Source: Salinigranum rubrum (GTDB lineage Archaea; Halobacteriota; Halobacteria; Halobacteriales; Haloferacaceae). Taken from it: a stretch of 64,000 nucleotides of DNA. The stretch lies in NCBI RefSeq assembly GCF_002906575.1, contig NZ_CP026309.1:3472001-3536000 (forward strand). Reading direction: 5' to 3'. Made by a program: the position numbers and the translations under genes. The notes beneath the pieces are model-generated. The model was not told where the DNA came from and did no database searches. It worked only from the letters and a program-made list of their open reading frames with translations. Positions 1 through 64,000 of the stretch are shown in pieces; position 1 is the first letter of the stretch, and every line of letters starts with the position of its first letter.

Positions 1-74
1 ACGCGCGATAGCGTGTGACACGACCCCACGACGCGGTCCGGAACGCTTAGTCGGCCGTACCCGGTAGGGAGGGT

Positions 75-920
75 ATGGACGGCGGGCGAGGCCACGGCGC
101 GACCCGAACCTACCGCGACACGGTCCGTTTTTACCTCATCGACCATCGGACGACGGTCGGGAAGGGGCTCGACATCGCGCTGCTCGGGTTGAACCTCCTG
201 TTCATCGCGCTGTTCGTCGCCGACACCTACCCGCTCGCTCCGGCGCAGCAGGCGGCCCTCTGGGCCGCGGAAGTCGCCATCGCCACCGTGTTTCTCGTCG
301 AGTATCTGCTTCGCGTGTACGGTGCGCGGAGCCGACTCGCCGAGGTCACGAACCCGTACACGGTCGTCGACCTGCTCGCGATTCTCCCGACGTTCGCCGT
401 TCTCGCGGGGGCGACGCTGCTGACGGGGGCGGCCGGGCTGGGCGTCCTCCGGTTGCTCCGCGTCGTCCGCGTCCTCCGGTTCTTTCGGTTCACCCGCGAC
501 GAGGAGTTCTTCTTCGGGAGCGTCTCGGTCGAGACGCTCCGGGTGATGAAGCTCCTCATGACCGTGGTCGCCATCTTCTTCGTCGCCGCGGGGCTGTTCT
601 ACGAGTTCGAATACGGCGTCAACGAGCGTGTGAGCACGTTCGGCGACGCGTTCTACTTCACCGTCGTCACGCTCACGACGGTCGGTTTCGGCGACATCAC
701 CCCGACGACGCGGGCCGGTCGGCTCGTGACCATCGCGGCCATCCTCGCGGGCGTCATCCTCATCCCGTGGCAGGCGTCGAAAATCGTCCGCGAGTGGGCC
801 CACCGCGACATGCGGAACGTCACCTGTCCGGAGTGCGGGCTGGAGTACCACGACGCCGACGCCTCCCACTGCAAGGCCTGCGGGCACGTCATCTACCAGC
901 GACACGACTCCCGGGAGTGA
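75..920 (+). CDS. Voltage-gated potassium channel-like protein with C-terminal zinc ribbon
   Basis: This 281-residue integral membrane protein has the layout of the ion-transport (Kv-like) family. Hydrophobic helices begin near residue 33. An S4-like segment carries arginines at every third position (about residues 126-138, LRLLRVVRVLRFF). The pore loop holds the K+ selectivity filter TTVGFGD at residues 201-207, followed by a final helix. After the last helix comes a cytoplasmic zinc ribbon, CPEC at 251-254 and CKAC at 266-269, which is an unusual tail for a channel and could sense metal or redox state (inference). It probably conducts K+ across the cell membrane. The next gene is convergent and only 8 bases away. 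Confidence 0.85.
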   Translation: MDGGRGHGATRTYRDTVRFYLIDHRTTVGKGLDIALLGLNLLFIALFVADTYPLAPAQQAALWAAEVAIATVFLVEYLLRVYGARSRLAEVTNPYTVVDLLAILPTFAVLAGATLLTGAAGLGVLRLLRVVRVLRFFRFTRDEEFFFGSVSVETLRVMKLLMTVVAIFFVAAGLFYEFEYGVNERVSTFGDAFYFTVVTLTTVGFGDITPTTRAGRLVTIAAILAGVILIPWQASKIVREWAHRDMRNVTCPECGLEYHDADASHCKACGHVIYQRHDSRE

Positions 921-928
921 ACGGCCCG

Positions 929-1162
929 TCACTCGAAGACGACGTCGGCGACGACGAAGACGAGGGTGCCGACGACGACGCTCACGAGGGAGGTAGCGAC
1001 AGGGAGGCCGACCGGTCGGGAGGCGACGAGGAACGCGCCGACGACACAGGCGACGAGGAAGACGGCGGTCGCGACCGTACAGAGCGACCAGACGGCGGTC
1101 TCGACGCGACGGAGCGTCTCGGTGAGCGAGCGACCGGCGGGTATCGGAATCGAGGATGCCAT
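929..1162 (-). CDS. Small two-helix membrane protein, unknown function
   Basis: The predicted protein has 77 residues when started at the methionine of MASSIPIPAG; a longer form from 1243 adds a polar stretch with no obvious homology. Two hydrophobic segments (about residues 23-42 and 53-73) are joined by a short loop, so it should sit in the membrane with both ends on one side. I do not recognise a family. It converges on the channel gene and is divergent from aIF2-beta. Confidence 0.55.
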   Translation of the reverse strand: MASSIPIPAGRSLTETLRRVETAVWSLCTVATAVFLVACVVGAFLVASRPVGLPVATSLVSVVVGTLVFVVADVVFE

Positions 1163-1317
1163 ACCACTCGCTCGCCCGTGGGACACATCGTCCTGTCGGT
1201 GGTTGGCGAAGGGGGTTCGGCCGTGAACCCGGAACGAGCGCAACAGGCGATGTGTGAGCGAGTGTGAGTGAGTCCCCGATTGCCAACGCCTATTTGTCTC
1301 CGGCGTCTCCTCACCCC

Positions 1318-1932
1318 ATGGACTACGAATCTTCTCTCGACCGTGCGATCGACTCGCTCCCGGAGCGAACGACGGGCGAGGACAGCCGTCTTCGCGTTCC
1401 CGACCCCGCCGGGGAGACCGACGGCGCGTTCACACGGCTGACGAACCTCGGCGCCATCGCCGACGCGCTCTCGCGCGACCCCGAACACGTCCACCGGGCC
1501 ATCCAGCGCGAACTGGGGACCGCGGGACAGTTCGACGGCGACCGCGCCCGCTACAACGGCTCCTTCAGCGTCGCCGACTTCGACACGGCCATCGAGAGCT
1601 ACATCGAGGAGTTCGTCCTCTGTAGCGAGTGCGGCCTGCCGGACACGCGGCTCACCACCGAGGACGGCGTCGACATGCTCCGCTGTACGGCGTGTGGGGC
1701 GTTCCGTCCCGTCCAGAAGCAGAAGCGACAGACCAGCACACAGACCGCACCCAACGCCCTCGAAGAGGGCAAGACCTACGAGGTCGAGATCACCGGCACC
1801 GGTCGGAAGGGCGACGGCGTCGCCGAGCGCGGCAAGTACACCATCTTCGTCCCCGGCGCCCGCGAGGGCGAGACCGTCACCGCGAAGATCGAGAACATCA
1901 GCGGCTCCCTGGCGTTCGCGCGGAAGGTGTAG
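1318..1932 (+). CDS. eif2b: Translation initiation factor aIF2 beta subunit with TRAM domain
   Basis: This is the 204-residue beta subunit of the archaeal aIF2 GTPase complex that delivers initiator tRNA to the small ribosomal subunit. The N-terminal half is the aIF2beta/eIF5 fold (NLGAIADALSRDPEHVHRAI). It is followed by the zinc ribbon with C-x2-C pairs in LCSECGLPDT and LRCTACGAF. The last 60 residues form a TRAM RNA-binding domain (GRKGDGVAE...GETVTAKIE), a common haloarchaeal fusion. The start MDYESSLDRAI is preferred to the in-frame start at 1264. A TATA-like tract (CCTATTTG near 1290) lies about 27 bases before this ATG, as expected of a leaderless message. Confidence 0.92.
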   Translation: MDYESSLDRAIDSLPERTTGEDSRLRVPDPAGETDGAFTRLTNLGAIADALSRDPEHVHRAIQRELGTAGQFDGDRARYNGSFSVADFDTAIESYIEEFVLCSECGLPDTRLTTEDGVDMLRCTACGAFRPVQKQKRQTSTQTAPNALEEGKTYEVEITGTGRKGDGVAERGKYTIFVPGAREGETVTAKIENISGSLAFARKV

Positions 1933-2080
1933 GCGACCCCGCGGGAATGTACGCTTCCGTTGTTCCCCCATCCGACGAGCGGAGTGGACATCATCGCAGC
2001 CGTCGACGCTCGAAAATTTACAATGTCCACCATCTGAACCATCAGCAACAGACATAACCGTTCGACGCCTAGGAAACCGT

Positions 2081-2155
2081 ATGGGAGTACGGGGAGCGCG
2101 AGTCGCGGGAGAGGCACCGGGGGACGGGCGAGCGGGCCGACTGTCGAGCCGATGA
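2081..2155 (+). other. Possible short leader ORF coupled to the next gene
   Basis: A 24-codon reading frame (MGVRGARVAGEAP...) starts 26 bases after a TATA-like CATAACC at 2053-2059, where a leaderless transcript would begin. Its stop codon overlaps the start of the downstream membrane protein as ATGA at 2152-2155. This geometry suggests the leader peptide is translated first and the downstream gene by termination-reinitiation. Coding status is inferred from position only; the peptide is arginine-rich and not recognisable. Confidence 0.3.
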
Positions 2156-2786
2156 GTGCGTTCGACGTGTTCGTCATCGCCCTCGTCGCGCTCGGCGGGG
2201 CGGCGGTCCTCGTCATCGGGCGGTACGCGTCCCACTTCACCTCGGGGACGGCGTCGGCACCGGACGACGAGACCAGTGCCGTCGAGACGCCCGAGAGCGT
2301 CGTCTTCCCGTCGAACGACACCACGGGCGGCCGCTACCTCGACGACCCGGCCAGAGCGGGCTGGGAGGAGCCCCCGGCGTCGGGGGAGACGAAGACGCGA
2401 GCGACACCCGGTCGTCGAGCGTGCCGCCGGGTGCGGCGGGACTGGTCACCGTCCCGCCGGAGACTGTCGCCCCCGCACGGAACTCGCTCGACGCGGGTGA
2501 CGTCGAGCGGGCCGTCGACCGCGCGTACCACGCGGTTCGAGACGAACTCACGGCGCGAGCGGACCTCGACGCACACCGAACGCCGGCGGAGTTCCGCGAC
2601 GCCTGTCGGGCGGCGTTCGAAGCGCGTGACCTCGACGCGGTGGAGTCGCTCGTCGGGCTCTACGAACGGGTGGCCGACGGCTCGACGGTCAGTCGAGGGG
2701 TGGTCGAAGCGGTCCTCGACCGCCTGACCGGACGCGAGGAACGCCTCGACCGGTACGAGTGGTGGGAACTGCGCCAGGACGGGTAG
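2152..2786 (+). CDS. Membrane-anchored DUF4129-like protein, frameshifted near 2384
   Basis: The first frame gives a membrane anchor (MSAFDVFVIALVALGGAAVLVIG) and an acidic linker as far as EPPASG. After the G run at 2382-2386 the frame turns to arginine-rich nonsense. The sensible continuation (DEDASDTRSSSVPPG, then a helical domain ending RYEWWELRQDG) lies in another frame. Adding one G to the G5 run restores a 211-residue protein. The C-terminal part (VERAVDRAYHAVRDEL...FRDACRAAFEARDLD) resembles the DUF4129 transglutaminase-associated helical domain; that family assignment is tentative. A missing base in the assembly is more likely than real inactivation, since four other genes here show the same defect. 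Confidence 0.6.
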
Positions 2787-2824
2787 CGGCGTAGCTTTAT
2801 CGGCCCGTTCGACGAAGCCGGGAC

Positions 2825-3796
2825 ATGGAGTACACCACGTTCGGCCCCACGGGGATGACCGTCTCGCGCATCTGTCTCGGCTGTATGAGCTTCGGGACGA
2901 ACTGGGACGAGTGGACCCTCGACCGCGAGGAGAGCCGGGAGGTCATCGAACGCGCCCTGGAGTTGGGTATCACCTTCTTCGACACGGCGAACGTCTACTC
3001 GTACGGCGAAAGCGAGGAGATTCTGGGCGAGGTCTTGGGAGAGTACGACCGCGACGAGTTCGTCGTCGCCACCAAGGAATACGCGCGGATGCGCGAGGAC
3101 GACCCGAACTCGGGTGGGCTCTCGCGGAAGGCGCTGGAGCAGGAACTGGACGCCTCCCTGTCGAGGCTCGGCATGGACACCGTCGACCTCTACCAGATCC
3201 ACCGCTGGGACTACGACACGCCCATCGAGACCACGCTGCGCGCGCTCGACGACGCGGTCCGACGGGGGCAGGTGCGACACGTCGGGGCGTCGTCGATGTG
3301 GGCCCACCAGTTCGCCGAGGCGCTGTATCTCTCCGAGCGCGAGGGCCTCGAACGCTTCGTCTCCATGCAGAACCTCTACAACCTCGCCTACCGGGAAGAA
3401 GAGCGCGAGATGCTCCCGCTGTGTGCGAACGAGGACGTCGCCGTGATGCCGTGGTCGCCGCTCGCCGCGGGGTACCTCACCCGCCCGCACGAGGAGTTCG
3501 ACGCCACGACCAGGGGCGAACACGAGGCCGAGTTGGGCCGCCCGTACGAGGAGGGCGGCGGCGTCGAGGTGAACGAGCGGGTGCAGGAGTTGGCGGACGA
3601 GAAGGGCGTGAAGATGGCACAGCTCTCCCTGGCGTGGCTGTTCCACAAGGAGTGGGTCACCACGCCCATCCTCGGGACGTCGAGCGTCGAACACCTCGAA
3701 GACGCCGTCGAGGCGCTCGACGTCTCGCTTTCGGAGTCCGACATCGAGTGGTTGGAGGAGCCGTACGAGCCGGTACGGGTGTCGGGGCACGAGTAG
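2825..3796 (+). CDS. Aldo/keto reductase
   Basis: The 323-residue NADPH-dependent oxidoreductase has the AKR (beta/alpha)8 barrel. The catalytic tetrad is visible: Asp in FFDTANVYSYG, Tyr in the same motif, Lys in VVATKEY and His in YQIHRWDYD. The nucleotide-binding end is ILGTSSVEHLEDA. It is closest to the YajO/Tas type of AKR acting on small aldehydes and ketones; the substrate cannot be told. A TATA-like GCTTTATC near 2794-2801 lies about 28 bases before the ATG. The short gap to the convergent hydrolase holds nothing else. Confidence 0.88.
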   Translation: MEYTTFGPTGMTVSRICLGCMSFGTNWDEWTLDREESREVIERALELGITFFDTANVYSYGESEEILGEVLGEYDRDEFVVATKEYARMREDDPNSGGLSRKALEQELDASLSRLGMDTVDLYQIHRWDYDTPIETTLRALDDAVRRGQVRHVGASSMWAHQFAEALYLSEREGLERFVSMQNLYNLAYREEEREMLPLCANEDVAVMPWSPLAAGYLTRPHEEFDATTRGEHEAELGRPYEEGGGVEVNERVQELADEKGVKMAQLSLAWLFHKEWVTTPILGTSSVEHLEDAVEALDVSLSESDIEWLEEPYEPVRVSGHE

Positions 3797-3809
3797 CTGG
3801 CGCGACGGC

Positions 3810-4727
3810 TCACTGACGGACTGGAGTGACCCGGTGGAGGAACGCCTCGACAGCCTCGCGATGCTCGTCGGGCTGTTCCCAGAACGGCGTGTGACTGCTC
3901 GCCTCGAACTCGACGAGTTCGGCGTCGGGAAGCGCCGACGCGAGGTCTCTGGCGAGTTCCGGCGTGAGTTCGTCGTACGTTCCCGTGAGGACGAGCGTCG
4001 GCACGTCGATCTCGTCGAGTCGGTCGGTGACGCTGCGGCCGCGGAGTCGGGCAGTCTCGGCGAGGACGAACTCCGTCGGCCCCCACATCAGCCCGTAGAT
4101 ATCGTGGTTCATCTCCTCGAACGCCCGCGAAACCGGGTCCGGGAACGGGTCGGCCCGACAGACGTGTTCGCCGATGAGTTCCATGACCGCCGCCTGGAAC
4201 TCGGGCGCATCGAACGTTCGGCTCGCTTCGTGCGTCGCAATCGCCTCGCGCGACTCCTCCGAGAGCGTCTCCACGGTGGCACGGATGCCCGCGTGGGCGG
4301 CGTTCGCGTCCGCGAACGCGTTGGCCAACACGAGACTCGCCACGCGGTCCGGATACGCGAGCGCGTACTCCAGCGCGAGCATCCCGCCCCACGAGTGTCC
4401 GTACAGGTGGAGACGGTCCACACCGAGGGCGACCCGAAAGGCTTCGAGTTCGTCGCGGTAGTGCTCCGCTGTGTAGCGGTCGAAGTCTCCCGTTGCGGGA
4501 CCGTCAGAGCGCCCGACGCCGAACTGGTCGTAGAGGTACACCGACCGCCTGTCGGTGCCGTGTGCGGCCAGCGGGGCGAGGTAATCGTGAGGGACGCCCG
4601 GCCCACCGTGGAGGCCGACGAGCGTCTCGTCACCGCTCCCGAACCGTCGGTAGAACAGTTCGTATCCACCGACGTCCAGGTACTCTTCGTCGTGGTCCCG
4701 CCCGAAGTAGTCGTCTGTCGTTGTCAT
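3810..4727 (-). CDS. Proline iminopeptidase-family alpha/beta hydrolase
   Basis: This 305-residue enzyme of the alpha/beta hydrolase fold (S33 peptidase type) has the oxyanion motif GLHGGPGVPHDYL and the nucleophile elbow GHSWGGMLALEYAL. The acid is in LTGTYDELTP and the catalytic His in SSHTPFWEQ. The HGGPG box is typical of prolyl aminopeptidases, which remove N-terminal proline from small peptides, but related esterases share it. An alternative start three codons upstream (4736) is equally possible. It is convergent with the aldo/keto reductase. Confidence 0.82.
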   Translation of the reverse strand: MTTTDDYFGRDHDEEYLDVGGYELFYRRFGSGDETLVGLHGGPGVPHDYLAPLAAHGTDRRSVYLYDQFGVGRSDGPATGDFDRYTAEHYRDELEAFRVALGVDRLHLYGHSWGGMLALEYALAYPDRVASLVLANAFADANAAHAGIRATVETLSEESREAIATHEASRTFDAPEFQAAVMELIGEHVCRADPFPDPVSRAFEEMNHDIYGLMWGPTEFVLAETARLRGRSVTDRLDEIDVPTLVLTGTYDELTPELARDLASALPDAELVEFEASSHTPFWEQPDEHREAVEAFLHRVTPVRQ

Positions 4728-4824
4728 GTCTAACACCGAAGTTAATCAACGGTGTGACAGGAGATAACTGTGCACGAACTGCCGCAGTGTCTGATATATC
4801 ACAGGAATCGGGCGGAGATGTGCC

Positions 4825-5265
4825 TTATTCCTCGGGGGCGGCCCGTCCCTGCTCACGGAGGTCGCGGTCACGGTCGGTTTCGATAGCGACGTCGGGAACC
4901 TCCAGCGGGACTCCCTCGGTGTCGACGGCGACGAACGTGAACGTCGAGTCGCTCGTGCGCTCGGACTCGCCCGTTCGGGGGTCCTCGCGGTCGACACGGA
5001 GACGGACCTTCACGCTCGTCCGACCGGCCTCGTACACCCACGCCTCGACGACGGCGATGTCACCGCGAGGAATGGGCCTTCGAAAGTCGAGGCTCTCGAC
5101 GCGCGCCGTGACGCAGGTCTCTCCGGCGAAGCGCATCGCGCTCATCGCGCCGATTTCGTCCATCAGGTGCATGACGATGCCGCCGTGGGCCGTGTCGTAG
5201 TTGTTCGTCTGGTTCGGCTGGATGCGCTCGCGGTTCTGGATGTACGTGTCCGAGGGCGTCGGCAT
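4825..5265 (-). CDS. Acyl-CoA thioesterase (hotdog fold)
   Basis: The 146-residue hotdog-fold protein matches the YciA/BFIT acyl-CoA hydrolase group. The early Asn/Asp-rich strand (NQTNNYDTAHGGIVMHLMDEIGAMSAM) carries the catalytic region. It is followed by the RVESLDFRRPIPRGD and VDTEGVPLEVPD strands. It hydrolyses fatty acyl-CoA to free CoA; chain-length preference is unknown. A TATA-like GTAATATCC (complement of 5285-5293) lies about 25 bases upstream, so the transcript is probably leaderless. Confidence 0.8.
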   Translation of the reverse strand: MPTPSDTYIQNRERIQPNQTNNYDTAHGGIVMHLMDEIGAMSAMRFAGETCVTARVESLDFRRPIPRGDIAVVEAWVYEAGRTSVKVRLRVDREDPRTGESERTSDSTFTFVAVDTEGVPLEVPDVAIETDRDRDLREQGRAAPEE

Positions 5266-5619
5266 ACTCGGTGAGCGTGCGCGAGGATATTACGTCTGGG
5301 GTAAGGGGCGCCCGAGGTTGGGTCGACCAGCGAGAGTCGCCCGTGGTGAGTGTGTCTGCTCGCGTCGCTCGTCGCGTCGTATCGAAAGTGGGAGCCGAAG
5401 GGGAGAGGAGTGAGTCCTTCTGTGGGGGAGTGACTCCCACTAGACGTGTCACACCCCAAGGTATATTATTCTTTATCAAGCGAAATCATAGCACACACTA
5501 AGAATCGTCGCCTATCGGCGTCTATCGCCACCCGACGAAGAGCCGACTGGGAAACGACACCTGTTCGCGGTGGGTCACTACTCGTGAGTCGGGTCACGCC
5601 GAGCAGCCGACAGAACCAG
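5266..5619. other. Intergenic region with AT-rich promoter-like block
   Basis: Between the divergent thioesterase and kinase genes I see no convincing gene. The thioesterase promoter is at 5285-5293. An unusually AT-rich block (TATATTATTCTTTATC, 5462-5477) stands out from the GC-rich surroundings and may be the kinase promoter, which would imply a long 5' leader or a more upstream start. The intervening DNA shows no clear repeat. Confidence 0.4.
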
Positions 5620-6498
5620 ATGGGCGGCACGAGACGGACCCGCGTGAACAGTGAGGAGACCCCGGTTCGAGAACGGGTGGGGGAGGTCCTCGGCGAGGGG
5701 GTCGCGCGACTCGAAGAACTCGACGGCGGCATGGTCGGCACCGTCCACCGCGTCGTCCTCGAGTCGGGGGAGACACTGGTCGCGAAGACCGGCGACACCC
5801 CGCTCGACGTCGAGGCACGGATGCTCCGGTATCTGGCACGACACACCTCGTTTCCGGTTCCCGCCGTCGAGTACGCCGACGCCGAGGTGCTCGTCCTCGC
5901 GCACGTCCCGGGCGACACCGAACACTCCCCGAGCGTCGAGCGCGACGCGGCCGACCACCTCGCCGCGCTGCACGGCCACACGGCGGGCGCGTTCGGCTTC
6001 CCGTTCGATACGCTGTCCGGTCCGCTGCGACAGCCGAACCGCTGGTGCACCTCGTGGGTCGCGTTCTTCGGCGAGCGCCGACTCGGCCACGTCGCCGACG
6101 TCGCACACGAAGCGGGAACCGTCGGCGACGGGACGCGTGAGCGCCTCGCCCGCGTCGTCTCGGACCTCGGCGCGCTCCTCGACGAACCCGCTCGGCCCGC
6201 ACTCGTCCACGGCGACGTCTGGACCGAGAACGTCCTCTCGGAGGGAGGGGCGGTCACGGCGTTTCTCGACCCGGCGTGTTACTACGGCCACCCGGAGGTC
6301 GAACTCGCGTACGTCGCGTGGACGGAGACGTTCGGCGACGCGTTCGTCGAGCGCTACCGCGAGCGACGCCCGGTCGCTCCCGGCTTCGAAGAGCGGCGAC
6401 GGGTGTACGAACTCCTCCCGCTGCTCGAACACGTCCACCTGTTCGGCGGGCGCTATCGGGGACTGCTCGACGACGCGCTGACGCGGCTCGGATACTGA
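5620..6498 (+). CDS. Fructosamine kinase/phosphotransferase-family protein
   Basis: The product has about 290 residues and the protein-kinase-like fold of the fructosamine kinase family (ketosamine-3-kinase). It shows the N-terminal ATP-binding lobe (GMVGTVHRVVLESGETLVAKTG), the catalytic loop HGDVWTENVL and the metal-binding loop DPACYYGHPEVELAY. Family members phosphorylate glycated amines as a protein-repair step; related phosphotransferases act on other small molecules. The start is uncertain: ATG at 5620 is used here, GTG at 5644 would give a tighter N-terminus, and in-frame GTGs occur farther upstream. Confidence 0.8.
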   Translation: MGGTRRTRVNSEETPVRERVGEVLGEGVARLEELDGGMVGTVHRVVLESGETLVAKTGDTPLDVEARMLRYLARHTSFPVPAVEYADAEVLVLAHVPGDTEHSPSVERDAADHLAALHGHTAGAFGFPFDTLSGPLRQPNRWCTSWVAFFGERRLGHVADVAHEAGTVGDGTRERLARVVSDLGALLDEPARPALVHGDVWTENVLSEGGAVTAFLDPACYYGHPEVELAYVAWTETFGDAFVERYRERRPVAPGFEERRRVYELLPLLEHVHLFGGRYRGLLDDALTRLGY

Positions 6499-6517
6499 GT
6501 GCCGGGTCGGAAGTCGG

Positions 6518-6910
6518 TCAGTCGTACGTCCGCGACGACGCTGTTCCCACACGCACCCGAACGAGGCGGTTCTCGTCCCACGCGTCCTCGCTGGCGCCGT
6601 ACTTGGCGTTGATGCGTCGGGTCGCCTCGCGGGTCGCCTCCTCGTCGTCGACCACCGTCGCCGTGCCGAGGAGGGCGACCGCCCACCGGGCGTGGCCGCC
6701 CTCGTCCTTCTGAATCGAGAGGGCGACCCGGGGGTTCTCGCGGACGTTCGCGAGCTTTCGGCCGGTGGTGACGAGTTCGACGGTTTCCGTGCGCTCGTCG
6801 TACACGTACCAGACGGGAGCGACGTGCGGGCGGCCGTCGCGGCAGGTCGCGAGGTGGGCCATCAGCGGTTCGCTCGTGAGCAGGCGTGCGACCTCCGAAG
6901 GAACGGACAT
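6518..6910 (-). CDS. Pyridoxamine 5'-phosphate oxidase-family flavoprotein
   Basis: This 130-residue split-barrel protein has the N-terminal strand pair MAHLATCRDGRPHVAPVWYVYDE, then a loop (TTGRKLANVRENPRVALSIQKDE) that binds flavin phosphate in the family. It is too short for a true PNPOx and resembles the single-domain F420- or FMN-binding reductases common in archaea and actinobacteria. The cofactor cannot be told from sequence alone, but the F420 genes elsewhere in the window make F420 a reasonable possibility (inference). It converges on the kinase gene. Confidence 0.78.
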   Translation of the reverse strand: MSVPSEVARLLTSEPLMAHLATCRDGRPHVAPVWYVYDERTETVELVTTGRKLANVRENPRVALSIQKDEGGHARWAVALLGTATVVDDEEATREATRRINAKYGASEDAWDENRLVRVRVGTASSRTYD

Positions 6911-7018
6911 ACCGCGGGGAGGGACGCGGAGCTGAAAAGGGTCGTGTCGCGGGCGGAGAGGGTATCGAGGGAACCGAGCGCGTCGAGTGCGTCGCGGGGT
7001 GGCGAAAACGCCAACGAC

Positions 7019-7279
7019 TCAGAGTCGGAGGAACAGCACCAACACCCCGAGCGTCGTCGCGGAGGCGGAGATGACGAGGAGGCCGGCGACGACCACGAAC
7101 GTCTCCGCGGGGATGACCAGGACGCCTCCGGAGATCATCCCGGAGACCGACGCCTGCGCCGCGAGTTGCTGCAGCGGGTAGAGCACCGCCAGACAGAGCG
7201 CCGTGAGGCCAACGAGGAGCAGGGCGAGCGCCGGGATGGGGTCGCTCGCGGACCGGGCGTGGTCGAGCCGCCTGCTCAT
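7019..7279 (-). CDS. Small membrane protein, unknown
   Basis: This 86-residue protein has two long hydrophobic segments (about residues 16-37 and 51-84) and a short charged N-terminus (MSRRLDHARSASD). No family is recognised. The reading frame continues open upstream to 7882, but that part lies antisense to msrB, so the ATG at 7279 is the likely start. Upstream AT-rich sequence (GCTATATC on this strand near 7310) is a credible promoter. Confidence 0.55.
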   Translation of the reverse strand: MSRRLDHARSASDPIPALALLLVGLTALCLAVLYPLQQLAAQASVSGMISGGVLVIPAETFVVVAGLLVISASATTLGVLVLFLRL

Positions 7280-7439
7280 GTGTACGCTCAACGCGTGCGT
7301 CGATGATATAGCTTTTCTTGAATTATACGTTCTGAGAATAGACGTCGGGCCGGATACGGCGGTTCGAGCGTCGGTCCGGCCGGCCGAACGGTGGCAGCAG
7401 CCAACGCGTCCGAACGTCGCGTTCGGAGCGAAGCTCGTG

Positions 7440-7856
7440 TCAGTCCGAGTCGGGTTCGAAGTCGAGGGCGACGGAGTTGATGCAGTAGCGCTTCCCGGTC
7501 GGGTCCGGACCGTCCTCGAAGACGTGTCCGAGGTGGCCGTCACAGGTCGCACACAGCACTTCGATGCGGCGCATGCCGTGACTGGTGTCGACGCGCGTCT
7601 CGACGTTGCCCGAGAGGACGTCGTAGAAGCTGGGCCACCCGCTGTTCGAGTCGAACTTCGTGTCGGAGTCGAACAGTGGCGTGCCGCACCCGGCACAGAC
7701 GTACGTCCCGTCGTCGGACTTCCCGAGGAAGTCGCCGCTGAACTTCGGCTCGGTGCCGTGCTCGCGGAGGATGCGGTACGCCTCGGGCGAGAGCCGTTCT
7801 CGCCACTCGGCGTCGGAGTCGGGCAGGTCGCTGCGGTCTGTGGTCGACGAGTCCAT
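7440..7856 (-). CDS. msrB: Peptide-methionine (R)-S-oxide reductase MsrB
   Basis: The 138-residue enzyme repairs methionine-R-sulfoxide in oxidised proteins. The zinc site is formed by CAGC and CATC pairs. The signature GWPSFYDVL and the catalytic cysteine in [10 protein letters not shown] are both present, so it should be active. The start chosen is [12 protein letters not shown]; the longer frame from 7952 adds a low-complexity stretch in the upstream intergenic region. No msrA is beside it. Confidence 0.92.
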
Positions 7857-7970
7857 ACGGGAAGGAGGCGCCGGAGACGCATGAGGGTTTGGCGTGGGAG
7901 AGGAGCGGTGCAGGGATCCCCCCGTTTCGATTGTAGTGGATAGGTTCGTCATCAGTTAGTCGGTGAGGAC

Positions 7971-8280
7971 GAAGGCCGCACGACACCGGCCGCGGTGAGG
8001 TCACGTCCTCCCCCAGTCGATTCGCTCGTTCCCTCGTTCAGCCCTCGCGTGCGCGTCATCGCTTGGCGAGACCGCTGGTCTCACTGGCTCCCGTTTCACT
8101 CACGGGAACGGCCACGGAGGCCGCGGGCGTCACGCGCTACCGTTCGTACTGTTGGCGGTCGGCGCGCGGGACGGAGCGAGCGGAGGGAGCGACGGACTCG
8201 TGCGAGGGGACGCTCGCGCCTCCGTGCGCGAGCACCCGGCTGGGGAGGTCAGAGGCTCCGGTCTCACCGCGCCCGTGCTC
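7971..8280. repeat. Inverted pair of dispersed intergenic repeat (copy A)
   Basis: The 552-base gap between msrB and the next gene holds two facing copies of a motif seen elsewhere in the window. The left arm (about 7975-8030) runs CCGCACGACAC...GCGGTGAG... to CTCCCCCAGTCGATTCGCTCG. The right arm (about 8226-8280) is its reverse complement, with core CGGCTGGGGAGG at 8237-8248. Small palindromes sit between, for example GAGACC-GCT-GGTCTC near 8069. No gene is evident. The arrangement matches copy D at 38.0-38.2 kb. Confidence 0.5.
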
Positions 8281-8310
8281 CGTGCGGTTGCCGTGTTGTT
8301 TGCGGCTCCT

Positions 8311-8369
8311 GTCGAACACGTCTCGACAACAGAACAGTATCTCACTTGTCGAATACGTCCCGACAACAG
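8311..8369. repeat. Two 22-base near-identical repeats, each an imperfect palindrome
   Basis: Positions 8311-8332 and 8348-8369 match at 20 of 22 bases, with a 37-base period. Each begins GTCGAA and ends CGACAACAG, and each contains an inverted GTCG/CGAC pair. They lie about 40 bases beyond the stop codon of the 8409-8834 gene, so they could be a processing or termination site, or paired protein-binding sites. Two units are too few, and the spacer too short, to call CRISPR. Confidence 0.5.
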
Positions 8370-8408
8370 CAACGCGAGAGACATCCGCCCACGAGCGAAG
8401 AGAACCGA

Positions 8409-8834
8409 CTACGAGTCGCGGCGGAGGAGTTTGGGCAGTCTGACCCGTTCGAGGTCGTCGACGTCGTATTCGAGGAGGCCCGCGCGGGTGACGGCGTCGG
8501 GAACGCTCCCTTTCGGCTTGCGGTCGTCGACGTCGTCGCGTGGGGACGGCGGGGGCGTCGCCCCCTCGGTGTCGACGAGCGCGTCCCAGACCTCCTGGGA
8601 GCCGTCGAACTCACGGCGGTTGTTCTTCGCGCGCTGTTGGCCCTCCTTGAACGAGAGTTCGAGGACGCTGCGCCGGTAGGCCGTCGACGCCTGCCGCATG
8701 ATGCGTGTGTACTCGTCGGGGTGGCGCTCGCCGAGCACCGCGGCGACGCCGAGGGCGTACATCCGCTTGAGCGCCTCCTCCTCGGAGAGTCGCTTCCAGT
8801 CGAAGCCGAACGCCTCCTCGTACATGTCGGTCAC
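8409..8834 (-). CDS. Conserved hypothetical partner of the KaiC-like ATPase
   Basis: This 141-residue acidic protein is translated with the upstream ATPase: its ATG overlaps the stop of that gene by 4 bases (ATGA at 8831-8834). The N-terminal two thirds look helical (FDWKRLSEEEALKRMYALGVAAVLGERHPDEYTRIM), followed by an acidic proline-rich linker and a basic tail (RVRLPKLLRRDS). I do not recognise a named family. The coupling suggests a stoichiometric partner or regulator of the ATPase. Confidence 0.7.
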   Translation of the reverse strand: MTDMYEEAFGFDWKRLSEEEALKRMYALGVAAVLGERHPDEYTRIMRQASTAYRRSVLELSFKEGQQRAKNNRREFDGSQEVWDALVDTEGATPPPSPRDDVDDRKPKGSVPDAVTRAGLLEYDVDDLERVRLPKLLRRDS

Positions 8835-9535
8835 GTCTCGACTGTGGTCGAGGGGTCGACCACGAGTCCACCCTCGGTGAACTCGACGGAGCGGATGTCA
8901 CAGTCGATGTTGGTCCCCCGCATCTTGATCACCTGAACGCCGCGCGTCATGCCGCCGGCCTCCAGGTAGTTGTGGAAGAACACCACCCCGTGGGCGAGGT
9001 AGTGCTCGTCCGAGTAGGAGGACGGGTCGGTCATCTCCGAGATGAGAAGTGTCGTCGCGTCGCCCTGCTTCAGGGCGGTGAGAAAGCGCGTCATCTCCTC
9101 GGAGCCGTTGGCGAAGAAGAGCCGAAGGAGCATCGTCGAGTCGATGATGAGTCGGTCGACGTTGCGGGAGTTGACGAACGCGACGATCTTGTCGGTGAGC
9201 GACTTGACGCTCGAGGAGCCGCCGCCCTGCGAGAACTGGTTGAGCACGTGTTTCCCCTTCGGGCTCACCAGGTTGAGGAAGCGGAAGTTGTCCGAGTCGG
9301 TGAGCGTCTCGAAGCCGAACGTGTAGCTCGACATGTCGTTCACCAACTCCTCGCGCGTCTCGTGCATCGTGATGTACATGCACTGTTCGCCGTTGCGAAG
9401 GCCCTCGGCCACGAACTGCGCAGTAAAGGTCGTCTTGCCGCTGCCAGGCGGTCCGCTCAACACGTACAGTCGTTCGGGGAGGAAGCCGCCTCCGATGAGG
9501 TCGTCGAACCCGCTCACGCCACTCCGGATTCTCAT
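8831..9535 (-). CDS. KaiC/RAD55-like RecA-superfamily ATPase
   Basis: This single-domain RecA-fold ATPase of about 234 residues has Walker A GPPGSGKTT at about residues 28-36 and a Walker B-like strand RLIIDSTMLL. It matches the archaeal KaiC/GvpD/RAD55-like ATPases, which often act in signalling or gene regulation rather than recombination. It lacks a second KaiC domain. The start MRIRSGVSGFDDL is chosen because homologous domains begin there; an ATG nine codons upstream (9562) is possible. It forms an operon with the 141-residue partner downstream. Confidence 0.78.
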   Translation of the reverse strand: MRIRSGVSGFDDLIGGGFLPERLYVLSGPPGSGKTTFTAQFVAEGLRNGEQCMYITMHETREELVNDMSSYTFGFETLTDSDNFRFLNLVSPKGKHVLNQFSQGGGSSSVKSLTDKIVAFVNSRNVDRLIIDSTMLLRLFFANGSEEMTRFLTALKQGDATTLLISEMTDPSSYSDEHYLAHGVVFFHNYLEAGGMTRGVQVIKMRGTNIDCDIRSVEFTEGGLVVDPSTTVET

Positions 9536-9668
9536 AAGAGAACTCACACGACAGTCGTTCATAACGGTTGTCCACCAGATATCATCGTCGATAACAGAAG
9601 AAGAGGCGTAAAACCGACAGACTACAGCCGAATACGAAACGGACCGTACCGTCGAATATCCGAATTGG

Positions 9669-10463
9669 TCACTCTGGATACAGTTCTTCTTCGACCTCGA
9701 TGGCGTCGATGCGGGCCACCTCCCGCTCGTCGAGTGTGAGGTCGGCCGCAGCGAGGTTCGCGCGGAGGTGCTCGCGTGAGGACGCTTTCGGGACGACGGC
9801 GAGTCCCTTCGCGCGGAGCCACGCGATGCTCACGGCGGCGGGCGAGACGTCGCGTGCTTCGGCGATTGCGACGACGGGGTCGAGGTCGAACACCCGGCCG
9901 CCGGCCAGCGGCGAGTACCCCACGACAGCGTAGTCGTGTTCGCGGGCGTCGTCGAGGAGCGCGGGCCGGCGGAACAGCGGGTGGTACTCCGTCTGGTGGG
10001 CGACGAGAGGGGCGGCGAGGTGCCGTCGAGCGACTTCCAGTTGGTCGACCGTGAAGTTGCTCACGCCGACGTGGTCGACGAGGCCGTCGTCGCGAACCCC
10101 GTCGAAGAGGGGCAGCGTCGTCTCGGGACGGTACGGGCCGCGCGGTCGGTGGAGATAGAGGAGGTCGATGGTGTCGACGCCGAGCTTCTCGCGGGAGGTC
10201 TCGACAGACTCTCTGAACCGTTCGGCGCGAAGTTCGTCGACCCACACCTTCGTCGCCACCAGCACCTCGTCGCGGTCGACGACGCCCCGGTCGAGCGCGT
10301 CCCGGAGTCCGTCGCCGACGACGGCCTCGTTCTCGTATATCTGGGCCGTGTCGAGGTGGCGGTAGCCGAGTTCGAGCGCCGTCGCGACCGTTTCGCGCCC
10401 CGAACCGCCCGCGAGCCCCATCGTCCCGAGCCCCACCGGGGGGACGACGTCGGAGAACGTCAC
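9669..10463 (-). CDS. Aldo/keto reductase (2,5-diketo-gluconate reductase type)
   Basis: The 264-residue AKR has the catalytic residues in YRHLDTAQIYENE (Asp, Tyr), VATKVW (Lys) and YLHRPRG (His). The NADP-binding end is VVPKASSREHLRANL. It is a short AKR of the DkgA/B-like type that reduces aldehydes or ketones. The GTG start at 10463 overlaps the stop of the upstream HAD gene as GTGA, so the two are translationally coupled. An open frame upstream of this start is antisense or overlapping noise within the HAD gene. Confidence 0.87.
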   Translation of the reverse strand: MTFSDVVPPVGLGTMGLAGGSGRETVATALELGYRHLDTAQIYENEAVVGDGLRDALDRGVVDRDEVLVATKVWVDELRAERFRESVETSREKLGVDTIDLLYLHRPRGPYRPETTLPLFDGVRDDGLVDHVGVSNFTVDQLEVARRHLAAPLVAHQTEYHPLFRRPALLDDAREHDYAVVGYSPLAGGRVFDLDPVVAIAEARDVSPAAVSIAWLRAKGLAVVPKASSREHLRANLAAADLTLDEREVARIDAIEVEEELYPE

Positions 10464-11155
10464 CGCGCCGCCTCCGAGCGCGTTGGCACCCGGTCGAGCG
10501 CCAGGAGTTCGTCGAGCGTCTCGACCTCGTAGGTCGGCGGCGTCTCGACGGTGTGGTCCCGTCGATGAGGGCGGCGAACGAACGCCGTGTCGCAGCCGGC
10601 CCGGTCGCCGGCGACCACGTCGACCCAGGTGTCGCCGACGAACAGCGTTCGGTCGGCGTCGACGGCCAGGTCGTCGAGCGCGCGTTCGACGTAGTGGGTG
10701 GCGGGCTTCTTCAACTCGATGCTCTCCGGTACCGGCTCTCGCCCGAGAACCGTCCGGAACCACGAGTCGACGGAGAAGTGTTCGAAGAGGAAGTCGAGCG
10801 TCGCCTGCTGGTTCGAACTCACGACGCCCCGGGGGAGGTCGATGGCCTCGACGGCGGCGACGTCGTCGTAGAGGCGCTTCTCGCCCCGATGGACCGCGTC
10901 GATCTGTGCCCGCGAGGACAGTTCGTCGCGGGTTCGCCAGAACTCGGCGGGGGAGAGGTCGTAGCGGTCACAGACGGCCGCGAGGTCCTCGGGCGAGACG
11001 CCGACGGTCATCCGGTCGACGTCCGCGGGGGAGGCGTCGACGTCGAAGGCGGCGAACGCCTCCTCGGCGGCGCCGCGGAGCACGGACCGGTCGACGAGCG
11101 TCGTCAGGACGCCGTCGTTGTCGAACACCACCGCGTCGTAGGTGTCGGAGGTCAC
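10460..11155 (-). CDS. HAD-family hydrolase (phosphatase)
   Basis: The 231-residue HAD-superfamily enzyme has motif I DNDGVLTTL (the usual Asp nucleophile pair is preserved), motif II in GVVSSNQQ, a lysine in ELKKPATHY and motif III VGDTWVDVVAGDRAG. A helical cap lies between motifs I and II. It resembles phosphoglycolate phosphatase-like proteins; the substrate is unknown. The GTG start at 11155 (VTSDTYDAVVFDNDG) fits the domain boundary. It is coupled to the downstream aldo/keto reductase by a 4-base overlap. Confidence 0.82.
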   Translation of the reverse strand: MTSDTYDAVVFDNDGVLTTLVDRSVLRGAAEEAFAAFDVDASPADVDRMTVGVSPEDLAAVCDRYDLSPAEFWRTRDELSSRAQIDAVHRGEKRLYDDVAAVEAIDLPRGVVSSNQQATLDFLFEHFSVDSWFRTVLGREPVPESIELKKPATHYVERALDDLAVDADRTLFVGDTWVDVVAGDRAGCDTAFVRRPHRRDHTVETPPTYEVETLDELLALDRVPTRSEAAR

Positions 11156-11254
11156 GTGTGAGGAGGGGAGCGCGCGGGTAAAGAGCGTGCCGGCGGGGGG
11201 AGGAGAGCGGTGGACCCCCGGGTCGTGGGATGGGCTCGGAGGGTCGCAGGGGAG

Positions 11255-11470
11255 CGGCACAGCGGACCGAAAGACCGCGCGGTCGCCAGGGCGCTGACGC
11301 CACACCCTCCCCAGCCGATTCCTTCGCTCGTTCGCTCCGCTCACGTCGCTCAGTCATCCACTGAATCGACTCCGTCGCTTCAATCCGTCGCGTACTGCGT
11401 TCGTGATAGACCTCGCGCGCGGGCCGCGCTCACGGGTAGCGCGACGCCACGCACTACCCGCACCACGAGC
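11255..11470. repeat. Dispersed intergenic repeat (copy B) in a 404-base gap
   Basis: The gap 11156-11559 holds one arm of the dispersed repeat: GCCAGGGCGCTGACGCCACA then CCTCCCCAGCCGATT (core 11306-11320). It is followed by simple CGCTCG-type runs. A hairpin with arms CGGGTAG and CTACCCG lies at about 11433-11462. The mirror-image second arm seen in copies A and D is missing. I see no gene in this gap. Confidence 0.45.
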
Positions 11471-11559
11471 GTCGGGCGGAACTACTGACAGTCTCCACTG
11501 ACGAGGTCTCGGAACCGGTATCCACGACACATTTCACCACCCCATCCTAACGCCCGTAC

Positions 11560-12600
11560 ATGACCTCTCTGTGCATCGTCGGCGCGGGCGTCGCCGGGGC
11601 CGGCGCGGCCGACGCGCTCTCCGACACCGACATCGACGTGACCGTCCTCGAGAAGTCCCGCGGCGTCTGCGGGCGCGCGGCCACGCGGCGAAAGAACGGC
11701 TGTCGGTACGACCACGGCGCCAACTACGTCAAGGACCCCGACGACCGGACGACCGAGTTCGTTCGGGGACTGGGCGAGGAGGGCCTCCTCGACGTCACAG
11801 AGCCGGTCTGGACGTTCGACGCGGCCGGGAGAATCACCGAGGGCGACTCCCGCGACGACCACAAGTTCACCTGGACGGAGGGGATGACACAACTGGCGAA
11901 GCGGCTCTTCGCCCGGACCGACGCCGAGGTGAAAAACCAGACGCGCGTCGCCGCCATCGACCGCGAGGGGGAGCGCTGGTCCGTCGTCGACACCGACGGG
12001 AACGGCTACGGCCCGTTCGACGCGCTGTTGCTCACGCCGCCGGCCCCGCAGACGGCAGCGCTCCTCTCCGACACGCGGTGGGACGACGAGCGCATCCCGC
12101 GGCTTCGGGAGGCGGTCGGGGCGGTCGACTACCGAACCATCCGAACGTACGTGCTCCACTACCCGTTCGAGCAGCAACAGCCCTGGTACGGCCTCGTCAA
12201 CGTCGACAAAGAACACGACGTCGGCTGGCTCTCCCGCGAGGAGTGCAAGGAGGGGCGCGTCCCCGACGGCGAATCGCTGCTCGTCGTACAGATGTCGCCC
12301 GAGTGGTCGACGGCCCACTACGACGACCCGCTGGACGAGTCGGTGGACGTCGTCGCCGAAAAGGTCTCGACGCTGCTCGACGACCCCGCGTTCTCGGAGC
12401 CGGACTGGTACGACGACCAGGGCTGGCGGTACGCCCTCCCCGACGAGGGAGTCTCCGACATCGTCCACGAGGCCGAAGAGGAGGGACTCTTCTTCGCGGG
12501 CGACTGGGTCGCCGGCGAGGCACGGGTCCACGCGGCGCTGTGGAACGGCATCGAGCAGGGCGAACGGGTCGGCGAGTACCTCGCAGCGTCACGGCTGTAA
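11560..12600 (+). CDS. FAD-dependent amine oxidase/renalase-like oxidoreductase
   Basis: The 346-residue flavoprotein has an N-terminal dinucleotide-binding motif (CIVGAGVAGAGAADAL), then the FAD ribose-binding VLEKSRGVCGRAATRR. The C-terminal FAD motif is GLFFAGDWVAGEARVHAALWNG. The overall pattern fits the renalase-like branch of flavin amine oxidases (NAD(P)/FAD-dependent oxidoreductases). The substrate is not predictable. It stands alone; the next gene is convergent 27 bases away. Confidence 0.82.
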   Translation: MTSLCIVGAGVAGAGAADALSDTDIDVTVLEKSRGVCGRAATRRKNGCRYDHGANYVKDPDDRTTEFVRGLGEEGLLDVTEPVWTFDAAGRITEGDSRDDHKFTWTEGMTQLAKRLFARTDAEVKNQTRVAAIDREGERWSVVDTDGNGYGPFDALLLTPPAPQTAALLSDTRWDDERIPRLREAVGAVDYRTIRTYVLHYPFEQQQPWYGLVNVDKEHDVGWLSREECKEGRVPDGESLLVVQMSPEWSTAHYDDPLDESVDVVAEKVSTLLDDPAFSEPDWYDDQGWRYALPDEGVSDIVHEAEEEGLFFAGDWVAGEARVHAALWNGIEQGERVGEYLAASRL

Positions 12601-12627
12601 CTGTACGAGACCGACCTCAACGCCGGA

Positions 12628-14370
12628 TTACTCCTCGTGAATTGCCTCGCCGCGGTGGAGTCGGGCGGCGATGGTGAACGTCTGTTCGCGCTCGCGGCGG
12701 GTGGGCGCGTGCGCGGCGAGGTAGCGCGCGACGGCGACGAGACAGGTCCGCCGCTCCGTCCCCTCGCGCCTGTCGGCCTGTGCGAACCCCGCTTCGAGCG
12801 CCTGGAACGTGTGAAAGCCCGCGTCCTCGCGGACGAGCGCGGCCCCGAGTCGGCGTTTCAGTCGGTCGGCACCGCCCGAATCGAAGACGTGCGCCGCGAG
12901 GCGGCCTGCCTCGTCGACGCGCCCCTCCCGGTCCATCGTCTCGTCCAGCGCGTCGAGGAGGTCGTCGACGTCTCTCTCGCCCCCGCGTTCGGGAATCGCC
13001 GCCGGCGGACTGTTGAGGAACCGGTCGAGGTAGACGTTGACCGCGCCGTCGAAGACGGCCCTGTAGGCGGCGTGGTCCGCACCGGAGACCCGTTCGGCGA
13101 GCGCGTGGACCGCGTTCGAGTAGGTATAGGTGTGGTGAACCGTGTTCCAGTCGGAGAACTCGTTCGCCGTCGAGAACTGCGCGACGCGCGTCGCGGCGGC
13201 CATCGCCACCGCGTCGGCGAGGTCGACCGGGGACGCGCCCGCCGCGATGGCGTCTTCGAGCACGCCGACGACCCGCTCGTGGTCGTCGGCCAGGAGCGTC
13301 TGGACGAAGTCGTCGGGTTCGACCCACTCCTGGCCGGCCCCTTCCGCGACCAGGTCGTCGAGTCGGTCGAACGCCTCGTCCAGTCGCGCCGCGAGGTCGA
13401 CGGGCTGGCGCCACGAGGAGAGTTCCTCGCTGCGTGTCGCGTCCGTGAGGCTCGTCACCAGCGAGGGGAGCACCTCGTCGGCGTGCTCCCAGCCGACGTG
13501 GTCGAGCGCCTCGCACGCCTTGTTGACGAAGTCCATCGTGTGTCCGCCGTCGAGGTAGCGGTGGTCGGTGGCGGCGGTGAGGAGCAGGCCGGCGAGCGCG
13601 TCGTCGTCGTAGCCGGCCTCGACGGCCGTCCGGAGACAGCGCTCGGTCCCGTCGTTGTCGCGGACTTCGACGGTGTCGCGGAGCCAATGGGCGAGCCGAG
13701 TTGGAGAGAGGTCCCGGTCGTCGAAGGCGTCCTGGTCGAACCGCGGCGGTTCGCCCGCGCAGTCGGCGGCGACTTCGACCAGCCCCTGATACAGCGCTCG
13801 TTTTCGATCCTCGGCCGAGAAGTCGGGCAGGACGTTCGCCATGGCCGTGAGAATCGTAAGCCCGGGACCCCAGCCGTCGGCGCGGTAGCGCGTGCCGAAC
13901 CGGACGCCCGTTCGCAGCGGGTCGGTCGGCGCGACTCCGGCATCGAGGAGGCCGATGACCGACTTGGCGACGACGAGACGGAGGTTCCGTTCGAGGCCGT
14001 CGTCGAGTCGCTCGCTCCACCGCTCGGCCGGCGGACGCTCTTCTCGGGAGTGGGGGTCGACGTAGACGACGCCGTCGTCAACGGTCACCGGGTAGGAAGG
14101 AACGTCGTCCGCCCACGGGTCGAACGTGTCGCCGCAGGAGAGCGCGAAGCGCGCGTGGTGCCAGTGACAGGTGAGGACGCCGTCGTCGACGGTCCCTCGG
14201 GCGAGCGGGAAGCCCATGTGCGGGCAGCGGTTGTCGACGGCGAACACCTCGCCCTCGTGGGCGACGACGAGGATGGCCCGGCCGTCGACACGGACGACGG
14301 CGTGCCCCGCCTCGCGGAGTTCGTCGAGCGGACCGACCTCGTGTGCGGTGGATGGGGGACTCGTACTCAT
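12628..14370 (-). CDS. Rieske [2Fe-2S] protein with long helical C-terminal domain
   Basis: The 580-residue protein begins with a compact Rieske domain. Ligands are C49-P-H51 (RCPHMGFPLARGT) and C68-HW-H71 (CHWHHARFALSCGDTFD), as in Rieske ferredoxins and dioxygenase ferredoxin components. The remaining roughly 450 residues are predicted helical with many conserved-looking His/Asp patches (ATDHRYLDGGHTMDFVNKA, WNTVHHTYTYSNAVHALAE). These might bind a metal or substrate, but I recognise no named catalytic domain. The start MSTSPPST is preferred; an upstream extension to 14487 would cross the divergent promoter. Confidence 0.75.
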   Translation of the reverse strand: MSTSPPSTAHEVGPLDELREAGHAVVRVDGRAILVVAHEGEVFAVDNRCPHMGFPLARGTVDDGVLTCHWHHARFALSCGDTFDPWADDVPSYPVTVDDGVVYVDPHSREERPPAERWSERLDDGLERNLRLVVAKSVIGLLDAGVAPTDPLRTGVRFGTRYRADGWGPGLTILTAMANVLPDFSAEDRKRALYQGLVEVAADCAGEPPRFDQDAFDDRDLSPTRLAHWLRDTVEVRDNDGTERCLRTAVEAGYDDDALAGLLLTAATDHRYLDGGHTMDFVNKACEALDHVGWEHADEVLPSLVTSLTDATRSEELSSWRQPVDLAARLDEAFDRLDDLVAEGAGQEWVEPDDFVQTLLADDHERVVGVLEDAIAAGASPVDLADAVAMAAATRVAQFSTANEFSDWNTVHHTYTYSNAVHALAERVSGADHAAYRAVFDGAVNVYLDRFLNSPPAAIPERGGERDVDDLLDALDETMDREGRVDEAGRLAAHVFDSGGADRLKRRLGAALVREDAGFHTFQALEAGFAQADRREGTERRTCLVAVARYLAAHAPTRREREQTFTIAARLHRGEAIHEE

Positions 14371-14447
14371 GGAACTCGATAGCACGCCACACGACCAAAG
14401 CGTTCTGGTGTCGAAGGGGTCCGAGAGAGTGAAAGACACGCAGACAG

Positions 14448-14475
14448 GAGGCTTATCACAGTTGACGACAACTGT
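14448..14475 (+). promoter_or_regulatory. TATA-like box and overlapping inverted repeat before PHP gene
   Basis: GCTTATCA at 14451-14458 is a good haloarchaeal TATA candidate, about 25-28 bases before the GTG start at 14481. Directly after it, 14458-14475 is a perfect 7-base inverted repeat with a 4-base spacer (ACAGTTG-ACGA-CAACTGT). Placed between the box and the transcription start, it looks like a repressor operator. The neighbouring Rieske gene is divergent and could share control. Confidence 0.5.
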
Positions 14476-14480
14476 AAGGC

Positions 14481-15254
14481 GTGTCACTCACCGTCCGCAT
14501 CGACCCGCACGTCCACTCCGAGGCCTCGTACGACGGGCACGACCCCGTCGAACTCATCCTCGAACACGCGGCGGACATCGGGCTGGACGCGGTCGTTATC
14601 ACCGATCACGACGTCATCCACGCGTCGCTCGACGCGGCCGAGCGCGCGTCGGAGTACGGACTCGTGGGGATTCCGGGCGTCGAAGTCTCGACGAAGCACG
14701 GACACCTGCTCGCGCTCGGCGTCCGAGAGCTTCCGCCCCGACGCCGACCGCTCGACGAAACTGTCGAGTGGGTCCGTGCACACGGCGGTGTCGCCATCGT
14801 TCCCCACCCCTTCCAGCGCTCCAGACACGGCGTCCGCAAGCGACACTTCACCGACGCCGACGCGGTCGAAGTGTACAACTCCTGGCTGTTCACGGGATAC
14901 AAGAACCGTCGTGCCCGGCGGTTCGCCGACAAGCAGGGCTACCCGCGCGTGGCCGGCAGCGACGCACACCACGTCGGATTCGTCGGGCGCGCGTACACCG
15001 AAATCGGACTCGACGGCCTGACGCGCGAGGAACTCACCGCCGACCACGTCCTGGACGCCATCAGAGACGGGTCGACCCGAGTCGAAGGACGACGGACGCC
15101 CGTCCGCGTCAGTACCAAACACTACACTATCGCCGCCGGGCGCAAGAGCGGGTACTACGCCAAGCGCGGCGCGGTCGCCGGTGGCCGGACCGCCGCCCGC
15201 AGTGCGCTGACGGCCGGAAGACTCCTCTACCGGCTCTCACCGCTGTCGCGGTGA
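14481..15254 (+). CDS. PHP-domain metal-dependent phosphoesterase
   Basis: The 257-residue PHP (polymerase and histidinol phosphatase) hydrolase carries the metal-binding motifs DPHVHSEASYDGHD, VITDHDV, GIPGVEVSTKHGHLLALG, IVPHPFQRSRHG and the closing SDAHHVG. The family removes phosphate from small molecules or nucleotides such as 3',5'-bisphosphates; the substrate here is unknown. The C-terminal 40 residues are basic and hydrophobic (GRKSGYYAKRGAVAGG...) and might touch the membrane. The start codon is GTG, supported by the upstream promoter. Confidence 0.83.
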   Translation: MSLTVRIDPHVHSEASYDGHDPVELILEHAADIGLDAVVITDHDVIHASLDAAERASEYGLVGIPGVEVSTKHGHLLALGVRELPPRRRPLDETVEWVRAHGGVAIVPHPFQRSRHGVRKRHFTDADAVEVYNSWLFTGYKNRRARRFADKQGYPRVAGSDAHHVGFVGRAYTEIGLDGLTREELTADHVLDAIRDGSTRVEGRRTPVRVSTKHYTIAAGRKSGYYAKRGAVAGGRTAARSALTAGRLLYRLSPLSR

Positions 15255-15465
15255 ACGAACGGACGGCCTCGTTGGACGGGTCCGTGCGTGCGGGCCGGAC
15301 AGCGAACGTGTAGCGACGCAGCGAGGCGAGCGTTCATATACGAAGACGCGACCAGCGTGGCTGTGCGCTGAGAACTGCGTGGCGCGACCAGCGGAGCGCG
15401 ACACGACGCGTCACGGCCGGGAGTGTCGTCAGTTCGCTATCGGACAGTCGGCAGGAGGCTCTCGT

Positions 15466-16575
15466 CTACTCGTCCGTCTCCGCGGACGCCACCAGTTCGT
15501 CGTACCGCGCCCCGGTCTGCTTCAGCGTCTCCGTCGAGTAGAGCCGCTCGTGCGTGAAGGGGAGGTACTCGGCCGCGAGTTCGTCGATCTTCTCGTCCAC
15601 GGCGTCGGGGTCGCGCCCGTGGATCATCGTGAAGAGGTTGTACGGCCACTCCTGTTCGGGACGACGGGGCCGGTGATAACAGAGGGTGACGTACGGGAGG
15701 CTTCCAACCGAGGTCCCACGGTCGTCGAGTTCGTCGTCCGGGACGTCCCAGACGACCATGCAGTTGGCGTCGAATCCGGTGACGACGTGGTTGACGACGC
15801 AGCCGATGCGCTTGATACAGCCGTCGGCGAGGAGGCGGTCGACGGCGGCGATGACCTCGTCGACCGGGGCGTCGATGGCGTCGGCGACGTCGCGGTACGG
15901 CGTCGAAGAGAGGGGAAAGCCGTCCTGTATCTCGACCAGTAGCGCCGCCTCCAGCGCGGTGAGGTCGCCGGTCGCGTCCTCGGAGATTCTGGTCGCAGAG
16001 ACCGTCGTCTCGGCGAGTGACTCCCGTGCTCGCGGTTCCCCCGCTCGCTCCTCCGGAGACGCGTCCGTTGGTTGCGTCTCCCGTGCGAACCGGTCGTCGT
16101 TCACCACGGGGAACTCCAGATCGATGTAGTAGTCGGTGAGCATCGGGAGGACGAGCACCTCACACCCCGTCCGGGCCTCGATGTCGGCGATGATCTCGTC
16201 GCGCTTCTCTTGTGAGCCGGCGGTGACGACGAACCACATGTTCCAGGGGTGGTCACGCCGGTAGTTGTGGTTCACCTGCCGGTACTCGTTGATGACGGCG
16301 GCGACCTCGTCGAATCGGTCCTCGGGCGCCCGAACGGCCGCGAGCGTCGACGAGCCGATGACCGGCGGGTTGAGGACGGCTCCGAACCGACGGAAGACGC
16401 CGCGCTCACGGAGAGCCCGGACGCGTTCGAGAGCCTCGTCTTCGCTCACACCGAGGACGTCGCCGACGGCGCGGAACGGCCGTTCCTCGACCGGGAAGCC
16501 GCTCTGATACTCGTCGATGAGCGTCGCGTCCACCGCGTCGAGGCCGCTCCGCCAGTCGTCGTCCAGTGCGCTCAT
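15466..16575 (-). CDS. Siroheme decarboxylase, AhbA/AhbB-type fusion (Lrp/AsnC-like)
   Basis: This 369-residue protein is two copies of the Lrp-like siroheme decarboxylase unit in one chain. Each half has a winged-helix segment followed by an AsnC-type domain. The first carries VNHNYRRDHPWNMWFV (residues 102-116) and the second LCYHRPRRPEQEWPYNLF (298-315), the substrate-site signatures of NirL/AhbB and AhbA-type proteins. The reaction converts siroheme to 12,18-didecarboxysiroheme in the alternative archaeal heme pathway. The halves are joined by an acidic linker (about 160-205). Annotation as a transcription regulator would be misleading. The window also encodes a siroheme enzyme at 47.6-49.3 kb. 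Confidence 0.85.
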   Translation of the reverse strand: MSALDDDWRSGLDAVDATLIDEYQSGFPVEERPFRAVGDVLGVSEDEALERVRALRERGVFRRFGAVLNPPVIGSSTLAAVRAPEDRFDEVAAVINEYRQVNHNYRRDHPWNMWFVVTAGSQEKRDEIIADIEARTGCEVLVLPMLTDYYIDLEFPVVNDDRFARETQPTDASPEERAGEPRARESLAETTVSATRISEDATGDLTALEAALLVEIQDGFPLSSTPYRDVADAIDAPVDEVIAAVDRLLADGCIKRIGCVVNHVVTGFDANCMVVWDVPDDELDDRGTSVGSLPYVTLCYHRPRRPEQEWPYNLFTMIHGRDPDAVDEKIDELAAEYLPFTHERLYSTETLKQTGARYDELVASAETDE

Positions 16576-16710
16576 TGGGCCGGCTTAGGAGGCGGGAAGC
16601 CTATCGCTTTCGCTCCTCGCCCTCGTCGGACCGCCTCGCTCGCCCCCGCCGCGTCACCGGAATGGACGGGTATCTCGGACACCCCCCACCAACCCATTGA
16701 CTTTAGTACC

Positions 16711-17775
16711 ATGGAACACAGTCACACACGAGAATCGATGCTCGACTCCATATGGTCCGTCCTCCGTCGGGTGGCGACGTCCTACGTCCTGTTCGTCGTC
16801 ATCGGCGTCGTGGTCGGACTCACGGTAGCCCCGCTGGCGTACGACGCCGCGACAGCGTCCGGCGGTACCGTCGCTATCGTCCCGATCGACGGCAGTATCA
16901 CCGGCGACACCGCGACCGCGTACACCGACATGATGCAGCAAGCACGGCAGGACCCCGACATCAAGGCCGTCGTGCTGGTCTCCAACAGCGGCGGCGGTTC
17001 GGCCGCCGCGTCGGAGCGGATGTACCTCCAGACGAAGCGGACGGCACAGCAGATGCCCGTCGTCGCTAGCGTCGACGCCACCTCGGCGTCCGGCGCGTAC
17101 TACACCATCGCACCGTCCGATGTCATCTACGCGAAGCCCGCGTCGGTCGTCGGGAGCGTCGGCGTCCTCGGGACCCTCCCGCAGGACCTCGAACCGAACG
17201 ACATCGTCGGGACGACCGGACCGAACAAGCTCTCCGGCGGCGACAGCCGCGAGTTCTTCTCCGTGCTGGAGTCGCTCAGGCGTGCGTTCGTCGGTGCCGT
17301 CTTCGAGAGCCGCGGCGACCGACTCCAGTTGACGCCCGCGGAGCTGTCACAGGCACAGATCTACTCCGGATCGCAGGCCGTTCAGAACGGTCTCGTCGAC
17401 GAGATCGGTGACCGACAGGCCGCCATCGACCGGGCGGCAGCGGAGGCGAACCTCGACTCGTACGAGGTGCGCACCCTCCGGCCCGACGGCCAGACGTTCC
17501 GCTTCGTCTCGCGGAGCAACTACCTCGCGTCGGACGCCCCGAACAAGGAGATGGTCGACTTCGAGTACTTCGCCGGCGAACCCGGGACGGGACCGACGTT
17601 CCTCATGATGCCCGGGTCGTACGTGGGTTCGTCGTGGGACCTCACGACCTCGGGCACCGTCGACACCAACGCCACGGCGAGCGAGTCGGTCGACACGGAG
17701 GCCGACACGCTCCGGGAAGCCGCGAGGGGGCCGCCGGTGCAGGCTGCGACCGCGAGAGCGGGAGGTCGGCCATGA
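16711..17775 (+). CDS. S49-family (SppA-like) membrane serine protease
   Basis: The product has an N-terminal transmembrane helix (YVLFVVIGVVVGLTVAPLAY) and a ClpP-like S49 domain. The domain is recognised by VAIVPIDGSI, VVLVSNSGGGSAAASERMY, the nucleophile region VDATSASGAYYTIAPSD and SVVGSVGVLG. Signal-peptide peptidases of this family degrade membrane-embedded peptides. ATG 16711 is used; ATG 16738 (MLDSIWSVL) is about 30 bases after a CTTTAGTA box at 16701-16708 and could be the true leaderless start. The stop overlaps the next gene by ATGA, so the two form an operon. Confidence 0.85.
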   Translation: MEHSHTRESMLDSIWSVLRRVATSYVLFVVIGVVVGLTVAPLAYDAATASGGTVAIVPIDGSITGDTATAYTDMMQQARQDPDIKAVVLVSNSGGGSAAASERMYLQTKRTAQQMPVVASVDATSASGAYYTIAPSDVIYAKPASVVGSVGVLGTLPQDLEPNDIVGTTGPNKLSGGDSREFFSVLESLRRAFVGAVFESRGDRLQLTPAELSQAQIYSGSQAVQNGLVDEIGDRQAAIDRAAAEANLDSYEVRTLRPDGQTFRFVSRSNYLASDAPNKEMVDFEYFAGEPGTGPTFLMMPGSYVGSSWDLTTSGTVDTNATASESVDTEADTLREAARGPPVQAATARAGGRP

Positions 17776-18932
17776 CGTCGGAGAGTCTCGGCACCGCGCT
17801 GGCGAAGCGGCTGGCGGTCGCGGCGGTCGTCGTCGTCCTCATCGTGGCGGCGGCGTTCGCGATTCCCGCCGCGACGAACCAGCCGGCAGAACGAGAGTCG
17901 CTCGACACGCCGGAGTACGACCCGGCGGAACTGGCGACCACGGCGGTGCCCGCCGAGGGTGAGATCGAAGCCGACGGGAGCCTCGGGAACCGAAACGGGG
18001 TCGTCGTCATCGACGACACCCACTCGAACCGCTTCGACCGGGCCGACCTCGCGCCGCTCGTCCGGGAACTGGCCTCCATCGGCTACGGGGTCCGATTCTA
18101 CGAAGGAGAGCAGACGCTCGACCAGGCCCTCTCGAACGCCAACGCGTATCTCGTCATCGACCCCGGTGAGGAGTACGAAGCCAACGAGATCACCACGATT
18201 CGGACGTACACGAACGAGGGAGGGCATCTCCTCCTCGTGGGCGAGCCGAACCGAAAGCGCGTCTCGTCGAGCCTCTTCGGGACGTCGGTCACGAGCCAGG
18301 AGAGCGCGCTCACCAGCCTCGCCGGACGCTACGACATGAGCCTCGGCACGTCGTACCTCTACAACCTCGAAACGAACGGCGGGAACTACAAACACGTCGT
18401 CGCGTCGCCGACTCCCGAGTCGGGTCTCGAACTCGACAGCGTCACCATGTACACCGCCGCGTCGATCCACTCGCGCGGCGGGACGGTCCTCCTGCGAGCG
18501 GCCCCGAACACCCACGAGTCCGGAATCGACGGGACGGACCGGCACGCGGTCGCGGTCCACAAGGAGAACGACAACGTGATCCTCCTCGGCGACAGCTCGT
18601 TCCTCCGCTCGGACCGGTTCAACGTCGGTGACAACGAGCAGTTCGTCGCCTACCTCGTCGAGTTCCTCATCAGCGGGGAACACGACCCCGGATCGGCTGA
18701 CGAGGAGGAAGAAGAGGAAACGGAAACGGAGACCGAAACCGAGACCGACGGGGAGGAGACTGAAACCGGCAACGAGACGGAGGCGGTCAACAACACGACG
18801 ACCCCCGAACCCGCGACGCCGGCCGCGTCGCTCCGGGCGCCCGTCGCAGACGGGACGACGACGCAGTCGGTCGAGATGGAGCCGTCACTCACCGTCGCGC
18901 GCGTCGGCGAGCGAGCGAGAACCGTCGGCTGA
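17772..18932 (+). CDS. DUF4350 domain-containing membrane-anchored protein
   Basis: The 386-residue protein has one N-terminal transmembrane segment (RLAVAAVVVVLIVAAAFAIPAA). It is followed by a glutamine-amidotransferase-like DUF4350 domain (VVVIDDTHSNRFDRADLAPLVRELASIGYGVRFYEG...LLLVGEPN). The tail is low complexity: a Glu/Thr-rich stretch (EEEEETETETETE) and an extracellular-looking NNTTTPEPATP segment. It is coupled to the S49 protease by a 4-base overlap, so a joint role in envelope protein turnover is plausible. Function is unknown. Confidence 0.72.
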   Translation: MTSESLGTALAKRLAVAAVVVVLIVAAAFAIPAATNQPAERESLDTPEYDPAELATTAVPAEGEIEADGSLGNRNGVVVIDDTHSNRFDRADLAPLVRELASIGYGVRFYEGEQTLDQALSNANAYLVIDPGEEYEANEITTIRTYTNEGGHLLLVGEPNRKRVSSSLFGTSVTSQESALTSLAGRYDMSLGTSYLYNLETNGGNYKHVVASPTPESGLELDSVTMYTAASIHSRGGTVLLRAAPNTHESGIDGTDRHAVAVHKENDNVILLGDSSFLRSDRFNVGDNEQFVAYLVEFLISGEHDPGSADEEEEEETETETETETDGEETETGNETEAVNNTTTPEPATPAASLRAPVADGTTTQSVEMEPSLTVARVGERARTVG

Positions 18933-19037
18933 AGCGAGGTCGGCGGCCGTCTCGATCCGGCCGGAAGCACACGCTTCGGCGGAGACGACTTTGACGGAGA
19001 CGAACTCCTTTTGCCGCACGCGTCCGAACGCGCGCAC

Positions 19038-20114
19038 ATGGCACAAGCTCCGGAACACGAACGCGAGTTCGGCGCGTGGCCCCTCAAGCGTCTGATGACC
19101 GAGGTCGTCGGCACGGGCGTCAAATCCGCCGAGGACATGAGCCGCGAGCAGGCGACCGAGGCGATGCGGCGCATCGTCGCGGGCGAGCCGGATCCGACGA
19201 CGCTCGGCGCGTTCTGGCTGGCGAACCGCTGGAAACACAACAACGCGGAGGAGCTAGCGGCGTACACGGACGTCATGTGCGAGCGCGTCGAGTACGCCGC
19301 GCCGCGGGCGGACCCGGTCGACTGCGGCGCGAACTACGACGGCAAGGGCGAGACCGCGATACTGGGCGTCGGTGCGGGGCTCGTCGCTGCCGCGGCCGGC
19401 ACGCCCGTCGTGGTCCACTCCGGTGACCGCGTCCCCACGCAGAAGCAGGACGCGTACAAGCACGTCCTCGACGCGCTCGGGATTCGGACCGAACTCCCGC
19501 CGGCTGAGTCGGCGGACATGGTCGACGAGACCGGCTTCGGCTTCTACTACCAGCCGGCGTTCAACCCCGCCATCCACGAGCTCTGTGACCGCCGCGACCA
19601 GATGGGCGTGCGGACGTTCGTGAACACCATCGAGACCCTCGCGAACCCCGCCGAGGCCGATGTCCACCTCGGCTCCTTCTACCACCTCGCCTTCGCGAAG
19701 AAGGTCGTCGAGACGTTCGAACGCTCCGAGCACCACGACATTTCGCGCGTCATCATGTTCCAGGGGATGGAGGGGTACGACGACATCCGTCCCGGCTACA
19801 CGAAGGTCGCGGAGTGGACCGAGGGCGAGTTCACCGACTACGAGATAGAGACCGCCGAGTACGGCATGGACTTCGAGTACGACGACCTCGGCGTTGACCC
19901 CGACGACGTCGCCGGGCAGTCGGCGACGATCACCCGGGAGGTCATCGCTGGGGAGCGCGACGGCGACTTCGCCGACGCGGTCGCGCTGAACGCCGCGTTC
20001 CGCATCTACGCCCGCGACGACGTCGACTCGCTGGACGCGGGTCTCGAACGCGCCCGCGACGTCATCGAGAGCGGTGACGCGGTCGCCGTCCTCGAAGACC
20101 TGCAGGCGTTCTGA
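19038..20114 (+). CDS. Anthranilate phosphoribosyltransferase-like protein (GT family 3)
   Basis: The 358-residue protein has the TrpD fold. The helical N-terminal domain includes MSREQATEAMRRIVAGEPDP, and the glycine-rich phosphoribosyl site is VDCGANYDGKGETAILGVG. This is followed by AGTPVVVHSGDRVPTQKQDAYKHVLDALG. The glycine motif is altered from classical TrpD, so it belongs to the TrpD2/YbiB-like side of the family, whose substrate is uncertain. No other trp genes are nearby. The start MAQAPEHERE at ATG 19038 replaces a weak upstream TTG. Confidence 0.75.
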   Translation: MAQAPEHEREFGAWPLKRLMTEVVGTGVKSAEDMSREQATEAMRRIVAGEPDPTTLGAFWLANRWKHNNAEELAAYTDVMCERVEYAAPRADPVDCGANYDGKGETAILGVGAGLVAAAAGTPVVVHSGDRVPTQKQDAYKHVLDALGIRTELPPAESADMVDETGFGFYYQPAFNPAIHELCDRRDQMGVRTFVNTIETLANPAEADVHLGSFYHLAFAKKVVETFERSEHHDISRVIMFQGMEGYDDIRPGYTKVAEWTEGEFTDYEIETAEYGMDFEYDDLGVDPDDVAGQSATITREVIAGERDGDFADAVALNAAFRIYARDDVDSLDAGLERARDVIESGDAVAVLEDLQAF

Positions 20115-20130
20115 ACGCGAGTACAAACAG

Positions 20131-21060
20131 ATGGGAACGACGACGGGAGAAGGCGAGACGGGTCCGAGCCTCGTCGACGAACTCCGTGCCGTCGTCGACC
20201 GGTATCTGGGACGGCTCCGTGTCGACCTCGCGGGGCCGCCGGCCCGACCGGACCCCGACGTGATTGCGCTCCTCGCGGACCCCTTTTCGAGTGTCGACGA
20301 CGTCCACGACCGTCTGTCGGCGGCGGAGAGCCACCTCAGGGGACGTGGCGACAGGCGAGCCGTGTTCCTCACGGTGTACGTCGCGATGACCGCTCGCGTC
20401 CGGGCCGGCATCGAAGGGGAGACGTTCGACGACCCCGCGTGGGTGCGACGGTACCTCGTCGCGTTCGCCGAACACTACCGGAAGGCGCTCGTCGCGTTCG
20501 AGCGGGACGAACGGGTCGCCCCCGCGTGGCGCGTCGCGTTCGGGGCGTCGCTTGGTGGGGAGACGCTCGTCATCCAGGACGCCCTCCTCGGCATCAACGC
20601 CCACATCGTCAACGACCTGGCGCTCGCGCTCGACGACGTCGGCGTCGGTACGGGCGAAGAGCGCGACCGGCGCCACGCCGACCACCTCGCGGTCAACAGG
20701 GTGCTGAAGTCGCTCGCTGACGTGGTCCAGACGACGCTCGCGGAGGTGTACGACGCGGCGGGGCTCGAGGAGGCGGACGAACTCCTGGGACGGCTCGACG
20801 AGCGGGCGACGCTCGTCGGCCTCCGGACGGCGCGCGCGTTCGCGTGGGAGAACGCCGTCACCCTCGCGGACTGGCCGCGTCTCTCTTCGTTCGTGCGCTG
20901 GCGCGTCCGCACCGTCTCGACGGGCGCGGCGTACGCCCTCTTGGCGCCGGGGCTCGACCAACAAGTGATGGCGGAACTCGCCGACATCGAGCACGGCGAA
21001 CCCGTGCTCGCGGCGCTGTCGGATGCGGTCCACCGCGACGACACCCGGCCACCCGCGTGA
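20131..21060 (+). CDS. DUF5995-family hypothetical protein
   Basis: This 309-residue all-helical protein has a conserved stretch LGGETLVIQDALLGINAHIVNDLALAL followed by DRRHADHLAVNRVLKSLADVV, with the conserved-looking Asn/His pattern NAHIVNDL and HADH. This pattern fits the DUF5995 family found in haloarchaea and actinobacteria. Function is unknown; a metal- or haem-binding helical bundle is conceivable (inference). It starts at ATG 20131, 17 bases after the TrpD-like gene, so it is probably co-transcribed with it. Confidence 0.65.
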   Translation: MGTTTGEGETGPSLVDELRAVVDRYLGRLRVDLAGPPARPDPDVIALLADPFSSVDDVHDRLSAAESHLRGRGDRRAVFLTVYVAMTARVRAGIEGETFDDPAWVRRYLVAFAEHYRKALVAFERDERVAPAWRVAFGASLGGETLVIQDALLGINAHIVNDLALALDDVGVGTGEERDRRHADHLAVNRVLKSLADVVQTTLAEVYDAAGLEEADELLGRLDERATLVGLRTARAFAWENAVTLADWPRLSSFVRWRVRTVSTGAAYALLAPGLDQQVMAELADIEHGEPVLAALSDAVHRDDTRPPA

Positions 21061-21135
21061 GCGTTCGTCGCGGGAATGCCGTGTGAGAGCGAAACGACGG
21101 TCTCGAAAGCGAGAGGACGGCGCCTGACGCCCGCA

Positions 21136-22143
21136 TCAGCGAGCCCTGCCGTCCGTGTCGTCGGCAGTGTCCGCATCGCCGCCCCCGTCGAGCGGGAGGG
21201 CGACGCCGGCGAGCGTCGACCCGGCGGTCACCGTCGCCTCGCGCGTGACCGAGTAGAGCAGCCCCTCGTCGCCGGCGTCGACTCGCTGGAGCGTCTCGTA
21301 CGTGGTCGGGTGGGTGACCCACCCGAGCGGAGTCCCCTCCTCGACTTGCCGACCGACCGTCGCCTCGTCGGCGGGACGGAACAGCCCCGACGCCGAGGCC
21401 TGCACCCGCCCGAGATGGTTACGGGCGAGACGCTGGTCGGCCGGCGTCTCCGGTTCGCCGGCGAGGAGTCCGAGGTGCCGGAGGACGTTGAGCACGCCGC
21501 GGACACCGGTCTCGATGGCGGGTTCGACGAGTTCCCGGTTGTGCGCGAGTTCGGGCGTGATGGCGGGGATGCCCTCGCGGGACGCCGCGACGCGGAGCTT
21601 CCCGTCGAAGTCCCGCTCGGCCCACTCGTCGGCGGCGTCCTCGTCGGCCGCCTCGGCGAGACAGACGTCCGTCCCGAACGCGAGCGCGAGCGCCTTCGAC
21701 CTCGGGTCGCCGCGGCGGTAGACCGTGTGGGTGAGCGTCTCGTGGCTGCCCGTGTGGAGGTCGACGACCGCGTCCGCGTCTTCGATGCGGTCCCACAACC
21801 GCGCGGCCATCCGCTGGTGAACGGTTCCCTCGGAGTCGCCCGGCCACACCCGATTCATGTTCGCGTTCTGGGCGTCTATCTTCGGCGGCGTCGTGTACGA
21901 GACGTGGTCGAAGGTGAGCGGGTCCGCGACGGGAACCGCCACGAGGGTCCCGTCGAGTTCCTCCTCGGCAGCGAGGAGTTCCTCGTGGACGCGGCGGAGC
22001 ACCTCCACGCCGTTCACCTCACGGCCGTGCTGGGCGGCCTGCACGTAGACGGTCGGGTCACCGGAGCCGTAGGTGTGAAGCGTCGTCTCGACGGCCATCC
22101 CCGAGGGGAGGCGCGCGAGCGTGACGCGTTCGGCAGCGTGCAT
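21136..22143 (-). CDS. Succinylglutamate desuccinylase/aspartoacylase-family deacylase
   Basis: The 335-residue zinc-dependent M14-like amidohydrolase has the zinc ligands His and Glu in AAQHGREVNGVEVL, and a third His in VVDLHTGSHETLTH. The NMNRVWPGD motif binds the substrate carboxylate, and the catalytic Glu is in ITPELAHNREL. Homologues remove acyl groups from N-acylated amino acids. In halophiles they are candidates for breakdown of acylated osmolytes such as ectoine intermediates (inference). The acidic C-terminus (DGGGDADTADDTD) is typical of haloarchaeal proteins. Confidence 0.82.
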   Translation of the reverse strand: MHAAERVTLARLPSGMAVETTLHTYGSGDPTVYVQAAQHGREVNGVEVLRRVHEELLAAEEELDGTLVAVPVADPLTFDHVSYTTPPKIDAQNANMNRVWPGDSEGTVHQRMAARLWDRIEDADAVVDLHTGSHETLTHTVYRRGDPRSKALALAFGTDVCLAEAADEDAADEWAERDFDGKLRVAASREGIPAITPELAHNRELVEPAIETGVRGVLNVLRHLGLLAGEPETPADQRLARNHLGRVQASASGLFRPADEATVGRQVEEGTPLGWVTHPTTYETLQRVDAGDEGLLYSVTREATVTAGSTLAGVALPLDGGGDADTADDTDGRAR

Positions 22144-22192
22144 ACCGAGGGGATGACCGCGGGCGTCTTGGGAGTTCGGGATGACGGGAGAA

Positions 22193-22468
22193 TCAGCCGA
22201 GGCGACCGACGACGACGCGGGTATCGAACCCGACGAGACGGTACAGCGGGCACGTCCGTCCGAGTCCCGTGACGGTCAGACCGCCCCCAAGGACGAGCGC
22301 ACAGAGGACAGTGACGGTCCCGAGCGGAACGACGCCCAGCAGGCCGGCGGCGGCCACGACGAGGAGCGCCGGCCCAAAGAAGAGCCGAACGGTCCGGTCG
22401 AGCGTGCCGACGTTCCGTCTCTGCACCCGGTCGGGTCTCCGCACCCGGTCGGTCGTGTTCGTGCGCAT
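22193..22468 (-). CDS. DUF2892 (YgaP-like) two-helix membrane protein
   Basis: The 91-residue protein has a basic N-terminus and two hydrophobic segments (LFFGPALLVVAAAGLLGVVPLGTV and ALVLGGGLTVTGL). It ends with TCPLYRLVGFDTRV. NVGTLDRTVRLFFG...RTCPLYRLVGFDT is the DUF2892 signature, the inner-membrane part of YgaP-type rhodanese proteins, including the conserved cysteine in CPLY. Here the rhodanese domain is absent. Start ATG 22468. Confidence 0.75.
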   Translation of the reverse strand: MRTNTTDRVRRPDRVQRRNVGTLDRTVRLFFGPALLVVAAAGLLGVVPLGTVTVLCALVLGGGLTVTGLGRTCPLYRLVGFDTRVVVGRLG

Positions 22469-22583
22469 TCGTGACTCCTCGTTCGAACGTGACGATTCGT
22501 GAGAGGATAACTCGGTGTCTCGGTTGTCAGCCCGTGAGAACGGGGACGCGAACGCTTTTCGCGCCGTCCGGCGTGCGAACACC

Positions 22584-23561
22584 ATGCGTGCCATCAGACA
22601 CCACGAGTTCGGCGGCCCCGAGGTACTCGCCGTCGAATCCATCCCGACCCTCGACCCAGACGCCGACGAGGCCCGCGTCCGGGTCGTCGCCGCCGGCGTC
22701 AACCCGTGTGACGCGCTCCGCCGCGAGGGGTTGTGGGGCGACCCGCTTCCGCTGATCCCCGGGTCCGACCTGGCCGGAGAGGTCACGGCCGTCGGGGACG
22801 AGAGCGAGTACGACGTCGGCGACCGTGTCTTCGGGACCGTCCCGATGCTGAACGTGAGCGGGAGTCGCGGCGACCGCCAGGGAACCTACGCCGAGGAGGT
22901 CGTGGTGCGGACCGACCGCCTCGCGCCCCTCGCCGACGACGTCTCGTTCGCGGAGGGGGCCGCGGTCGGTCTCGTCGGCTGTACCGCCTGGCGGGGCCTC
23001 GTCGAGTTCGGCCGCCTCCGTCCGGGTGGAACGTGTCTCGTCCACGGTGGGACGGGCGGGGTGGGCCACGTCGCCGTCCAGCTAGCGGCGGCGATGGGTG
23101 CGACGGTCGTCGCCACCGCACATCCGGACCGCCTCGACGACCTTCTGAGACTCGGGGCCGACCACGCCGTCGACTACACCGACGACGACGCGCTCGTCGC
23201 CGTCGTCGACGCGCTCGACAGTCCCCCCGAGGTGGTGTTCGACCACATGTTCGGGGCCCACGCCGGTCTCGACGTCGAGGTGGTCGCGCCGGGCGGGAGC
23301 GTCGTCGTCATCGGCGGCAACCACGATCAGCCACGGATGCCGGACCTCACCGCCGCCATCGGCAAGGACGTCACCATCCAGCCGTTCGACGTGTTCAACC
23401 TCGCGCACATCGACCGCGTGCTCCGCCACCTCTCGGCGCTCATGTCGTCGGGAGACCTGTCGGTGCGGGTGGCGCACCGGTACGACCTCGACGAGGCCGC
23501 GGCGGCACATCGGGCGGTCGAGGGGGAGCGCTTCGTCGGGAAACTCGTCGTCGAGCCCTGA
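22584..23561 (+). CDS. NADPH:quinone oxidoreductase (zinc-free MDR family)
   Basis: The 325-residue medium-chain reductase of the quinone oxidoreductase group has the N-terminal GroES-like domain (RAIRHHEFGGPEVLAVES...AGVNPCDALRREG) and the Rossmann motif VHGGTGGVGHVAVQLAAAMGA. The closing part is VAHRYDLDEAAAAHRAVEG...GKLVVEP. Catalytic zinc ligands are lacking, as in quinone reductases. It probably reduces quinones or enones with NADPH. ATG 22584 (MRAIRHHEF) is the clear family start. Confidence 0.87.
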   Translation: MRAIRHHEFGGPEVLAVESIPTLDPDADEARVRVVAAGVNPCDALRREGLWGDPLPLIPGSDLAGEVTAVGDESEYDVGDRVFGTVPMLNVSGSRGDRQGTYAEEVVVRTDRLAPLADDVSFAEGAAVGLVGCTAWRGLVEFGRLRPGGTCLVHGGTGGVGHVAVQLAAAMGATVVATAHPDRLDDLLRLGADHAVDYTDDDALVAVVDALDSPPEVVFDHMFGAHAGLDVEVVAPGGSVVVIGGNHDQPRMPDLTAAIGKDVTIQPFDVFNLAHIDRVLRHLSALMSSGDLSVRVAHRYDLDEAAAAHRAVEGERFVGKLVVEP

Positions 23562-23637
23562 CGGGCGGTTCGTCGTCGGACCCTCCGACGACCGCGAACG
23601 GACGGGCTTTTGGCCGCGGACCGTCAAGGGTCGTGAA

Positions 23638-24678
23638 ATGATATTCGAGAGCCTCCCGACCACTCCGCGCGCGGAGGAACTCCTCGACAAGGCGTTCTCG
23701 CGCGCGGCCCGGTCAGGGCGGTCGAAATCCGGGTTCGAGGCCCAGGAGTCGATGCTCGTCACGGCGTCGAACATCGTCTCCGACAACCTCGAGAACATCG
23801 TGACCGCCTGGCCAGACTTCGACACCGTCGACCCCTTCTACCGCGAACTCGCCGACGCGGTCCTCAGACAGTCGACGTTCTCCCGAGAGACGCCCGAGGG
23901 CGACACCGACGGCATCGACGCGCTCCGCGGCAGCCTCTCGGAGGTGACGTGGGCCTCCCGACAGATTCGAGAGATTCGCTCGGAGTACCAGACCAAACTC
24001 CGAAACTCGAACCCCGAGACGGGACGCAAACACCGCAAGCAGGCGTTCGCCCGCATCGCGGACATCCTCGACGAAATCTCCGACGACTTGCTTCGGATCG
24101 GCGCGGCCCGCGACGCCCTGCGGGACCTCCCCGACGTCCGGCCGGACGAACCGGCCATCGTCGTCGCCGGCTACCCCAACGTGGGGAAGTCGTCGTTCGT
24201 CAACCGAGTGACGCGGGCGTCGAACGAGATCGCCTCCTACCCGTTCACGACGAAGGGCGTCCAGATGGGCCACTTCGAGCGCGACCGCATCCGGTACCAG
24301 ATCATCGACACGCCCGGGCTCTTGGACCGCCCTGAGGCGGAACGAAACGACATCGAACAGCAGGCCATCTCGGCGCTGGAGCATCTCGCGGACGCCGTCG
24401 TCTTCCTCGTCGACCCGAGCGGCGACTGCGGCTACCCCCTCGACGCCCAGTTGGAACTGCGCGACGCGGTCGAAGGGCGCTTCGCCACCCGCGGAACCCC
24501 GGTCCTCACCGTCTGTAACAAGACCGACCGGTCGCGCGACGTCGACGCGGACGCGTACATGAGCGTCACCGAGGGGGAAGGGGTCGAGGAAGTGCTCGAC
24601 CTCGCGGTCGGAGCCGTCGACTACGACCCGGACATCCCCCGTCGCGGCTCGACTCCTGAGTCGGCTTCCGGGCTGTGA
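23638..24678 (+). CDS. NOG1-family GTP-binding protein
   Basis: The 346-residue Obg-superfamily GTPase has the helical NOG1 N-terminal domain (MIFESLPTTPRAEELLDKAF) followed by the G domain. G1 is GYPNVGKSSFVNRVT, the switch segment YPFTTKGVQMGH, G3 IIDTPGLLDRPEAERNDIE and G4 VCNKTDRSRD. NOG1 proteins act in assembly of the large ribosomal subunit. A TATA-like GGGCTTTTGG near 23605-23614 supports a leaderless start at this ATG. Confidence 0.9.
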   Translation: MIFESLPTTPRAEELLDKAFSRAARSGRSKSGFEAQESMLVTASNIVSDNLENIVTAWPDFDTVDPFYRELADAVLRQSTFSRETPEGDTDGIDALRGSLSEVTWASRQIREIRSEYQTKLRNSNPETGRKHRKQAFARIADILDEISDDLLRIGAARDALRDLPDVRPDEPAIVVAGYPNVGKSSFVNRVTRASNEIASYPFTTKGVQMGHFERDRIRYQIIDTPGLLDRPEAERNDIEQQAISALEHLADAVVFLVDPSGDCGYPLDAQLELRDAVEGRFATRGTPVLTVCNKTDRSRDVDADAYMSVTEGEGVEEVLDLAVGAVDYDPDIPRRGSTPESASGL

Positions 24679-24751
24679 ATCACTGCGGGTATCCGGATTC
24701 GTCGCCGGATCGATGGGGATGGTGCTGAGATGAGCGGGGGGTCAGAGATGC

Positions 24752-24815
24752 GAGGGAGCGAATCGGCTGGGGAGGGCTGTGGCGTCACCGCCCTGGCAAC
24801 CGCACGGCCTTCGCG
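24752..24815 (-). repeat. Dispersed intergenic repeat (copy C), single arm
   Basis: On the minus strand this reads CCGTGCGGTTGCCAGGGCGG, then TGACGCCACAGCCCTCCCC and AGCCGATTCGCTCCCTCGC. It nearly matches copy B at 11285-11325 in the same relative order. Core CGGCTGGGGAGG is at 24764-24775 on the plus strand. Only one arm is present. It lies between the convergent NOG1 and SIMPL genes, where no gene is evident. Confidence 0.5.
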
Positions 24816-24954
24816 TCCTCGGTCCGCACGCCCGTCGTCTCGAAACTTCGGAACCTCGGAAAATCGGAGAATCGGAATCTCGAAACCGTCGACTGAAACG
24901 GATTCGAGCGAGTCGTGGGTCGGTCAGATCGCTCGCAGAGCGGCTCCCGAACGT

Positions 24955-25686
24955 TCAGGCCGCGCGGTACGTCACCTGAACGGTCACCGAGACGCTGACC
25001 GGACCGGGCTCGAACGTCGTGCGGGCGTCGCCGCCGGCCGCGGATTCGGCGACGTCGAACCGTTCGACGGGAGCGAACCCGCCGGAGGTCGACATCGTCT
25101 CGATGCTCGTGATGGAGAGGCCGGCCGCGCCGGCCATCGCGTCGGCATCGGCGCGTGCGGCGGTGACGGCGCGCTCGATGGCCTGCGCGCGGAGTTCGGC
25201 GCGGGTCTCGTCGGAGAGCGTGAAGCTCACGCCCTGCACCTCGCTGGCGCCGTTGCCGACGGCGACGTCGACCACTTCGCCGGCGCGGGCGGGGTCGGTC
25301 TCGATGCGGAACGAGTGGACGGCGCGGTAGCCGCGCTCGGTGCGTTCCCCGTCGCTGTAGTCGTACTCTGGGTACACCGCGAACGACGACGTGGTGACCG
25401 CATCGTCGGGGATGTTAGCCTCCCGGAGGGCGGTCCGCATCCGTTCGACGTCGCTGGCGACCTGGCCGCGGGCGTCGTCGGCCGACTGGGCCGTCGCGAC
25501 GACGGCGACCGAGACGACCGCGAGGTCAGCCTCGGCGTCGACCGATCCGGTGCCGGTCGTCGAGAGGGTCGTGCCGTCCGTCGAACGGTCGGTCGCCGAC
25601 GGCGTCGTCTGGAGGGGGCCGAGACACCCGGCCAGCACGACGAGCAGGCCGAGCGCGAGGGTGAGGGTGAGTCGTGATCGTCGCAT
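24955..25686 (-). CDS. SIMPL (DUF541) domain lipoprotein
   Basis: The 243-residue exported protein has a hydrophobic signal and a lipobox LAGC with the cysteine at residue 21, so it is likely a lipid-anchored surface protein. The rest is a SIMPL/BP26 domain (ADLAVVSVAVVATAQSADDARGQVASDVERM...GYRAVHSFRIETDP...GVSFTLSD). Proteins of this family form channel-like oligomers in bacteria; the archaeal role is unknown. The Thr/Ser-rich stretch after the lipobox is a typical haloarchaeal linker. Confidence 0.85.
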   Translation of the reverse strand: MRRSRLTLTLALGLLVVLAGCLGPLQTTPSATDRSTDGTTLSTTGTGSVDAEADLAVVSVAVVATAQSADDARGQVASDVERMRTALREANIPDDAVTTSSFAVYPEYDYSDGERTERGYRAVHSFRIETDPARAGEVVDVAVGNGASEVQGVSFTLSDETRAELRAQAIERAVTAARADADAMAGAAGLSITSIETMSTSGGFAPVERFDVAESAAGGDARTTFEPGPVSVSVTVQVTYRAA

Positions 25687-25716
25687 ACCGACAGGTCGTC
25701 GGCTCAGCTATTCAAT

Positions 25717-27134
25717 TCACGCTAGAGACAAGTGCGCGTTTGACTCATGGCCCGCTCCGCCGGCCGGCGTGCGGAAGCTCTCCGCTTCGTCTACCGGTTC
25801 TGCTCCCGGCGGCGAGTCGTCGGACGCGACGTACCGGACGGTGACGGTGACGTTCGAGTTCGCCTGGAACGGAGGGATCGAAACCAGCGGCTGATTCGCG
25901 GTCCGGAGAACCCGGTCGCGGAGTCGGGTCGCGAGCGGCGGCGGGTCCATCTCCAGCGGGTGGCCGATGGTGACGGTGATCCGCGTCGGCTCCCGCGAGG
26001 AGAACAGTTCGTTCTCCACCTCCATCGAGAGCAGTTCCAGGGATTCGTCGGTTCGGTCGAGTTCGGCCGTGATCGCCTGCCGTGCGTCGGACTCGAACGC
26101 CGTGGTCTGGTACGTCGAGTAGGTGACGCCGACGAGGAACGCCGAGAGAACGAGCAGTGCGACGCCGAAGACGGCGATCCGTTTCACCGTCGCCGACCGG
26201 GCCTCGTCGTACCGGAACCACCGCTGCGGCCGGTAGCCCTGCTGCCAGAGGACGGCGAGCGCGGCGAAGTTCACGGCGATGAAGTTCACCAGCACGAGGA
26301 CGAACGAGCCGACGATTTCGGCCGGCGCCCCCCAGGCAATTCCGATACCAACGACGGCGATTGGGGGGACGAGCGCCGCCGCGATCATGACGCCGACGAG
26401 CGCCGCCGAGACGCCGCTCGAAACGGACAGCGCCCCGCGACGCCCGCGCCGAGCGCCACGGCGAGCGAGAGGACGTCCGGCGCCAGCCGTTCGCGGACCT
26501 CGCCGATTTCGAACACGTCCGCCGCGGTGAGCGGGACGGCACCGGTCCACCGGAGGGAGATGGCGAACACGGCCGAGCTAGCAATGGCGAGGACGGCGCC
26601 GAAGAGTTGGAGCTTGACGCTCCGCTCGAACAGTTCGTCGTCGTCGACGACGGTGCCGACGTTGGCCGCCATCAGGGGGCCGATGAGGGGAGCGATCACC
26701 ATCGACCCGACGACGACCGCGGGCGAATCGAGGAGGAGTCCCGCCGTCCCGACGATGGCGCTCATCGCCGTCATCACGGCGTAGACGTACGTCGACGGCG
26801 TCATGTCCCGCGCTCGCGCGGTGAGTTCGTCCCGCGAGATACGGTTCCCGTTGTCGGCGCTCTCCTCGTACTTCTCTTTGAGTTCGTCGAACCGTCGGGA
26901 GATGACCGTCTCGGCGTCGACGACGACGGTGAACGCGTCCCGTTCGAGCCCCGCTTCGCGGAGGTCGTCGAGAACGGGCTCGACGGCCGACTTCGGAAGC
27001 GGGAACGAGACGATGGCGGTGTACTCCCGGCCGCTGGTCTCGTCGGTGAGGACGTAGTCGACGCCGTTGTCGTCGAGCGCCGTCGTCACCGTGTCGCGCT
27101 TGCCCGCGGGGACCGTAACCTGAACGAGTCGCAC
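25717..27134 (-). CDS. DUF389/TIGR00341-family membrane protein, frameshifted near 26434
   Basis: The upstream segment (27134 to about 26436) gives an N-terminal ACT-like regulatory part (MRLVQVTVPAGKRDTVTTAL...) and membrane helices (ASTYVYAVMTAMSAIVGTAGLL-like, VVVGSMVIAPLIGPLMAAN) up to ALGAGVAG. The remaining helices (ALSVSSGVSAALVGVMIAAALVPP, then FIAVNFAALAVLW) and an extracellular C-terminal domain continue in a different frame to 25717. One extra G in the coding-strand G4 run (complement of 26433-26436) joins them into a 472-residue protein. The DUF389 family is of unknown function, with conserved glycine/proline-rich membrane segments. The defect is probably a sequence error. Confidence 0.75.
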
Positions 27135-27221
27135 GGTTTCCCCCTCGGGCGTCCGGGGCTTATAACCTCACCCGGCAGATCGAGCGTGTTCGACCGCCGT
27201 GGGTGTGTCTCGCCGAGTGTG

Positions 27222-27318
27222 TGAGCGGTCGCCGGGTGGGTGAGCGGTCGCCGGGTGGGTGAGAGGTCACCGAGAGGTCCGGAGCGCGGTGGAGGACCGC
27301 ACGACACACGGCCGCGGG
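27222..27318. repeat. 19-base tandem repeats next to dispersed-repeat end (copy E)
   Basis: The 324-base gap 27135-27458 contains TGAGCGGTCGCCGGGTGGG at 27222-27240, an exact copy at 27241-27259 and a diverged third copy at 27260-27278. This is followed at about 27294-27317 by ACCGCACGACACACGGCCG, the outer end of the dispersed intergenic element. The core CTCCCCAGCCG is not present, so this is a partial copy. No gene is evident. Confidence 0.5.
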
Positions 27319-27458
27319 TACTGTCTCGTTCCGGTGACGTGCCACGTCTCGTCTCCCGCAGTCGTCACTACTCGCTTCGCGGTGGATCGACACTTCCTCT
27401 CGTGTCCGCGCGACCACCGAAACGGACTCACGCGCTGACCACGTCCGCCGAGAGCGAC

Positions 27459-28169
27459 TCACTCCTCGGGAGCCAACCGTCCCAACACCGGAATCTCCTC
27501 GATTCGCTCCGACGCGAGCGCCCAGTCGATACCGGTCGGTTTCCGCTCCGCTCCGGTTTCGACCACCCGCTCGGGCGTGACGACGAGGTCCATCGTCACG
27601 TCGTGGGCGTCCGGTTCGGGCGCGTCGTCCACTACCTGCCGCTCGTGGACGGTCGTCACGACCGGCGTCGACTCGTCCACGCGGCCGAGTTCGAAGAGAA
27701 CCGCCCACTCCAGGTCCGAGTAGCCCTCACCCTTCCCGATACGAGTCCCCGATTCGGTGACGGCGACGCTCCCGCTCACCACGAGGTCGACGTCGGGGAG
27801 GGCGTCGGGGCCGACCTGCTCGGCGTAGTCGTCGACGTGTGAGAGCGTCGCGGCCGCGTCGCGCTCTTCGGGGGCGATGCGGTCGGGGTCGAGTTCGAGG
27901 AAGGGGTTCTCGTCTCGCAGGCGCGGCACGGCCATGTACACCCGCTTGCCCGCGTGGAGGGCGGCCCGTCGGACCGGAAGCTGTGGCGCGTCGGGGTTCG
28001 CCTTGACTACCTCGGCGTTCCGCCACGCCGCCGTCGCAGCGAGCCGGTCTGCGGCCTCGCTCGCGCCCGCGAAGTTCGGAATCCGGCCGTGTGGCGGGAA
28101 CGGAAACCGGGCCTCACCGCTCTTCTCCAACTCGTCCCAGACGCGCTCGCGGAGCTGCTGTTTGTCCAT
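27459..28169 (-). CDS. 5-formyltetrahydrofolate cyclo-ligase family protein
   Basis: The 236-residue protein has the 5-FCL fold. The basic N-terminus (MDKQQLRERVWDELEKSGEARFPFPPHGRIPNF) is followed by KVYMAVPRLRDENPFLELDP-like strands and the conserved GEGYSDLEWAVLFELG. It ends VVTPERVVETGAERKPTGIDW. The reaction is ATP-dependent conversion of 5-formyl-THF to methenyl-THF. The N-terminus matches the MTHFSD/5-FCL subgroup rather than classical YgfA. Folate is used by haloarchaea, so the role is plausible. Confidence 0.82.
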   Translation of the reverse strand: MDKQQLRERVWDELEKSGEARFPFPPHGRIPNFAGASEAADRLAATAAWRNAEVVKANPDAPQLPVRRAALHAGKRVYMAVPRLRDENPFLELDPDRIAPEERDAAATLSHVDDYAEQVGPDALPDVDLVVSGSVAVTESGTRIGKGEGYSDLEWAVLFELGRVDESTPVVTTVHERQVVDDAPEPDAHDVTMDLVVTPERVVETGAERKPTGIDWALASERIEEIPVLGRLAPEE

Positions 28170-28251
28170 GGTCTCAGTAGTTCGGTGCCGTACTAGTATC
28201 CCGACACCCCTCGATGCGCTCCGTCTCGGCTTCGGCTCCGCGGTCGGTCGA

Positions 28252-29142
28252 CTACTCGCCGTCGACGTCCGCGGGCACGGTCAGCACCGGTACCGTCGAG
28301 TTCCGCACGACCCGCTCGGCGACGCTCCCGAGGAGGTAGTGAGAGAGGCCGGTCCGGCCGTGGCTCGCGATGACGACGAGGTCGGCGCCGGACTCCTCGG
28401 CGTGCGCACAGATAGTCCGGGAGGGGATGCCGTCGACGACGGTGGTCGTCACCTCGGCGTCGGCCGCCTTCGCCCGCGCTTCGATACGCTCGGTCGCCGT
28501 CTCGGCCATCGCTTCGAGTCCACCGACCATCTCCTCCAGCGCCGTCTCGACGGTGTAGACGCTCGCCTTCGTGCGCTCGTCGACGATGGAGAGCCCTTCG
28601 ACGAGGGCGTCGAACCGGTCTGCGAGGTCGAAGGCGTGCGGCAGTGCCTGGAAGGAGGCGTCGCTCCCGTCGGTCGGGACCAGGATGCGTTCGAGTGGCG
28701 GCCACGGCGAGGCAGTGTCGGAGAGGCGGACTGTCAGCACGGGGATTTCGGCGTGTCTGACCACTCGCTCGGCGACGCTGCCGATGAGAAACCGTTCGAC
28801 GCCGGTTCGACCGTGCGTCCCCATGGCGACGAGGTCGATAGCCGCCTCGGAGACGTACGCGAGAATCTCCTCCGACGGGATGCCGACGGTCACGCGAGTC
28901 GTGACGTTTCCCTCGAACAGGGCGGCGACGCGCTCGACCGCGTCTTGGGCCGTCCGTTCGGCGGCAGTCTTCCCGGCGTCGGCCTCGTCACCGCCCACGA
29001 CGCCGTCGAAGTCGCGCTCGTCGACGACGCTCAGGACGTAAACCGACGCCCCGTACGCCTCCGCGAGTACCTGGCCGTATCGGGCGGCCCGCTCGGCCGA
29101 CTCGCTCCCGTCCGTCGGAATCAGGACCTCGTCGTACGTCAT
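28252..29142 (-). CDS. Tandem universal stress protein (two UspA domains)
   Basis: The 296-residue protein is made of two UspA domains. The first starts MTYDEVLIPTDGSESAERAARYG and ends at MGTHGRTGVERFLIGSVAERVVRHAEIPVLTV. The second starts RILVPTDGSDASFQALPHAF and ends IASHGRTGLSHYLLGSVAERVVRNSTVPVLTV. Both keep the G-x2-G-x9-G-S ATP-binding motif. Such proteins help stress survival by unknown means. An open frame upstream to 29646 is antisense to the Rieske gene; ATG 29142 is the family start. Confidence 0.9.
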   Translation of the reverse strand: MTYDEVLIPTDGSESAERAARYGQVLAEAYGASVYVLSVVDERDFDGVVGGDEADAGKTAAERTAQDAVERVAALFEGNVTTRVTVGIPSEEILAYVSEAAIDLVAMGTHGRTGVERFLIGSVAERVVRHAEIPVLTVRLSDTASPWPPLERILVPTDGSDASFQALPHAFDLADRFDALVEGLSIVDERTKASVYTVETALEEMVGGLEAMAETATERIEARAKAADAEVTTTVVDGIPSRTICAHAEESGADLVVIASHGRTGLSHYLLGSVAERVVRNSTVPVLTVPADVDGE

Positions 29143-29229
29143 CACTGAACGGACAGTACGACGGTTCGGCGGATAACCGTTGGGTCGGGTACGCGGCAGG
29201 CTTACCCCGCCGGCGTCCGACACCCACCT

Positions 29230-29706
29230 GTGACGCGAACGCGACTCACCGCAGTCGACGAGGTTCCCGAGAACGGGTCGTTCCTGTTCACGGTCCGAGA
29301 ACGCGACGGCACCGAGGAGGAGGTCATCCTCGTGCGGTGCGACCCCGGGGCTGACGGCGACGGCGAGAACGAGGACGAGGGCGGAGCCGAAAACGGAGAC
29401 AGAGAGGAGACGGTCCGCGCGTGGCGGAACTTCTGCCAGCACGAGACCGACCAGCGCCTCGACCGGGGGTTCGGTGCCGCGGTCCGCGAGGGTGAGGTCG
29501 TCTGCCCGAAACACGGCTCGATGTTCGACACCTGCTCGGGCTACTGTGACAACGGGAAGGCGGCCGACTCGTACCTCTCCGACGTCGAGGTCACGGTCGA
29601 CGAGGGCGTCGTCTACCTCACCGATCCGGGAGTAAGATACAGCCACGACGGCGGCATCGACGACGGCGACGACGGGCCGAGTTCGACCTCACACCTGTCC
29701 TTCTGA
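29230..29706 (+). CDS. Rieske [2Fe-2S] ferredoxin-like protein
   Basis: The 158-residue soluble Rieske protein has ligands C69-x-H71 (NFCQHETDQRLD) and C92-PK-H95 (VCPKHGSMFDTCSGYC). A very acidic insertion (about residues 38-60, DPGADGDGENEDEGG...) separates strands of the fold, a halophilic adaptation. It probably shuttles electrons for an oxygenase or reductase that is not adjacent. The start is GTG. It overlaps the convergent hypothetical gene by 18 bases. Confidence 0.82.
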   Translation: MTRTRLTAVDEVPENGSFLFTVRERDGTEEEVILVRCDPGADGDGENEDEGGAENGDREETVRAWRNFCQHETDQRLDRGFGAAVREGEVVCPKHGSMFDTCSGYCDNGKAADSYLSDVEVTVDEGVVYLTDPGVRYSHDGGIDDGDDGPSSTSHLSF

Positions 29707-30474
29707 GTCCCCGTCGACGCTCAGCACGTCGCTCACGACGCGCGTCGAGCACCGGTCGGGGACGAGTTCCGCGACGTCGTCGGCGAGACCCGCTCCGTCC
29801 CCGAGTTCGACGGCGACGAACGCCGGCGCGGGCCGCCGGCCCAGCCGAACCACGCCCGAATCGAGCGTGCCGAACCAGCCGTGGTACGAGAAGCGGTCGC
29901 CGGGGTCGTCGATCCGACACGCCACGTAGACCGCCCCGCCGTTCAGGGGGCGCCACGGCTGGACGTGCGCGGTGGCGGGACGGGTCCACGACGAGAGGGT
30001 GAACGCGCGCGTCTCGCCCCACGCGGTGGCGTCGGCCGGCCTCGGGTCGAGCGCGGGCGTATCGAGCGCCGTTGCCTCGGCCCGCGGCACCGACGGCCGG
30101 ATGTCGGGCGTGGCGTCGAGGAGGAACTCGGTCGCCGGGCCGGTCTCGACGACCGGTCGCCACCGCCTCCCGGCGGGCGTCCCCTCCCCGAGGAGCAGTC
30201 GCTCTCGGTCTCGGTCGAAGACGCCGAAGTGGCCGCCGCAGCCGTCGACCTCCCAGGCGACGTACGTCGCGGCCGCGCCGCGGGGCGTCCACGACTGGAG
30301 GGTGAGCGTGGGGGGCGTATCGCCGGCCCGCCGGTGGTCGCACTCTCTTCGGCCGAGACGACAGACGACCGTCGGACCGACCACGTCGGCGTCGGGAGGG
30401 GCGGGCGCCTCGGGTTCACCCGTCGCGTCCGGGGCGTCGACGAGCGAGCGCGAGCCACCGTCGGGACGCTCCAT
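29689..30474 (-). CDS. Hypothetical protein with internal duplication
   Basis: This 261-residue protein has no recognised family. Two segments resemble each other: [20 protein letters not shown]...[17 protein letters not shown] (about 57-98) and [19 protein letters not shown]...[20 protein letters not shown] (about 158-207). Each pairs a W-containing strand with a GVF/GTL strand, pointing to a duplicated beta-domain. There is no signal peptide, so it is probably cytoplasmic. The convergent Rieske gene overlaps its 3' end by 18 bases. Confidence 0.6.
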
Positions 30475-30608
30475 ACCCGACGTTCAGTGGGCGGCCTGAA
30501 AAGCCCACGCCTCTCGTCCCGCTCGCCGCTCGACCGAGTCGAGAGCCGTCGACGGGGACCGAGCGACCGACTCGTGGGTGTTATTTCGCTCCCCCGTCTA
30601 CCGACGGT

Positions 30609-31229
30609 ATGTTCGAGAACCGACCCGACCGCGACGAAGTCGTCCTCGTGGGACGGTCGAACGTGGGGAAGTCGACGCTGATGCGGGAACTCACCGGACA
30701 CAAGGTGAAGACAGGGAAGAAGCCGGGCGTCACCCGCCAGCCCAATCACTTCGACTGGGCCTCCGAGAAGTTCATGTTCACCGACCTGCCCGGCTTCGGC
30801 TTCATGTCCGGCGTGAGCGAAGAGCGGCGCGAGCAGATCAAGACCGACGTCGTCCGCTACGTCGAGGAGAACGCCGACCGCATCCTCGTCGGCGTCGTCG
30901 TCGTCGACGGCAAGGCCGCCGTCGACATCATCGACCGGCACTCGGCGGAGGGGGAGGTCCCACACGACGTCGAGATGTTTCACTTCCTCCAGGAGCTAGA
31001 GATTCCGACCGTCGTGGCCGTCAACAAGATGGACAAGGTCGACGACCGCGACGAGCGACTGAACGACCTCTGTGACCGCCTCGGGCTCTACCCGCCGTGG
31101 CAGCAGTGGCGCGAGACGGTCGCGCCGATCAGCGCCAAACGCGGGAGCGTCGAACCGCTCCTCGAAGCGCTCCGCACCCACTTTCACGACCAGAAACGCG
31201 ACGACCTGCTGAAGTTCGTCACCTCGTAG
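30609..31229 (+). CDS. engB: EngB/YihA-type ribosome-assembly GTPase
   Basis: The 206-residue GTPase has G1 [16 protein letters not shown], the switch I region [12 protein letters not shown]3 [11 protein letters not shown]4 [10 protein letters not shown] and G5 PISAKRGS. The EngB family is needed for large-subunit maturation in bacteria and is widespread in archaea. A TATA-like GTGTTATTTC near 30577-30586 lies about 26 bases before the start, consistent with a leaderless transcript. Confidence 0.92.
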
Positions 31230-31243
31230 ACGCGAACGCGCCG

Positions 31244-32167
31244 TCAGACGACTCGGTTCGTCAGGTCCTCGCCGGCGCGGATCCGGCGGACGTTCGTCCG
31301 GACGAGCGTCGCGACGTCCTCGTGGTACCGACGGCTGACGCCGCTGGTGTGTGGCGTCACGATCACGTCGTCGTCCTCCCACAGCGGCGACGTCTCGGGG
31401 AGGGGCTCCCGCTCGAACACGTCGAGCGCCGCGCCCGCGATGACCCCGTCGTCGAGGGCCGTGACGAGAGCGTCCGTGTCGACAATAGCACCCCGAGCGA
31501 CGTTGATCAGGTAACTCTCGTCGTCCATGGCGTCGAACGTCGCCCGGGAGACGAGCCCCTCCGTCTCCTCGGTCAGCGGGAGCGTGAGGACGACGAACCG
31601 CGCGCCCGAGACGGCCTCCCCGAGCGCGTCGGGCGTGTGCACGCGCCGGGCGTGTTCGTGTGCCGCACCGGACTGGCGGACGCCGACGACGTCCATCCCG
31701 AGGGCCGACGCGCGCTCGGCGACGCCGCTTCCGAGCGTGCCCAGTCCGACGACACAGACCCGCTCGTCGTCGAGCGTGAACAGCGTCTCGTAGGGCTCTC
31801 GTTCCCACTCCCGGGCGCGCTGGCGGTCGCGGAACGTGTGCAGGCCCCGCGCGAACGTGAGCATGTAGCCGAGGACGCTCTCGCCGATGGCCGTGCCGTG
31901 GATGCCCGTGCTGTTCGTGAGGACGACGCCCGCGTCGGCGTAGCGGTCGATGGGGAACTCGTCGTAGCCGGCGCGGATGCAGTGGACCCACGAGGCGTCG
32001 AGGAACGACGGGTGAGGACCGAAGGCGACGACGGCGTCACCCGCACCGAGGTCGGGGTCGTCGGGGGATTCGACGGGCAGCGGGAGGTCGGAGAGCGCCT
32101 CGACGAGGACGCCCGGGTCGAAGATGATCTCGACGGAGTCGTGGACGACGACGCGTTCGAGTTCCAT
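31244..32167 (-). CDS. D-2-hydroxyacid dehydrogenase (NAD-dependent)
   Basis: The 307-residue enzyme of the D-2-hydroxyacid dehydrogenase family has the Rossmann motif VVGLGTLGSGVAERASALGM, catalytic Arg in YLINVARGAIVD, Glu in FEREPLPETSPLW and His in VTPHTSGVS. It interconverts 2-oxo acids and D-hydroxy acids with NAD(P)H; the substrate could be glyoxylate, hydroxypyruvate or a larger acid. It is convergent with engB, 14 bases away. Confidence 0.88.
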   Translation of the reverse strand: MELERVVVHDSVEIIFDPGVLVEALSDLPLPVESPDDPDLGAGDAVVAFGPHPSFLDASWVHCIRAGYDEFPIDRYADAGVVLTNSTGIHGTAIGESVLGYMLTFARGLHTFRDRQRAREWEREPYETLFTLDDERVCVVGLGTLGSGVAERASALGMDVVGVRQSGAAHEHARRVHTPDALGEAVSGARFVVLTLPLTEETEGLVSRATFDAMDDESYLINVARGAIVDTDALVTALDDGVIAGAALDVFEREPLPETSPLWEDDDVIVTPHTSGVSRRYHEDVATLVRTNVRRIRAGEDLTNRVV

Positions 32168-32213
32168 GGTCGGGTCTCACGCCCGTCGTACAAGGTCGTA
32201 CGGGTATCGGGCG

Positions 32214-33053
32214 TCAGTCGTCGGCGGACGCCACGCTCCCGGCCCCCGTCCCGGTCGTGACGGTGTCGACGACGCGCTCGTTCGCCGCGACCCACCGCAG
32301 CAGGAGGAACGCGAAGACGTACTTCGCGCCGATGTCGAGCAGCGAGTACCCCCACGAGGTGATCGCGACGCTCAGCAGGGCGAACCCCTCGCTCCCGAGC
32401 GCCCACAGGATGGGGTAACCGAGCCACAGCACCACGGTCAGCAGTTTCAGCGTCTCGAAGATGTCGCTCGTCCCGGCGGCCGCCGCGTCGCGCGGCCACT
32501 CGACCAGAATGACGTACAGCACGGCGACGAAGAACGCACAGCTGATGAGGTAGAACACCCACCGCAGCAGGTACGACGAGGTGATGAGCGCCGCCGCGAG
32601 TCCGGTCACGCACATCCCGATGTCCATGGTGATGGCCGTGAACAGTTTCGTCCGGTCGGTCCCGGCGAGGAGGCCGAGCGCGAGAAGGATCATCGGCGTC
32701 GAGAACGTCCACGTGAGGTACCGACCCCACGGCGAGAGCACCTCCTGGCCGGCGAGCGCGTGTCCGGCGGGCATCGCCAGCAGACCGACGGTGAGACCCG
32801 AGGCGAGGCCGGCGTAGCTCGAAATGGAGACGAGCGGGACGAGCAGCGTCGCCACCCAGATGAGCCGTGCCCGTGCCGACTCCACCCCACGACCCATCGC
32901 GACGAACAGGAGCACGGAGACCCCCGCGAGCGCGATGTTGACCCACAGCGACGCGTTGAGCGAGGCGTTCTCCTGTATCATCCGGAGCACCTCCGTCTGC
33001 GTCGCCTGCAGCGGGACGGTCGGTACTGACGTCAGCTGACTGGTAAGTGTCAT
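32214..33053 (-). CDS. hop: Halorhodopsin, light-driven chloride pump
   Basis: The 279-residue seven-helix retinal protein has helix C GRYLTWTFSTPMILLALG, with T114, S118 and A125 at the positions of bacteriorhodopsin D85, T89 and D96. This TSA motif of inward chloride pumps excludes a proton pump. R111 corresponds to R82. Helix G carries D240 and the retinal Schiff-base lysine K244 (SWGYSLLDIGAKYVFAFLLL). The conserved loop ISCAFFVAVLYVILVEWP is also halorhodopsin-like. It pumps Cl- into the cell in light, helping keep osmotic balance. No bop, brp/blh or crtB-type gene is in this window. Confidence 0.95.
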   Translation of the reverse strand: MTLTSQLTSVPTVPLQATQTEVLRMIQENASLNASLWVNIALAGVSVLLFVAMGRGVESARARLIWVATLLVPLVSISSYAGLASGLTVGLLAMPAGHALAGQEVLSPWGRYLTWTFSTPMILLALGLLAGTDRTKLFTAITMDIGMCVTGLAAALITSSYLLRWVFYLISCAFFVAVLYVILVEWPRDAAAAGTSDIFETLKLLTVVLWLGYPILWALGSEGFALLSVAITSWGYSLLDIGAKYVFAFLLLRWVAANERVVDTVTTGTGAGSVASADD

Positions 33054-33073
33054 CGAAGCCGCTCAGGACCGGG

Positions 33074-33112
33074 GATAGATAACCTGTTCGGTCGTAGAAA
33101 ATCCTATAGAAT
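33074..33112 (-). promoter_or_regulatory. Halorhodopsin promoter region
   Basis: On the coding strand a TATA-like GGTTATCTA lies at about 33075-33083, some 27 bases before the ATG at 33053, so the message is probably leaderless. Farther upstream is a second AT-rich tract (ATTCTATAGGATTTTC, about 33096-33111), where an activator element might sit. The upstream DUF3179 gene ends at 33112, so this short gap is the whole control region unless there is read-through. Confidence 0.5.
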
Positions 33113-33999
33113 CACAGTTCGTTCGAGTGCGGCGGCGGGAGGAGGACGTCCGTCGCCGGATGCTCCTCGCACCACGCGCCCCAGGTCGCCACCGTCGAGG
33201 GGACGATTTCCAGTCGGTCCCCCTCCCGCTCGCCGCAGATGGCGCGGGCGAGAAGCTGACTCCAGTAGCTTCTCGTCGCCTCGTCGTAGAGAACGAGGTT
33301 CCCCGAGTTGCGCGCCTCAGCCTCGCCCTCGGTCGCACTCGCCCCGAAGACGCGCCCGTCGACCTTCGCCGTCTCGGTGTAGATACGAGGAGGCTGCCAG
33401 AGCTGACCCGAGACGCCGAACGTCGTCTCGACGCCCGCGACGCGGCGCTCGGCGACCATCCCCGACTGACAGATGGGACAGTAGGTGACGAGCAACGGGC
33501 CGTCGAAGCGGTCGTTGACGACCTCGTGCCACCACACCACCGAGAGGGGGTACGCCCGCGCTCGCGCCCCGTCCGCGCTCGTCACGCCGATGACGTGGCT
33601 GTCGTCGGTGAGACCGTCACCGACCTCGAACCCCATTCGGTACTTCCGGTCGATATCGACGCCCGCCCAACTCTCGGCGTACGCGGGGTCGACGATGGCG
33701 CGAATGCCGATGTCTTCGATGATCTCCGCCTCGCAGATCGTAGAGGGGAGACCCCACTCGCCGAGTTGGTCGCGCTCCTCGACGGGGACGGGCGTGCCGT
33801 TCGTCGCGAACGCACCGCGGTCGGGAGAGGGAACCGGCGTCTCGGTCGAGCCCGGGGTCGAGGTGGACTCCACGTCCGACGAGAGTGGCTGGTTCGCCGA
33901 ACAGCCGGCGAGTGCGCCGACCACGCCAGTCCCGAACGCCGCGAGTAACCGCCGTCGGGTGGTCGCAGTCGCAGTCGAACGCGCGGACGAACGTCTCAC
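33112..33999 (-). CDS. DUF3179 domain protein, Tat-exported lipoprotein
   Basis: The 295-residue protein starts at GTG (VRRSSARSTATATTRRRLL), with a twin-arginine signal and a lipobox AGC at residue 33, followed by a Ser/Thr/Pro-rich linker. The main part is DUF3179: AYPLSVVWWHEVVNDRFDG, LVTYCPICQSGMVAERRV and NLVLYDEATRSYWSQL. The CPIC pair may bind a metal or redox cofactor. Function is unknown; it probably works on the outer face of the membrane. The open frame upstream of 33999 is antisense to other genes. Confidence 0.8.
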   Translation of the reverse strand: MRRSSARSTATATTRRRLLAAFGTGVVGALAGCSANQPLSSDVESTSTPGSTETPVPSPDRGAFATNGTPVPVEERDQLGEWGLPSTICEAEIIEDIGIRAIVDPAYAESWAGVDIDRKYRMGFEVGDGLTDDSHVIGVTSADGARARAYPLSVVWWHEVVNDRFDGPLLVTYCPICQSGMVAERRVAGVETTFGVSGQLWQPPRIYTETAKVDGRVFGASATEGEAEARNSGNLVLYDEATRSYWSQLLARAICGEREGDRLEIVPSTVATWGAWCEEHPATDVLLPPPHSNEL

Positions 34000-34243
34000 A
34001 CCCGGGAGTCGTCGGCGTCCGGAGTAAGCGACGCGCGGCTGTGCGAGCGCGACACACACGGCTCGGGGAGGTCTCGGCCGTCTCAGAACGGTGGCTCGGG
34101 AGAAGGCCTCGTCACACGGGGCTCGGAGGGGGTAACTGTCGTCACTGCCACCGTCCTCTCCTTCTGGGCCCGCCGTCAAAACTCGCACGCTCCGGCGACG
34201 AGACCGGGTAACGACTTTGCCCGTGGCGACCCACTCATCCGTC

Positions 34244-34756
34244 ATGCCAGTCGACCTCGCCGTCGTCAGCGACACCCACATCCCGGGTCGGGAGACCGAG
34301 ATGCCCCCGTGGGTCCGTCGTCGAGTCGAGGCCGCCGACCACACCATCCACGCCGGGGACTTCGACGCGCCGGAGACGCTCGCGTTCGTCGAGGACCTCG
34401 CGCAGGGCCTCACGGCCGTCGCAGGCAACATCGACCCGCCGTCGGTCGACCTCCCCGACGTCGCCACAGTCACGCTCGAGGACGTGACGTTCGTCGTCGT
34501 CCACGGCACCGGTCCGCACGACTCCTGGCCCGAACGCGTCGCCGAAGCGGTCCGCGAGACGGTCGACATCGGTGGGGGGAGCGGCACTGTCGTCGGCGTC
34601 GCCGGCCACACCCACACGCCGACCGACACCGTCGTCGACGGTATTCGACTGCTCAACCCCGGGAGCGCGACGGGTGCGCGGCCGGCGAGTCGGACGACGA
34701 TGCTCACCGTCGGGGTCGACGGCGACGCCCTCGACGTCGAACTCCACGACGAATAG
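34244..34756 (+). CDS. YfcE/MJ0936-type metallophosphoesterase
   Basis: The 170-residue calcineurin-like phosphoesterase carries the metal motifs SDTHIPGRE, HAGDFDAPETL, AVAGNIDPP, VVHGTG and GHTHTPTD, a full set of the YfcE family. It hydrolyses phosphodiesters in vitro; the physiological substrate is unknown. The start MPVDLAVVSDTH at 34244 fits the first strand. A TATA-like CGACTTTGC near 34211-34219 is about 28 bases upstream. It is followed 50 bases later by cofE, which has its own promoter-like box. Confidence 0.87.
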   Translation: MPVDLAVVSDTHIPGRETEMPPWVRRRVEAADHTIHAGDFDAPETLAFVEDLAQGLTAVAGNIDPPSVDLPDVATVTLEDVTFVVVHGTGPHDSWPERVAEAVRETVDIGGGSGTVVGVAGHTHTPTDTVVDGIRLLNPGSATGARPASRTTMLTVGVDGDALDVELHDE

Positions 34757-34806
34757 CCTCGACTCGTCACGCGCCGCTTTTTATCTCCGCCCCGAATCGA
34801 GTGAGC

Positions 34807-35562
34807 ATGGAACTGTTCGCCGTCCCCGACCTCCCCGAGGTGAAGCCCGGCGACGACCTCGCCGCGCTCGTCGGAGCGCGCGTCGACCTCGCACCCGACG
34901 ACGTGGTCTGCGTCGCCTCGACGGTCGTCTCGAAGGCCGAAGGCAGGGTCAAAACGCTCGACGACTTCCCGGCCGGGCCGCGGGCGAGAGAGATCGCCGC
35001 CCGACTCGAAGCACTCGCGGGCGAGGAGAAGGACCCGCGGTTCGCCCAGGCGGTGCTGGAGGAGTCGACGGAACTCCTCATGGAGGCACCCTTCCTCCTC
35101 ACCGAGACGCGGTTCGGCCACGTGAGCGTCAACGCCGGCATCGACCGCTCGAACGTCCCCGGCGGCGACCTCCTGCTCCTGCCGAAACGGCCCTCGGAAT
35201 CGGCCGAACGGCTCCGTGGCGGTCTCGACGCCGACCGCGTCGTCGTCACCGACACCTGCGGGCGGCCGTTCCGGCACGGGCAACGCGGCGTGGCCATCGG
35301 GTGGGCCGGACTCCCGGCCTCGCGCGACTGGCGCGGCGAGCGCGACCGCGACGGCCGCGAACTCACCGCGACGGTCGAGAGCGTCGTCGACGAACTCGCC
35401 GCCGCGTCGAATCTCGTCGCCGGCGAGGGCGCGGGCGGGACTCCCGTGACCGTCGTCCGCGACTTCGACTTCGGCGACCACGCCGGCAGCGACGAACTGT
35501 TTCGAGATGTGGAGAGCGACTTCGTACGACAGGCGCTCCGCGGGTGGCGGTACGAGGGGTAG
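34807..35562 (+). CDS. cofE: Coenzyme F420-0:L-glutamate ligase CofE
   Basis: The 251-residue enzyme adds L-glutamates to F420-0 with GTP, the last step of F420 synthesis. Family features visible are GDDLAALVG, VCVASTVVSKAEGR, PFLLTETRFGHVSVNAGIDRSNV, VTDTCGRPFRHGQRGVAIGWAG and the closing VRDFDFGDHAGSDELFRD. The domain is stand-alone, not fused to a nitroreductase as in actinobacteria. A box CTTTTTATC near 34777-34785 lies about 26 bases before the ATG. It is the first of the F420 genes in this part of the window. Confidence 0.93.
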   Translation: MELFAVPDLPEVKPGDDLAALVGARVDLAPDDVVCVASTVVSKAEGRVKTLDDFPAGPRAREIAARLEALAGEEKDPRFAQAVLEESTELLMEAPFLLTETRFGHVSVNAGIDRSNVPGGDLLLLPKRPSESAERLRGGLDADRVVVTDTCGRPFRHGQRGVAIGWAGLPASRDWRGERDRDGRELTATVESVVDELAAASNLVAGEGAGGTPVTVVRDFDFGDHAGSDELFRDVESDFVRQALRGWRYEG

Positions 35563-35668
35563 ACGGGACCGAGAGAACCTGTCGGGGTTTCAGCTACAGA
35601 ACGGTTGCTCGTGTCGGAGAGAGTGAGTTCAACAGCACGAAAAATCGCGCACTGCGAGGTGACCACGC

Positions 35669-36364
35669 TTACGCGGAGGTGACGGCCGGTTCCGCCGTCG
35701 CGGGTGGGTCCCGTCGGAACAAGACGGCGAGAGAAACCGTCGCTCCGGGGAACGTGATAGCCCACAGGGCGGCGACCCATATCAACGGGTGGTAGTAGAT
35801 CTGGAGGGCCAAAAACGGGAGGATGAGGCCGTTCGCGATCATGAACCGTCGAACCGTCCGTTCGACACCGCTGCCGGTGAACGCAAACGCTGCAAAGAGC
35901 GTAGCGAGGCTCATGAAACTGTAGCCGAGGATGTCCACGGAGTACAGGAAGGAGTCGAAGGGGACGAACAGGAACGGCTGAAGCGAGACGCTGTCCACGT
36001 TCCCCTGAAGCAGGCGAGGCACGACGAACGTGAGTTGGACGTAGTAGTTGATGCTGATCAACACGGCGTAGATGGTCGCGAACACCAGACCGATGTGGCT
36101 CCAAATCTTCCGCTCCTCGGGCGCGTAGTAGTGGACGCTGACCATCAGGATAACGAACGCCGTCCCAAGGAACAACGAGGGGGTGAGCAGTACGACGAGG
36201 CCGAACGGAGTGCTGGAACTCTCCGGGCCACCGGCCGACCCCAGGAGGCCAGCCCATTCGCCGATTTGCGCGACGATGTACGTCACGCTGAACAGGGTAG
36301 CGAAGACCGCTGCCCAGAATCCGATCGTACTGACCGTTGTTGGCCGCGAAGTGGTGCGTTCCAT
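35669..36364 (-). CDS. Multi-spanning membrane protein, unknown family
   Basis: The 231-residue hydrophobic protein has about six transmembrane helices (for example FWAAVFATLFSVTYIVAQIG, LTPSLFLGTAFVILMVSVHYY, FATIYAVLISINYYV, LGYSFMSLATLFAAFAF). It is far less acidic, and its codons less GC-rich, than its neighbours, a hint of recent acquisition (inference). A DUF4386-like identity is possible but not established. ATG 36364 (MERTTSRPTT) is preferred to an upstream in-frame start at 36529. Confidence 0.6.
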   Translation of the reverse strand: MERTTSRPTTVSTIGFWAAVFATLFSVTYIVAQIGEWAGLLGSAGGPESSSTPFGLVVLLTPSLFLGTAFVILMVSVHYYAPEERKIWSHIGLVFATIYAVLISINYYVQLTFVVPRLLQGNVDSVSLQPFLFVPFDSFLYSVDILGYSFMSLATLFAAFAFTGSGVERTVRRFMIANGLILPFLALQIYYHPLIWVAALWAITFPGATVSLAVLFRRDPPATAEPAVTSA

Positions 36365-36625
36365 CACGGTCGAGAGACGCCGTGTAGCGTGATATAGAAC
36401 GCCAGTGATTCCCGCTTCTGGAGAGTCGTACCGACTGGCTACGCGACCGATCGTCGGCATCTCCACCGAACCAGACCACGTGCCGAGCGGTTCGACGGCA
36501 CCGACGGGAGCGGTTTCGAGAGCGGGCACCCTTGCCGGTATGTCGAGCGTTCAAACCCGGCGAGTCCCGAGGTCGGGTATGCAACGAGACACGCGACCAG
36601 CGACCGCCGACGGGGACGAGCGGTA

Positions 36626-37597
36626 ATGTTCGGCATCGAACTCACGCCGGAACACCCCGTCGGCGAGGTGGTCGACCTCGGGGTGCTGGCCGAATCGGAG
36701 GGCTACGACACCGTCTTCGTCTCCTCGCACTACAACAACCGCGACCCGTTCGCCGTCCTGGCGCGCCTCGCGAGCGAGACCGAATCCGTGCGCCTGGGCC
36801 CGGGCGTCGTCAACCCCTACGAGCGACACCCGGTGACGCTCGCCTCCCAGACGGCGACGGTCGCAGAGGCGTCGGAGGGGCGGGCCGTCTTCGGCATCGG
36901 GCCGGGCGACCCCTCGACGCTGAAGAACCTCGGTCTCGAAGGCGAGCGAGGGCTCCGCTCGGTTCTGGAGGCGTTCACGGTGGCTCGACGGCTCTGGCGC
37001 GGCGAGCGCGTCTCCCACGACGGGACGTTCACGTGCGAGGACGCGGGGCTGAACTTCGACGTGTCGGGCGAGATTCCGGTGTACGTCGGCGGCGAGGGGC
37101 CACACATGTGCCGGATGGCGGGGAAACACGCCGACGGCCTGCTGTTCAACGGCTCCCACCCCGACGACCTAGCCTGGGCGCGCGAACGGGTCGAAGAAGG
37201 GATGCAAGACCGCCCCGACGAACACGGGGAGTTCGACCTCGCGGCGTACGCCAGCGTCTCGGTCGCGGCGGACCGCGAGGCCGCACGGGAGGCCGCGCGT
37301 CCCCCGGTGGCGTTCATCACCGCCGGTGCGGCACCGCCCGTACTCGACAGACACGGCATCGACCACGAGCGAGCGGAGGACATCGGCGAGAAGATCAGCG
37401 CCGGCGACTTCTCCGAGGCGTTCGAGCGCGTGACGCCGGCGATGATCGACGCGTTCTGCATGGCCGGAACGGTCGACGAGGTGGGAGAACGGATGGCTCG
37501 GGTCGAAGAGCACGCGGACAGTCTCGTGGTCGGGTCGCCGCTCGGGCCGGAGGTAGAAGAAGCGATTACTCTTGCCGCGGCGGCGCACGACCGATAG
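36626..37597 (+). CDS. mer: 5,10-methylene-H4MPT/folate reductase-like, F420-dependent (Mer-type)
   Basis: The 323-residue protein belongs to the luciferase-like F420-dependent family. It shows the Mer-type N-terminus (MFGIELTPEHPVGEVVDLGVLAESEGYDTVFVSSHYNNRDPFAVLA), LGPGVVNPYERHPVTLASQ, GIGPGDPSTLKNLG and IPVYVGGEGPHMCRMAGKHADGLLFNG. In methanogens Mer reduces methylene-H4MPT with F420H2; haloarchaea use folates and probably have an equivalent C1 reductase. It lies close to cofE. The 3' end overlaps a convergent membrane gene by 32 bases. Confidence 0.85.
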   Translation: MFGIELTPEHPVGEVVDLGVLAESEGYDTVFVSSHYNNRDPFAVLARLASETESVRLGPGVVNPYERHPVTLASQTATVAEASEGRAVFGIGPGDPSTLKNLGLEGERGLRSVLEAFTVARRLWRGERVSHDGTFTCEDAGLNFDVSGEIPVYVGGEGPHMCRMAGKHADGLLFNGSHPDDLAWARERVEEGMQDRPDEHGEFDLAAYASVSVAADREAAREAARPPVAFITAGAAPPVLDRHGIDHERAEDIGEKISAGDFSEAFERVTPAMIDAFCMAGTVDEVGERMARVEEHADSLVVGSPLGPEVEEAITLAAAAHDR

Positions 37598-37814
37598 CTC
37601 CGTCGCCGTCACCGAGTCCGCCGCCCACGGCGTCGACGAGCGCCCCGAGCGCGAGGTAGCCGAGGGCGACGATTGCGAACGTCGTCAGCGCCCCGCCGAT
37701 GAGAAAGGAGACGAACGACAGCGGGTCCGACAGCGCGACCTGGGTGACGAAGATGACGACGAGTTCGAAGACGCTCCCGATGAGTCGGGCGATGAAGTCC
37801 ACGAGTGTGACCAT
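37566..37814 (-). CDS. Small two-helix membrane protein, unknown
   Basis: The 82-residue protein has two hydrophobic helices (LIGSVFELVVIFVTQVAL and FLIGGALTTFAIVALGYLAL) and a glycine/aspartate-rich tail. No family is recognised. The start MVTLVDFIARL is the only sensible one. Its 3' end overlaps the Mer-like gene by 32 bases on the opposite strand, so co-expression could produce antisense RNA. Confidence 0.6.
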   Translation of the reverse strand: MVTLVDFIARLIGSVFELVVIFVTQVALSDPLSFVSFLIGGALTTFAIVALGYLALGALVDAVGGGLGDGDGAIGRAPPRQE

Positions 37815-37920
37815 GTTCGGGCGTTGGCACGGGGGGTACTTGGGTGTTCAGGTACCGCACGCCGTGGGGTGGAGTCGTGATCGGGGGCAGTGTGACGTCG
37901 AGCAGGCGGTCGTCACGAGC

Positions 37921-38200
37921 GGTGAGGGGAGGCGGGCGATGAGACGGTCGCGGGCGGTGAGGGGAGGCGAGCGGCGAGACGGTCGCGGGCAGTGAGACGG
38001 TAAACAGGACGACCGCACGACACACGGGCGCGGTGAGGCCTCGTCCCTCCCCAACCGGTCGCTCGCGTCGTTCGTTCCACGCGCCGACCGCGACAGTGCT
38101 GGACGGTGGCGCGCGCTGGCGCGACTCCCTGTCGCGCCAGCATCGTGCGAGTCGGCTGGGGAGGACTGTGGCCTCAGCGCCCTGGCGGCCGCGCGGCACT
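37921..38200. repeat. Tandem repeats and inverted dispersed repeat (copy D)
   Basis: The 495-base gap 37815-38309 holds no recognisable gene. It has a 35-base direct repeat (37921-37955 and 37956-37990, three mismatches, then ten bases of a third). Next is the left arm of the dispersed repeat (about 38012-38059: ACCGCACGACACACGGGCGC then CCTCCCCAACCGGTCGCTCG). A central perfect hairpin GCTGGCGCGAC-TCCCT-GTCGCGCCAGC-type follows at about 38115-38141. The facing right arm is 38148-38200, core CGGCTGGGGAGG at 38153-38164. Confidence 0.55.
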
Positions 38201-38309
38201 GTCGTCTCTCCGTCTACGCAAAGACACGGGAACGCCGTTCGCCCTCGACACAGGGACACGGGAACGGCTCGGTCACAGGAACTCGACCGGACAGCAGAAC
38301 AACCAGAAC

Positions 38310-39347
38310 TCAGAGCCCTCGCACAGTCTCGACTACCTCGTCCAGCGAGGGCGCGTCGAACCACTCGAAATCGGTGTAACCGTTCGTCCCCGCGGCGTAC
38401 ATCTCCGAGACGGTCTCGACCACCTCGACTGGGAGCGGGTCCGGCGACTCCTCGCACAGGCCCCGCCAGTCCGCGACGCCCTGCGCCTTCGCCTCCGACT
38501 TGGCCGCGCTCACCGCCTCGACCCAGTCGGGGTCCGTCCGCCTGTAGTACTGCCGGACGACCTCCTTCGAGAGTTCCTGTCCCCGATAGGAGAACCGGTT
38601 CTCGTCGAACGTGCCGACCACGTCGGCGACCTTCAGCGTGCCGTCGTCGTACACCACCTCGATCTTACCGTCCTCGTGGGTGAAGCCGGTCTGCTCGGCG
38701 CGCATCGTCACGACGGTGTTGACGCCCAGCGCGAGTTCTTCGAGGCGGTCGAGGCTCGCCCGTCCCGCGATGGCCTCGGCCTCGTCTCTCGACAGATAGC
38801 GGTCCTGCTCTTCGAACTTCGTCGAGAATTCGACGATGGGTTCGGGGAGGTCGACCACCTCGTCGGGCCACTCCGCGAAGTCGAGGTCGAACTCGGACGG
38901 GGAACGACGCCGCCGCAGCGACGACCCCTCGGGGACGGTGTTGCGGAAGACGATTTCGAGCGGGACGACGTAGCCGTCCGCCGCCGCTGAATGGTACGCC
39001 TCGTAGTCGTACGCCTCGCCGTCGCGGGGCAGGTCGGGCACCCGGGCGAGTTCGATGGCCATCGTCCGCGGCGGCGTCTCGCACTCGCCGAGTTCCTTCG
39101 GGTCCGTCTCGGTCGGGTCGTCGTTCGCCTCGTAGACGCCCCGGTAGTGGGTCGGGACGTGGTTCACGTCGAGCAACTCGAAGTTGGCCGCGCCCATCGT
39201 ACAGAGCGCCGCGCCCTTCTCGGGAATCTCGTCGGGCATCCGGCCCCAGTCGAACACCGAGTAGTCGTCGGTGAAGTAAAAGCGCCCGCGACCGAGTTTC
39301 CCCTCCCGGGGGTCGCGGTCAGCGTGAATCTCCTTGACGCTGGTCAT
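38310..39347 (-). CDS. purC: SAICAR synthetase PurC
   Basis: The 345-residue enzyme condenses CAIR with aspartate using ATP in purine synthesis. Family motifs are GKLGRGRFYFTDDYSVFDWGRMPDEIPEKG (ATP and nucleotide region), VPLEIVFRNTVPEGSSL and GKIEVVYDDGTLKVADVVGTFDENRFSY, which holds the catalytic SAICAR-synthase signature. The closing part is SKEVVRQYYRRTDPDW. It is longer than bacterial PurC (about 240) in the way haloarchaeal versions are. No other purine gene is nearby. Confidence 0.93.
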   Translation of the reverse strand: MTSVKEIHADRDPREGKLGRGRFYFTDDYSVFDWGRMPDEIPEKGAALCTMGAANFELLDVNHVPTHYRGVYEANDDPTETDPKELGECETPPRTMAIELARVPDLPRDGEAYDYEAYHSAAADGYVVPLEIVFRNTVPEGSSLRRRRSPSEFDLDFAEWPDEVVDLPEPIVEFSTKFEEQDRYLSRDEAEAIAGRASLDRLEELALGVNTVVTMRAEQTGFTHEDGKIEVVYDDGTLKVADVVGTFDENRFSYRGQELSKEVVRQYYRRTDPDWVEAVSAAKSEAKAQGVADWRGLCEESPDPLPVEVVETVSEMYAAGTNGYTDFEWFDAPSLDEVVETVRGL

Positions 39348-39381
39348 ACCCGTGTGCGCGCGGGCCGCCGGGAAGTATCTT

Positions 39382-40131
39382 TCAATTTCGTGTGTCTCGG
39401 TCGCTCGCGGGGGTCGTCGTCCCCTCGGTTCGCGCGACGTGGAGGGCGTCGGCGATCAGGTCGCCGTAGACGACCGAAATCCGGTAGGTGTCGTCCGAGA
39501 CCCGCACGTACTCGAATCGGTCGAACACCTGGGGAAGCGAGTACCACTTCCCGGCGGGGACGCCGTACGACCCGTTCTCGATAGCCCACCGGACCGGCTC
39601 TCTGACCTCCGTCGAGAGGTTGTCGAGGACCACGACGCTCGCGTCGTCCGGCGGCCCGCGTTCGGTCGCCCGGATGCCGTACGTCGCCAACCCCTGTCCG
39701 CCGCTCTCCTCGTACGAGACGCGGTAGTGCGTGCCGTTCTTCCGGACGTAGTCGTAGCTCTGGAAGGGGTCCGCCGCGTCCCGGGCGAAGTAGTCGTCGC
39801 CGACGTACGGTGAGTCGAGGGCCGAGTCGTCGACGAACTGTACGCCCCCGTCGACTGCCCGGTCGAACGCGCGCTGTTGGGTCGCCGACAACGCGGCGTA
39901 GTCGACGGTGTTGTTCGCGGTCGGAGAACCGGGCGTCGTCGGCGTGGTCGTCGCGGGTGGAGTGGGTGGTGGCGTCGCAGTCGTGGTCGACGTGGGAGTC
40001 GCCGTCGGCGTCGACGGCTGTTCGGGCGTTCCGGTCGCAGTCGTGGGAGCGGGCTGAGTACCACTGGGGGCCCCGAGACACCCCGCGACCACGAACACGA
40101 GGAGGAGGGCGAGAAGAGGGCGACGGGCCAT
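39382..40131 (-). CDS. Putative surface lipoprotein, unknown function
   Basis: The 249-residue exported protein has a lipobox VAGC (Cys18) after a short hydrophobic signal, then a long Thr/Pro-rich linker (residues 23-70). A globular domain follows (VDYAALSATQQRAFDRAVDGGVQF...YVRKNGTHYRVSYEESGG...PVRWAIENGSYGVPAGKWYSLPQVFDRFEYVRVSDDTYRIS). No family is recognised; similar modules occur in haloarchaeal secreted proteins. The start ATG 40131 is placed just before the signal. Confidence 0.7.
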   Translation of the reverse strand: MARRPLLALLLVFVVAGCLGAPSGTQPAPTTATGTPEQPSTPTATPTSTTTATPPPTPPATTTPTTPGSPTANNTVDYAALSATQQRAFDRAVDGGVQFVDDSALDSPYVGDDYFARDAADPFQSYDYVRKNGTHYRVSYEESGGQGLATYGIRATERGPPDDASVVVLDNLSTEVREPVRWAIENGSYGVPAGKWYSLPQVFDRFEYVRVSDDTYRISVVYGDLIADALHVARTEGTTTPASDRDTRN

Positions 40132-40218
40132 GCCACACGGTGACAATCCGTCCGGCATATGTCTTCTGTGGACCCGACCGACGCACGGTTTTTGTCGGCA
40201 GCGCGTCTCTCCCACACC

Positions 40219-40977
40219 GTGTCCACCGACCACGACCCCGTACTCGCCGACATCGCCGACGCGCTCGTCGAGGGGCGCGGCGCGATGGCGCTCACCGGCG
40301 CGGGCGTCTCGACTGCCTCGGGCGTCCCGAGCTTTCGAGGGGAGAACGGCATCTGGGAGACCGAGTTCGACCCGAACGACTTCCACTACTCGCGCTTCCT
40401 CCGCGACCCCGCGGGCTTCTGGGAGGAGCGCCTCCGCTTACAGGAAGCGATGTTCCCGAGCGAAATCGAACCGAACGCCGCCCACCACGCGCTGGTCGAC
40501 CTCGAAGAACGAGGCGTCCTCGACGGCGTCGCGACGCAGAACACCGACGGCCTCCACCGCGCAGCGGGTCAGCCGACCCTCGCCGAACTCCACGGGAACG
40601 CCGCGCGCGTCGAGTGCCAGTCGTGCGGAGCTACGGGAGAGGCGAACCCCGTCTTCGACCGCGTCCGCGACGGCGACACGCCGCCGCGGTGTGACTGTGG
40701 CGGCGTCTACAAGCCCGACGTCGTCCTCTTCGGCGAGAACCTCGCACCCGAAACGCTCGGCCGCGCGGAGGACCTCGCGATGGGTTCCGAGACGATTCTC
40801 GCCGTCGGTACCTCCCTGCAGGTGAACCCCGCGGCGTCGCTCGCCGGCCTGAGCGACCGCCTCGTCGTCGTCAACTTCGACGAGACCGAGTACTCCGCTC
40901 GCGCCGACTACGACCTCCGCGCGGACGTCACCGACGTGCTGCCCAGACTCGTGGAACTCGTCGACGACCGGCTCTGA
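40219..40977 (+). CDS. Sir2-family NAD-dependent protein deacetylase
   Basis: The 252-residue sirtuin has the NAD site ALTGAGVSTASGVPSFRG, TQNTDGLHRAAG (catalytic His), a zinc ribbon (CQSCGATGE ... CDCGG), VLFGENL and VGTSLQVNPAASL. It removes acetyl groups from lysines, for example on DNA-binding proteins, producing nicotinamide. GTG 40219 is chosen over ATG 40159: a TATA-like GGTTTTTGTC at 40187-40196 is about 27 bases upstream, as for a leaderless GTG start, and domain homology begins just after it. Confidence 0.88.
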   Translation: MSTDHDPVLADIADALVEGRGAMALTGAGVSTASGVPSFRGENGIWETEFDPNDFHYSRFLRDPAGFWEERLRLQEAMFPSEIEPNAAHHALVDLEERGVLDGVATQNTDGLHRAAGQPTLAELHGNAARVECQSCGATGEANPVFDRVRDGDTPPRCDCGGVYKPDVVLFGENLAPETLGRAEDLAMGSETILAVGTSLQVNPAASLAGLSDRLVVVNFDETEYSARADYDLRADVTDVLPRLVELVDDRL

Positions 40978-40986
40978 CGCCGCGCT

Positions 40987-42156
40987 TTACCCGCGCGCGA
41001 CGCGGACGACGGCCTCGCGGTCTACCGACTCGGCCGCGGCGTACCCCGAGAGTTCGAGCGTCAGGTCGAACGCGGCTCGGAGGTTCCGAACCACGTCTCT
41101 CACGCCGTCCTCGCCCGCGAGCGTCAGGCCGGAGCAGTACGGCCTCCCCAGGAGCACCGCGTCCGCGCCGAGCGCGAGCGCCCGAAAGACGTCCGCGCCG
41201 GTTCGAATCCCGCTGTCGAACAGGACCGGCACCCTGTTGTCGACCGCCTCGGCGACCGGTTCGAGCGCGTCGAGCGCCGCGAGTTCGCCGTCGACCTGCC
41301 GGCCGCCGTGGTTCGAGACGACGACGCCGTCGGCTACGTCGGCCGCGCGCGCCGCGTCGTCGGGGTGCATGACTCCCTTGAGGTACAGCGGAAGGGCGGT
41401 CCGCTCGCGGAGCCACGCGACGTCGTCCCAGTCGAGGCTCGCGTCGCCGAGACACTCCGCGACGACCGCCGCAACCGCCTCGTCGTCGGGGTCGTCTCCC
41501 AGTCGCTCGCGGACGACCGGGTCAGACGCGTAGTTCGCGAGACCGTGGCCATGGTCGAACGGGACGTACTCCGAAGAGAGTTCGCGGGTCCGCCACCCCG
41601 TCACGGGCGTGTCGACCGTGAGGACGAGCGCGGAGTAGCCCGCCCGCTCGGCCCGGCGAACCATGCTCGCCGTCACCTCCCGGCCGGACCAGTACGCCTG
41701 GAACCACCGAACCGGGGTCTCGGTTCCCCCATCGGCTTCGGCGGCCGCGTCCTGTTCCCGCGCGACGGCTTCGAGCGACACCGAGGAGACGGTGCTCAGA
41801 CAGAGCGCCGTTCCCGTCCGGCCGGCGGCGCGCGCAGTCGCCTCCTCGGCCTGGTCGTCGTACAGCGACTGCATCCCGATGGGGGCGAGGGCGACGGGGT
41901 GCGACAGGCGCTCGTCGCCGACGGTCACCCGGTGGTCGCGCGTCGAGGTGTCTCGCAGGACCCGCGGTCGGATTCGCCACCGGTCGAACGCGCGGCGGTT
42001 CTCCCGCACGCTCCCTTCGGTCTCGGCCCCGCCGACGAGGTACGCTCGCGGTCCCGGGTCGAGTGCGGCCGCCGCCCGCTCGGCCAGCGTCTCGGGGTCG
42101 AGCGGGACCGTCGACCCGCCCGCGAGGAGGTCGTCCTTTCGGCTGGTGCCGTCCAT
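40987..42156 (-). CDS. FMN-dependent alpha-hydroxy-acid oxidase (lactate oxidase/dehydrogenase-like)
   Basis: The 389-residue TIM-barrel flavoenzyme shows PVALAPIGMQSLYDDQAEEATARAAGRTGT, PVRWFQAYWSGREV, the FMN-binding TVDTPVTGWR and YLKGVMHPDDA. The active-site His/Arg are in VVSNHGGRQVDG, and the phosphate site is VLFDSGIRTGADVFRALALGADAVLLGRPY. Family members oxidise L-lactate, glycolate or mandelate. The acidic N-terminal extension is modest. It is convergent with the sirtuin gene; cofH starts divergently 92 bases away. Confidence 0.88.
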   Translation of the reverse strand: MDGTSRKDDLLAGGSTVPLDPETLAERAAAALDPGPRAYLVGGAETEGSVRENRRAFDRWRIRPRVLRDTSTRDHRVTVGDERLSHPVALAPIGMQSLYDDQAEEATARAAGRTGTALCLSTVSSVSLEAVAREQDAAAEADGGTETPVRWFQAYWSGREVTASMVRRAERAGYSALVLTVDTPVTGWRTRELSSEYVPFDHGHGLANYASDPVVRERLGDDPDDEAVAAVVAECLGDASLDWDDVAWLRERTALPLYLKGVMHPDDAARAADVADGVVVSNHGGRQVDGELAALDALEPVAEAVDNRVPVLFDSGIRTGADVFRALALGADAVLLGRPYCSGLTLAGEDGVRDVVRNLRAAFDLTLELSGYAAAESVDREAVVRVARG

Positions 42157-42247
42157 GCGGGGACCACTCTCCGCGGGGAAATAGTGGTTCGCGTCCCCGC
42201 GTTCTTCGACCGGCCCACTTTTCACCCCGGGGCGACTCCCAGAGGGC

Positions 42248-43636
42248 ATGTCATCAGGGCACGGTGCATCCGGTCCCGACCCGTCCGACGTGCGGTTCGA
42301 GCACGTCCCGGAGACGGACCAGTCGTTCGAGAACGCCCTGGCGAAGGCGCGCGCCGGCGAGCGCCTCAGCGTCGACGACGGCGTCGAACTCCTCACGACG
42401 GGAACCGACAGCGAGGGAATCGACCCGGGTCGGAAGGAACTCGTCCTCGAAGCGGCGGACCGCCGCCGGGCCGACGTCGTCGGCGAGGACGTCACCTTCG
42501 TCGCCAACCTCAACAACAACGTCACGACCGCCTGCAACACCGGCTGTCTGTTCTGCAACTTCAAGGACACCGCCCACCGGTTCGAGACGGGCGGCGAGGA
42601 ACACGGCGGTTTCACCAAACCGCCCGCCGAATCCCGCCGAATCGTCGAGGAGACGCTCGACTACGGCATCTCGGAGGTGTGTTCGGTGTCCGGACTCCAC
42701 CCGGCGTTCGCCCTCGACGACGAGCACCACGAGATACTCGCGTCGTACGACCGCCCCGCACAGGAGGTCAACTACAAGCCACCGGAGCGGTACGAGGTCG
42801 ACCCCGGTACCTACCTCGAACAGATAGACGCGATGAGCGTCGGCGGCGTCCACCTCCACTCGATGACGCCCGAGGAGGCCTATCACGCCAGGCGGGGGAC
42901 CGACTGGTCGTACGAGTCGGTGTATCGCAAGTTGAGAGAAGCGGGGCTGGACTCCGCGCCCGGCACCGCGGCCGAGATTCTCGTCGACGAGGTGCGCGAC
43001 GTCATCTGCCCCGGGAAAATCGACTCGGCGGGGTGGGTCGAGGCGATGGAGGGAGCGATGAACGCGGGGCTGGACGTCACCGCGACGATCATGTACGGCC
43101 ACGTCGAGAACGAGCGACATCGCGTCATGCACCTCGACGTCGTTCGGGAGTTACAGGACCGCACGGGGGGTATCACCGAGTTCGTCCCGCTCTCGTTCGT
43201 CCACCAGAACACCCCGCTCTATCGACGGGGCGTCGTCGACGGCGGCGCCTCGGACGCCGAGGACGAACTCATGATCGCCGTTTCGAGACTCTTCCTCGAC
43301 AACGTCGACAACGTCCAGTCGTCGTGGGTGAAGTACGGGAACGCGAAGGCGCTCAAACTCCTCAACTGCGGCGCGAACGACCTCATGGGGACCATCCTCT
43401 CCGAGGAGATCACGAAACGCGCCGGCGGCCAGTACGGCGAGTTCCGCTCCGTGGCCGACTACGTCGACATGGTCTCGGCCGTCGGCCGACCGCTGGTCGA
43501 GCGGTCGACCGACTACCGCCGTCGACACCGGATCGGCCCGGACGACCCGCCGTTCGGCCCCCATCTCGGTCCGCGGGCGGACGGGACGCCGATGCTGAGT
43601 CGCTCGCCCCCCAGCGTGACGGCTGACGACGACTAG
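42248..43636 (+). CDS. cofH: FO synthase subunit 2, CofH (radical SAM)
   Basis: The 462-residue radical SAM enzyme has the cluster motif CNTGCLFCNF and the CofH continuation EVCSVSGLHP, YLEQIDAMSVGGVHLHSMTPEEAYHARRG, APGTAAEILVDEVRDVICPGKI and the C-terminal RLFLDNVDNVQSSWVKYG. With CofG it makes the F420 chromophore FO from tyrosine and 5-amino-6-ribitylamino-uracil. A long N-terminal region before the cluster and an acidic linker are haloarchaeal features. The box ACTTTTCAC near 42217-42225 is 26 bases before the ATG. cofG is about 6 kb downstream on the opposite strand. Confidence 0.93.
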   Translation: MSSGHGASGPDPSDVRFEHVPETDQSFENALAKARAGERLSVDDGVELLTTGTDSEGIDPGRKELVLEAADRRRADVVGEDVTFVANLNNNVTTACNTGCLFCNFKDTAHRFETGGEEHGGFTKPPAESRRIVEETLDYGISEVCSVSGLHPAFALDDEHHEILASYDRPAQEVNYKPPERYEVDPGTYLEQIDAMSVGGVHLHSMTPEEAYHARRGTDWSYESVYRKLREAGLDSAPGTAAEILVDEVRDVICPGKIDSAGWVEAMEGAMNAGLDVTATIMYGHVENERHRVMHLDVVRELQDRTGGITEFVPLSFVHQNTPLYRRGVVDGGASDAEDELMIAVSRLFLDNVDNVQSSWVKYGNAKALKLLNCGANDLMGTILSEEITKRAGGQYGEFRSVADYVDMVSAVGRPLVERSTDYRRRHRIGPDDPPFGPHLGPRADGTPMLSRSPPSVTADDD

Positions 43637-43754
43637 TCGTCGTGGGCGGTGTGTCTCAGTCGTGGTTCGACAGCCACGAGACGGTCCACCGAGCGGCTGA
43701 GGCCGGAGTTCTCCGTCCGTACGACGGGATCTGAGACAGAAGAGATATGTCAAT

Positions 43755-45242
43755 ATGAACTGTGGTATAAGTGAAATGGACCTCGAAAGCCCCCCGTCGG
43801 GGCGCGTGCTCTCGGTCGTTCGACCCGACGATCCGAACGGGGTGGTCGACGCCCTCCGCGCGGGGTCGGCTTTCGAGACGTTCGCCATCTCGTCCGTGGC
43901 CGAACTGGTCGACGAACTCGACGACGACGGCCGAATCGACTGTGTCGTCTGCGAGTACGACGTGCCCGACGGAACCGGTGTCGACGTCCTGGAGCGGGTT
44001 CTCGAACGTCGACCCGCCGTTCCAGTCGTCCTGTTCGTCGAGGCGGCCGACGGACGCGTCCCGGTCGGTGCGGTCACGGACGGCTTCGCGTCCCGGGTCG
44101 TCGCCGACGGCTCGGACGCGGCGACCGAGGCGCTGTGCGACGCGGTCGGCACCGCCGTAGCCGACCGCCAGCGCTCTGTGACGCTCGGTCGCCTCCCGCC
44201 CCCTGGCTGGTCCGACGACCACTGGAAAGCGAGCGTCTTCGACCAGTTGTTCGAGAACTTTCCGCTACACGTCTTCGTGAAGGACAGGGAAGGCCGGATC
44301 ACGCACGTCACCGACGGGCCCGTCGAGGAACGGTTGCACTCGTCCGGTGACGCGTTTCGTGGACGGAGAGACGTCGACGGCGTCGTCCCGTTCGGCGAGG
44401 CGCTCGACTCGTACATCGACGACCTGCGGGTCATAGACACGGGCGAAGCCGTCGTCGACGAGGAGGAGTTCTTCCCCTCGTCTGGTCGGTGGTTCCTCAC
44501 CACGAAGATTCCGCTCCGCGACGGGGGCGGCGACGTCGTCGGACTGCTCGGCATCACCCGCGAGATAACAGAGCGCAAGGGGCGCGAACGACAGCTCACG
44601 GCGCTCACCCACCTGGTTCGGCACACGCTCCGAAACGAGGTGAACGTCGTCCACGGCTGGGCCGAACGCCTCCACAGTTCGGTCGACGGGGCGAACCGGT
44701 CGGCCGCCGCGCGGATCCTCCGCGCAGCGGAACGGCTGCAGTCGATGATCGACAGACAGCAGGAGATCGCCGACGTCGTCACCGACCCACCCGCTCCGAC
44801 GACGGTCGACGCCGCGGCGGTCGCACAGCAGGTGCTGACCGCGGCGGCTGAGCGACATCCGAGCGCCAGGCTCGAGTCGGCACTGCCCGAGCGCGCCCCG
44901 GTCAGCGCCGTCGACAGTCTCGAACGAGCGCTCGGTGAACTGGTCCAGAACGCGGTCATACACAACAGCCGTGACGCCCCGCTCGTCGAGTTGAACGTCG
45001 AGCCCGACGGCGAGACGGTCCACATCCGCGTCGCCGACGACGGTCCCCCGATTCCGGAGATGGAGGTCGCGACGCTGACCGGCGAACGGGTCATCGACCC
45101 GCTCACCCACGGAACGGGACTCGGTCTCTGGATCGTCAACTGGGTCGTCAGACGGTCCAACGGGACGCTGTCGTTCACACGGAACGGCTCCCGGGGGAAC
45201 GTCGTGACGGTGACGCTCCCGCGAGGCGGTGGCGGGTCGTGA
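43755..45242 (+). CDS. PAS-domain sensor histidine kinase (bat/HTR-like, cytoplasmic)
   Basis: The 495-residue kinase has no transmembrane segment. It has a receiver-like N-terminal domain (RVLSVVRPDDPNGVVDAL...CVVCEYDVPDGTGVDVLERVLERRPAVPVVLFVE), a PAS domain (VFDQLFENFPLHVFVKDREGRITHVTDG), then the dimerisation helix with the phospho-His in LTHLVRHTLRNEVNVVHGWAERL. The ATPase domain has N box ELVQNAVIHN, G1 DDGPPIPEME and G2 GTGLGLWIVNWVV. It is typical of haloarchaeal cytoplasmic sensors. The aspartate environment of the receiver (EYDVPDG) suggests it is still phosphorylatable. No response regulator is adjacent. ATG 43776 (MDLESPPSG) is an alternative start. Confidence 0.88.
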   Translation: MNCGISEMDLESPPSGRVLSVVRPDDPNGVVDALRAGSAFETFAISSVAELVDELDDDGRIDCVVCEYDVPDGTGVDVLERVLERRPAVPVVLFVEAADGRVPVGAVTDGFASRVVADGSDAATEALCDAVGTAVADRQRSVTLGRLPPPGWSDDHWKASVFDQLFENFPLHVFVKDREGRITHVTDGPVEERLHSSGDAFRGRRDVDGVVPFGEALDSYIDDLRVIDTGEAVVDEEEFFPSSGRWFLTTKIPLRDGGGDVVGLLGITREITERKGRERQLTALTHLVRHTLRNEVNVVHGWAERLHSSVDGANRSAAARILRAAERLQSMIDRQQEIADVVTDPPAPTTVDAAAVAQQVLTAAAERHPSARLESALPERAPVSAVDSLERALGELVQNAVIHNSRDAPLVELNVEPDGETVHIRVADDGPPIPEMEVATLTGERVIDPLTHGTGLGLWIVNWVVRRSNGTLSFTRNGSRGNVVTVTLPRGGGGS

Positions 45243-45341
45243 GTCGTCACGGAATTCGACACGACTAACTGTCTCGATGACCTGCGTACTGCGTCGTATG
45301 CAACGCTACCGAACGAGCGACGAGCGGGAGGTGAGCGGGCG

Positions 45342-45950
45342 ATGATGGCCCCGACACACGCCGTCGTCGGCCTGCTCGTCGCCGCGCCGGTCGCACTCGC
45401 CGCGCCCGACCTCGCGCCCTCGGTCGCCGTTGCGGCCGTCGCCGGCAGCCTCGTCCCCGACCTCGACATGGTCGTCGGCACCCACCGGCGGACGCTGCAT
45501 TTTCCCGTTCTCGCGTGGCCGCCCGCGCTCGCAGCGGCGGCGCTGGCGCTCTGGACGCCGGTTCCGTGGCTCGTCGGTCTCGCCGTCTTCCTCGTCTGTG
45601 CCGCACTCCATCCCCTCTGTGACCTGCTCGGCGGGTCCTCGGAGCCACAGCCGTGGCTCGCACGGACCGACAGGGGCGTCTACTCGCACCGCCAGCGGCG
45701 GTGGGTCGCGCCGCGCCGCCTCGTCAGATACGACGGCTCGCCGGGCGACCTCGCGGTTGCCGCCGTCGCGGCCGTCCCGGTGCTCGTCGTCTTCGGCCCG
45801 CCGGTCGAGCCAGTCGTCGCGGGCGCGCTGGTCGTCGGACTCGGGTACGTCCTCGTGCGGAAGCGCGTCCCACAGCTCTCGGGACGGGTGCCGATTCCCG
45901 GCCCGCTCGCCGCCCTCCTCTGGGTCGTCGCGTTCGTCCGGTCGCGGTGA
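45342..45950 (+). CDS. Membrane-bound metal-dependent hydrolase (YdjM/DUF457 family)
   Basis: The 202-residue membrane protein starts MMAPTHAVVGLLVAAPV, with the histidine of the PTHAVVG motif. It continues with LVPDLDMVVGTHRRTLHFPVL, where the Asp and His residues form the predicted metal site, and LHPLCDLLGGSSEPQPWL. About four to five hydrophobic stretches are present. The family (LexA-binding, inner membrane-associated hydrolase YdjM) has no settled substrate. It follows the histidine kinase by 99 bases. Confidence 0.8.
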   Translation: MMAPTHAVVGLLVAAPVALAAPDLAPSVAVAAVAGSLVPDLDMVVGTHRRTLHFPVLAWPPALAAAALALWTPVPWLVGLAVFLVCAALHPLCDLLGGSSEPQPWLARTDRGVYSHRQRRWVAPRRLVRYDGSPGDLAVAAVAAVPVLVVFGPPVEPVVAGALVVGLGYVLVRKRVPQLSGRVPIPGPLAALLWVVAFVRSR

Positions 45951-45983
45951 GCGGTCGGCGCGGAGGGCTGTGTGAGTCTTCGC

Positions 45984-47645
45984 TCAGTGGTCCGACTCGT
46001 GTGGGTTCAGTACCGTCCCGTAGTTCTCCGCGTGTTCGGTGTACTCGATGAACCGCGGCGCGTCGGGGTCGAACGGGCGCCGGAGCGACTCGAACGCTTG
46101 CTTCTTGTCCCACCCCTGGAGCTTCCCGACGGCGCTTCGGTCTTCGAGGTCGTGGTAGTCCAGGTCGTCCTCGGTGAGGTTCCACGCCTTCAGCCCCTGT
46201 TCCGTGCGAACGATGACGCTCGAATACTCGTCCGAGGAGCCCACGGAGCCGACCGTGAGGTCCGCGCAGTAGCCGGTGAAGTCCGCACACTCGTCACAGC
46301 CTTTCAGCGCCGCGCCGTGGAAGTTCTCGACGTCCTCCTCGACGAGCAGGTCGCCGTCGTGGTCGTACGCCATGAACTTCCCGTGGAGCACGTCGAGTTT
46401 CCCGATTTCGTCGGGAGCGATGCCTCGTTGTTCCTCCAACTGCTCCCCGATGAGGCGGTGGTAGTTGAAGTTCTTCGTACACATCAGCGCGATGGTGTAC
46501 TCGACGGCGCGGACGCCCGTTTCCTGAGCGCCGTACTCCCAGTCGAAGTCCTGCAGCGCCCGGATGCCCTCGATTTCGCAGGGCGTGCCGACGAGCGCGA
46601 GCGAGAGGTCCTCGGGGTCACCGTCGATGTCTGCCACGAGGTCCGAAACGTCGAGCGCGCCGAGCGCCATCGTCTGGTTGTAGAAGCTTCCCGCGTTCTC
46701 GACGAGTTCCTCCGGCGTGGTCGCGAGGAACGGCTCTGCCTTCCACGGTTCCGTCGCCGATTCGGTGGCGACGAGCGCCCCGTCTATCTCGCCCGCCTCC
46801 AGCAGGTGGATGAGCACCGACGTGACGAGGCCGCCGTCCTGTGCGTTCTCGCGCCACGGCTCCTCGACTCTGGCGGAGAACTCCGTGATGGGGTCGCCCG
46901 CGCCCTTCACGTTGTCCTCGCCGCCGGTTATCTTCCACTGGCGCTCGTACCGGAGGCCGCCGCGGGGACAGAAGTCCCAGCAGAGCGAACAGCCGGTGCA
47001 CATCTTCACCAACTCCGGGAGGCCGTCGTCGCCGATACCGATGGAGTCGGAGGGACAGGCGGCGACGCAGGTCCCACACTGGATACACCGCCCCTCGTCG
47101 ATGACCGCCGCGTCGAGTTCCATGAACCACGTCTTCTCGTCGGGTTCGGCGATAGCGTTCATCTCGCTCCGAATCCGATAGGAGGGCGTGTCGAGGTCCT
47201 CGGGGGCGACGCCGTCGGGGAGTTGGACGCGGCGGTCGGCCGGTTCGTCGTACACGTCCTGGCTCGCTGCCTCCCGGGGAGGGGTAAAGGAGAGGTCCGT
47301 GAGGTTCCCCTCGCTGTCGACGTTCTCCGGGCGGGACCCACCGTCGGTCGCGGCCCGTCCCGTCGAGTCACACCCGCACGACTCGCCACAGGCACACCCG
47401 ATATCGGACTCGTCCGCCGACGTCTCGGGTGGTCGCTGTCGCCCTCGCCGTCGTCGGAACCGGATGGGTTTCCAGCCGTCGCCGGTGACCGCATTGGGGT
47501 TCTGCACCTGCGGGTCGCTTCCGCCGCCGTCGGGGACGCGGGGGAACCGGACCGGGTCCTCGTCCTCCTGTCCGGTCTCGTCTTCGACGAGTTCGGGCGC
47601 GACGTCGGCCGGGGCGTTCGTCGACCGTCGGGAGGGGTCAGTCAT
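45984..47645 (-). CDS. FrhB/FdhB-type F420 dehydrogenase beta subunit with two [4Fe-4S] sites
   Basis: The 553-residue protein has an N-terminal extension with a cysteine cluster CACGESCGC (C84, C86, C90, C92), then a two-cluster ferredoxin segment: C187-x2-C190-x2-C193-x3-C197 and C216-x2-C219-x2-C222-x3-C226. The rest is the FrhB_FdhB fold that binds FAD and oxidises F420H2 in methanogen hydrogenases and Fsr (LVTSVLIHLLEAGEIDGALV, GTPCEIEGIRALQ, LMCTKNFNYHRLI, KGCDECADFTGYCADLTVGSVGS). Its start overlaps the upstream sulfite/nitrite reductase by 8 bases, so it is almost certainly its electron-donor partner. Both clusters are intact. Confidence 0.85.
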   Translation of the reverse strand: MTDPSRRSTNAPADVAPELVEDETGQEDEDPVRFPRVPDGGGSDPQVQNPNAVTGDGWKPIRFRRRRGRQRPPETSADESDIGCACGESCGCDSTGRAATDGGSRPENVDSEGNLTDLSFTPPREAASQDVYDEPADRRVQLPDGVAPEDLDTPSYRIRSEMNAIAEPDEKTWFMELDAAVIDEGRCIQCGTCVAACPSDSIGIGDDGLPELVKMCTGCSLCWDFCPRGGLRYERQWKITGGEDNVKGAGDPITEFSARVEEPWRENAQDGGLVTSVLIHLLEAGEIDGALVATESATEPWKAEPFLATTPEELVENAGSFYNQTMALGALDVSDLVADIDGDPEDLSLALVGTPCEIEGIRALQDFDWEYGAQETGVRAVEYTIALMCTKNFNYHRLIGEQLEEQRGIAPDEIGKLDVLHGKFMAYDHDGDLLVEEDVENFHGAALKGCDECADFTGYCADLTVGSVGSSDEYSSVIVRTEQGLKAWNLTEDDLDYHDLEDRSAVGKLQGWDKKQAFESLRRPFDPDAPRFIEYTEHAENYGTVLNPHESDH

Positions 47646-49343
47646 CGGCAGCGACACCCCCCGACACGTCGGCGTCCGCTTGCCGCATCACCGACCGAAG
47701 CCGGTCGTTGTCGACCCGACGACACCACTCGTAGAAGCGCTCGTCCTCGCGGCGCTCGGTCGCGAAGGCGTCGAACAGCGCCTCCAGCGCCGGCACGACG
47801 GCCTCGGCCGGGACCGCCGCCTCGACCCAGTCGAGGAACTCGTTGTCGCTCCCGAGCGACCCGCCCAGACCGAAGTCCATCCCTTCGACGACCGCGTCCC
47901 CCTCCTCGTTCGTCGTGCGCTCGGGGTCGTCGAGCTTCACCGTCTCGCCTCGGAAGCCGATGTCGGCGATCTGCGGCTGGGCGCAGGAGGCCGAACAGCC
48001 GGACATGTGCATCCGCACCACTTCGAGGTCGTCCGGCGTGTCGATGCGGCGGTCGAGCGCCTTCGCCCACCGCCGGACCCGCTGTTTGGTCTCGATGATG
48101 CCGTAGCTACAGAACTCCGAGCCGGTACACCCGACCGCGCCTCGCGAGAACGGCCCGGGGTCGGGACGGTACTTCCTGGCGAACGGTTCGCTCAGGAGGT
48201 CGTCGAGGTTCTCCTCGGGGACGTGCGTGACGAGGAAGTTCTGGTCGGTCGCCAGTCGAACCGAGGCGTCGTCGGTACCGTGTCGCTCGGCGGCGCGGGC
48301 GGCCTGGACGAACTCCTCGCCGCCCATCCGCCCCGCGATGACGTTGAAGCCGACGTAGTACAGGCCCTCCCGTTTCTGCTCGTGGACGCCGACGTGGTCG
48401 CCGCGATACCCCCGGTGAGGTCGGTTCCCCGAGTGGGGAGGTCGACGGCGCAGCGGTCGCGGACCGCCGCCTCGAACCGCTCGGGACCGAGTTGCTGGAC
48501 GAGATAGCGCATCCGACACACGCCACGGTTCTCGCGGTTACCGAGTTCCTTGAACGTCTGCGCGACGGCGCGCGTGAACTCGACTGCATCCCCCGGCGGA
48601 ACGAACACATCGAGGTCGGAGGCCATCCGCGGCCCGTCCGAGAGGCCGCCGCCGACGCGGACGTGGAAGCCGTACTGGTCCGCTCCGCCGACGACTTTCC
48701 GCGCGGGCGTCAGGCCGACGTCGTTGATCTGTGACTGCGCGCAGTCCTCCCGACAGCCCGTGACCGTCATCTTGAACTTCCGCGGGAGGTTCGCGTACTC
48801 CCGGTTCTCGGTGAAGAAGTCCGAGACGGCGTCGACGACGGGCTGAGCGTCGAAGCACTCGTGGTCGTCGAGTCCCGCGGCGGGACAGCCGAGGACGTTG
48901 CGTGCGGAGTCGCCACAGCCCTGAATCGTCGTGAGTCCGACCTCGTCGTACCGGTCCCAGATGTCTGGGACGTCTTCGACCTCGATCCAGTGCATCTGAA
49001 CGTCCTGTCGGGTCGTGATGTCGAGGAAGGCGTCGCCCCACACGGGGTTCTGCTCCGCGCCGCCGTGTTCGTCGGGCGCGGTGGCGTAGTCGCGCGCGAC
49101 TTCGCCGACGACCCGGGCCTGCTCCGGCGTGAGGAACCCGCCGGGGACCTTCGTCCGCATCATGAAGTAGCCCCGCTGGCGGCCGTGGCTGTACATGCCG
49201 GCCCACTTGAGCCGCTCCCACTCGCCGTCGCCCGCCCGCTCTTCTATCTCGTCGAAGGTCAGCCCCTCCGCAGCGTACTCGTAGAGGTCCTCGACGACGT
49301 CGAGCGGGTGTTTCTCCTGCTTCCACCGTTCGACGGTGTTCAC
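47638..49343 (-). CDS. Siroheme sulfite/nitrite reductase, frameshifted near 48411
   Basis: The N-terminal half (VNTVERWKQEKHPLDVVEDLYEYA...GCREDCAQSQINDVG...VRVGGGLSDGPRMASDLDVFV) reads to LTGG. The C-terminal half (YRGDHVGVHEQKREGLYYVGFNV...) is in another frame. Adding one G to the coding-strand G5 run (complement of 48409-48413) gives 568 residues. The siroheme-[4Fe-4S] ligands C-x5-C (CTGSEFC) and C-x3-C (GCSASC) lie after the break. Start: GTG 49343 has GGAGGTG seven bases upstream, a strong ribosome site that beats GTG 49352. Its gene end overlaps the FrhB-type gene. Sulfite versus nitrite specificity is not decided by sequence. Confidence 0.82.
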
Positions 49344-49349
49344 GCGACC

Positions 49350-49356
49350 CACCTCC
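49350..49356 (-). promoter_or_regulatory. Shine-Dalgarno site deciding the reductase start
   Basis: On the minus strand GGAGGTG sits seven bases before GTG 49343 and complements the CCUCC at the 3' end of archaeal 16S rRNA. It is the best ribosome-binding site noted in this window, where most genes look leaderless. It indicates the reductase mRNA carries a 5' leader. Confidence 0.6.
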
Positions 49357-49622
49357 GGATTCGCGTCCGACGACCAACGTGTGTACTGTTACCATTGTCC
49401 ACTCCCATGCCCGCCGCATCGTGGCCCAGGCGTATGCCCGTCCCCGTAGGAGCCACATCTGCCACTGCTCCGGAGTCGGGACGCTGTCGGGCCGCTGTCT
49501 ACGACGGACCGTCACACCGAACCCGGACGCGATACGTGCTCACACACCGCAAGACACGGGCTGTGCGTCGCTGTGTGCGACCGAGACCCAGGTAACAATC
49601 ACCGGTTTATCGTCGAGTCTCG

Positions 49623-50726
49623 TCACGCCCGCGTGACGCTCGCGTCGGAGAGACACGCCCGGTACCGCGCGCCGGCATCGGTGTCGGCGGCGATGGCGGC
49701 GCGGACGCGGTCGGAGACCCACTCCTCGCCCAGGTACCGCTCGTACACCGGGAGGCGCTCGTGGAGGGGGACGCCCGCCTCGCTCGCGAGGTCCTCTAGC
49801 TCCCGGAGCGCGGGCCAGGCGTAGTCGGGGTTGATGTAGTCGTCCGTCACGGGCGAGACGCCGCCGAGGTCGTCGACGCCGCAGTCGAGGAGCGAGGAGG
49901 TGGGCGAGAGGTTCGGCGGCACCTGCACCGACACCTCCTCGGGGAGGGCGACGCGCGCCATGGCGACGACGCGGCGCATCGTCTCGACCGAGGGTCGTTC
50001 GAACGACGAGCGCTCGTTCGGGACGACGTTCTGGACGATGACCTCCTGGACGTGGCCGTACCGCTCGTGTAGGCCTCGAATCGCCAGGAGCGACTCGGCG
50101 CGGTCGCGCCACGTCTCGCCGATACCGACCAGGAGTCCGGTGGTGAACGGCACCCCCGTCTCGCCCGCGGCGCGGATGGTGTTGAGCCGCTGGCCGGGCG
50201 TCTTCTTCCGCCCGCCGGAGTGTGCGGCCACGTCGGCGGTCGTCTCCAGCATGACGCCCATCGAGGCGTTCACCTCTCTCAGACGAGCGAACTCCGACTC
50301 GACGAGGTCGCCGGGGTTCGAGTGCGGCAGCAAGCCCACGTCGAGTGCGAGTTCGCACATCTCGTACAGGTAGTCGACGATGGAGTCGTGGCCCCACTCG
50401 GCCAGTTGGTCGTGAATCGCCTCGTAGCGAGCGTCGGGCTTGTCGCCGAACGTGAACAGCGCCTCCGTACACCCGGCGTCGGCGCCCATCCGCAGCATCT
50501 CTTCGACCTCCTCGGGCGACATGAGCGACGCCTGCCCGGGGACGTCGTAGTACGTGCAGTACGTGCAGGTGTACCGGCAGGCGGTCGTCAGCGGGAGGAA
50601 GACGTTTCGCGAGAAGGTGAGCGCGGGGGCAGGGTCGACGTCGGCGGGCGTCGCCGCGAGCAGTCGGTCGACCGCCCGCTCGTCGACCGTGAGTTCGACG
50701 CCGTACTCCTCGGCCCCGGGGAACAT
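49623..50726 (-). CDS. cofG: FO synthase subunit 1, CofG (radical SAM)
   Basis: The 367-residue radical SAM protein has the cluster motif CRYTCTYCTYYD, the glycine-rich SAM segment GCTEALFTFGDKPDARYEAI, LLPHSNPGDLVESEFARLREVNASMGVMLE, GETGVPFTTGLLVGIGETWRDRAESLLAI, and HVQEVIVQNVVPN. It works with CofH to form FO. MFPGAEEYGVEL at ATG 50726 is the family start; the frame continues open upstream but carries no homology. A TATA-like GCTTTTGTCC (complement of 50747-50756) lies about 26 bases upstream. Confidence 0.93.
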   Translation of the reverse strand: MFPGAEEYGVELTVDERAVDRLLAATPADVDPAPALTFSRNVFLPLTTACRYTCTYCTYYDVPGQASLMSPEEVEEMLRMGADAGCTEALFTFGDKPDARYEAIHDQLAEWGHDSIVDYLYEMCELALDVGLLPHSNPGDLVESEFARLREVNASMGVMLETTADVAAHSGGRKKTPGQRLNTIRAAGETGVPFTTGLLVGIGETWRDRAESLLAIRGLHERYGHVQEVIVQNVVPNERSSFERPSVETMRRVVAMARVALPEEVSVQVPPNLSPTSSLLDCGVDDLGGVSPVTDDYINPDYAWPALRELEDLASEAGVPLHERLPVYERYLGEEWVSDRVRAAIAADTDAGARYRACLSDASVTRA

Positions 50727-50731
50727 ATCCG

Positions 50732-50748
50732 CCCTCCGACGCGGAGGG
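50732..50748 (-). promoter_or_regulatory. Perfect palindrome in the cofG promoter
   Basis: CCCTCCG-ACG-CGGAGGG is a 7-base inverted repeat with a 3-base centre, located between the TATA-like box (50747-50756) and the cofG start codon. It covers the likely transcription start, so it would be a good operator, or a hairpin at the 5' end of the message. Confidence 0.45.
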
Positions 50749-50869
50749 ACAAAAGCGAACGGGTCGACGCCGACCCGGCTCACCCGGCCGCACTGAAACG
50801 CCGCGGTCACGACGCCCTCGTCGGACGGGAAAACGGTGAAGAACGCACCGGTCGAACACCACTCACATC

Positions 50870-51774
50870 ATGTACTCTCACATCGTCGTCGCCGTCGACG
50901 GGAGCGAGCAAGCCACCCGGGCGGCCCGGTACGGGCTGGACGTCGCCCGACTGTTCGACGCACGCGTCGACGTCGTCCACGTCGTCGGCCGGAGGGCGCT
51001 TCGACTCACGTCGACGGCCGACGAGAAAGACCGGCTCCGGTCGCGCGGCGAGGCCGTCCTCGCGGAGGTCGAAAAGCTCGCATCGGAGCGTGGGCTCCCG
51101 GTCGGAACGGAACTCAGGGAGGGTTCGCCCGCGGCGCAGGTGGCTGAGTTCGCCGCCGAGCGCGACGCCGACCTGCTCGTCGTCGGCCGCCAGGGTGCGA
51201 CCGGACTCGGGAAGCGGCTCCTCGGGGTGTCACGGAGCACCTCCTCCACCGGACCGACGTCCCCGTGCTCGTCGTGCCGGACGAGCGGCCGCTGGACGTG
51301 ACCGAGTCCGACCGCGTCCTCGTCCCGACCGACGGGAGCGAGAACGCCGAGGCCGCCGCGCCCCACGGAGCGGCACTCGCCGGACGCGTCGACGCGGCGC
51401 TCTGCGTCCTGAACGTCGTCGACCTCCAGGCCGCGGGCGGGCTGTTCGCCGCCGGCGGGCTCGACGAGGAGTTCGTCGCTCGCCTCGAACGGCGGGGCCA
51501 CGAGGCGGTGGACCGACTCGCCGACGACGTTCGGGAGTCCGACCCCGACCTGACCGTCGAAACCGACGTCGTCACGACGACGGAGTTCGACGGGGTCGCC
51601 CGCGGTATCCACGGATACGTCGAGGAGGAGGGAGCCGACCTCGTCGTCATGGGGTCGCACGGACGGTCGAATCTCCGGCGACAACTCCTCGGGAGCGTCG
51701 CGTCGACGGTGCTGCGGACGGTGGACGTACCGGTGCTCGTGGTTCCGCGAGGCTCGACGGACGGCTCGGCGTAA
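50870..51774 (+). CDS. Tandem universal stress protein, frameshifted near 51225
   Basis: Two UspA domains are present but in different frames. The first runs MYSHIVVAVDGSEQATRAARYG to GRQGATGLGKRLLG. The second begins RVLVPTDGSENAEAAAPHG and ends VMGSHGRSNLRRQLLGSVASTVLRTVDVPVLVVP. One additional G in the G4 run at 51224-51227 makes the joint read GKRLLGGVTEHLLHRTDVP and gives a 301-residue protein. Both nucleotide-binding motifs are then complete. It is divergent from cofG and resembles the intact tandem Usp at 28252-29142. Confidence 0.8.
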
Positions 51775-51842
51775 TCGCCGAGTGGACTCCGGACTCGGCC
51801 GACCGCCCCAAGACATACCCCGTTCCGTTCGGTCGTCGTCGT

Positions 51843-52412
51843 ATGCGCCGCCGCCCGGCCCTCGCGGTCCTCGCAACCCTCGTCGGCGCCGTCTCCGGGT
51901 GCGGCACGCGCCTCCCGCCGTCCGCACGGACGCCCGCCTCGGTGGCGTCGACCGGCACACCGACGCTCGACGAATCACCACCCCTCGACGAACTCCCGTG
52001 TCCCCCCGCCGACGTGAACCCCGAGACGGCGGTCTGTCCGGGCGAGCGCGACGACGCGTCCGTCGCCGTCCGCACCAACCGCCCGAGCGTCGCTCTCGAC
52101 GACGCCGGGAGCGTTCGGTTCGTCCTCGAAAACGGGACCGGCGACGGACTCCGATTCAATCCGAACAACCCCGACGTCTACCGGTTCACGGGGGAGCGGT
52201 ACGAACTCGTCGAGCGACGGTCGAGCGGGAGCGGGGTCACGACGGTGCCGCCGAACGGAACGTACAGCTGGCGACTGGCCGACCTGCCGCAGTTCGACCG
52301 CCTCTCGGTGGGGACGTTCCTGTTCGCCGTCTCCGTCCCGACGGCGGGAACGATGGGCGCCGACTGGGTGACGTGTCTCGCGCCGTTTCGCCTCACCGAC
52401 GGGCGAGGGTGA
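51843..52412 (+). CDS. Putative lipoprotein, unknown function
   Basis: The 189-residue exported protein has a lipobox VSGC (Cys20) and a short Ser/Thr/Pro linker. A small beta-rich domain follows (RPSVALDDAGSVRFVLENGTGDGLRFNPNNPDVYRFTGERYELVERR...PPNGTYSWRLADLP). The pattern of an Ig-like intracellular-protease-inhibitor or BsuPI-type domain is suggested by FVLENGTG...NPNNPDVYRF...YSWRL, but this is not certain. Its 3' end overlaps cofC by 20 bases on the other strand. Confidence 0.65.
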   Translation: MRRRPALAVLATLVGAVSGCGTRLPPSARTPASVASTGTPTLDESPPLDELPCPPADVNPETAVCPGERDDASVAVRTNRPSVALDDAGSVRFVLENGTGDGLRFNPNNPDVYRFTGERYELVERRSSGSGVTTVPPNGTYSWRLADLPQFDRLSVGTFLFAVSVPTAGTMGADWVTCLAPFRLTDGRG

Positions 52413-53094
52413 CGCGGCCCTCCGCTTCGCTGACGGCGAGTTCGAACCGCGAGGTGAGCCAGTCTCGCGTCCGCTCGCCGCCGTGGACGAACGCCTCGAC
52501 GAGGTCCGCGGGTTCGTCGACGTCGGTCGCGAGTCTGAACGAGTCGACGGTCCCGACCGTCCCGACGTCGGCGGCGGCGCGCCGGTGGTCCAGGTAGGAC
52601 GCCCCGTGGAAGTCGGTCCGAAACGCGGGCGTGCGGACGACGAGGGCGTTCGTCCCGAGGCCGCGGCCGGGGACGAGGACGACGTCTTCGTCGGGCTGGA
52701 CGAGGCGAGAGAGCGCGTCGGGGGTGGCGAGCGCGAGGTCGGCCATCACCACGACGAGCGGCTCGCTCGCTCCGGCCTCGCCTTCGCCGACCGTCTCGGC
52801 GATGGCGTCGTCGACGACCGAGTCGAGCGAGCGGTCGTCGACCCGGACCGTCACCGACGGATCGGAGTCGGAACTGTCGACGTCGCGTTCGAGGGGAGGG
52901 TCGAGCGGGGCCGTCGAGACCACGTCCACCGCGACGTCGACGCCCGCCACCGCGTCCGCCCTCGACAGACCGACGACGGCGTCGAGCACGTCACGGAGCA
53001 TACACCGGGCGAATTCGCGGCGCTCGGTGGCGTCCAGAACGGGAGCGAGTCGGGTCTTCGGGTCCGTCGCGTCGAAGGGGACGACGACGCGCAT
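52393..53094 (-). CDS. cofC: 2-phospho-L-lactate guanylyltransferase CofC
   Basis: The 233-residue nucleotidyltransferase activates 2-phospholactate (or phosphoenolpyruvate) with GTP for F420 synthesis. Family features are MRVVVPFDATDPKTRLAPVLDATERREFARCML, VVVMADLALATPDALSRLV, VVLVPGRGLGTNALVVRTPAFRTDFHGASYLDH and FRLATDVDEPADLVEAFVHG. The central insertion (DVDSSDSDPSV) is acidic. The gene starts 5 bases after the membrane protein that follows cetZ1, so it belongs to that operon. Confidence 0.92.
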   Translation of the reverse strand: MRVVVPFDATDPKTRLAPVLDATERREFARCMLRDVLDAVVGLSRADAVAGVDVAVDVVSTAPLDPPLERDVDSSDSDPSVTVRVDDRSLDSVVDDAIAETVGEGEAGASEPLVVVMADLALATPDALSRLVQPDEDVVLVPGRGLGTNALVVRTPAFRTDFHGASYLDHRRAAADVGTVGTVDSFRLATDVDEPADLVEAFVHGGERTRDWLTSRFELAVSEAEGRVTLARR

Positions 53095-53099
53095 CCCGG

Positions 53100-53897
53100 T
53101 CACCCGAGCGGGTCGTGGCTGTCCTGCTGTGAGCGCCAGTAGAGGAACCCGCCCACGAGGAGGGCGACCACGACGAGGCCAGCGACCGCGTACAGCACGA
53201 GGGTGAACGTCTGCTGCGACTGCTGGGCGGACTGCGCCTGCGACTGTGCCTCGTTCGCGAGTTCGGTGGCCAGGTCGAAGTTCTCCGACTCGTAGGCGTT
53301 CACGGCCTGGTTGAACGTGTTCTCGGCCTCGCCGGGGTTCGCGCCGTTCTCTCGGGCGGCGTCGATGGCGGCCTGCGCGTCGTCGAGGGCGTTGCGCGCC
53401 CGGTCGCTCCCGGACGTGAAGTGGTGGGCCTCCCAGGTGTCGAGGGCGTTCGTGTTGCCGCCCTCGCGCGCCTGCGTCAGCGACGCGACCACGAACGTCT
53501 GTTCGGGGTCGTACGAGTACGATTCGACGGGCGGGGCCGTCCCGGTCACGCGGATACGGACCTCCGCGGTGCCGTCGGACGCCGAAATCTGCGAGGAGGA
53601 GAAGTTCTGTCCGTCGAACTCCTCGCGGCCGACCGTCGCGCCGGTCTGGTCGACGTAGGAGAGAGACCACGTGACGTCGCGGAGTTCGGTCTCGCCGCGC
53701 AGCTGCCACTGTTCGAGGGTCGGGTTCTGATACAACTCGGTCAGCGTAAACGTCGCTTCGACCTGCGAGCCGACGGCTGTTTCTTCCGGAACGTCCGCGT
53801 TCCCGACACTGAGCGCGGCGACGGGTGCGGCGACCGAAAGCAGGACCAACAGGGCGAGGAGGAGGCTAGAAAAGCGACTCCAGTTCGTCTTCGTCAT
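53100..53897 (-). CDS. Exported coiled-coil membrane protein in cetZ1 operon
   Basis: The 265-residue protein has an N-terminal signal peptide (SLLLALLVLLSVAAPVAALS), a beta-rich outer domain (about residues 30-150: VGSQVEATFTLTELYQNPTLEQWQL, then EVRIRVTGTAP) and a helical, Gln/Ala-rich segment (ARNALDDAQAAIDAARENG...ATELANEAQSQAQSAQQSQQ). One C-terminal transmembrane helix and a short inside tail follow. The start overlaps the cetZ1 3' end by 32 bases. I recognise no named family. Its position suggests it could connect CetZ1 to the envelope (inference). Confidence 0.72.
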   Translation of the reverse strand: MTKTNWSRFSSLLLALLVLLSVAAPVAALSVGNADVPEETAVGSQVEATFTLTELYQNPTLEQWQLRGETELRDVTWSLSYVDQTGATVGREEFDGQNFSSSQISASDGTAEVRIRVTGTAPPVESYSYDPEQTFVVASLTQAREGGNTNALDTWEAHHFTSGSDRARNALDDAQAAIDAARENGANPGEAENTFNQAVNAYESENFDLATELANEAQSQAQSAQQSQQTFTLVLYAVAGLVVVALLVGGFLYWRSQQDSHDPLG

Positions 53898-55053
53898 CGT
53901 TCACCAGACCTTCGAGCTTCGCATCACTCTCCTCTCGGATTTCGGCAAGATTGTCTTGTGCTTCGATGGCGACCTGCTGAAGCTCCTTGATACGGGGGAC
54001 GTTCGTCACGCCCGAGAGGAGGATGACGGCCGCGACCTGCCGCGAGTTGCTGATGGGGTAGTCGCCGCCGCGGACCTCCATCGAGCCGGTCTGCTCCTCG
54101 ATCCACTTCCGCCCGCGCTCGATACCTTTCCGGTTGAGGTGTTCCGGCGGCCCCGCCAGCACCAGGAGTGCCCGCTCGGAGCCTTCGATTTCACAGGGGA
54201 GGGTGAGCCGACCGAGCGCCGCCTTTCGAACGAGAGACGTGATTCGGTTGGTGGTGTGTGCGCTGTCGAGGCCGTCGTCACCGTCGTCGCCGCTGCCGGT
54301 GAGCCGCGAGAGGAGCCCGCCCGACTTCCCCTTCGGCTCGACCTCCTCGGAGGCGTACCCGACGGTGGAGACCCCGCCGCCGGCGAGCGTGTTGATGATC
54401 TCCGAGGAGTCGACGACGCTCTCGGCGACCTCCTGGCCGGCTTCGACCTCACCGGCGCCGAACAGGACGCCGAAGCGCGTGACTATCTCCCGGTTGATCT
54501 GGTCGTAGCCGCCCTGCACGGACTCGCCGGTCTTGCGCCAGGCGTCGTTGTCGAAGACGAGGAGGTTGTCCACTTCCCGGACGAACGTCTGGAACGACCG
54601 CGCGGCGTTGAGGGTGTAGATGCCGCCCTCGTCGCTGCCGGGGAGGATTCCCAGCCCGTAGACGGGCTCCGTGTAGATGCGCTTGAGGTGCTTCGCCAGC
54701 ACGGGCGCGCCGCCGGACCCGGTCCCCCCACCGAGGCCGGCGACGACGAGGAAGGCGTCGACCTCGTGGACGGGGATCGAGTCGATGGCACCCTGTACCT
54801 CGTCGACGTCCTCCTCGGCGATCTCGGCACCGAGTTCGTTGTCCGCGCCGACGCCGTGTCCCTTCACCCTGGACTGGCCGATGAGGACGCGCTGGTCCTG
54901 CGGGATGTTCTCGAGGCCGAGGAGGTCCGCCTTCGCCGTGTTCACCGCCACCGCGGCGCGGACGATGTTCGAGTCGTTCTTCCGGTCGTACTCGAGGAAC
55001 TTGTCGACGACTTTGCCACCCGCCTGGCCGAAACCGATCATCGCGAGTTTCAT
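53866..55053 (-). CDS. cetZ1: Tubulin-like GTPase CetZ1
   Basis: The 395-residue protein of the CetZ branch of the tubulin/FtsZ superfamily has the N-terminal nucleotide loop MKLAMIGFGQAGGKVVDKFLEYD, the tubulin signature GLGGGTGSGGAP (residues 106-117), FDNDAWRKTGESVQGGYDQIN, TTNRITSLVRKAALGRLTLPCEIEG and the C-terminal tail NDDEDELESLF. It closely resembles Haloferax volcanii CetZ1, which controls rod development and motility. An acidic insert (GSGDDGDDGLD) is typical. A 5' leader of about 25 bases is likely, with GAGGGA before the ATG. It leads the operon cetZ1-membrane protein-cofC. Confidence 0.95.
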   Translation of the reverse strand: MKLAMIGFGQAGGKVVDKFLEYDRKNDSNIVRAAVAVNTAKADLLGLENIPQDQRVLIGQSRVKGHGVGADNELGAEIAEEDVDEVQGAIDSIPVHEVDAFLVVAGLGGGTGSGGAPVLAKHLKRIYTEPVYGLGILPGSDEGGIYTLNAARSFQTFVREVDNLLVFDNDAWRKTGESVQGGYDQINREIVTRFGVLFGAGEVEAGQEVAESVVDSSEIINTLAGGGVSTVGYASEEVEPKGKSGGLLSRLTGSGDDGDDGLDSAHTTNRITSLVRKAALGRLTLPCEIEGSERALLVLAGPPEHLNRKGIERGRKWIEEQTGSMEVRGGDYPISNSRQVAAVILLSGVTNVPRIKELQQVAIEAQDNLAEIREESDAKLEGLVNDDEDELESLF

Positions 55054-55307
55054 CTGTGCTGTTCCCTCGTCATTGGGTAGAAACCAACACGAATTACCTC
55101 ATAAGCCTTGTGACTATCAGAACATTGATTATTCATGGAATAACCAAGAGACGGCGAAGGAAGGCGGGAATGTCAGACCGATGTATGCCACTCGTCTGAC
55201 GACTGATGTTCTCAGCCTCGATAACCAGCGCACGCGCGCGTAGAGTCGATTGCGACGCTCGTGCTTACTCCGTCGGGGCGTCCGTGTCCGCGACGCCCGT
55301 CCTTCCC

Positions 55308-56192
55308 CTACCCCGCCAGGTACGCTTCGAGACTCGTGAGGTCCGACGCGCTCAGCCCGAACGCGCCGATCGCGTTGTCGTCGGTCGTGTTGTCGAACTT
55401 GAGCGAGCGGTACTGGTCGGCACCCATCGGCGCGCCGGGGACCTTCCCCAGGATGCTGAGGCCGACGCCCGCCAGTCCCATGGGGACGGGGACGACGGTC
55501 ACCGAACGACCGGCCGCGCCGTGGGCGAGTTTCGCCACCTCCGCGAGCGTCAGTTTGTCCGGCCCGCCGACTTCGTAGGTCTGCCCGACGTGTTCGTCCC
55601 CCTCGCAGGCGTCGGCGAGCATGGGGGCCAGATCACCGACCCAGATGGGCTGAAAGCGCGTCTTGCCCCCGCCGGGCAGCGGCGTCAGATAGGGCGGAGC
55701 GAGTTTCTTCGTGAAGGGGACGAACTCACCGCCGTCACCGAACACGACCGAGGGGCGGAAGACGACCCAGTCGAGCGAGGAGTTCTTCACGATTTCCTCG
55801 GCTTTGCCCTTCGCGCGGATGTACGCCGTTTCCCCCTGGGGGTCGGCCCCGAGGGCGCTCATCTGCACTAACCGCGAAACGCCGTGTTCCTCGCAGGCGC
55901 GGACGACGTTCTCGGTCCCCTGTCGGTGGACCGTGTCGTGCATCTCGTCGCCGCCGCTGGGTTTGAACAGCGGCGAGAGCGCGACGAGGTTGACGACGAC
56001 GTCCATCCCCTCGAACGCCTCCTGAATCGAATCGTACGCGGTGACGTTCCCCATCGCCTTCGACACGCCCCTCGGGAGTTCGTCGTTGCCAGGGCTCCGC
56101 GAGAGCGCCGTGACGCTGTGTCCTCGCTCCTTGAGTTCACGACACAGGTGGCTGCCGATGAAGCCGCTTCCGCCGGCGACAAGGACTTTCAT
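55308..56192 (-). CDS. NAD(P)-binding epimerase-like protein (atypical SDR, NDUFA9-like)
   Basis: The 294-residue Rossmann-fold protein has MKVLVAGGSGFIGSHLCRELKERGH, VVNLVALSPLFKPSGGDEMHDTVH, SRLVQMSALGADPQGETAYIRAKGKAEEIV (with the Y-x3-K pair) and VVFRPSVVFGDGG. It resembles complex-I NDUFA9-like atypical SDRs. The substrate is unknown; reductase or isomerase roles are possible. The gene is conserved near cetZ1 in related genomes as far as I recall (not checked). ATG 56192 is used; the in-frame upstream extension lacks homology. Confidence 0.83.
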   Translation of the reverse strand: MKVLVAGGSGFIGSHLCRELKERGHSVTALSRSPGNDELPRGVSKAMGNVTAYDSIQEAFEGMDVVVNLVALSPLFKPSGGDEMHDTVHRQGTENVVRACEEHGVSRLVQMSALGADPQGETAYIRAKGKAEEIVKNSSLDWVVFRPSVVFGDGGEFVPFTKKLAPPYLTPLPGGGKTRFQPIWVGDLAPMLADACEGDEHVGQTYEVGGPDKLTLAEVAKLAHGAAGRSVTVVPVPMGLAGVGLSILGKVPGAPMGADQYRSLKFDNTTDDNAIGAFGLSASDLTSLEAYLAG

Positions 56193-56349
56193 ACAGTCTC
56201 CTGCGGCGGTACCGACGTAAAGCTGTCGCGAGAGGACCACTTCCGTGTCCCGGTTTTGCGGCTTTCGGAGGGGTCTTGGACGTCACTGGAGAGAGAGCCG
56301 TCCGCGCCGCACCGACAGGGTTATTCGTCGCCCCGGCGCGCCTCACGCC

Positions 56350-56964
56350 ATGCTCGTCACGCTGGAGGGACTCGACGGGAGCGGCAAGACGACGGCGTCC
56401 GAGCGGCTCCGCGACGAGTTCCCCGAGGCGACGTTCACCCGCGAGCCGACCGAGTCGTGGTACGGCGAGAGCGTTCTTCGATCGATCCGCGACGACGACG
56501 CCGACCCGCTCGCCGAACTCTTCCTCTTCACCGCGGACCACGCCGACCACCTCTCCCGCCTGATTCGCCCGGCGCTCCGAGCGGGGAGTCTCGTCGTCTC
56601 GGACCGCTTCGCCGACTCGCGGTACGCCTATCAGGCCGCCACGCTCGCCACCTACGACCCGCTCGCCGTCGACGACCCGCTCGACTACGTCCGCGAGGTT
56701 CACGCACCCTTCACCCGGGAACCGGACTGTACCGTCTACCTCGACGTCGACCCCGAGACCGCTGCCGAACGGGCGGGCGCGACGAACAAACTCGAACGCG
56801 TCGACTACCTCCGGCGCGTGCGAGAGAACTACGAACGGCTCGTCCGGGAAGGAGGCGAGCGGTTCGTCCGCGTCGACGCCTCCCGACCCGAGGAGCGGGT
56901 CGCGGCCGACGTCGTGAGCGCGGTCGAGACGGCGGTCGGGACGTTCGACTCTGTCAACGAGTAG
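56350..56964 (+). CDS. tmk: Thymidylate kinase
   Basis: The 204-residue dTMP kinase has P-loop [20 protein letters not shown], the acidic pair [23 protein letters not shown] (the DRY/F motif) and [17 protein letters not shown] with a lid region. It phosphorylates dTMP to dTDP with ATP. The box GGTTATTCG at about 56317-56325 is 25-30 bases before the ATG, consistent with leaderless transcription. Confidence 0.92.
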
Positions 56965-56975
56965 TTCGACCCGGC

Positions 56976-57284
56976 TCAGGTCGTCTTCGGCAGTTCGATC
57001 TCCTCGGGCGGTGGCACGTACAGCACGTCGATGGTGAACCCGAGGACGAGCGGCATGCCGATCCACAGCCCCAAGAGCACCGAAACCCCGAGGTTCCCCG
57101 GGATGACCGCCCCGAACAGCATCGTGGTGACGAACAGCACGACCGGGATGAGAAGCAGCGCGTAGATGACCGATCCGGCCCGCGTCTTCAGGCGGATGCG
57201 GAAGAAGCGCGTCATCACCGCGGCGATGAGGGTGTTGACGACGAGGACGGCACCCAGGAGTACGAGGGTCACGACCGAGACCAT
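56976..57284 (-). CDS. Three-helix membrane protein, unknown
   Basis: The 102-residue protein has three hydrophobic segments (VVTLVLLGAVLVVNTLIAAVM, VIYALLLIPVVLFVTTMLFG, VSVLLGLWIGMPLVLGFTIDVLYV) and a short acidic tail (PPPEEIELPKTT). No family is recognised, though similar short membrane proteins are common in haloarchaea. It is convergent with thymidylate kinase, 11 bases apart. Confidence 0.62.
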   Translation of the reverse strand: MVSVVTLVLLGAVLVVNTLIAAVMTRFFRIRLKTRAGSVIYALLLIPVVLFVTTMLFGAVIPGNLGVSVLLGLWIGMPLVLGFTIDVLYVPPPEEIELPKTT

Positions 57285-57394
57285 ATTCGAGGTAGGGAGG
57301 CAGCGACCTTTGACCTGTCGGAGTCGGCGGTCGGCGGCAGGCCACGAGGGTGAGCGCGCCGGGCGCAGACCGGGACCGAGAGCGGCAGAGCAGA

Positions 57395-58342
57395 TCAGTT
57401 CGAGGCCGCGTCGAACGGGTTCGTCCCCGCACCCACCTCGTCGACGGTCGACACGCCGTCGCCGTCCCAGTCGGTTCGCAGGTACTCGTTCGCGGCGTCG
57501 CGCGGGTCCAGTCCGCCGAGGAGTTCGTCCTCGTCCGCGAGGCCGTCGCCGTCTGAGTCCGCCCGCTCGGGGTTCGTTCCGACGAGCGTCTCGTATGCGT
57601 CGTCGAGGCCGTCGCCGTCGCCGTCACTCACAGCGGGCACGTCGCTCCGGTCGTCCGGGTCGGTTCCCGCGTCGACCTCGACGCCGTCCGAGACGCCGTC
57701 GCCGTCGGTGTCGAAGGCGAGCGGGTCGCTGGTGTAGAAGCCGAAGACTTCGTCGCCGTCGGCGAGGCCGTCACCGTCGGTGTCGGGGTCCGCGGGGTCG
57801 AGTTCGGGGCTCGAAGACACCTCGCTGTCGTCCTCAAGTCCGTCGCCGTCGGTGTCGGTCTGGTAGTGCCCGCCGTCGGAGGCGTCGAGCGCGTCGGTCC
57901 GACCCTGTTCGACGCGGTCGTTCGAGCCGTCGCCGTCCGTGTCGGGGTCGAACGGGTCGGTACCGAGGGCGCGTTCGTCCTCGTCCGAGAGACCGTCTCC
58001 GTCGCTGTCGCGGTCCAGGAAGTCCGGCACGCCGTCGCCGTCCGTGTCACGCGCGCCCTCGTCGGCGTCGGAGAGGCCGTCGCCGTCGCTGTCGGCGTCC
58101 CGGAAGTGCTCGACGCCGTCACCGTCGGGGTCGGCAACGGTCCGCTCGGCGTGGTAGGTTTCGAGCGCCGACGGGATGCCGTCGCCGTCGTGGTCGACGA
58201 CTTCGGTGCTCGGGCCGTCGTTCGCGACGCTCGTGAGGTTGAGGTCGGCCGTCGACCCGGTGAGCGCGACAGCACCGACCGATGCCGCCGATGCGACGAC
58301 GGTGACGACGAGGGCGACAGCGACTGCCCGCCGAGCGCTCAC
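57395..58342 (-). CDS. Exported calcium-binding-repeat protein (thrombospondin type 3-like)
   Basis: The 315-residue protein has an N-terminal signal ([22 protein letters not shown]). It is then almost entirely Asp/Gly-rich repeats of the form [10 protein letters not shown] and [14 protein letters not shown], at least ten DxDxDG-type loops. Such loops bind Ca2+ in thrombospondin type 3 repeats and dockerin-like modules. It is secreted or surface-bound and probably folds around Ca2+ in brine. No catalytic domain is attached. Confidence 0.82.
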
Positions 58343-58578
58343 GACGCACCTCCGAGGTGTGTCGCACCGGGGGCGGTGCCAGGAGGCGCGTCGACAGGTG
58401 AGATCGGGGGACTCTCTTCTCCAATAGACATTCTCGCGGATTCGATAGGGAAGTACCGTCTTAGTTAAGAGCAGGCTCCCGTCGCGTTAGGCCCCGCTGA
58501 CCGGAGTAGGCGACACCTACTCGGCTGACGCGGAGGCATCGGGTGTGGATTTATGCTCCCGGCGGGGGAACGCCGGCC

Positions 58579-59627
58579 ATGCACCGACTCATCGCCGACC
58601 GGTCGCTCGACGACTCGTGGCTCGGCCCCGAAGACGCCCGCGCGGCCTACCGGGACATGGTCCGGACGCGGCGGTTCGACGACCGGGCGCTCGCGCTCCA
58701 GCGCCGCGGGTGGATGAGCGGCTACCCTCCGTTCCGCGGGCAGGAGGCCGCGCAGGTGGGCGCCGCTCACGCCATGCGCGACGACGACTGGCTCCTCCCC
58801 ACCTACCGCTCGAACGCGCTCCAGATCGCCCGAGGGGTCCCGATGAGCGACATCCTCCTGTTCCGGCGGGGCCACCCCGAGTACCACTCCGACCACGACG
58901 TCCCGGTCCTCCCGCAGGCGGTCCCCATCGCCAGCCAACTGCCGCACGCCGTCGGTATCGGGATGGCGCGGAACTACCGGAGAGCAGGGAAGCGGCGCTC
59001 GTCTGCTTCGGCGACGGCGCGACGAGTCAGGGCGACACCCACGAGGCGATGAACTTCGCCGGCGTGTTCGAGACGCCGACCGTGTTCTTCTGTGAGAACA
59101 ACGGCTGGGCCATCTCCTACCCCCGCGAGCGCCAGACCGCCTCGGAGAGCATCGCGGCGAAGGCCGAGGCGTACGGCTTCGAGGGCGTCCAAGTCGACGG
59201 CAACGACCCCCTGGCGGTTCGCGAGGCCGTCTCGGATGCGCTCGCGTCGGCGCGCGACGGCTCACCCGTCCTCGTCGAGGCGCTCACCTACCGGCAGGGC
59301 GCGCACACGACCGCCGACGACCCCGACCGCTACCGACCGGCAGAGCCGGACCTCCCCGAGTGGCGGACGCGCGACCCGCTCGACCGGTTCGAGGCGTACC
59401 TCCGCGAGGAGGGACTCGTCGACGACGCGTTCGTCGAGGAGACGCGCGAGCGCGCCGACGAGGAACTCGCGGAGGCTGTCGCCGCCGCGGAGGACGTCGA
59501 ACCGCCGGGAGCGGACGACCTGTTCGACTACGTCTACGCGGGGTCGTCGCCGCATCTCGACGACCAGCGAGCGGACTGTCGGAGAGGCGAGGCGAGCCAC
59601 CCACTCGAAGGGAGTCACGACGACTGA
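58579..59627 (+). CDS. 2-oxoacid dehydrogenase E1 alpha subunit, frameshifted near 58988
   Basis: The N-terminal half (MHRLIADRSLDDSWLGPEDARAAYRDMVRTRRFDDRALAL...IASQLPHAVGIGMARNYRRAG) and the C-terminal half (EAALVCFGDGATSQGDTHEAMNFAGVFETPTVFFCENNGWAIS...) are in different frames. One G added to the G3 run at 58987-58989 gives a 349-residue E1 alpha. The thiamine-diphosphate motif GDGATSQGD...NNGWAIS is intact. E1 alpha of pyruvate or branched-chain dehydrogenase complexes needs E1 beta, E2 and E3, none of which are in this window, so it is an orphan here. TATA-like GGATTTATGC lies about 27 bases upstream. Confidence 0.82.
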
Positions 59628-59682
59628 GCCGTTGTCCGACACCCCTCCCGACCCCCGGTCGTCTCCCGACGTCTCCTCCCGG

Positions 59683-59916
59683 TCAGTCGTCCATCGCGAT
59701 GTACGTCTTGGTGTCGGTGACGCCCTGTAGCCCCTGAATGCCGCTCGACGCCGCCTTCAGCACCTCGTACACCTCGTCGGCGTCCACCTCGGCGATGATG
59801 TCGTACGCCCCCGCGACGATGTGTGCCTCCGTGACCGTTTCGAGGTCACGAACGGGCCCCAGCAACTGTTCGGACTCCCCGGCGCCGGTCTTCACCATGA
59901 TGAACGCGTGAACCAT
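59683..59916 (-). CDS. Stand-alone Lrp/AsnC RAM-domain protein
   Basis: The 77-residue protein is just the regulatory (RAM) domain of Lrp/AsnC proteins: MVHAFIMVKTGAGESEQLLGPVRDL...EAHIVAGAYDIIAEVDADEVYEVLKA...TDTKTYIAMDD. There is no DNA-binding helix-turn-helix. It should form ring-like oligomers that bind amino acids. It sits divergently from trkA; a second similar protein follows trkA. Confidence 0.85.
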   Translation of the reverse strand: MVHAFIMVKTGAGESEQLLGPVRDLETVTEAHIVAGAYDIIAEVDADEVYEVLKAASSGIQGLQGVTDTKTYIAMDD

Positions 59917-60018
59917 GTGCTGTGGTACTCAACAACAGGGCAAAAAGTGTTCGCCCGCACCGGGAGAGGAGCAGGGGCGGGGACAACCTTATTGCCGTCG
60001 TACGATGTATCGACTCTC

Positions 60019-60702
60019 ATGCGATTCGTTATCATAGGTGGTGGACGTGTGGGCTCTCGGACTGCGCGCGTCCTCATCGAGGAAGGTCACGACGTGACCG
60101 TCGTCGAACTCGACGAGGACCGCCAGGAGCGGTGCCGAACCGCCGGGTTCGACGTGGTCGCCGGCGACGGCTCCCACGAGGACGTCCTCCTCGAAGCGGG
60201 CATCGAGGAGGCCGACGCGCTCGGGGCGCTCACGAGCAACCTCAACGTCAACTTCGCGGCGTGCATGATCGGGAAACACCACGGCTGTCGGACCGTCATG
60301 CGTATCGACGAGGAGTACCGCGAGGAGATATACCAGAAGTACGCCGAGGAGGTCGACGAAATCGTCTACCCCGAACGCCTCGGCGCCGTCGTCGCCAAGA
60401 ACGCGCTTCTGGGAGGGTCGATCCGCGCCATCGCCGACATCGCCCAGAACCTCCAGGTCGTTCTTCTCACCGTCTCGGAGGAGTCGCCGATGCGCGGTTA
60501 CACGCTCAGTGAGGTGGCACTCCCCGAAAAAGCACACATCCTCGCGTTCGGGAAGAAAGACCAGGCGATGGGCGTCCCGCTCCCCGACGACTCGCTCGAA
60601 CTCGGCGACCGCGTCGCCGTCCTCGCCGACTTCTCCGTCCTCGGCGAGGTGCGACAACTGCTCGTCGGTGACGAGGTCGCCGCCGTTCCGGGAGGTGCGT
60701 GA
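60019..60702 (+). CDS. trkA: TrkA-type potassium-transport regulator (RCK domains)
   Basis: The 227-residue protein has an N-terminal NAD-binding RCK domain (MRFVIIGGGRVGSRTARVLIEEGHDVTVVELDEDR...VAGDGSHEDVLLEAGIEEADALGALTSNLNVNFAACMIGKHHG) and a C-terminal RCK-C domain (MRGYTLSEVALPEKAHILAFGKKD). It binds nucleotides and gates K+ uptake through a Trk/Ktr channel. TATA-like CAACCTTATT at about 59983-59992 is 30 bases before the ATG, so transcription is probably leaderless. The next gene starts GTGA inside its stop region. Confidence 0.9.
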   Translation: MRFVIIGGGRVGSRTARVLIEEGHDVTVVELDEDRQERCRTAGFDVVAGDGSHEDVLLEAGIEEADALGALTSNLNVNFAACMIGKHHGCRTVMRIDEEYREEIYQKYAEEVDEIVYPERLGAVVAKNALLGGSIRAIADIAQNLQVVLLTVSEESPMRGYTLSEVALPEKAHILAFGKKDQAMGVPLPDDSLELGDRVAVLADFSVLGEVRQLLVGDEVAAVPGGA

Positions 60703-60935
60703 CGGTGGTCACCGCCTACATCATGGTCAAGGCCAACACCGGGGAGGCCGACCGACTCAAGGGCGAAATCCTCGACCTCGGCGACGGCGTCGTCGACGCC
60801 AACATCGTCGCCGGCGACGTCGACTTCATCGTGAAGGTCCACGTCGAGACGCCCGTCGACGTCAAGGACATCGCCTCGGCCATCCAGGCGATCGACGGTA
60901 TCGAGGACACCCAGACGTACATCGCGATGGACTGA
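60699..60935 (+). CDS. Stand-alone Lrp/AsnC RAM-domain protein coupled to trkA
   Basis: The 78-residue RAM-domain protein (MTVVTAYIMVKANTGEADRLKGEILDL...ANIVAGDVDFIVKVHVETPVDVKDIASAIQAI...TQTYIAMD) lacks a helix-turn-helix. Its GTG start overlaps the trkA stop by 4 bases. It is paralogous to the divergent protein at 59683-59916 (shared IVAG and TYIAMD motifs). The arrangement suggests these ligand-binding proteins regulate TrkA or a shared channel (inference). Confidence 0.85.
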   Translation: MTVVTAYIMVKANTGEADRLKGEILDLGDGVVDANIVAGDVDFIVKVHVETPVDVKDIASAIQAIDGIEDTQTYIAMD

Positions 60936-60957
60936 GCCGTCGGCCGGTCGAACAGAA

Positions 60958-61446
60958 CTAGAACCCGCCCGCGTCCTTCGCGCTCGACATGAGCGACGTG
61001 ACCGGTTCGGTGTAGTCGTACCCCGGGATGACGCCCTGCACGTAGGTGCCCTCGACGAACGTCACGAGCGCGGCCGCGTCGTCGACGCCTCGCCGCTCGT
61101 TGATATCGGTGTACGTGACGGTCACGACGAGTTCGTCGTCGAGGTGACGGACCGTGGGGTCGAGGCCGCGCTCGGCTTTCGTGACGCCGTCGACGTCCTC
61201 GACGCGGAGTTCGAACGTCTCGGTCCACCCCTCCTCGACGACGCCCGCGACGTCGCCGTCGACGACAGCCGAGAGCGTCGGGACGCGAATCTCGACCGTG
61301 AACCGCACGTGGCCGTCGTCGTCGGTCTCGACGGTCACTGTCGCGTCGAACGGTGTCGCCGTCGAGACGTACTCGTCGATCCCCGCCTCCTCGAAGCCGC
61401 TGTGGTCGGCGAACGCACGCCGCACACGACCTGGTAACTCGCTCAT
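60958..61446 (-). CDS. Conserved haloarchaeal protein (DUF5813-like)
   Basis: The 162-residue protein begins MSELPGRVRRAFADHSGFEEAG, followed by beta-strands (VSTATPFDATVTVETDDDGHVRFTVEIRVPTLSAVVDGDVAG, RHLDDELVVTVTYTDIN) and a helix-strand end. The pattern fits the haloarchaeal DUF5813 family as I remember it; the assignment is not certain. No signal peptide or membrane segment. Function is unknown. Confidence 0.65.
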   Translation of the reverse strand: MSELPGRVRRAFADHSGFEEAGIDEYVSTATPFDATVTVETDDDGHVRFTVEIRVPTLSAVVDGDVAGVVEEGWTETFELRVEDVDGVTKAERGLDPTVRHLDDELVVTVTYTDINERRGVDDAAALVTFVEGTYVQGVIPGYDYTEPVTSLMSSAKDAGGF

Positions 61447-61589
61447 ACCGCGGCGGAGGGACCGGTTCGAGAAAAGCCCGTTGTCCGAGCGCGTCCCACC
61501 ATTGTGTCGGTACTCGAAAAACACGATTACGGCAGTGAGAACACGAGAGACGTTCCGCTGGCGGCACGCTTAAGTCGTCGTGGGGGCTT

Positions 61590-61735
61590 GTGGTAAGTGA
61601 CGCTTCGCTTTGGAGGGCCGAAGCGTCAGCGGGGACCAATTCAGGGCGGTTCGCGGTCGCCGATTTGGCGACCGCGACCACTCTCTTCGAGACAGAATCC
61701 GACTAGCAGGGGCTCTCTCCCCTGAACAGAGCATG
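61590..61735 (+). ncRNA. Candidate structured non-coding RNA (three hairpins)
   Basis: The 356-base gap 61447-61802 has no credible ORF but has a TATA-like GCTTAAG (61569-61575), then three strong hairpins. Hairpin 1 has 10 perfect base pairs (61598-61607 with 61619-61628). Hairpin 2 pairs 61652-61661 with 61667-61676 over a 5-base loop, extended by 3 pairs after a bulge. Hairpin 3 pairs CAGGGG with CCCCTG (61707-61724). In addition 61640-61646 can pair with 61720-61726 (TTCAGGG/CCCTGAA), an alternative to hairpin 3. The sequence does not match tRNA, 5S, SRP or RNase P RNA as far as I can tell. An H/ACA guide (ACA after the last hairpin at 61726-61728) is one possibility. Confidence 0.45.
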
Positions 61736-61802
61736 GACAGTGTACGTTCGAGTGCGCGGTTCGTTACGTCTCCCGACCGACGAGCGTCCGCTCGACCGAC
61801 GC

Positions 61803-62006
61803 TCACCGACCGCGCGCGCCGGGATTCGCCACGACCGACCCCAACCACGTCGCCGTCGCGACGACCGACCCGACGCTGCTGGCGATTCGGAGGGGGACCG
61901 ACGAGAAGAGGCCGACGAGGAAGGCCCCGAAGAGGACGATACCCATCGTCGCCAAGACGAGATCAGTCCAGGCGAGCGACGACTGTGCGGGCGACGCTTC
62001 GCGCAT
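61803..62006 (-). CDS. Small two-helix membrane protein, unknown
   Basis: The 67-residue protein has two hydrophobic helices (LVLATMGIVLFGAFLVGLFSSV and IASSVGSVVATATWLGSVVA) between short charged ends (MREASPAQSSLAW; PGARGR). No family is recognised, but the hydrophobic pattern and good start codon make it credible. AT-rich sequence just upstream (62007-62040, CTAATGAAATG on the coding strand) may be its promoter. The opposite-strand frames across it look like shadows. Confidence 0.5.
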   Translation of the reverse strand: MREASPAQSSLAWTDLVLATMGIVLFGAFLVGLFSSVPLRIASSVGSVVATATWLGSVVANPGARGR

Positions 62007-62070
62007 AATTACATTTCATTAGAGCCGCGGCCAAATATCTTGTCGTTGATGTTGCAGGTTCGACGGGTCG

Positions 62071-63045
62071 TCACAGCCCGAACGCCGTCCACAGGGGGTA
62101 GTGGTCGGAGACGCGCCACGAGAGCGACCGGTTGCTGAGGCCGCGGCGCGGCAGAGCGACCTCCCGGAAGTCGAACGACCCGCTCGTCCGGTAGTCGAGC
62201 GAGAGCGCCGGGCGACCCTCACCGGCCGTAAACCACGCGATCTGGTCGTAGAACTTCCCCTCCTCGTCCTCGTCGGTGAAGATGGTTCGCGGGACGTCGT
62301 TGAGGTCGTCGGGAACCGTCAACCCCGTCGCGGTGAACGCCTCGTACCGCTCGTCGCCCTCGCGGTCGATGTTGAAGTCGCCCAGCGCGATGAGATTGTG
62401 CCCCCAGGCGTTGACGTCGCGCGCCCACTCGTCGAGCCACTCGGCGATGGCGCGGAGTTCGGGCGTGCGAGCCTCGGCCGACTCGCCGTACAGGACGTGC
62501 AGCGTCACGAGGATGAACGTCTGGCTCCCCGCACGGAAACTGACCGCGTACGGGGTCCGCGCGAACTGCTCGCGGAGCGCGCCCTCCTCGATGTCCCGCT
62601 TGTCGAGTTGTTCCTGCGGGACGACGAGTTCGCCGGCGAGGCCGCTTGGCTGGACCGTCCGCCGGTCGTAGAGGAAGCACAGTCGTTCGTCGTTGCCCGG
62701 CGACCCGCGGGTGACGTCCGTCAGCAGGAGGCCCCAGTTCGGCCCGAGCAGTTTCAGCGTGTGCCGGAGCGCCTTCAGGTTCCCCTTCACCTCCTGGAGG
62801 GCGACGACGTCGAACCGGCGGACGATGGCCGCGATGGTGTGCAGCGACTGGAGGTCGCGCTTCGGGCTGTCGTCCTCGGCGGCGACCCACTTCTCGGTGA
62901 GACCGCCGAACGCACGGACGTTCCACGTCGCGATGAGGAGGACTCGGTCGATTGTCCGTGGCGGAAGCGCCTCGTCGAGCGCGCGGTCGAGGCCAGCGAG
63001 GTCCTCCTGTATCTCCGGCGGTGGGGTGTCGGTGACGTGGGGCAT
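62071..63045 (-). CDS. Endonuclease/exonuclease/phosphatase-family protein
   Basis: The 324-residue protein of the DNase I/exonuclease III-like fold has the first metal motif ATWNVRAFG, Glu in VVALQEVKGN, the TLHVLYG and LIALGDFNIDREGD motifs (Asp-x-Asn), and the ending SDHYPLWTAF. Together these form the complete catalytic set. The family includes nucleases and phosphatases; the substrate is unknown. There is no signal peptide, so it is probably intracellular. The upstream region has an AT-rich block (CATATATGTG) near 63075-63085. Confidence 0.85.
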   Translation of the reverse strand: MPHVTDTPPPEIQEDLAGLDRALDEALPPRTIDRVLLIATWNVRAFGGLTEKWVAAEDDSPKRDLQSLHTIAAIVRRFDVVALQEVKGNLKALRHTLKLLGPNWGLLLTDVTRGSPGNDERLCFLYDRRTVQPSGLAGELVVPQEQLDKRDIEEGALREQFARTPYAVSFRAGSQTFILVTLHVLYGESAEARTPELRAIAEWLDEWARDVNAWGHNLIALGDFNIDREGDERYEAFTATGLTVPDDLNDVPRTIFTDEDEEGKFYDQIAWFTAGEGRPALSLDYRTSGSFDFREVALPRRGLSNRSLSWRVSDHYPLWTAFGL

Positions 63046-63165
63046 GTTTATTGGACTGATTGTGTGTCGTGTTCACACATATATGTCGTTCAGACGATAT
63101 AACTGTTGTCGCGTGAGAGTGGACGAGAAGGAGCGAATCCACGCCGAGGTGTGCGCTGGGACTCG

Positions 63166-64000
63166 CTATCGAATCTGCCAGAACGTCTTCGTCCCTTCGA
63201 CCCAGAGGCTAAACTCGAACGCCCAGTAAAGCGGACTCATTCCCTCCGGAACCTCGTATGCGAGCTTTCCACGTCGCGTTTCGCCGGGAGCGAGCGGACT
63301 TCCCTGTTCGTATGCTCGGTCGAGAGCAGAGTAAGCCGAGATATCGAAAGGATACGAGAAACCGCTATCCCCTTTGAGAAGCATCTGGAGTGCAATCGAG
63401 ATGTTGAGTTCCTCCGACGTCTCGTTCACTGTGGAAATGTCCACGACGACGAATTCGTTTCCGTCATCTGCTTCCGCGAAGGACCCGATACTGGTTGCGG
63501 TTTCGACACTGTTGACCGTCACGACGGTGTCGTTGAAACTCACCGAGTCGCCGGGTTCGTAAGTGTCGACCTGGAGGTCCTGTTCCAACGCAGTCGTGCT
63601 CTCTGCGGACTGTGAGAGGTCGATTTCGACCCGGGAGAACCTGAAGAGCGAGAGTGCCTGAAAGTCGAACTGCATGACGAGTCCCGATGCGTCCTCTGGC
63701 ACCTCGTAGACGACATCACCCCGAGATACCTCACCGGGTGCGATCTGTCCGCCTTCGAGATTCCTCCCTGTCGAGGCGAACGTCTGATCGTACGTGTAAT
63801 CCTCGTCGTCTTTGAGTCGTGTCTGTAGCAGTCCGGAGAAACTGATGAACTCGTCCGACGTGACGTTCTTGATAGCGAGGTCGACGACAACGTAGGTCCG
63901 GCCGGATTCGGCCTGCTGGAATTCACCGATCTGTGCCGTCTCCTCAATGCCGTTCACCACCATTGCGAGCGTATCGTCCTGTACAACTTCCCCAATCTGT
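63166..64000 (-). CDS. DUF4352 domain protein, 5' end beyond the window
   Basis: Two tandem DUF4352 (immunoglobulin-like, telokin-type) domains are seen: the first from VVQDDTLAMVVNGIEETAQIGEFQQAESGRTYVVVDLAIKN, the second from YEPGDSVSFNDTVVTVNSVETATSIGSFAEADDGNEFVVVDISTVN. The open frame runs through the ATG at 63963 to the window edge (preceding codons QIGEVVQDDTLA fit the domain), so the gene is cut and its signal or lipobox lies outside. Base composition is clearly less GC-rich than its neighbours. Such proteins are usually surface-anchored; function is unknown. Confidence 0.78.
   Translation of the reverse strand, partial: QIGEVVQDDTLAMVVNGIEETAQIGEFQQAESGRTYVVVDLAIKNVTSDEFISFSGLLQTRLKDDEDYTYDQTFASTGRNLEGGQIAPGEVSRGDVVYEVPEDASGLVMQFDFQALSLFRFSRVEIDLSQSAESTTALEQDLQVDTYEPGDSVSFNDTVVTVNSVETATSIGSFAEADDGNEFVVVDISTVNETSEELNISIALQMLLKGDSGFSYPFDISAYSALDRAYEQGSPLAPGETRRGKLAYEVPEGMSPLYWAFEFSLWVEGTKTFWQIR

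Follow-up and report, generated by a model that had tools for sequence, protein, structure and literature searches.

The question raised by this locus of Salinigranum rubrum is whether an F420H2-dehydrogenase-like gene and the siroheme reductase gene that precedes it encode the two subunits of one enzyme and, if so, which electron donor and which substrate this enzyme would use. The locus lies in a window of 64,000 nucleotides (the whole stretch of DNA that was analysed, to which all coordinates refer). According to the accessible text of their article, Susanti & Mukhopadhyay proposed in 2012 such an enzyme in haloarchaea under the name aFsr, composed of aFsr-alpha (aSir type) and aFsr-beta (a homolog of Fsr-N), and their beta tree already included homologs from Rubrobacter and Thermobaculum (PMC3448663). 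As far as that text goes, the pair of the window has the same two subunits and occurs in the same taxa, with no essential difference except for the frameshifted alpha described below. aFsr was still termed "putative" by Heryakusuma et al. 2022 (PMC9295563), and the accessible part of a 2021 review on F420 (PMC8498797) does not include it, giving FrhB-type F420 enzymes for methanogens, ANME and Archaeoglobales only. A search of the open-access literature, with subscription journals outside its scope, found no experimental test of aFsr. The idea is therefore a published one; the sequence evidence of this analysis adds weight to the 2012 proposal and narrows down its likely substrate, but is no substitute for an assay. 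Four arguments go beyond that proposal, as they do not appear in the accessible text of PMC3448663: the linkage to F420 genes, the cof-cys cluster of bacteria, the strict co-occurrence of the two genes and the Lys-x-Lys signature of alpha.

The gene of the F420H2-dehydrogenase-like subunit (putative aFsr-beta, hereafter beta) is complete and located on the minus strand. It was delimited at 45984..47645 from an ATG start; its reading frame extends to an in-frame GTG at 47657 (45984..47657, 557 aa counted from GTG). The Pfam families PF04422 (E 2e-23) and PF04432 (E 2e-33) were both found far over their cut-offs, and the domains assigned are FrhB_FdhB_N and FrhB_FdhB_C, which carry the FAD-proximal cluster cysteines, together with a two-cluster ferredoxin domain. 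These results confirm the initial annotation of the gene as an FrhB/FdhB-type F420-dehydrogenase subunit with two [4Fe-4S] motifs. The overlap of 8 bases with the 3' end of the reductase gene was also found as annotated, when beta is started at the ATG at 47645 and considering the alpha stop codon at 47638-47640. Twelve cysteines are invariant among 32 aligned betas, and correspond to two ferredoxin-type sites and an FrhB-type FAD-adjacent site, all encoded on the minus strand. The former are motif A (C191, C194, C197 and C201, at 47055..47087) and motif B (C220, C223, C226 and C230, at 46968..47000), numbered from the GTG at 47657. The FAD-adjacent cluster (C360, C393, C454 and C457, at 46287..46580) is like that of FrhB and Fsr, and its cysteines match those of Fsr in the alignment with 7np8.

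The N-terminal part of beta (residues 1-113) is predicted to be disordered, and contains in a low-complexity leader a CxCxxxCxC motif (47370..47396, minus strand; residues 84-92 from ATG, 88-96 from GTG) that had been annotated as an additional cluster. The motif is indeed present, but its reading as an extra Fe-S cluster was discarded because the exact motif is found in only 13/68 of the haloarchaeal betas fetched and in 0/12 of the bacterial ones, the leader itself being variable and missing from bacteria. The leader thus lies outside the core machine of beta.

Conservation of the pair was examined by searching bacterial and archaeal genomes with beta as the sole query. This search returned 80 loci, 68 of them haloarchaeal and 12 bacterial (Rubrobacter-type Actinobacteria and one Chloroflexi bin), and in all 80 of them, Archaea and Bacteria alike, alpha adjoins beta on the same strand. 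The two subunits are encoded by two genes in every locus examined. Among 242 evenly sampled haloarchaeal genomes, which share kinship and are not 242 independent trials, 67 have a beta ortholog, the identical 67 have an alpha ortholog, and the other 175 have neither gene. The initial annotation had suggested a check of conservation in related genomes; a lack of it, which would have counted against the proposed enzyme, was not observed. Distribution of the pair is patchy (34/73 haloarchaeal genera, and 2/4 genomes of the genus of the window), and the pair never splits. Pairwise divergences of alpha and beta are correlated (r of 0.93 over all loci and 0.75 within haloarchaea). Chance as the cause of the pairing was rejected on the adjacency and on the identical occurrence in 67 genomes.

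In the window too, an aSir-type siroheme reductase gene adjoins the gene of an Fsr-N homolog, but the frame of alpha is broken. Homology to siroheme nitrite/sulfite reductases spans 1.7 kb upstream of beta and is split over two frames, so that the reductase is not one open frame. The initial annotation had overlooked this (its span 47638-49343 counts 1706 bases, which is not a multiple of three). Alpha comprises two NIR_SIR_ferr/NIR_SIR repeats with the pattern CX5CXnCX3C, located here in different frames: the N-terminal repeat in the ORF 48192..49352 (386 aa, minus strand) and the C-terminal repeat in the ORF 47638..48519 (293 aa, minus strand). The N-terminal half (48414..49343, minus strand; PF01077/PF03460) bears the substrate-binding residues and is 92% identical to the alpha of the nearest relative, the Salinigranum salinum locus (L002). 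The C-terminal half (47638..48408, minus strand; PF01077/PF03460) bears the siroheme/[4Fe-4S] cysteines, and is 85% identical to the same protein. An alpha motif at 47983..48129 (minus strand) is kept in 78/78 alphas.

Both halves are in one frame in L002, and comparison with it places the break in a run of five G (48409..48413, minus strand), where the window reads CTCACC-GGGGG-TATCGC versus CTCACG-CGCGGC-TATCGC in L002, and is one base short. Alpha is encoded in a single frame in all 78 other loci where both genes are readable. As every relative has it in one frame, programmed frameshifting is unsupported. Ka/Ks values calculated against L002 are about 0.10 for alpha both before and after the break, and 0.16 for beta. 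Given these values and the single-frame relatives, the break is considered to be either a sequence error or a mutation of very recent date. Homopolymers in GC-rich DNA, such as this break site, are frequent places of sequencing errors. It is conceivable, and for this genome only, that the locus is a decaying remnant in which alpha is a true pseudogene and beta is left partnerless; we regard this as a serious possibility on which we would nevertheless not settle. The missing base, the two further siroheme reductases that the genome encodes and the occurrence of the pair in just half of the four genomes of the genus are in line with decay, but alpha is as constrained after the break as before it and has acquired no further stops, and beta is intact and constrained. 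Since alpha is frameshifted, one cannot take for granted that the enzyme is active in this particular strain: going by the available genome sequence, either aFsr is inactive or the missing base is an error of the sequence.

The nature of the electron donor was approached through the relatives of beta and through its genomic context. By sequence, the best solved relatives of beta are the F420-reducing CODH component (8riu, chain 8riu_B; E 2e-42) and Fsr (7np8; 1.5e-36), and the ferredoxin-linked HCAR was recovered with an E value of 0.008. Fold comparison was performed with an AlphaFold model of beta that is reliable in the FrhB core only (mean pLDDT 56); F420 enzymes occupy the first twelve ranks, and HCAR (5dqr) comes below them. 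Sequence and fold alike thus place beta much nearer to F420 enzymes than to HCAR. The Fsr structures themselves were obtained without bound F420 (PMC10229431).

Three genes of F420 biosynthesis were found in the window over curated cut-offs, in line with the initial annotation, according to which F420 is made by the window. cofG (49623..50810, minus strand; TIGR03550 and NF004884) is directly upstream of the pair and on the same strand, cofC (52393..53709, minus strand; TIGR03552, domain at residues 207-413) lies nearby, and cofH (42248..43636, plus strand; NF005609) is on the other flank. The order cofC-cofG-alpha-beta is shared by the window and six other haloarchaeal loci (L002, L004, L006, L009, L046 and L063). 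In bacterial loci, cofD and cofE, or a cofC-cofE fusion, are located just upstream of the pair, within a gene cluster consisting of cofD, cofC/E, cysH, alpha, beta, a small ORF, sat, cysC and a tauE-like gene (cof and cys families scored over curated cut-offs), and 10/12 of the bacterial assemblies with the pair have cofE. That the pair is linked independently, and to different F420 genes, in Archaea and in Bacteria is the strongest argument that the sequences offer for F420 as the likely donor.

The same data bear on the possibility that beta is a ferredoxin-linked adaptor, which would take its electrons from reduced ferredoxin and for which F420 would not be a substrate. HCAR is an FrhB-fold protein that does not use F420 and has a common fold with beta, alpha falls in the ferredoxin-dependent NirA/SirA branch, and ferredoxin is used in haloarchaeal nitrate assimilation (cited in PMC8305020). 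We consider such an adaptor improbable, given how much nearer beta is to F420 enzymes, the location of the pair among F420-biosynthesis genes in haloarchaea and, via other cof genes, in bacteria, and the two-cluster ferredoxin domain already contained within beta.

The initial annotation left the substrate as sulfite or nitrite. Of the two, sulfite is favoured, as alpha possesses the Lys-x-Lys signature of sulfite reductases versus Lys-x-Asn in the nitrate-linked paralog of this genome, and as the bacterial pairs are linked to cysH, sat and cysC. The signature (LPRKFK, 48771..48788, minus strand) is aligned with LPRKFK of E. coli CysI, and Lys-x-Lys is found in 77/77 readable alphas. In the same genome, a paralog with two molybdoenzymes of nitrate-reductase type as neighbours (L097) shows MPRKFN, and Asn also occupies this place in plant nitrite reductases. 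All four positively charged residues (Arg, Arg, Lys and Lys) that bind sulfite in Fsr and in further sulfite reductases according to PMC10229431 are matched in alpha in the alignment with E. coli CysI. In the 12 bacterial loci, the surroundings of the pair include cysH (7 loci), sat (10), cysC (6) and a gene for a TauE-type transporter (6), and alpha is the sole NIR_SIR-domain gene in 7/12 bacterial assemblies. Nitrite as main substrate was rejected on the signature and on the cysH/sat linkage.

Siroheme reductases often reduce both anions, sulfite and nitrite, and NCBIfam labels the branch of alpha as 'ferredoxin--nitrite reductase', with a score below its cut-off. One could thus view the pair as an F420H2-dependent nitrite reductase similar to FsrII of ANME archaea, which does reduce nitrite with F420H2 (PMC9295563). 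This is very unlikely in view of the Lys-x-Lys of alpha, replaced by Lys-x-Asn in the NasA-linked paralog and in plant enzymes, of the cysH, sat and cysC neighbours of the bacterial copies, and of the separate nitrate-linked nitrite reductase (L097) present in this genome.

The preferred substrate, sulfite, has a less clear origin in haloarchaea. CysH was detected in 4/242 haloarchaeal genomes, none over cut-off, and Sat is absent from the genome of the window. No sulfate-activation set was found beside the haloarchaeal pair, and two tandem CysD-like PF01507 proteins are encoded far from it. The near absence of CysH from the class and the absence of Sat here are points against a sulfite-reducing aFsr in haloarchaea. 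The genome also encodes another siroheme reductase with Lys-x-Lys (L096), and its sulfite reduction therefore need not depend on aFsr alone. Reductases of the L096 type are found in 30/67 genomes with aFsr versus 136/175 others (E < 1e-250). A strict replacement of this type by aFsr was not retained, as the negative association is only partial and is confounded by ancestry.

Altogether, the locus quite probably encodes a putative aFsr, that is, a two-subunit F420H2-dependent sulfite reductase of assimilatory type. The core idea of the initial annotation, a two-subunit Fsr-like enzyme, is well supported at the sequence level by adjacency in 80/80 loci, identical occurrence in 242 genomes, linkage to F420 genes in two domains and the nearest solved structures. 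In the route that we infer, F420H2 would give a hydride to FAD in beta, from which single electrons would pass to the FAD-proximal [4Fe-4S] cluster and then to the two ferredoxin-type clusters of the same subunit. These clusters would pass electrons, without an intermediary, to the siroheme-[4Fe-4S] centre in alpha within a complex of both subunits, the beta domain replacing a soluble ferredoxin, and sulfite would be reduced there to sulfide for sulfur assimilation (six electrons, hence three F420H2). NpdG, which is able to shuttle electrons between F420 and NADPH, was found over cut-off in this genome; F420H2 might thus be supplied from NADPH by the genome-encoded NpdG/Fno.

Comparison with known systems indicates which parts of this scheme have precedents. 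Group I Fsr (Methanocaldococcus jannaschii and Methanothermococcus thermolithotrophicus; 7np8 and 7npa) has an F420H2-oxidase module with two ferredoxin clusters, likewise predicted here, and a siroheme reductase with the Arg/Arg/Lys/Lys substrate residues found in alpha (PMC10229431). It differs in being one chain instead of two, and in its reductase half, which consists of one DsrLP-type repeat into which a ferredoxin domain is inserted, whereas alpha is of the two-repeat aSir/NirA type and lacks the insert. The insert of Fsr carries two more clusters (PMC10229431); in alpha, Pfam reports NIR_SIR and NIR_SIR_ferr only and the alignment shows no insert. The ferredoxin domain of beta would therefore dock directly on alpha, at the place where soluble ferredoxin docks in SirA/NirA. 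FsrII of ANME-2c has an F420H2 module feeding a siroheme centre, as proposed here, but is a single chain with altered substrate residues, and with F420H2 it reduces nitrite and not sulfite (PMC9295563). SirA/NirA of Mycobacterium and the plant ferredoxin-nitrite reductases (1zj8, 2akj and 3b0g) are two-repeat siroheme-[4Fe-4S] reductases of the same family as alpha; unlike aFsr, they use soluble ferredoxin as donor and lack an FrhB-type subunit of their own.

What F420 does in haloarchaea has been described as enigmatic (PMC8305020). If the proposed function is true, the cofactor would gain a defined task, open to genetic tests, both in aerobic archaea and in bacteria of the Rubrobacter type. 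The F420H2 module would also have been combined with siroheme reductases on more than one occasion: in Fsr by fusion to a Dsr-like half, and in aFsr as a separate subunit with an assimilatory-type reductase.

A second type of beta, 43-51% identical to the first, is present in 25/242 haloarchaeal genomes (about 10%), and follows a siroheme reductase gene in 7/7 loci fetched. According to the accessible text of a 2024 report, fusions of rhodanese domains and NirA exist in Halobacteria (cluster 195.2, PMC11237513); they have the reductase fold of alpha preceded by two N-terminal rhodanese domains, and that text mentions no FrhB partner. We tentatively suggest, as a possibility on the doubtful side, that sulfite reduction driven by F420H2 serves generally for assimilation outside methanogens, in haloarchaea as well as F420-making aerobic bacteria, and that it has diversified into a rhodanese-fused form. 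This form might obtain sulfite, or sulfane sulfur, out of thiosulfate or persulfides, to be reduced with F420H2 on the same complex, and would then be an F420-dependent enzyme converting thiosulfate or persulfide to sulfide. The reductase preceding the second beta was read whole in five loci; it measures about 800 aa and starts with tandem rhodanese-like domains, which Pfam confirmed in both reductases scanned, and in the second of these domains the expected loop contains a cysteine (CNTARR).

In Rubrobacter-type bacteria and one Chloroflexi bin (loci L070-L081), the aFsr pair, which encodes the putative F420H2-dependent sulfite reductase, forms a single cluster with F420 genes (cofD, cofC/E) and sulfate-assimilation genes (cysH, sat, cysC). 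An ORF of about 117 aa, located between beta and sat in this cluster, had no match in Pfam or NCBIfam. Among the 242 haloarchaeal genomes, a CysH-like match was found in only 4 (G067, G133, G135 and G241, three of which represent one genus), and aFsr is present in all four. In S. rubrum, a tandem pair of PF01507 proteins resembling CysD/PAPS reductase adjoins Dph6 (L110:7698-9881, about 1415698-1417881 of C1); given the absence of CysH and Sat, these two may belong to a haloarchaeal route of sulfur activation.

Two siroheme reductases besides aFsr alpha are encoded in the S. rubrum genome: one with the Lys-x-Lys motif (L096:7413-10161), widespread in haloarchaea, and one with Lys-x-Asn (L097:6692-8753), adjoining two nitrate-reductase-type genes. 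A DUF6360 protein lies a short way downstream of both. A second pair type, in which a siroheme reductase is followed by a dedicated FrhB-type subunit, was found at 7 haloarchaeal loci (L099:6172-9822, L100:3902-7591, L101:3950-7616, L102:3097-6656, L103:5250-9082, L104:5745-9343 and L105, about 5624-8347). Five of these loci gave the complete reductase sequence, and in each of them the enzyme has tandem rhodanese domains fused to it and retains the Lys-x-Lys motif. The second beta type occurs in 25/242 genomes.

In the window, an FMN-dependent alpha-hydroxy-acid dehydrogenase (40987-42165, minus strand) adjoins cofH, and is possibly linked to lactate supply for F420 (origin of its phospholactate in haloarchaea). 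Its Pfam family is also represented near aFsr in L052, L053, L060, L061 and L067. A luciferase-like (PF00296) oxidoreductase, from a family with some F420-dependent members, is encoded about 9 kb from the aFsr pair (36626-37597, plus strand).

Follow-up and report, generated by a model that had tools for sequence, protein, structure and literature searches.

The 64,000-nucleotide stretch of Salinigranum rubrum DNA analysed here (the window) raises the question of why a protein predicted to be exported and membrane-bound is encoded between the gene for a tubulin-like polymer and one for an enzyme of F420 synthesis. The genes concerned, with the middle one called M, are as follows.

53866-55053, minus strand: cetZ1, tubulin-like CetZ1 of 395 residues with the C-terminal tail DEDELESLF (ORF and Pfam)
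53100-53897, minus strand: M, candidate CetZ partner of 265 residues, a predicted single-pass exported envelope protein
53866-53897, minus strand: overlap of 32 nt between the 3' end of cetZ1 and the 5' end of M
52393-53094, minus strand: cofC, 2-phospho-L-lactate guanylyltransferase of F420 synthesis, 233 residues (TIGR03552)
55308-56240, minus strand: NAD-dependent epimerase-like gene (nolA), the upstream neighbour of cetZ1

The cetZ1 product matches Pfam CetZ_C with 275 bits, and its best PDB match is 4b46 (760.6 bits) compared with 313.3 bits to 4b45, which places it nearer to H. volcanii CetZ1 (4B46) than to CetZ2 (4B45; PMC9856176). The context is also that of the CetZ1 subfamily, with cofC nearby and upstream the epimerase-like gene that Brown and Duggin (2023; PMC9856176) name nolA, a match to which lies upstream of cetZ1 in most of the loci compared. 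The cofC product scores 151.7 bits against the equivalog TIGR03552 (cut-off 105), as expected of a CofC. The first-pass annotation reported that cetZ1 overlaps the next gene by 32 bases and that cofC begins 5 bases after it, and the ORF coordinates agree (the spacer from the M stop codon to the cofC start is 53095-53099). Within the overlap, the bases that encode the acidic tail of CetZ1 also specify, in the other frame, the basic n-region of the M signal peptide, MTKTNWSRF. The identical overlap occurs in 41 of the 50 haloarchaeal M loci fetched and M in Haloferax is under purifying selection (dN/dS 0.23-0.35 in pairs with dS above 0.19), and the overlap is therefore not due to chance. Some dN/dS values for CetZ1 were discarded as its unequal-length pairs (L103 or L106 against others) were out of register, while the M values are in register. 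Gene order and overlap put M and CetZ in one apparent operon and, by synteny, the M of H. volcanii is expected to be HVO_2203, located between HVO_2204 (cetZ1) and HVO_2202 (cofC).

The AlphaFold2 model of M (pLDDT 87.7, low at residues 1-9 and 23-27) agrees with the architecture first read from the sequence, namely a signal peptide, a beta-rich outer domain, a helix and one C-terminal membrane helix. Its parts, all encoded on the minus strand, are these.

53814-53897, minus strand: residues 1-28, Sec-type signal peptide with conserved A28 ahead of the expected cleavage point
53418-53810, minus strand: residues 30-160, Ig-like beta-sandwich ectodomain (AlphaFold2 strands and structure match)
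53205-53414, minus strand: residues 162-231, helical stalk made of helices 162-183, 189-203 and the start of 207-258 (AlphaFold2)
53142-53201, minus strand: residues 233-252, predicted membrane-spanning portion of helix 207-258 (AlphaFold2 and sequence)
53103-53141, minus strand: residues 253-265, cytosolic tail of 13 residues, YWRSQQDSHDPLG (predicted topology)

A28 is invariant in alignment A6 (37 rows) and conserved in at least 90% of alignment A1 (43 rows). In the model the stalk runs unbroken into the single C-terminal membrane helix, and this predicted segment within 207-258, which a tether would need, is conserved in the relatives of M, whose length varies between lineages from 265 to about 457 residues. 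A search of Pfam and NCBIfam with M returned no family above cut-off, SepF included, and the PDB sequence search matched only helical, fusion or designed chains along the helical part; one member of alignment A5 matches the EzrA model (E 2.4e-6) via its long helices. The best Foldseek hit of the model is Spo0M with an E of 1.6e-6 and a TMq of 0.28. By fold comparison, the matches to residues 25-160 include Ig-like domains of pilins and adhesins of Gram-positives (4igb, 9lj6 and 3kpt; Z 8.8-9.0, the best being 9.0 to adhesin 4igb_C), with 120-127 residues aligned at an rmsd of 3.4-3.7 and 6-12% identity. The Ig-like arrangement is common and therefore no kinship or shared function is claimed.

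A probable answer as to which of its neighbours M belongs with comes from outside Halobacteria, where profile searches found M linked to CetZ across the whole archaeal phylum. M lies directly downstream of CetZ in all 74 genomes outside Halobacteria for which both coordinates were listed, with family f14 set aside, and is present at E<=1e-20 in 101 of the 102 CetZ-positive genomes in the same scope; this cut excludes weak A5 matches in families f12, f18, f32 and f33 (E 1e-5 to 1e-11). The pairing holds whichever gene is used to select loci. Among 20 loci outside Halobacteria picked by M sequence match alone, CetZ is directly upstream on the same strand in 17. Of the other three, L095 lies at the end of a contig, L096 is a relative from f14 that is not linked to CetZ, and L100 is a long ORF that matches over the helix only. 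Among 20 loci picked by CetZ, M is next in 15 of the 19 that could be judged, and where both copies of CetZ from a single genome were retrieved (G288; L198 and L199), it follows one of them. A cofC profile matches in only one of the 20 M loci outside Halobacteria (L097). Since the M-CetZ pair mostly stands there without cofC, the M-cofC link is probably incidental. The pairing of M with the polymer gene has two exceptions. In f14, the two genes are adjacent in one of eight genomes with both coordinates and unlinked in seven, and 30 of the family's genomes with CetZ lack an M match at E<=1e-20; in f17, M is present and CetZ has no match. No alternative partner of M emerged in f17 or in unlinked f14, where its neighbours vary from locus to locus.

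Within Halobacteria, M is present in 102 of the 187 CetZ-positive genomes. Of the 103 places with M, 54 were examined (a set of 50 loci, three further ones from genus g34 and a second copy that is unlinked), and M adjoins CetZ in 53 of them; all loci of the set of 50 have the order cetZ1-M-cofC. Halorubrum, Halolamina, Halonotius, Natrialbaceae and others have a well-conserved CetZ1 and no M; the named haloarchaeal loci comprise 39 with M and 41 without, including 22 of 22 from Halorubrum. Halorhabdus (L172) has M. Where M is missing, cetZ1 borders cofC directly, with gaps of 14-81 nt (12 loci of f1), 106-312 nt (seven of f4) and 52 nt (one of f9). A divergent M hidden in Halorubrum or Natrialbaceae was considered and rejected, as the gap has no room for a gene and profiles A1 and A5 produced no full-length match across the M-less genomes. 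Their weak matches there are to ORFs of 600-1021 residues (E 1e-3 to 1e-2; 5e-5 in G005), and for two of these loci, L076 and L077, a later profile search at E 1e-3 came back empty. No CetZ1 column is altered in both M-less groups, which counts against a joint change of CetZ1 with the loss of M. The first-pass annotation had called M a constant neighbour of cetZ1 and suggested checking whether the pair is conserved. Constancy does not hold, as Halorubrum and its allies and Natrialbaceae lack M, but the pairing is wider and older than could be seen from one locus.

The second line of evidence is the end of the protein predicted to face the cytosol, which across the family often has the form [WYFH]-[DE]-x-L-(G/R/K), with HDPLG in the tail of the S. 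rubrum protein. In 86 of 145 distinct M proteins, [WYFH][DE]xL followed by at most one further residue forms the C-terminus. The endings include YDKLG among haloarchaeal proteins and WDELG among those of mcrA-positive families, despite identity between the proteins of about 20%. The aromatic-acidic pair is missing from the unlinked haloarchaeal copy (L071) and from five f17 copies, all in CetZ-less genomes in the case of f17; M of the CetZ-positive family f15 terminates in KRGIY or KRGVY and not in the motif. Column majority in the haloarchaeal alignment is 0.79 for the last five columns, 0.61 for the beta domain and 0.56 for the helices. In the deep alignment A3, which has many f15 rows with their different ending, the tail is not better conserved (0.41, versus 0.42 and 0.45).

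With the gene pair, its co-occurrence, the conserved architecture and the tail established, we propose that M is very probably a dedicated membrane partner of CetZ and the best candidate yet for a protein that couples the CetZ cytoskeleton to the cell surface. How it would do so we put forward with about even confidence. Specifically, a predicted, cleaved signal peptide would export M and one predicted C-terminal membrane helix would hold it, with the Ig-like head on its helical stalk at the outer face and the short tail in the cytoplasm. The tail may dock on CetZ polymers, tethering them to the membrane, and the head may connect CetZ with the S-layer or with some other layer of the envelope; the longer stalks of other lineages would suit envelopes of different depth. 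Anchoring, direct binding of M to CetZ and the direction of the relation are what we infer from these features. CetZ1 is reported to be peripheral and envelope-associated (PMC7613921, PMC10927574). It should be noted that CetZ1 is kept without M in several clades and therefore M is not the only route of CetZ to the envelope. CetZ is also prominent in vesicles of Halorubrum lacusprofundi (PMC10927574), a species of the genus that is M-less in the named loci.

A rather unlikely alternative is that M is cargo of CetZ and not its anchor, with the polymers bringing M to the poles or midcell, and through M some process of the envelope, the S-layer or motility, while M has no part in holding CetZ. 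This draws on the same genomic pairing as the partner reading, and the loss of M where CetZ1 stays is more what one would expect of a dispensable client than of an anchor; CetZ1 also influences the placing of ArlD and CheW (PMC11621097). Gene order and coupling, however, look the same for cargo and anchor. It is improbable that M is a sensor whose Ig-like head monitors the condition of the envelope and whose tail tunes CetZ assembly, which would be in keeping with the predicted exported head, the conserved cytosolic end and the action of CetZ1 in the disc-to-rod transition (PMC7613921), as the tail has 13 residues and no signalling domain. It is very improbable that M merely travels along in a conserved operon, or that its role lies with F420 synthesis or with the epimerase gene. 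Its middle position in the 50 haloarchaeal loci and a weak distance correlation that does not single out one partner (partial r 0.36 for M and CetZ, 0.40 for M and CofC) stand against the 74 of 74 genomes outside Halobacteria and f14 where it follows CetZ, the near absence of cofC there, the persistence of cofC beside cetZ1 where M is missing, and the location of CofC, a cytosolic enzyme, as opposed to that of M in the envelope. We reject an F420 or epimerase function because M follows CetZ also in loci that mostly show neither cofC nor nolA.

Our proposal that M is a membrane partner of CetZ has counterparts in known systems. FtsZ is tethered to the membrane by FtsA, ZipA and EzrA, and in archaea by SepF (PMC8178401). 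These tethers and M are alike in pairing a membrane protein with a tubulin-family polymer that it holds or, for M, is proposed to hold; they differ in that M is predicted to carry its folded part on the outside of the cell, with 13 residues within, and is paired with CetZ, not FtsZ, and the Pfam, NCBIfam and PDB searches revealed no sequence relation above cut-off. M can also be likened to ArlF and ArlG of the archaellum stator, envelope beta-sandwich proteins by which this machine is anchored in the S-layer (PMC7613921). Compared by sequence and description, M shows no sequence relation to them and, unlike them, it combines a signal peptide with a membrane helix at the C-terminus, and its gene follows CetZ rather than archaellum genes. 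Brown and Duggin (2023; PMC9856176) describe the same nolA, cetZ1, cofC and cofG/H region in 20 species, the excerpted text carrying no discussion of M, as well as 27 cetZ regions from non-Halobacteria, outside the Halobacteria CetZ branch, which in three of four orders share few similarities. A grey arCOG that carries no name in their Figure 5 may be M. As supposed at the outset, M appears to be new, our literature search having found no description of it.

As a bolder and tentative extension, M and CetZ might form an ancient transmembrane linkage from cytoskeleton to envelope that goes back to the common ancestor of the phylum, disappeared from some haloarchaea and was rewired in f14. Inside the cell CetZ polymers would hold the [WY]DxL(G/R/K) tails, outside it Ig-like heads, borne on stalks whose length differs between lineages, would grip the S-layer, and the skeleton would pull on the protein coat or pattern it and so shape the cell. 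Such a linkage would be akin to the integrins and LINC complexes that couple animal cytoskeletons across a membrane. The literature searched offers no role for the CetZ of mcrA-positive archaea, on which M would provide a first handle. A partner gene of CetZ that spans the phylum gives a single experimental target, with the species that have CetZ1 and no M as natural controls.

Re-reading of the ORFs showed that the first-pass annotation had correct coordinates and gaps for a compact group of three genes, cetZ1, a gene for a 265-aa protein that we term M, and cofC, which lie in the window as follows.

57398-58342, minus strand: TSP3-repeat protein (Pfam PF18884, many bacterial TSP3 repeats, signal-like start)
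55308-56240, minus strand: nolA, NAD-dependent epimerase-like
53866-55053, minus strand: cetZ1
53100-53897, minus strand: M
52393-53094, minus strand: cofC
50870-52411, plus strand: Usp-family gene and more plus-strand ORFs, between cofC and the CofG-like gene
49626-50810, minus strand: CofG-like radical SAM gene

cetZ1 and M have 32 nt in common, and 5 nt separate the M stop from the cofC start. The overlap is no quirk, because it is exactly 32 nt in 41 of 50 fetched haloarchaeal loci; its codons specify the acidic CetZ1 tail DEDELESLF and, in the other frame, the basic start of the M signal peptide, MTKTNWSRF. The tubulin-like protein scores 760.6 bits against 4b46 and 313.3 against 4b45, identified in the legends of PMC9856176 as the structures of H. 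volcanii CetZ1 and of CetZ2, and judged by its sequence it is CetZ1, not CetZ2. CofC is above its equivalog cut-off, and M matches no family over cut-off in Pfam or NCBIfam. In several M-less relatives a CofG-like ORF directly follows cofC; by comparison, the window seems to have a broken F420 cluster. The TSP3-repeat product, encoded near the cetZ1 cluster, is likely a calcium-binding surface protein.

Within Halobacteria, conservation of the gene pair, proposed earlier as a check, held when approached from M but not when approached from CetZ1. Among 194 haloarchaeal genomes searched with the M profile A1, M (E below 1e-60) occurs in 102, at 103 places, and CetZ (E≤1e-120) in 187; M is found in none of the seven lacking CetZ at that cut. 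Surroundings were inspected at 54 of the 103 places, and at 53 of them M is directly downstream of a CetZ gene, including four loci of genus g34, where CetZ is 60-62% identical to the window CetZ (three loci listed); the sole exception is a second M copy in G081, on a separate contig. At 80 named CetZ1 loci, M is next in 39 and missing in 41. It is present, for example, in 7/7 Haloferax, 3/3 Halobacterium, Haladaptatus, Halapricum and one Haloquadratum MAG, and absent from 22/22 Halorubrum as well as from Halolamina, Halonotius, Halovivax, Natronorubrum and others. M is therefore not the constant neighbour of cetZ1 that it had been called. At M-less loci, cofC is next after cetZ1 in 20/20 unnamed cases and was found in 40 of the 41 named ones (exception L149). 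On a CetZ tree built by a quick method, with several forks open and second CetZ copies scored as M-less, the label "M next" changes at least 6 times in Halobacteria and at least 11 times over all 123 rows.

A phylum-wide draw of 294 genomes gave A1 matches in 24 genomes outside Halobacteria, and CetZ is immediately upstream of M on the same strand in 17 of 20 loci fetched from these. In L095, one of the other three, the contig stops at M; L096, of family f14, holds a true M relative (E 4e-49 with the broader profile A5) not adjacent to CetZ, and the match in L100 is confined to the helices of a 906-aa ORF. When 20 further CetZ loci were picked by family from the CetZ search, independently of M, M followed CetZ in 15 of the 19 that were long enough to tell (L186 is cut short), with four misses: three f14 loci and one CetZ copy of G288, whose other copy does have M. 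With A5 for M (E≤1e-20) and a CetZ cut of E≤1e-50, M is in 154 and CetZ in 202 of the 294 genomes, with both in 148, M only in 6, CetZ only in 54 and neither in 86 (Fisher p 4e-29, uncorrected for kinship between genomes). The CetZ-only genomes are 23 Halobacteria, 30 f14 and G388 (CetZ at a contig end); the M-only genomes are five f17 and G255 (M at a contig end). With family labels assigned by hand from the CetZ search, M is in 101 of 102 CetZ-positive genomes outside Halobacteria and f14. Coordinates were compared for 117 M rows outside Halobacteria, the best of the A5 search with repeat matches in one ORF dropped, using a wide distance rule because some CetZ rows mark the N-terminal domain only. 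A CetZ row exists in the same genome for 82 of these listed rows, 75 of them adjacent (74/74 outside f14, 1/8 in f14). The gene mcrA was found in the tested genomes of f13, f17, f20, f23, f27, f28, f29, f30 and f34 and in one of two from f15; it was not found in those of f14, f16, f21, f22, f24, f31 and f35.

Several loci depart from the simple pair. Tandem or multiple CetZ genes occur in G274 (L198), G360 (L199), G344 and family f15, and each fetched two-copy locus has M after one copy only. M relatives at L229-L233 (f17), with varying neighbour genes, belong to genomes without a CetZ match at E≤1e-50, whose tubulin-family matches look FtsZ-like. Those at L234-L238 and L248 (f14) are ~412-457 aa, have a longer helical region, lie away from CetZ and end WDELK/FDELK; in G403 (L239, f14) the pair is intact. 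The unlinked paralogue in G081 (L071) has lost the end motif (PSEHR). In g34 (L045, L072-L074) M ends SRLR/SRLK and the DELEPLF tail is absent from the CetZ of L045, so that both ends are unlike the rest of the family.

An AlphaFold2 model of M, for which the window sequence was combined with those of 36 relatives (pTM 0.71, mean pLDDT 87.7), has an N-terminal signal-peptide region, a beta domain (residues 30-160), helices at 162-183 and 189-203, and a single 52-residue helix (207-258) that begins in the stalk and continues across the membrane. Residue A28, just ahead of the probable cleavage site, does not vary among 37 aligned rows. Structure comparison suggests a likeness of the beta domain to Ig-like domains of adhesins and pilins (Z up to 9.0, with an rmsd of 3.6 across 127 residues; top Foldseek match, E 1.6e-6, TM 0.28); this fold is widespread, and we claim no kinship. 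Given the signal peptide and C-terminal membrane helix, the head would lie outside and a 13-residue tail inside. In Salinarchaeum and a relative (L118, L048) M is 331-336 aa, and L048 carries a Ser/Gly/Asp-rich insert at the junction of stalk and membrane helix.

Haloarchaeal and other-family M proteins are ~20% identical overall. Many haloarchaeal copies end YDKLG/YDKLR, those of f13, f20 and f22 WDELG, f21 WDRLG and f14 WDELK, and [WYFH][DE]xL, followed by no more than one residue, closes 86 of 145 distinct M proteins; exceptions are f15 (KRGIY/KRGVY), f30 (PPLG) and some Halobacteria (SKLR/NKLQ). The aromatic-acidic pair is missing from the unlinked haloarchaeal copy (PSEHR) and from the five copies of f17, where the tubulin-family matches of the genomes fall short of the CetZ cut. 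WDEL/FDEL is retained in the f14 copies, whose genomes encode CetZ at another place. This distribution is suggestive, though no proof, of a tail that serves CetZ. The LxPLF-like C-terminus of CetZ is present in most families with or without M and so is not specific to M.

In the text of journal papers, mostly open-access, on CetZ1, on CetZ anchoring, interaction or neighbourhood, and on HVO_2203, no account of M was found. By gene order, HVO_2203 would be the H. volcanii M (locus tags from PMC8305020 and PMC10927574). Brown and Duggin 2023 (PMC9856176) describe the cetZ1 region, in which they list nolA, cofC, cofG, cofH and genes of purine metabolism; for other archaea they surveyed 27 cetZ genes that fall outside the branch of Halobacteria. 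The passages of their text on these regions do not discuss M. CetZ is located at the cell periphery (PMC7613921) and is enriched in vesicles and termed envelope-associated (PMC10927574); the relevant passages of both name no tether.

We propose that M would act as a linker: a single-pass protein that has most of its bulk on the outer side and exposes a short conserved peptide to the cytoplasm is built as a linker should be. M may instead be a cargo or a sensor. A passenger effect is very unlikely, the pairing being too wide and too strict for it, as is partnership with cofC or nolA, because M pairs with CetZ mostly in their absence. A linker role for M would not make it the sole anchor, against which stand the CetZ1 lineages without M and the vesicle CetZ reported in Halorubrum lacusprofundi (PMC10927574), of a genus without M in 22/22 named loci. 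From its presence and absence across haloarchaea, M, the putative linker, is therefore dispensable to CetZ1 in several clades.

Follow-up and report, generated by a model that had tools for sequence, protein, structure and literature searches.

What are two ligand-binding domains of the Lrp/AsnC type doing on either side of a trkA gene? The question is raised by a locus of the haloarchaeon Salinigranum rubrum that lies in a stretch of 64,000 nucleotides, referred to here as the window. An initial annotation of the window had read this arrangement as amino-acid control of potassium uptake. The overall explanation that we favor, and to which we give about even chances, is a haloarchaeal regulatory unit that joins an orphan RCK protein of the KtrA type to a pair of stand-alone RAM proteins.

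A trkA gene between two RAM genes

Table 1. Genes and intergenic region of the RAM1-TrkA-RAM2 locus (positions within the window).
Feature	Position	Strand	Description
RAM1	59683-59916	-	77 aa; stand-alone Lrp/AsnC ligand-binding (RAM) domain; PF01037 E 2.8e-9
Divergent intergenic region	59917-60018	.	102 nt; core-promoter-like elements pointing both ways
TrkA (TrkA/KtrA-type single-RCK)	60019-60702	+	227 aa; TrkA_N + TrkA_C; PF02254 4.5e-26, PF02080 3.8e-10
RAM2	60699-60935	+	78 aa; stand-alone RAM domain; PF01037 1.1e-8
DUF5813 protein	60958-61524	-	PF19130 1e-53; conserved neighbor, context, outside the claimed unit

The coordinates and strands of the three genes (Table 1) are as initially annotated, with RAM1 divergent from trkA and RAM2 joined to it by a GTGA, read directly from the sequence, that contains both the stop codon of trkA and the start codon of RAM2. 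Stacking 129 short RAM1-TrkA intergenic regions ungapped from each of the two starts gave GGGg.AA..TTtTT in the direction of TrkA and, in that of RAM1, a TTTT core; the two probably represent core promoters facing both ways. A conserved operator between the two genes was also considered, and by eye the core-promoter-like elements alone stood out. Upstream of RAM1, a 2-oxo acid dehydrogenase E1-alpha gene (58543-59627) is split across two frames, its relatives matching frame 1 to approximately residue 146 and frame 3 beyond, which places a frameshift near 58,980; the gene may be a true pseudogene, or the assembly may be at fault here. An acidic-residue-rich protein with bacterial TSP3 repeats (PF18884, 1.7e-28) is encoded at 57395-58342.

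RAM1 and RAM2 both exceed the curated PF01037 cut-off in Pfam profile searches and, since their open frames comprise just 81 and 87 codons, respectively, there is no space for a helix-turn-helix. They are 45% identical to each other (E 3e-18), and the pairwise comparison recovers the IVAG and TYIAMD motifs in both, so that their earlier description as two paralogous Lrp domains lacking the DNA-binding part and sharing these motifs is upheld. An AlphaFold2 model of RAM1 (pLDDT 96.1) has its nearest solved folds among stand-alone RAM proteins (2djw, 2e1a, 2cvi and 2zbc; TM-scores normalized to the query of 0.88-0.93). In a RAM tree of 108 rows, built from an alignment of 77 columns only, all 52 RAM1 sequences fall on one side of a branch with SH-aLRT support of 100, while the RAM2 rows are placed on the other side together with four full-length Lrp rows. 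By sequence, the two RAM proteins represent separate lineages of paralogues. The residue at position VAG+7 is E in 154 of 157 RAM1 proteins (V in the other three) and K in 154 of 168 RAM2 proteins, a count in which two RAM2 proteins lacked the search motif (a looser earlier search gave 145/153 and 151/168). In the RAM1 model this residue is E43, located in the third strand (residues 40-46). The opposite charges could reflect a mixed RAM1-RAM2 oligomer, but this is only suggestive because E is found at the same position in a full-length Lrp of the window's genome (L001). That genome contains 10 PF01037 matches in total. The RAM2 proteins of Haloferax (L014, L016-L020, L022, L053 and L062) have two extra residues inserted behind the first strand.

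Both the RCK_N and the RCK_C domain were found in the TrkA protein, by Pfam profiles (PF02254 and PF02080) as well as by fold. Its phmmer matches among solved structures include TrkA (4j9u, 7.5e-26) and TM1088B (3l4b), and its fold matches are the TrkA, KtrA and MthK rings, as judged from a model of only moderate quality (pLDDT 78.7, pTM 0.58). The nucleotide-binding motif GxGRVG of the RCK domain is present in 171 of 173 TrkA loci. RCK rings such as those of TrkA and KtrA change shape with the bound nucleotide, and the titles of the matched structures name ATP- and ADP-bound rings. A related clade of paralogous TrkA sequences (31 rows, 100*) comes from loci that lack any RAM, and the direction of gain or loss is not fixed by the tree.

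Distribution, order and loss of the genes

A genome scan yielded 80 named loci, the best 80 of 192 candidates, and in 47 of these loci the TrkA belongs to the same clade as that of the window. RAM1 is divergent upstream and RAM2 downstream in 45 of these 47, the remaining two (L050 and L051) having no RAM in the locus. Species with the trio include Halobacterium salinarum (DSM 3754) and several members of Haloferax. We extended the comparison to 194 genomes of haloarchaea with a completeness of 90% or more, scoring RAM as present at a best E <1e-20 and TrkA at E <=1e-98; among the 38 TrkA negatives, 20 were named as such and the others are those that the complete list of positives does not include. 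By these thresholds, 156 genomes have such a RAM and 156 have TrkA. Both were present in 150, TrkA only in six (G014, G044, G073, G156, G157 and G159), RAM only in another six (G001, G007, G021, G034, G099 and G150) and neither in 32, of which 28 belong to genera g2, g8 and g14, all of the window's family. The two presences are correlated across the sampled genomes (Fisher p 1.5e-24, a value that ignores kinship). Upon closer inspection, G034 and G150 have a cut-short TrkA match on a contig that also carries a RAM, and in G183 a TrkA in the usual neighborhood lies slightly past the cut-off (1.4e-97), which changes the counts to 152 with both, seven with TrkA only, four with RAM only and 31 with neither. 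The two RAMs of G021 are on separate contigs and both resemble RAM1 more than RAM2. Within the same phylum but outside the order, the 35 sampled genomes with a RAM match showed no TrkA match within approximately 25 kb of it by coordinates, and an origin outside haloarchaea was dismissed, the best RAM match there reaching just 8.2e-15.

Clustering with trkA in other genomes, on which the initial proposal depended, is borne out: RAM2 follows TrkA in 150 of the 156 TrkA-positive genomes and RAM1 precedes it in 138. The complete arrangement, with RAM1 upstream on the opposite strand and RAM2 downstream, is found in 123 of them; in 15, RAM1 is on the same strand as TrkA, still adjacent at a distance of 133-250 nt, whereas 12 have only RAM2 beside TrkA and six have neither. 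RAM2 was found in 168 of the 173 loci that differ in their TrkA sequence, 157 of them having all three genes, and in each of these 168 the TrkA stop is separated from the RAM2 start (taken as the ATG, GTG or TTG nearest to the RAM match) by -4 to +8 nt, a coupling that is also kept in the 11 distinct loci in which RAM1 is not adjacent. So narrow a gap provides strong evidence that TrkA and RAM2 are made together, and translational coupling would be expected. Gene order and co-occurrence combined place the RAM-TrkA arrangement far beyond chance, and the clustering of both RAM genes together with the coupled layout makes a functional TrkA-RAM unit likely. For eight of 142 distinct divergent RAM1-TrkA pairs the gap exceeds 250 nt and reaches up to 4.3 kb; genes were called in six of these eight gaps and by eye none resembles a cation transporter.

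The surroundings of the trio are themselves conserved, in a recurring block of the order epimerase-tmk-TM102-RAM1-TrkA-RAM2-DUF5813. In the 173 loci DUF5813 was found 158 times (in 121 cases within 400 nt of RAM2), the epimerase 110 times and TM102 103 times. A mirror-tree analysis of 137 loci gave correlations of 0.51 for TrkA-RAM1, 0.34 for TrkA-RAM2, 0.37 for RAM1-RAM2 and 0.73 for TrkA-DUF5813; coevolution by this measure is unsupported, the control gene DUF5813 correlating best with TrkA. Two of the 12 genomes with only RAM2 beside TrkA (G002 and G066) have no RAM1, the second match of G066 being unrelated-looking (33 bits), whereas in the other 10 a typed RAM1 is located elsewhere. We inspected the surroundings of six of these ten relocated genes and found five with tmk/epimerase and one with DUF5813. 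Since a moved RAM1 keeps its old neighbors, part of the RAM1-TrkA linkage is plain synteny, and the adjacency of RAM1 to TrkA is weaker evidence than the coupling of RAM2.

TrkA is kept among the same neighbors in G044, G073, G157 and G183, from which both RAMs are gone, and it is likewise without an adjacent RAM in G014, G156 and G159; the seven genomes span four genera (g38, g66, g3 and g62). A genome-wide search at a threshold of 1e-7 recovered no RAM in six of the seven and one weak match (7.1e-8) in G156. Because RAM1 and RAM2 flank TrkA on opposite sides, the fact that they are absent together suggests a common function. The reverse is observed in G001 and G007, two genomes of one genus (L300 and L301), where RAM1 and RAM2 are immediate, divergent neighbors between tmk and DUF5813 and TrkA is absent; the best TrkA match elsewhere reaches only 4.7e-36, and their RAM2 proteins score 82 and 85 bits as compared to 132-135 bits in nine usual loci. 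In G099 an MgtE divalent-cation transporter (PF01769 5.9e-35, with two CBS stretches) occupies the position of TrkA between RAM1 and RAM2 (L274 1498-2895; L319 4961-6824), and no TrkA match at 1e-30 was found in this genome. The gap between mgtE and RAM2 is 132 nt, so that the tight coupling is absent there. The other three genomes of genus g34 (G036, G037 and G049) have the usual TrkA, and the MgtE used as a query gave no match in the 173 TrkA loci.

Candidate function and competing explanations

That TrkA and RAM2 form a functional unit is, in our view, quite probable, and it is nearly as probable that RAM1 and RAM2 act together. In the mechanism we propose, subunits of RAM1 and RAM2 would combine into one mixed oligomer and bind a small metabolite at the interfaces between its dimers. 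Docked onto the RCK ring through RAM2, this oligomer would let the ring respond to the metabolite as well as to the nucleotide that its Rossmann fold senses, and the ring would in turn open or close a cation transporter whose gene lies elsewhere in the genome. An amino acid is the most likely ligand, at a little less than an even chance. Control of K+ flux is a more doubtful part of the proposal: K+ through a TrkH-type channel is our default guess, with Mg2+ or another cation as the alternative. Haloarchaea maintain very high K+ alongside amino-acid balancing. In its most specific form, that of an obligate mixed RAM1-RAM2 oligomer serving as a regulatory subunit of RCK-gated cation transport, in which an Lrp-type sensor controls ion flux directly instead of transcription and is possibly swapped between transporters (TrkA, or MgtE in G099), the proposal is speculative and somewhat unlikely.

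The neighbors scanned with Pfam include no channel gene, the small membrane protein TM102 lying outside that scan. In the window's genome, TrkH is matched at three sites and TrkA_C 27 times. One TrkH gene (C1:3331389), which has no TrkA_C match within approximately 29 kb by coordinates, was examined as a possible partner and rejected: its relatives (E <=1e-120) occur both with and without TrkA, being found in genus g2, which has neither TrkA nor RAM, and missing from 12 of the 194 genomes, 11 of which have TrkA and RAM. In another region (L294; G000:C1 about 1.3706-1.3769 Mb) two of the three TrkH genes of this genome match in two pieces in different frames, either through a real break or through assembly indels. 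A single-RCK TrkA at L294 3654-5745 (G000:C1 about 1.368-1.370 Mb) overlaps a same-strand frame resembling an amino-acid permease, so named by eye, near two TrkH genes. For the initially proposed control of K+ uptake by amino acids the outcome is therefore mixed: a TrkA-RAM unit is made likely by clustering and coupling, whereas the K+ part is weakened, as the RAM pair persists where TrkA is missing or MgtE is in its place and the lone TrkH does not track TrkA.

The finding in G099 also bears on the possibility that the unit regulates a transporter other than TrkH, e.g., one of MgtE type for Mg2+ or an amino-acid permease, in which case the name trkA would be misleading. The permease-like neighbor of another single-RCK TrkA in the window's genome would fit this explanation, as would the 11 genomes with TrkA and RAM that lack a match to the query TrkH, in which other TrkH types may occur; but the replacement by MgtE is confined to a single genome, is not shared by its three relatives in g34 and has no counterpart in the 173 loci, and we consider the explanation rather unlikely. 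The RAM pair that outlives TrkA in G001 and G007 could also indicate that RAM1 and RAM2 modulate full-length Lrp factors through mixed octamers, in the manner of the Pyrococcus protein DM1 with FL11, and that TrkA is just co-transcribed with RAM2. Such hetero-octamers have been obtained in vitro (PMC2995911), and the 10 PF01037 matches of the window's genome would fit. Such modulation would not explain, however, why RAM2 follows TrkA so closely in all 168 loci, nor why the RAMs and TrkA are correlated in their presence, given that the genomes without the pair mostly keep weak RAM matches (~1e-8), presumably Lrps; we regard it as improbable.

It is similarly improbable that nothing beyond synteny is involved, the block from the epimerase to DUF5813 being inherited without a functional link save for an ordinary TrkA-RAM2 operon. 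The conservation of unrelated neighbors, the relocated RAM1 genes that stay with their old neighbors and the negative mirror-tree are what one would expect from inheritance of a block, but they do not account for the disappearance of the RAMs on both sides where TrkA itself was kept, for the persistent coupling of TrkA and RAM2 where RAM1 is not adjacent, or for the genome-wide correlation of the two presences. A regulatory unit of TrkA, RAM2 and RAM1 is well supported and is the reading we retain; with the coupled layout of RAM2, control of an ion transporter by amino acids becomes plausible.

Comparison with known systems

In fold, length and lack of a helix-turn-helix, RAM1 and RAM2 resemble DM1 of P. 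horikoshii (2e1a/2cvi), STS042 of S. tokodaii (2zbc) and TTHA0845 of T. thermophilus (2djw), which are also the top matches by sequence profile and, for the modelled RAM1, by fold. Stand-alone RAM proteins are described as binding amino acids at dimer-dimer interfaces and shifting between dimer and octamer, and DM1 as forming mixed octamers with FL11 in vitro, while their exact physiological significance is stated to be still unclear (PMC2995911). The accessible parts of that paper contain no tie to RCK proteins, whereas here two fixed paralogues with different charges at VAG+7 flank trkA. A conserved RAM pair tied to an RCK regulator thus offers a concrete and genetically testable candidate role for stand-alone RAM proteins.

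RAM-only proteins of haloarchaea are already in print: two ligand-binding-only proteins of Haloferax mediterranei, WP_004059678.1 and WP_004059676.1, are mentioned in the available text of PMC8229911, and their near-consecutive numbers would fit a RAM1-RAM2 pair. In the open-licence literature searched, and as far as its accessible text goes, no paper describing RAM genes that flank trkA was found.

On the side of the RCK protein, the closest solved relatives are KtrA, TM1088B of the two-subunit TM1088A:B ring and the TrkA of TrkH-TrkA, which combine RCK_N and RCK_C and carry GxGRVG as the haloarchaeal protein does. In contrast to the KtrA and TrkA systems, no channel is found among the scanned neighbors of the haloarchaeal gene and its conserved partner genes encode RAM domains. 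A junction of Lrp-type and RCK_C (TrkA_C) modules has been described for haloarchaeal Lrps (PMC8229911) and discussed for Trh2 (PMC4236453) in the parts of these sources that were available, and the window's genome encodes one protein of the Trh2 type, with a helix-turn-helix and TrkA_C (L116). The Trh2 type is a single DNA-binding chain with a C-terminal TrkA_C, whereas at the locus studied here the RAM domains and a complete RCK are encoded as individual proteins, none of them with a helix-turn-helix.
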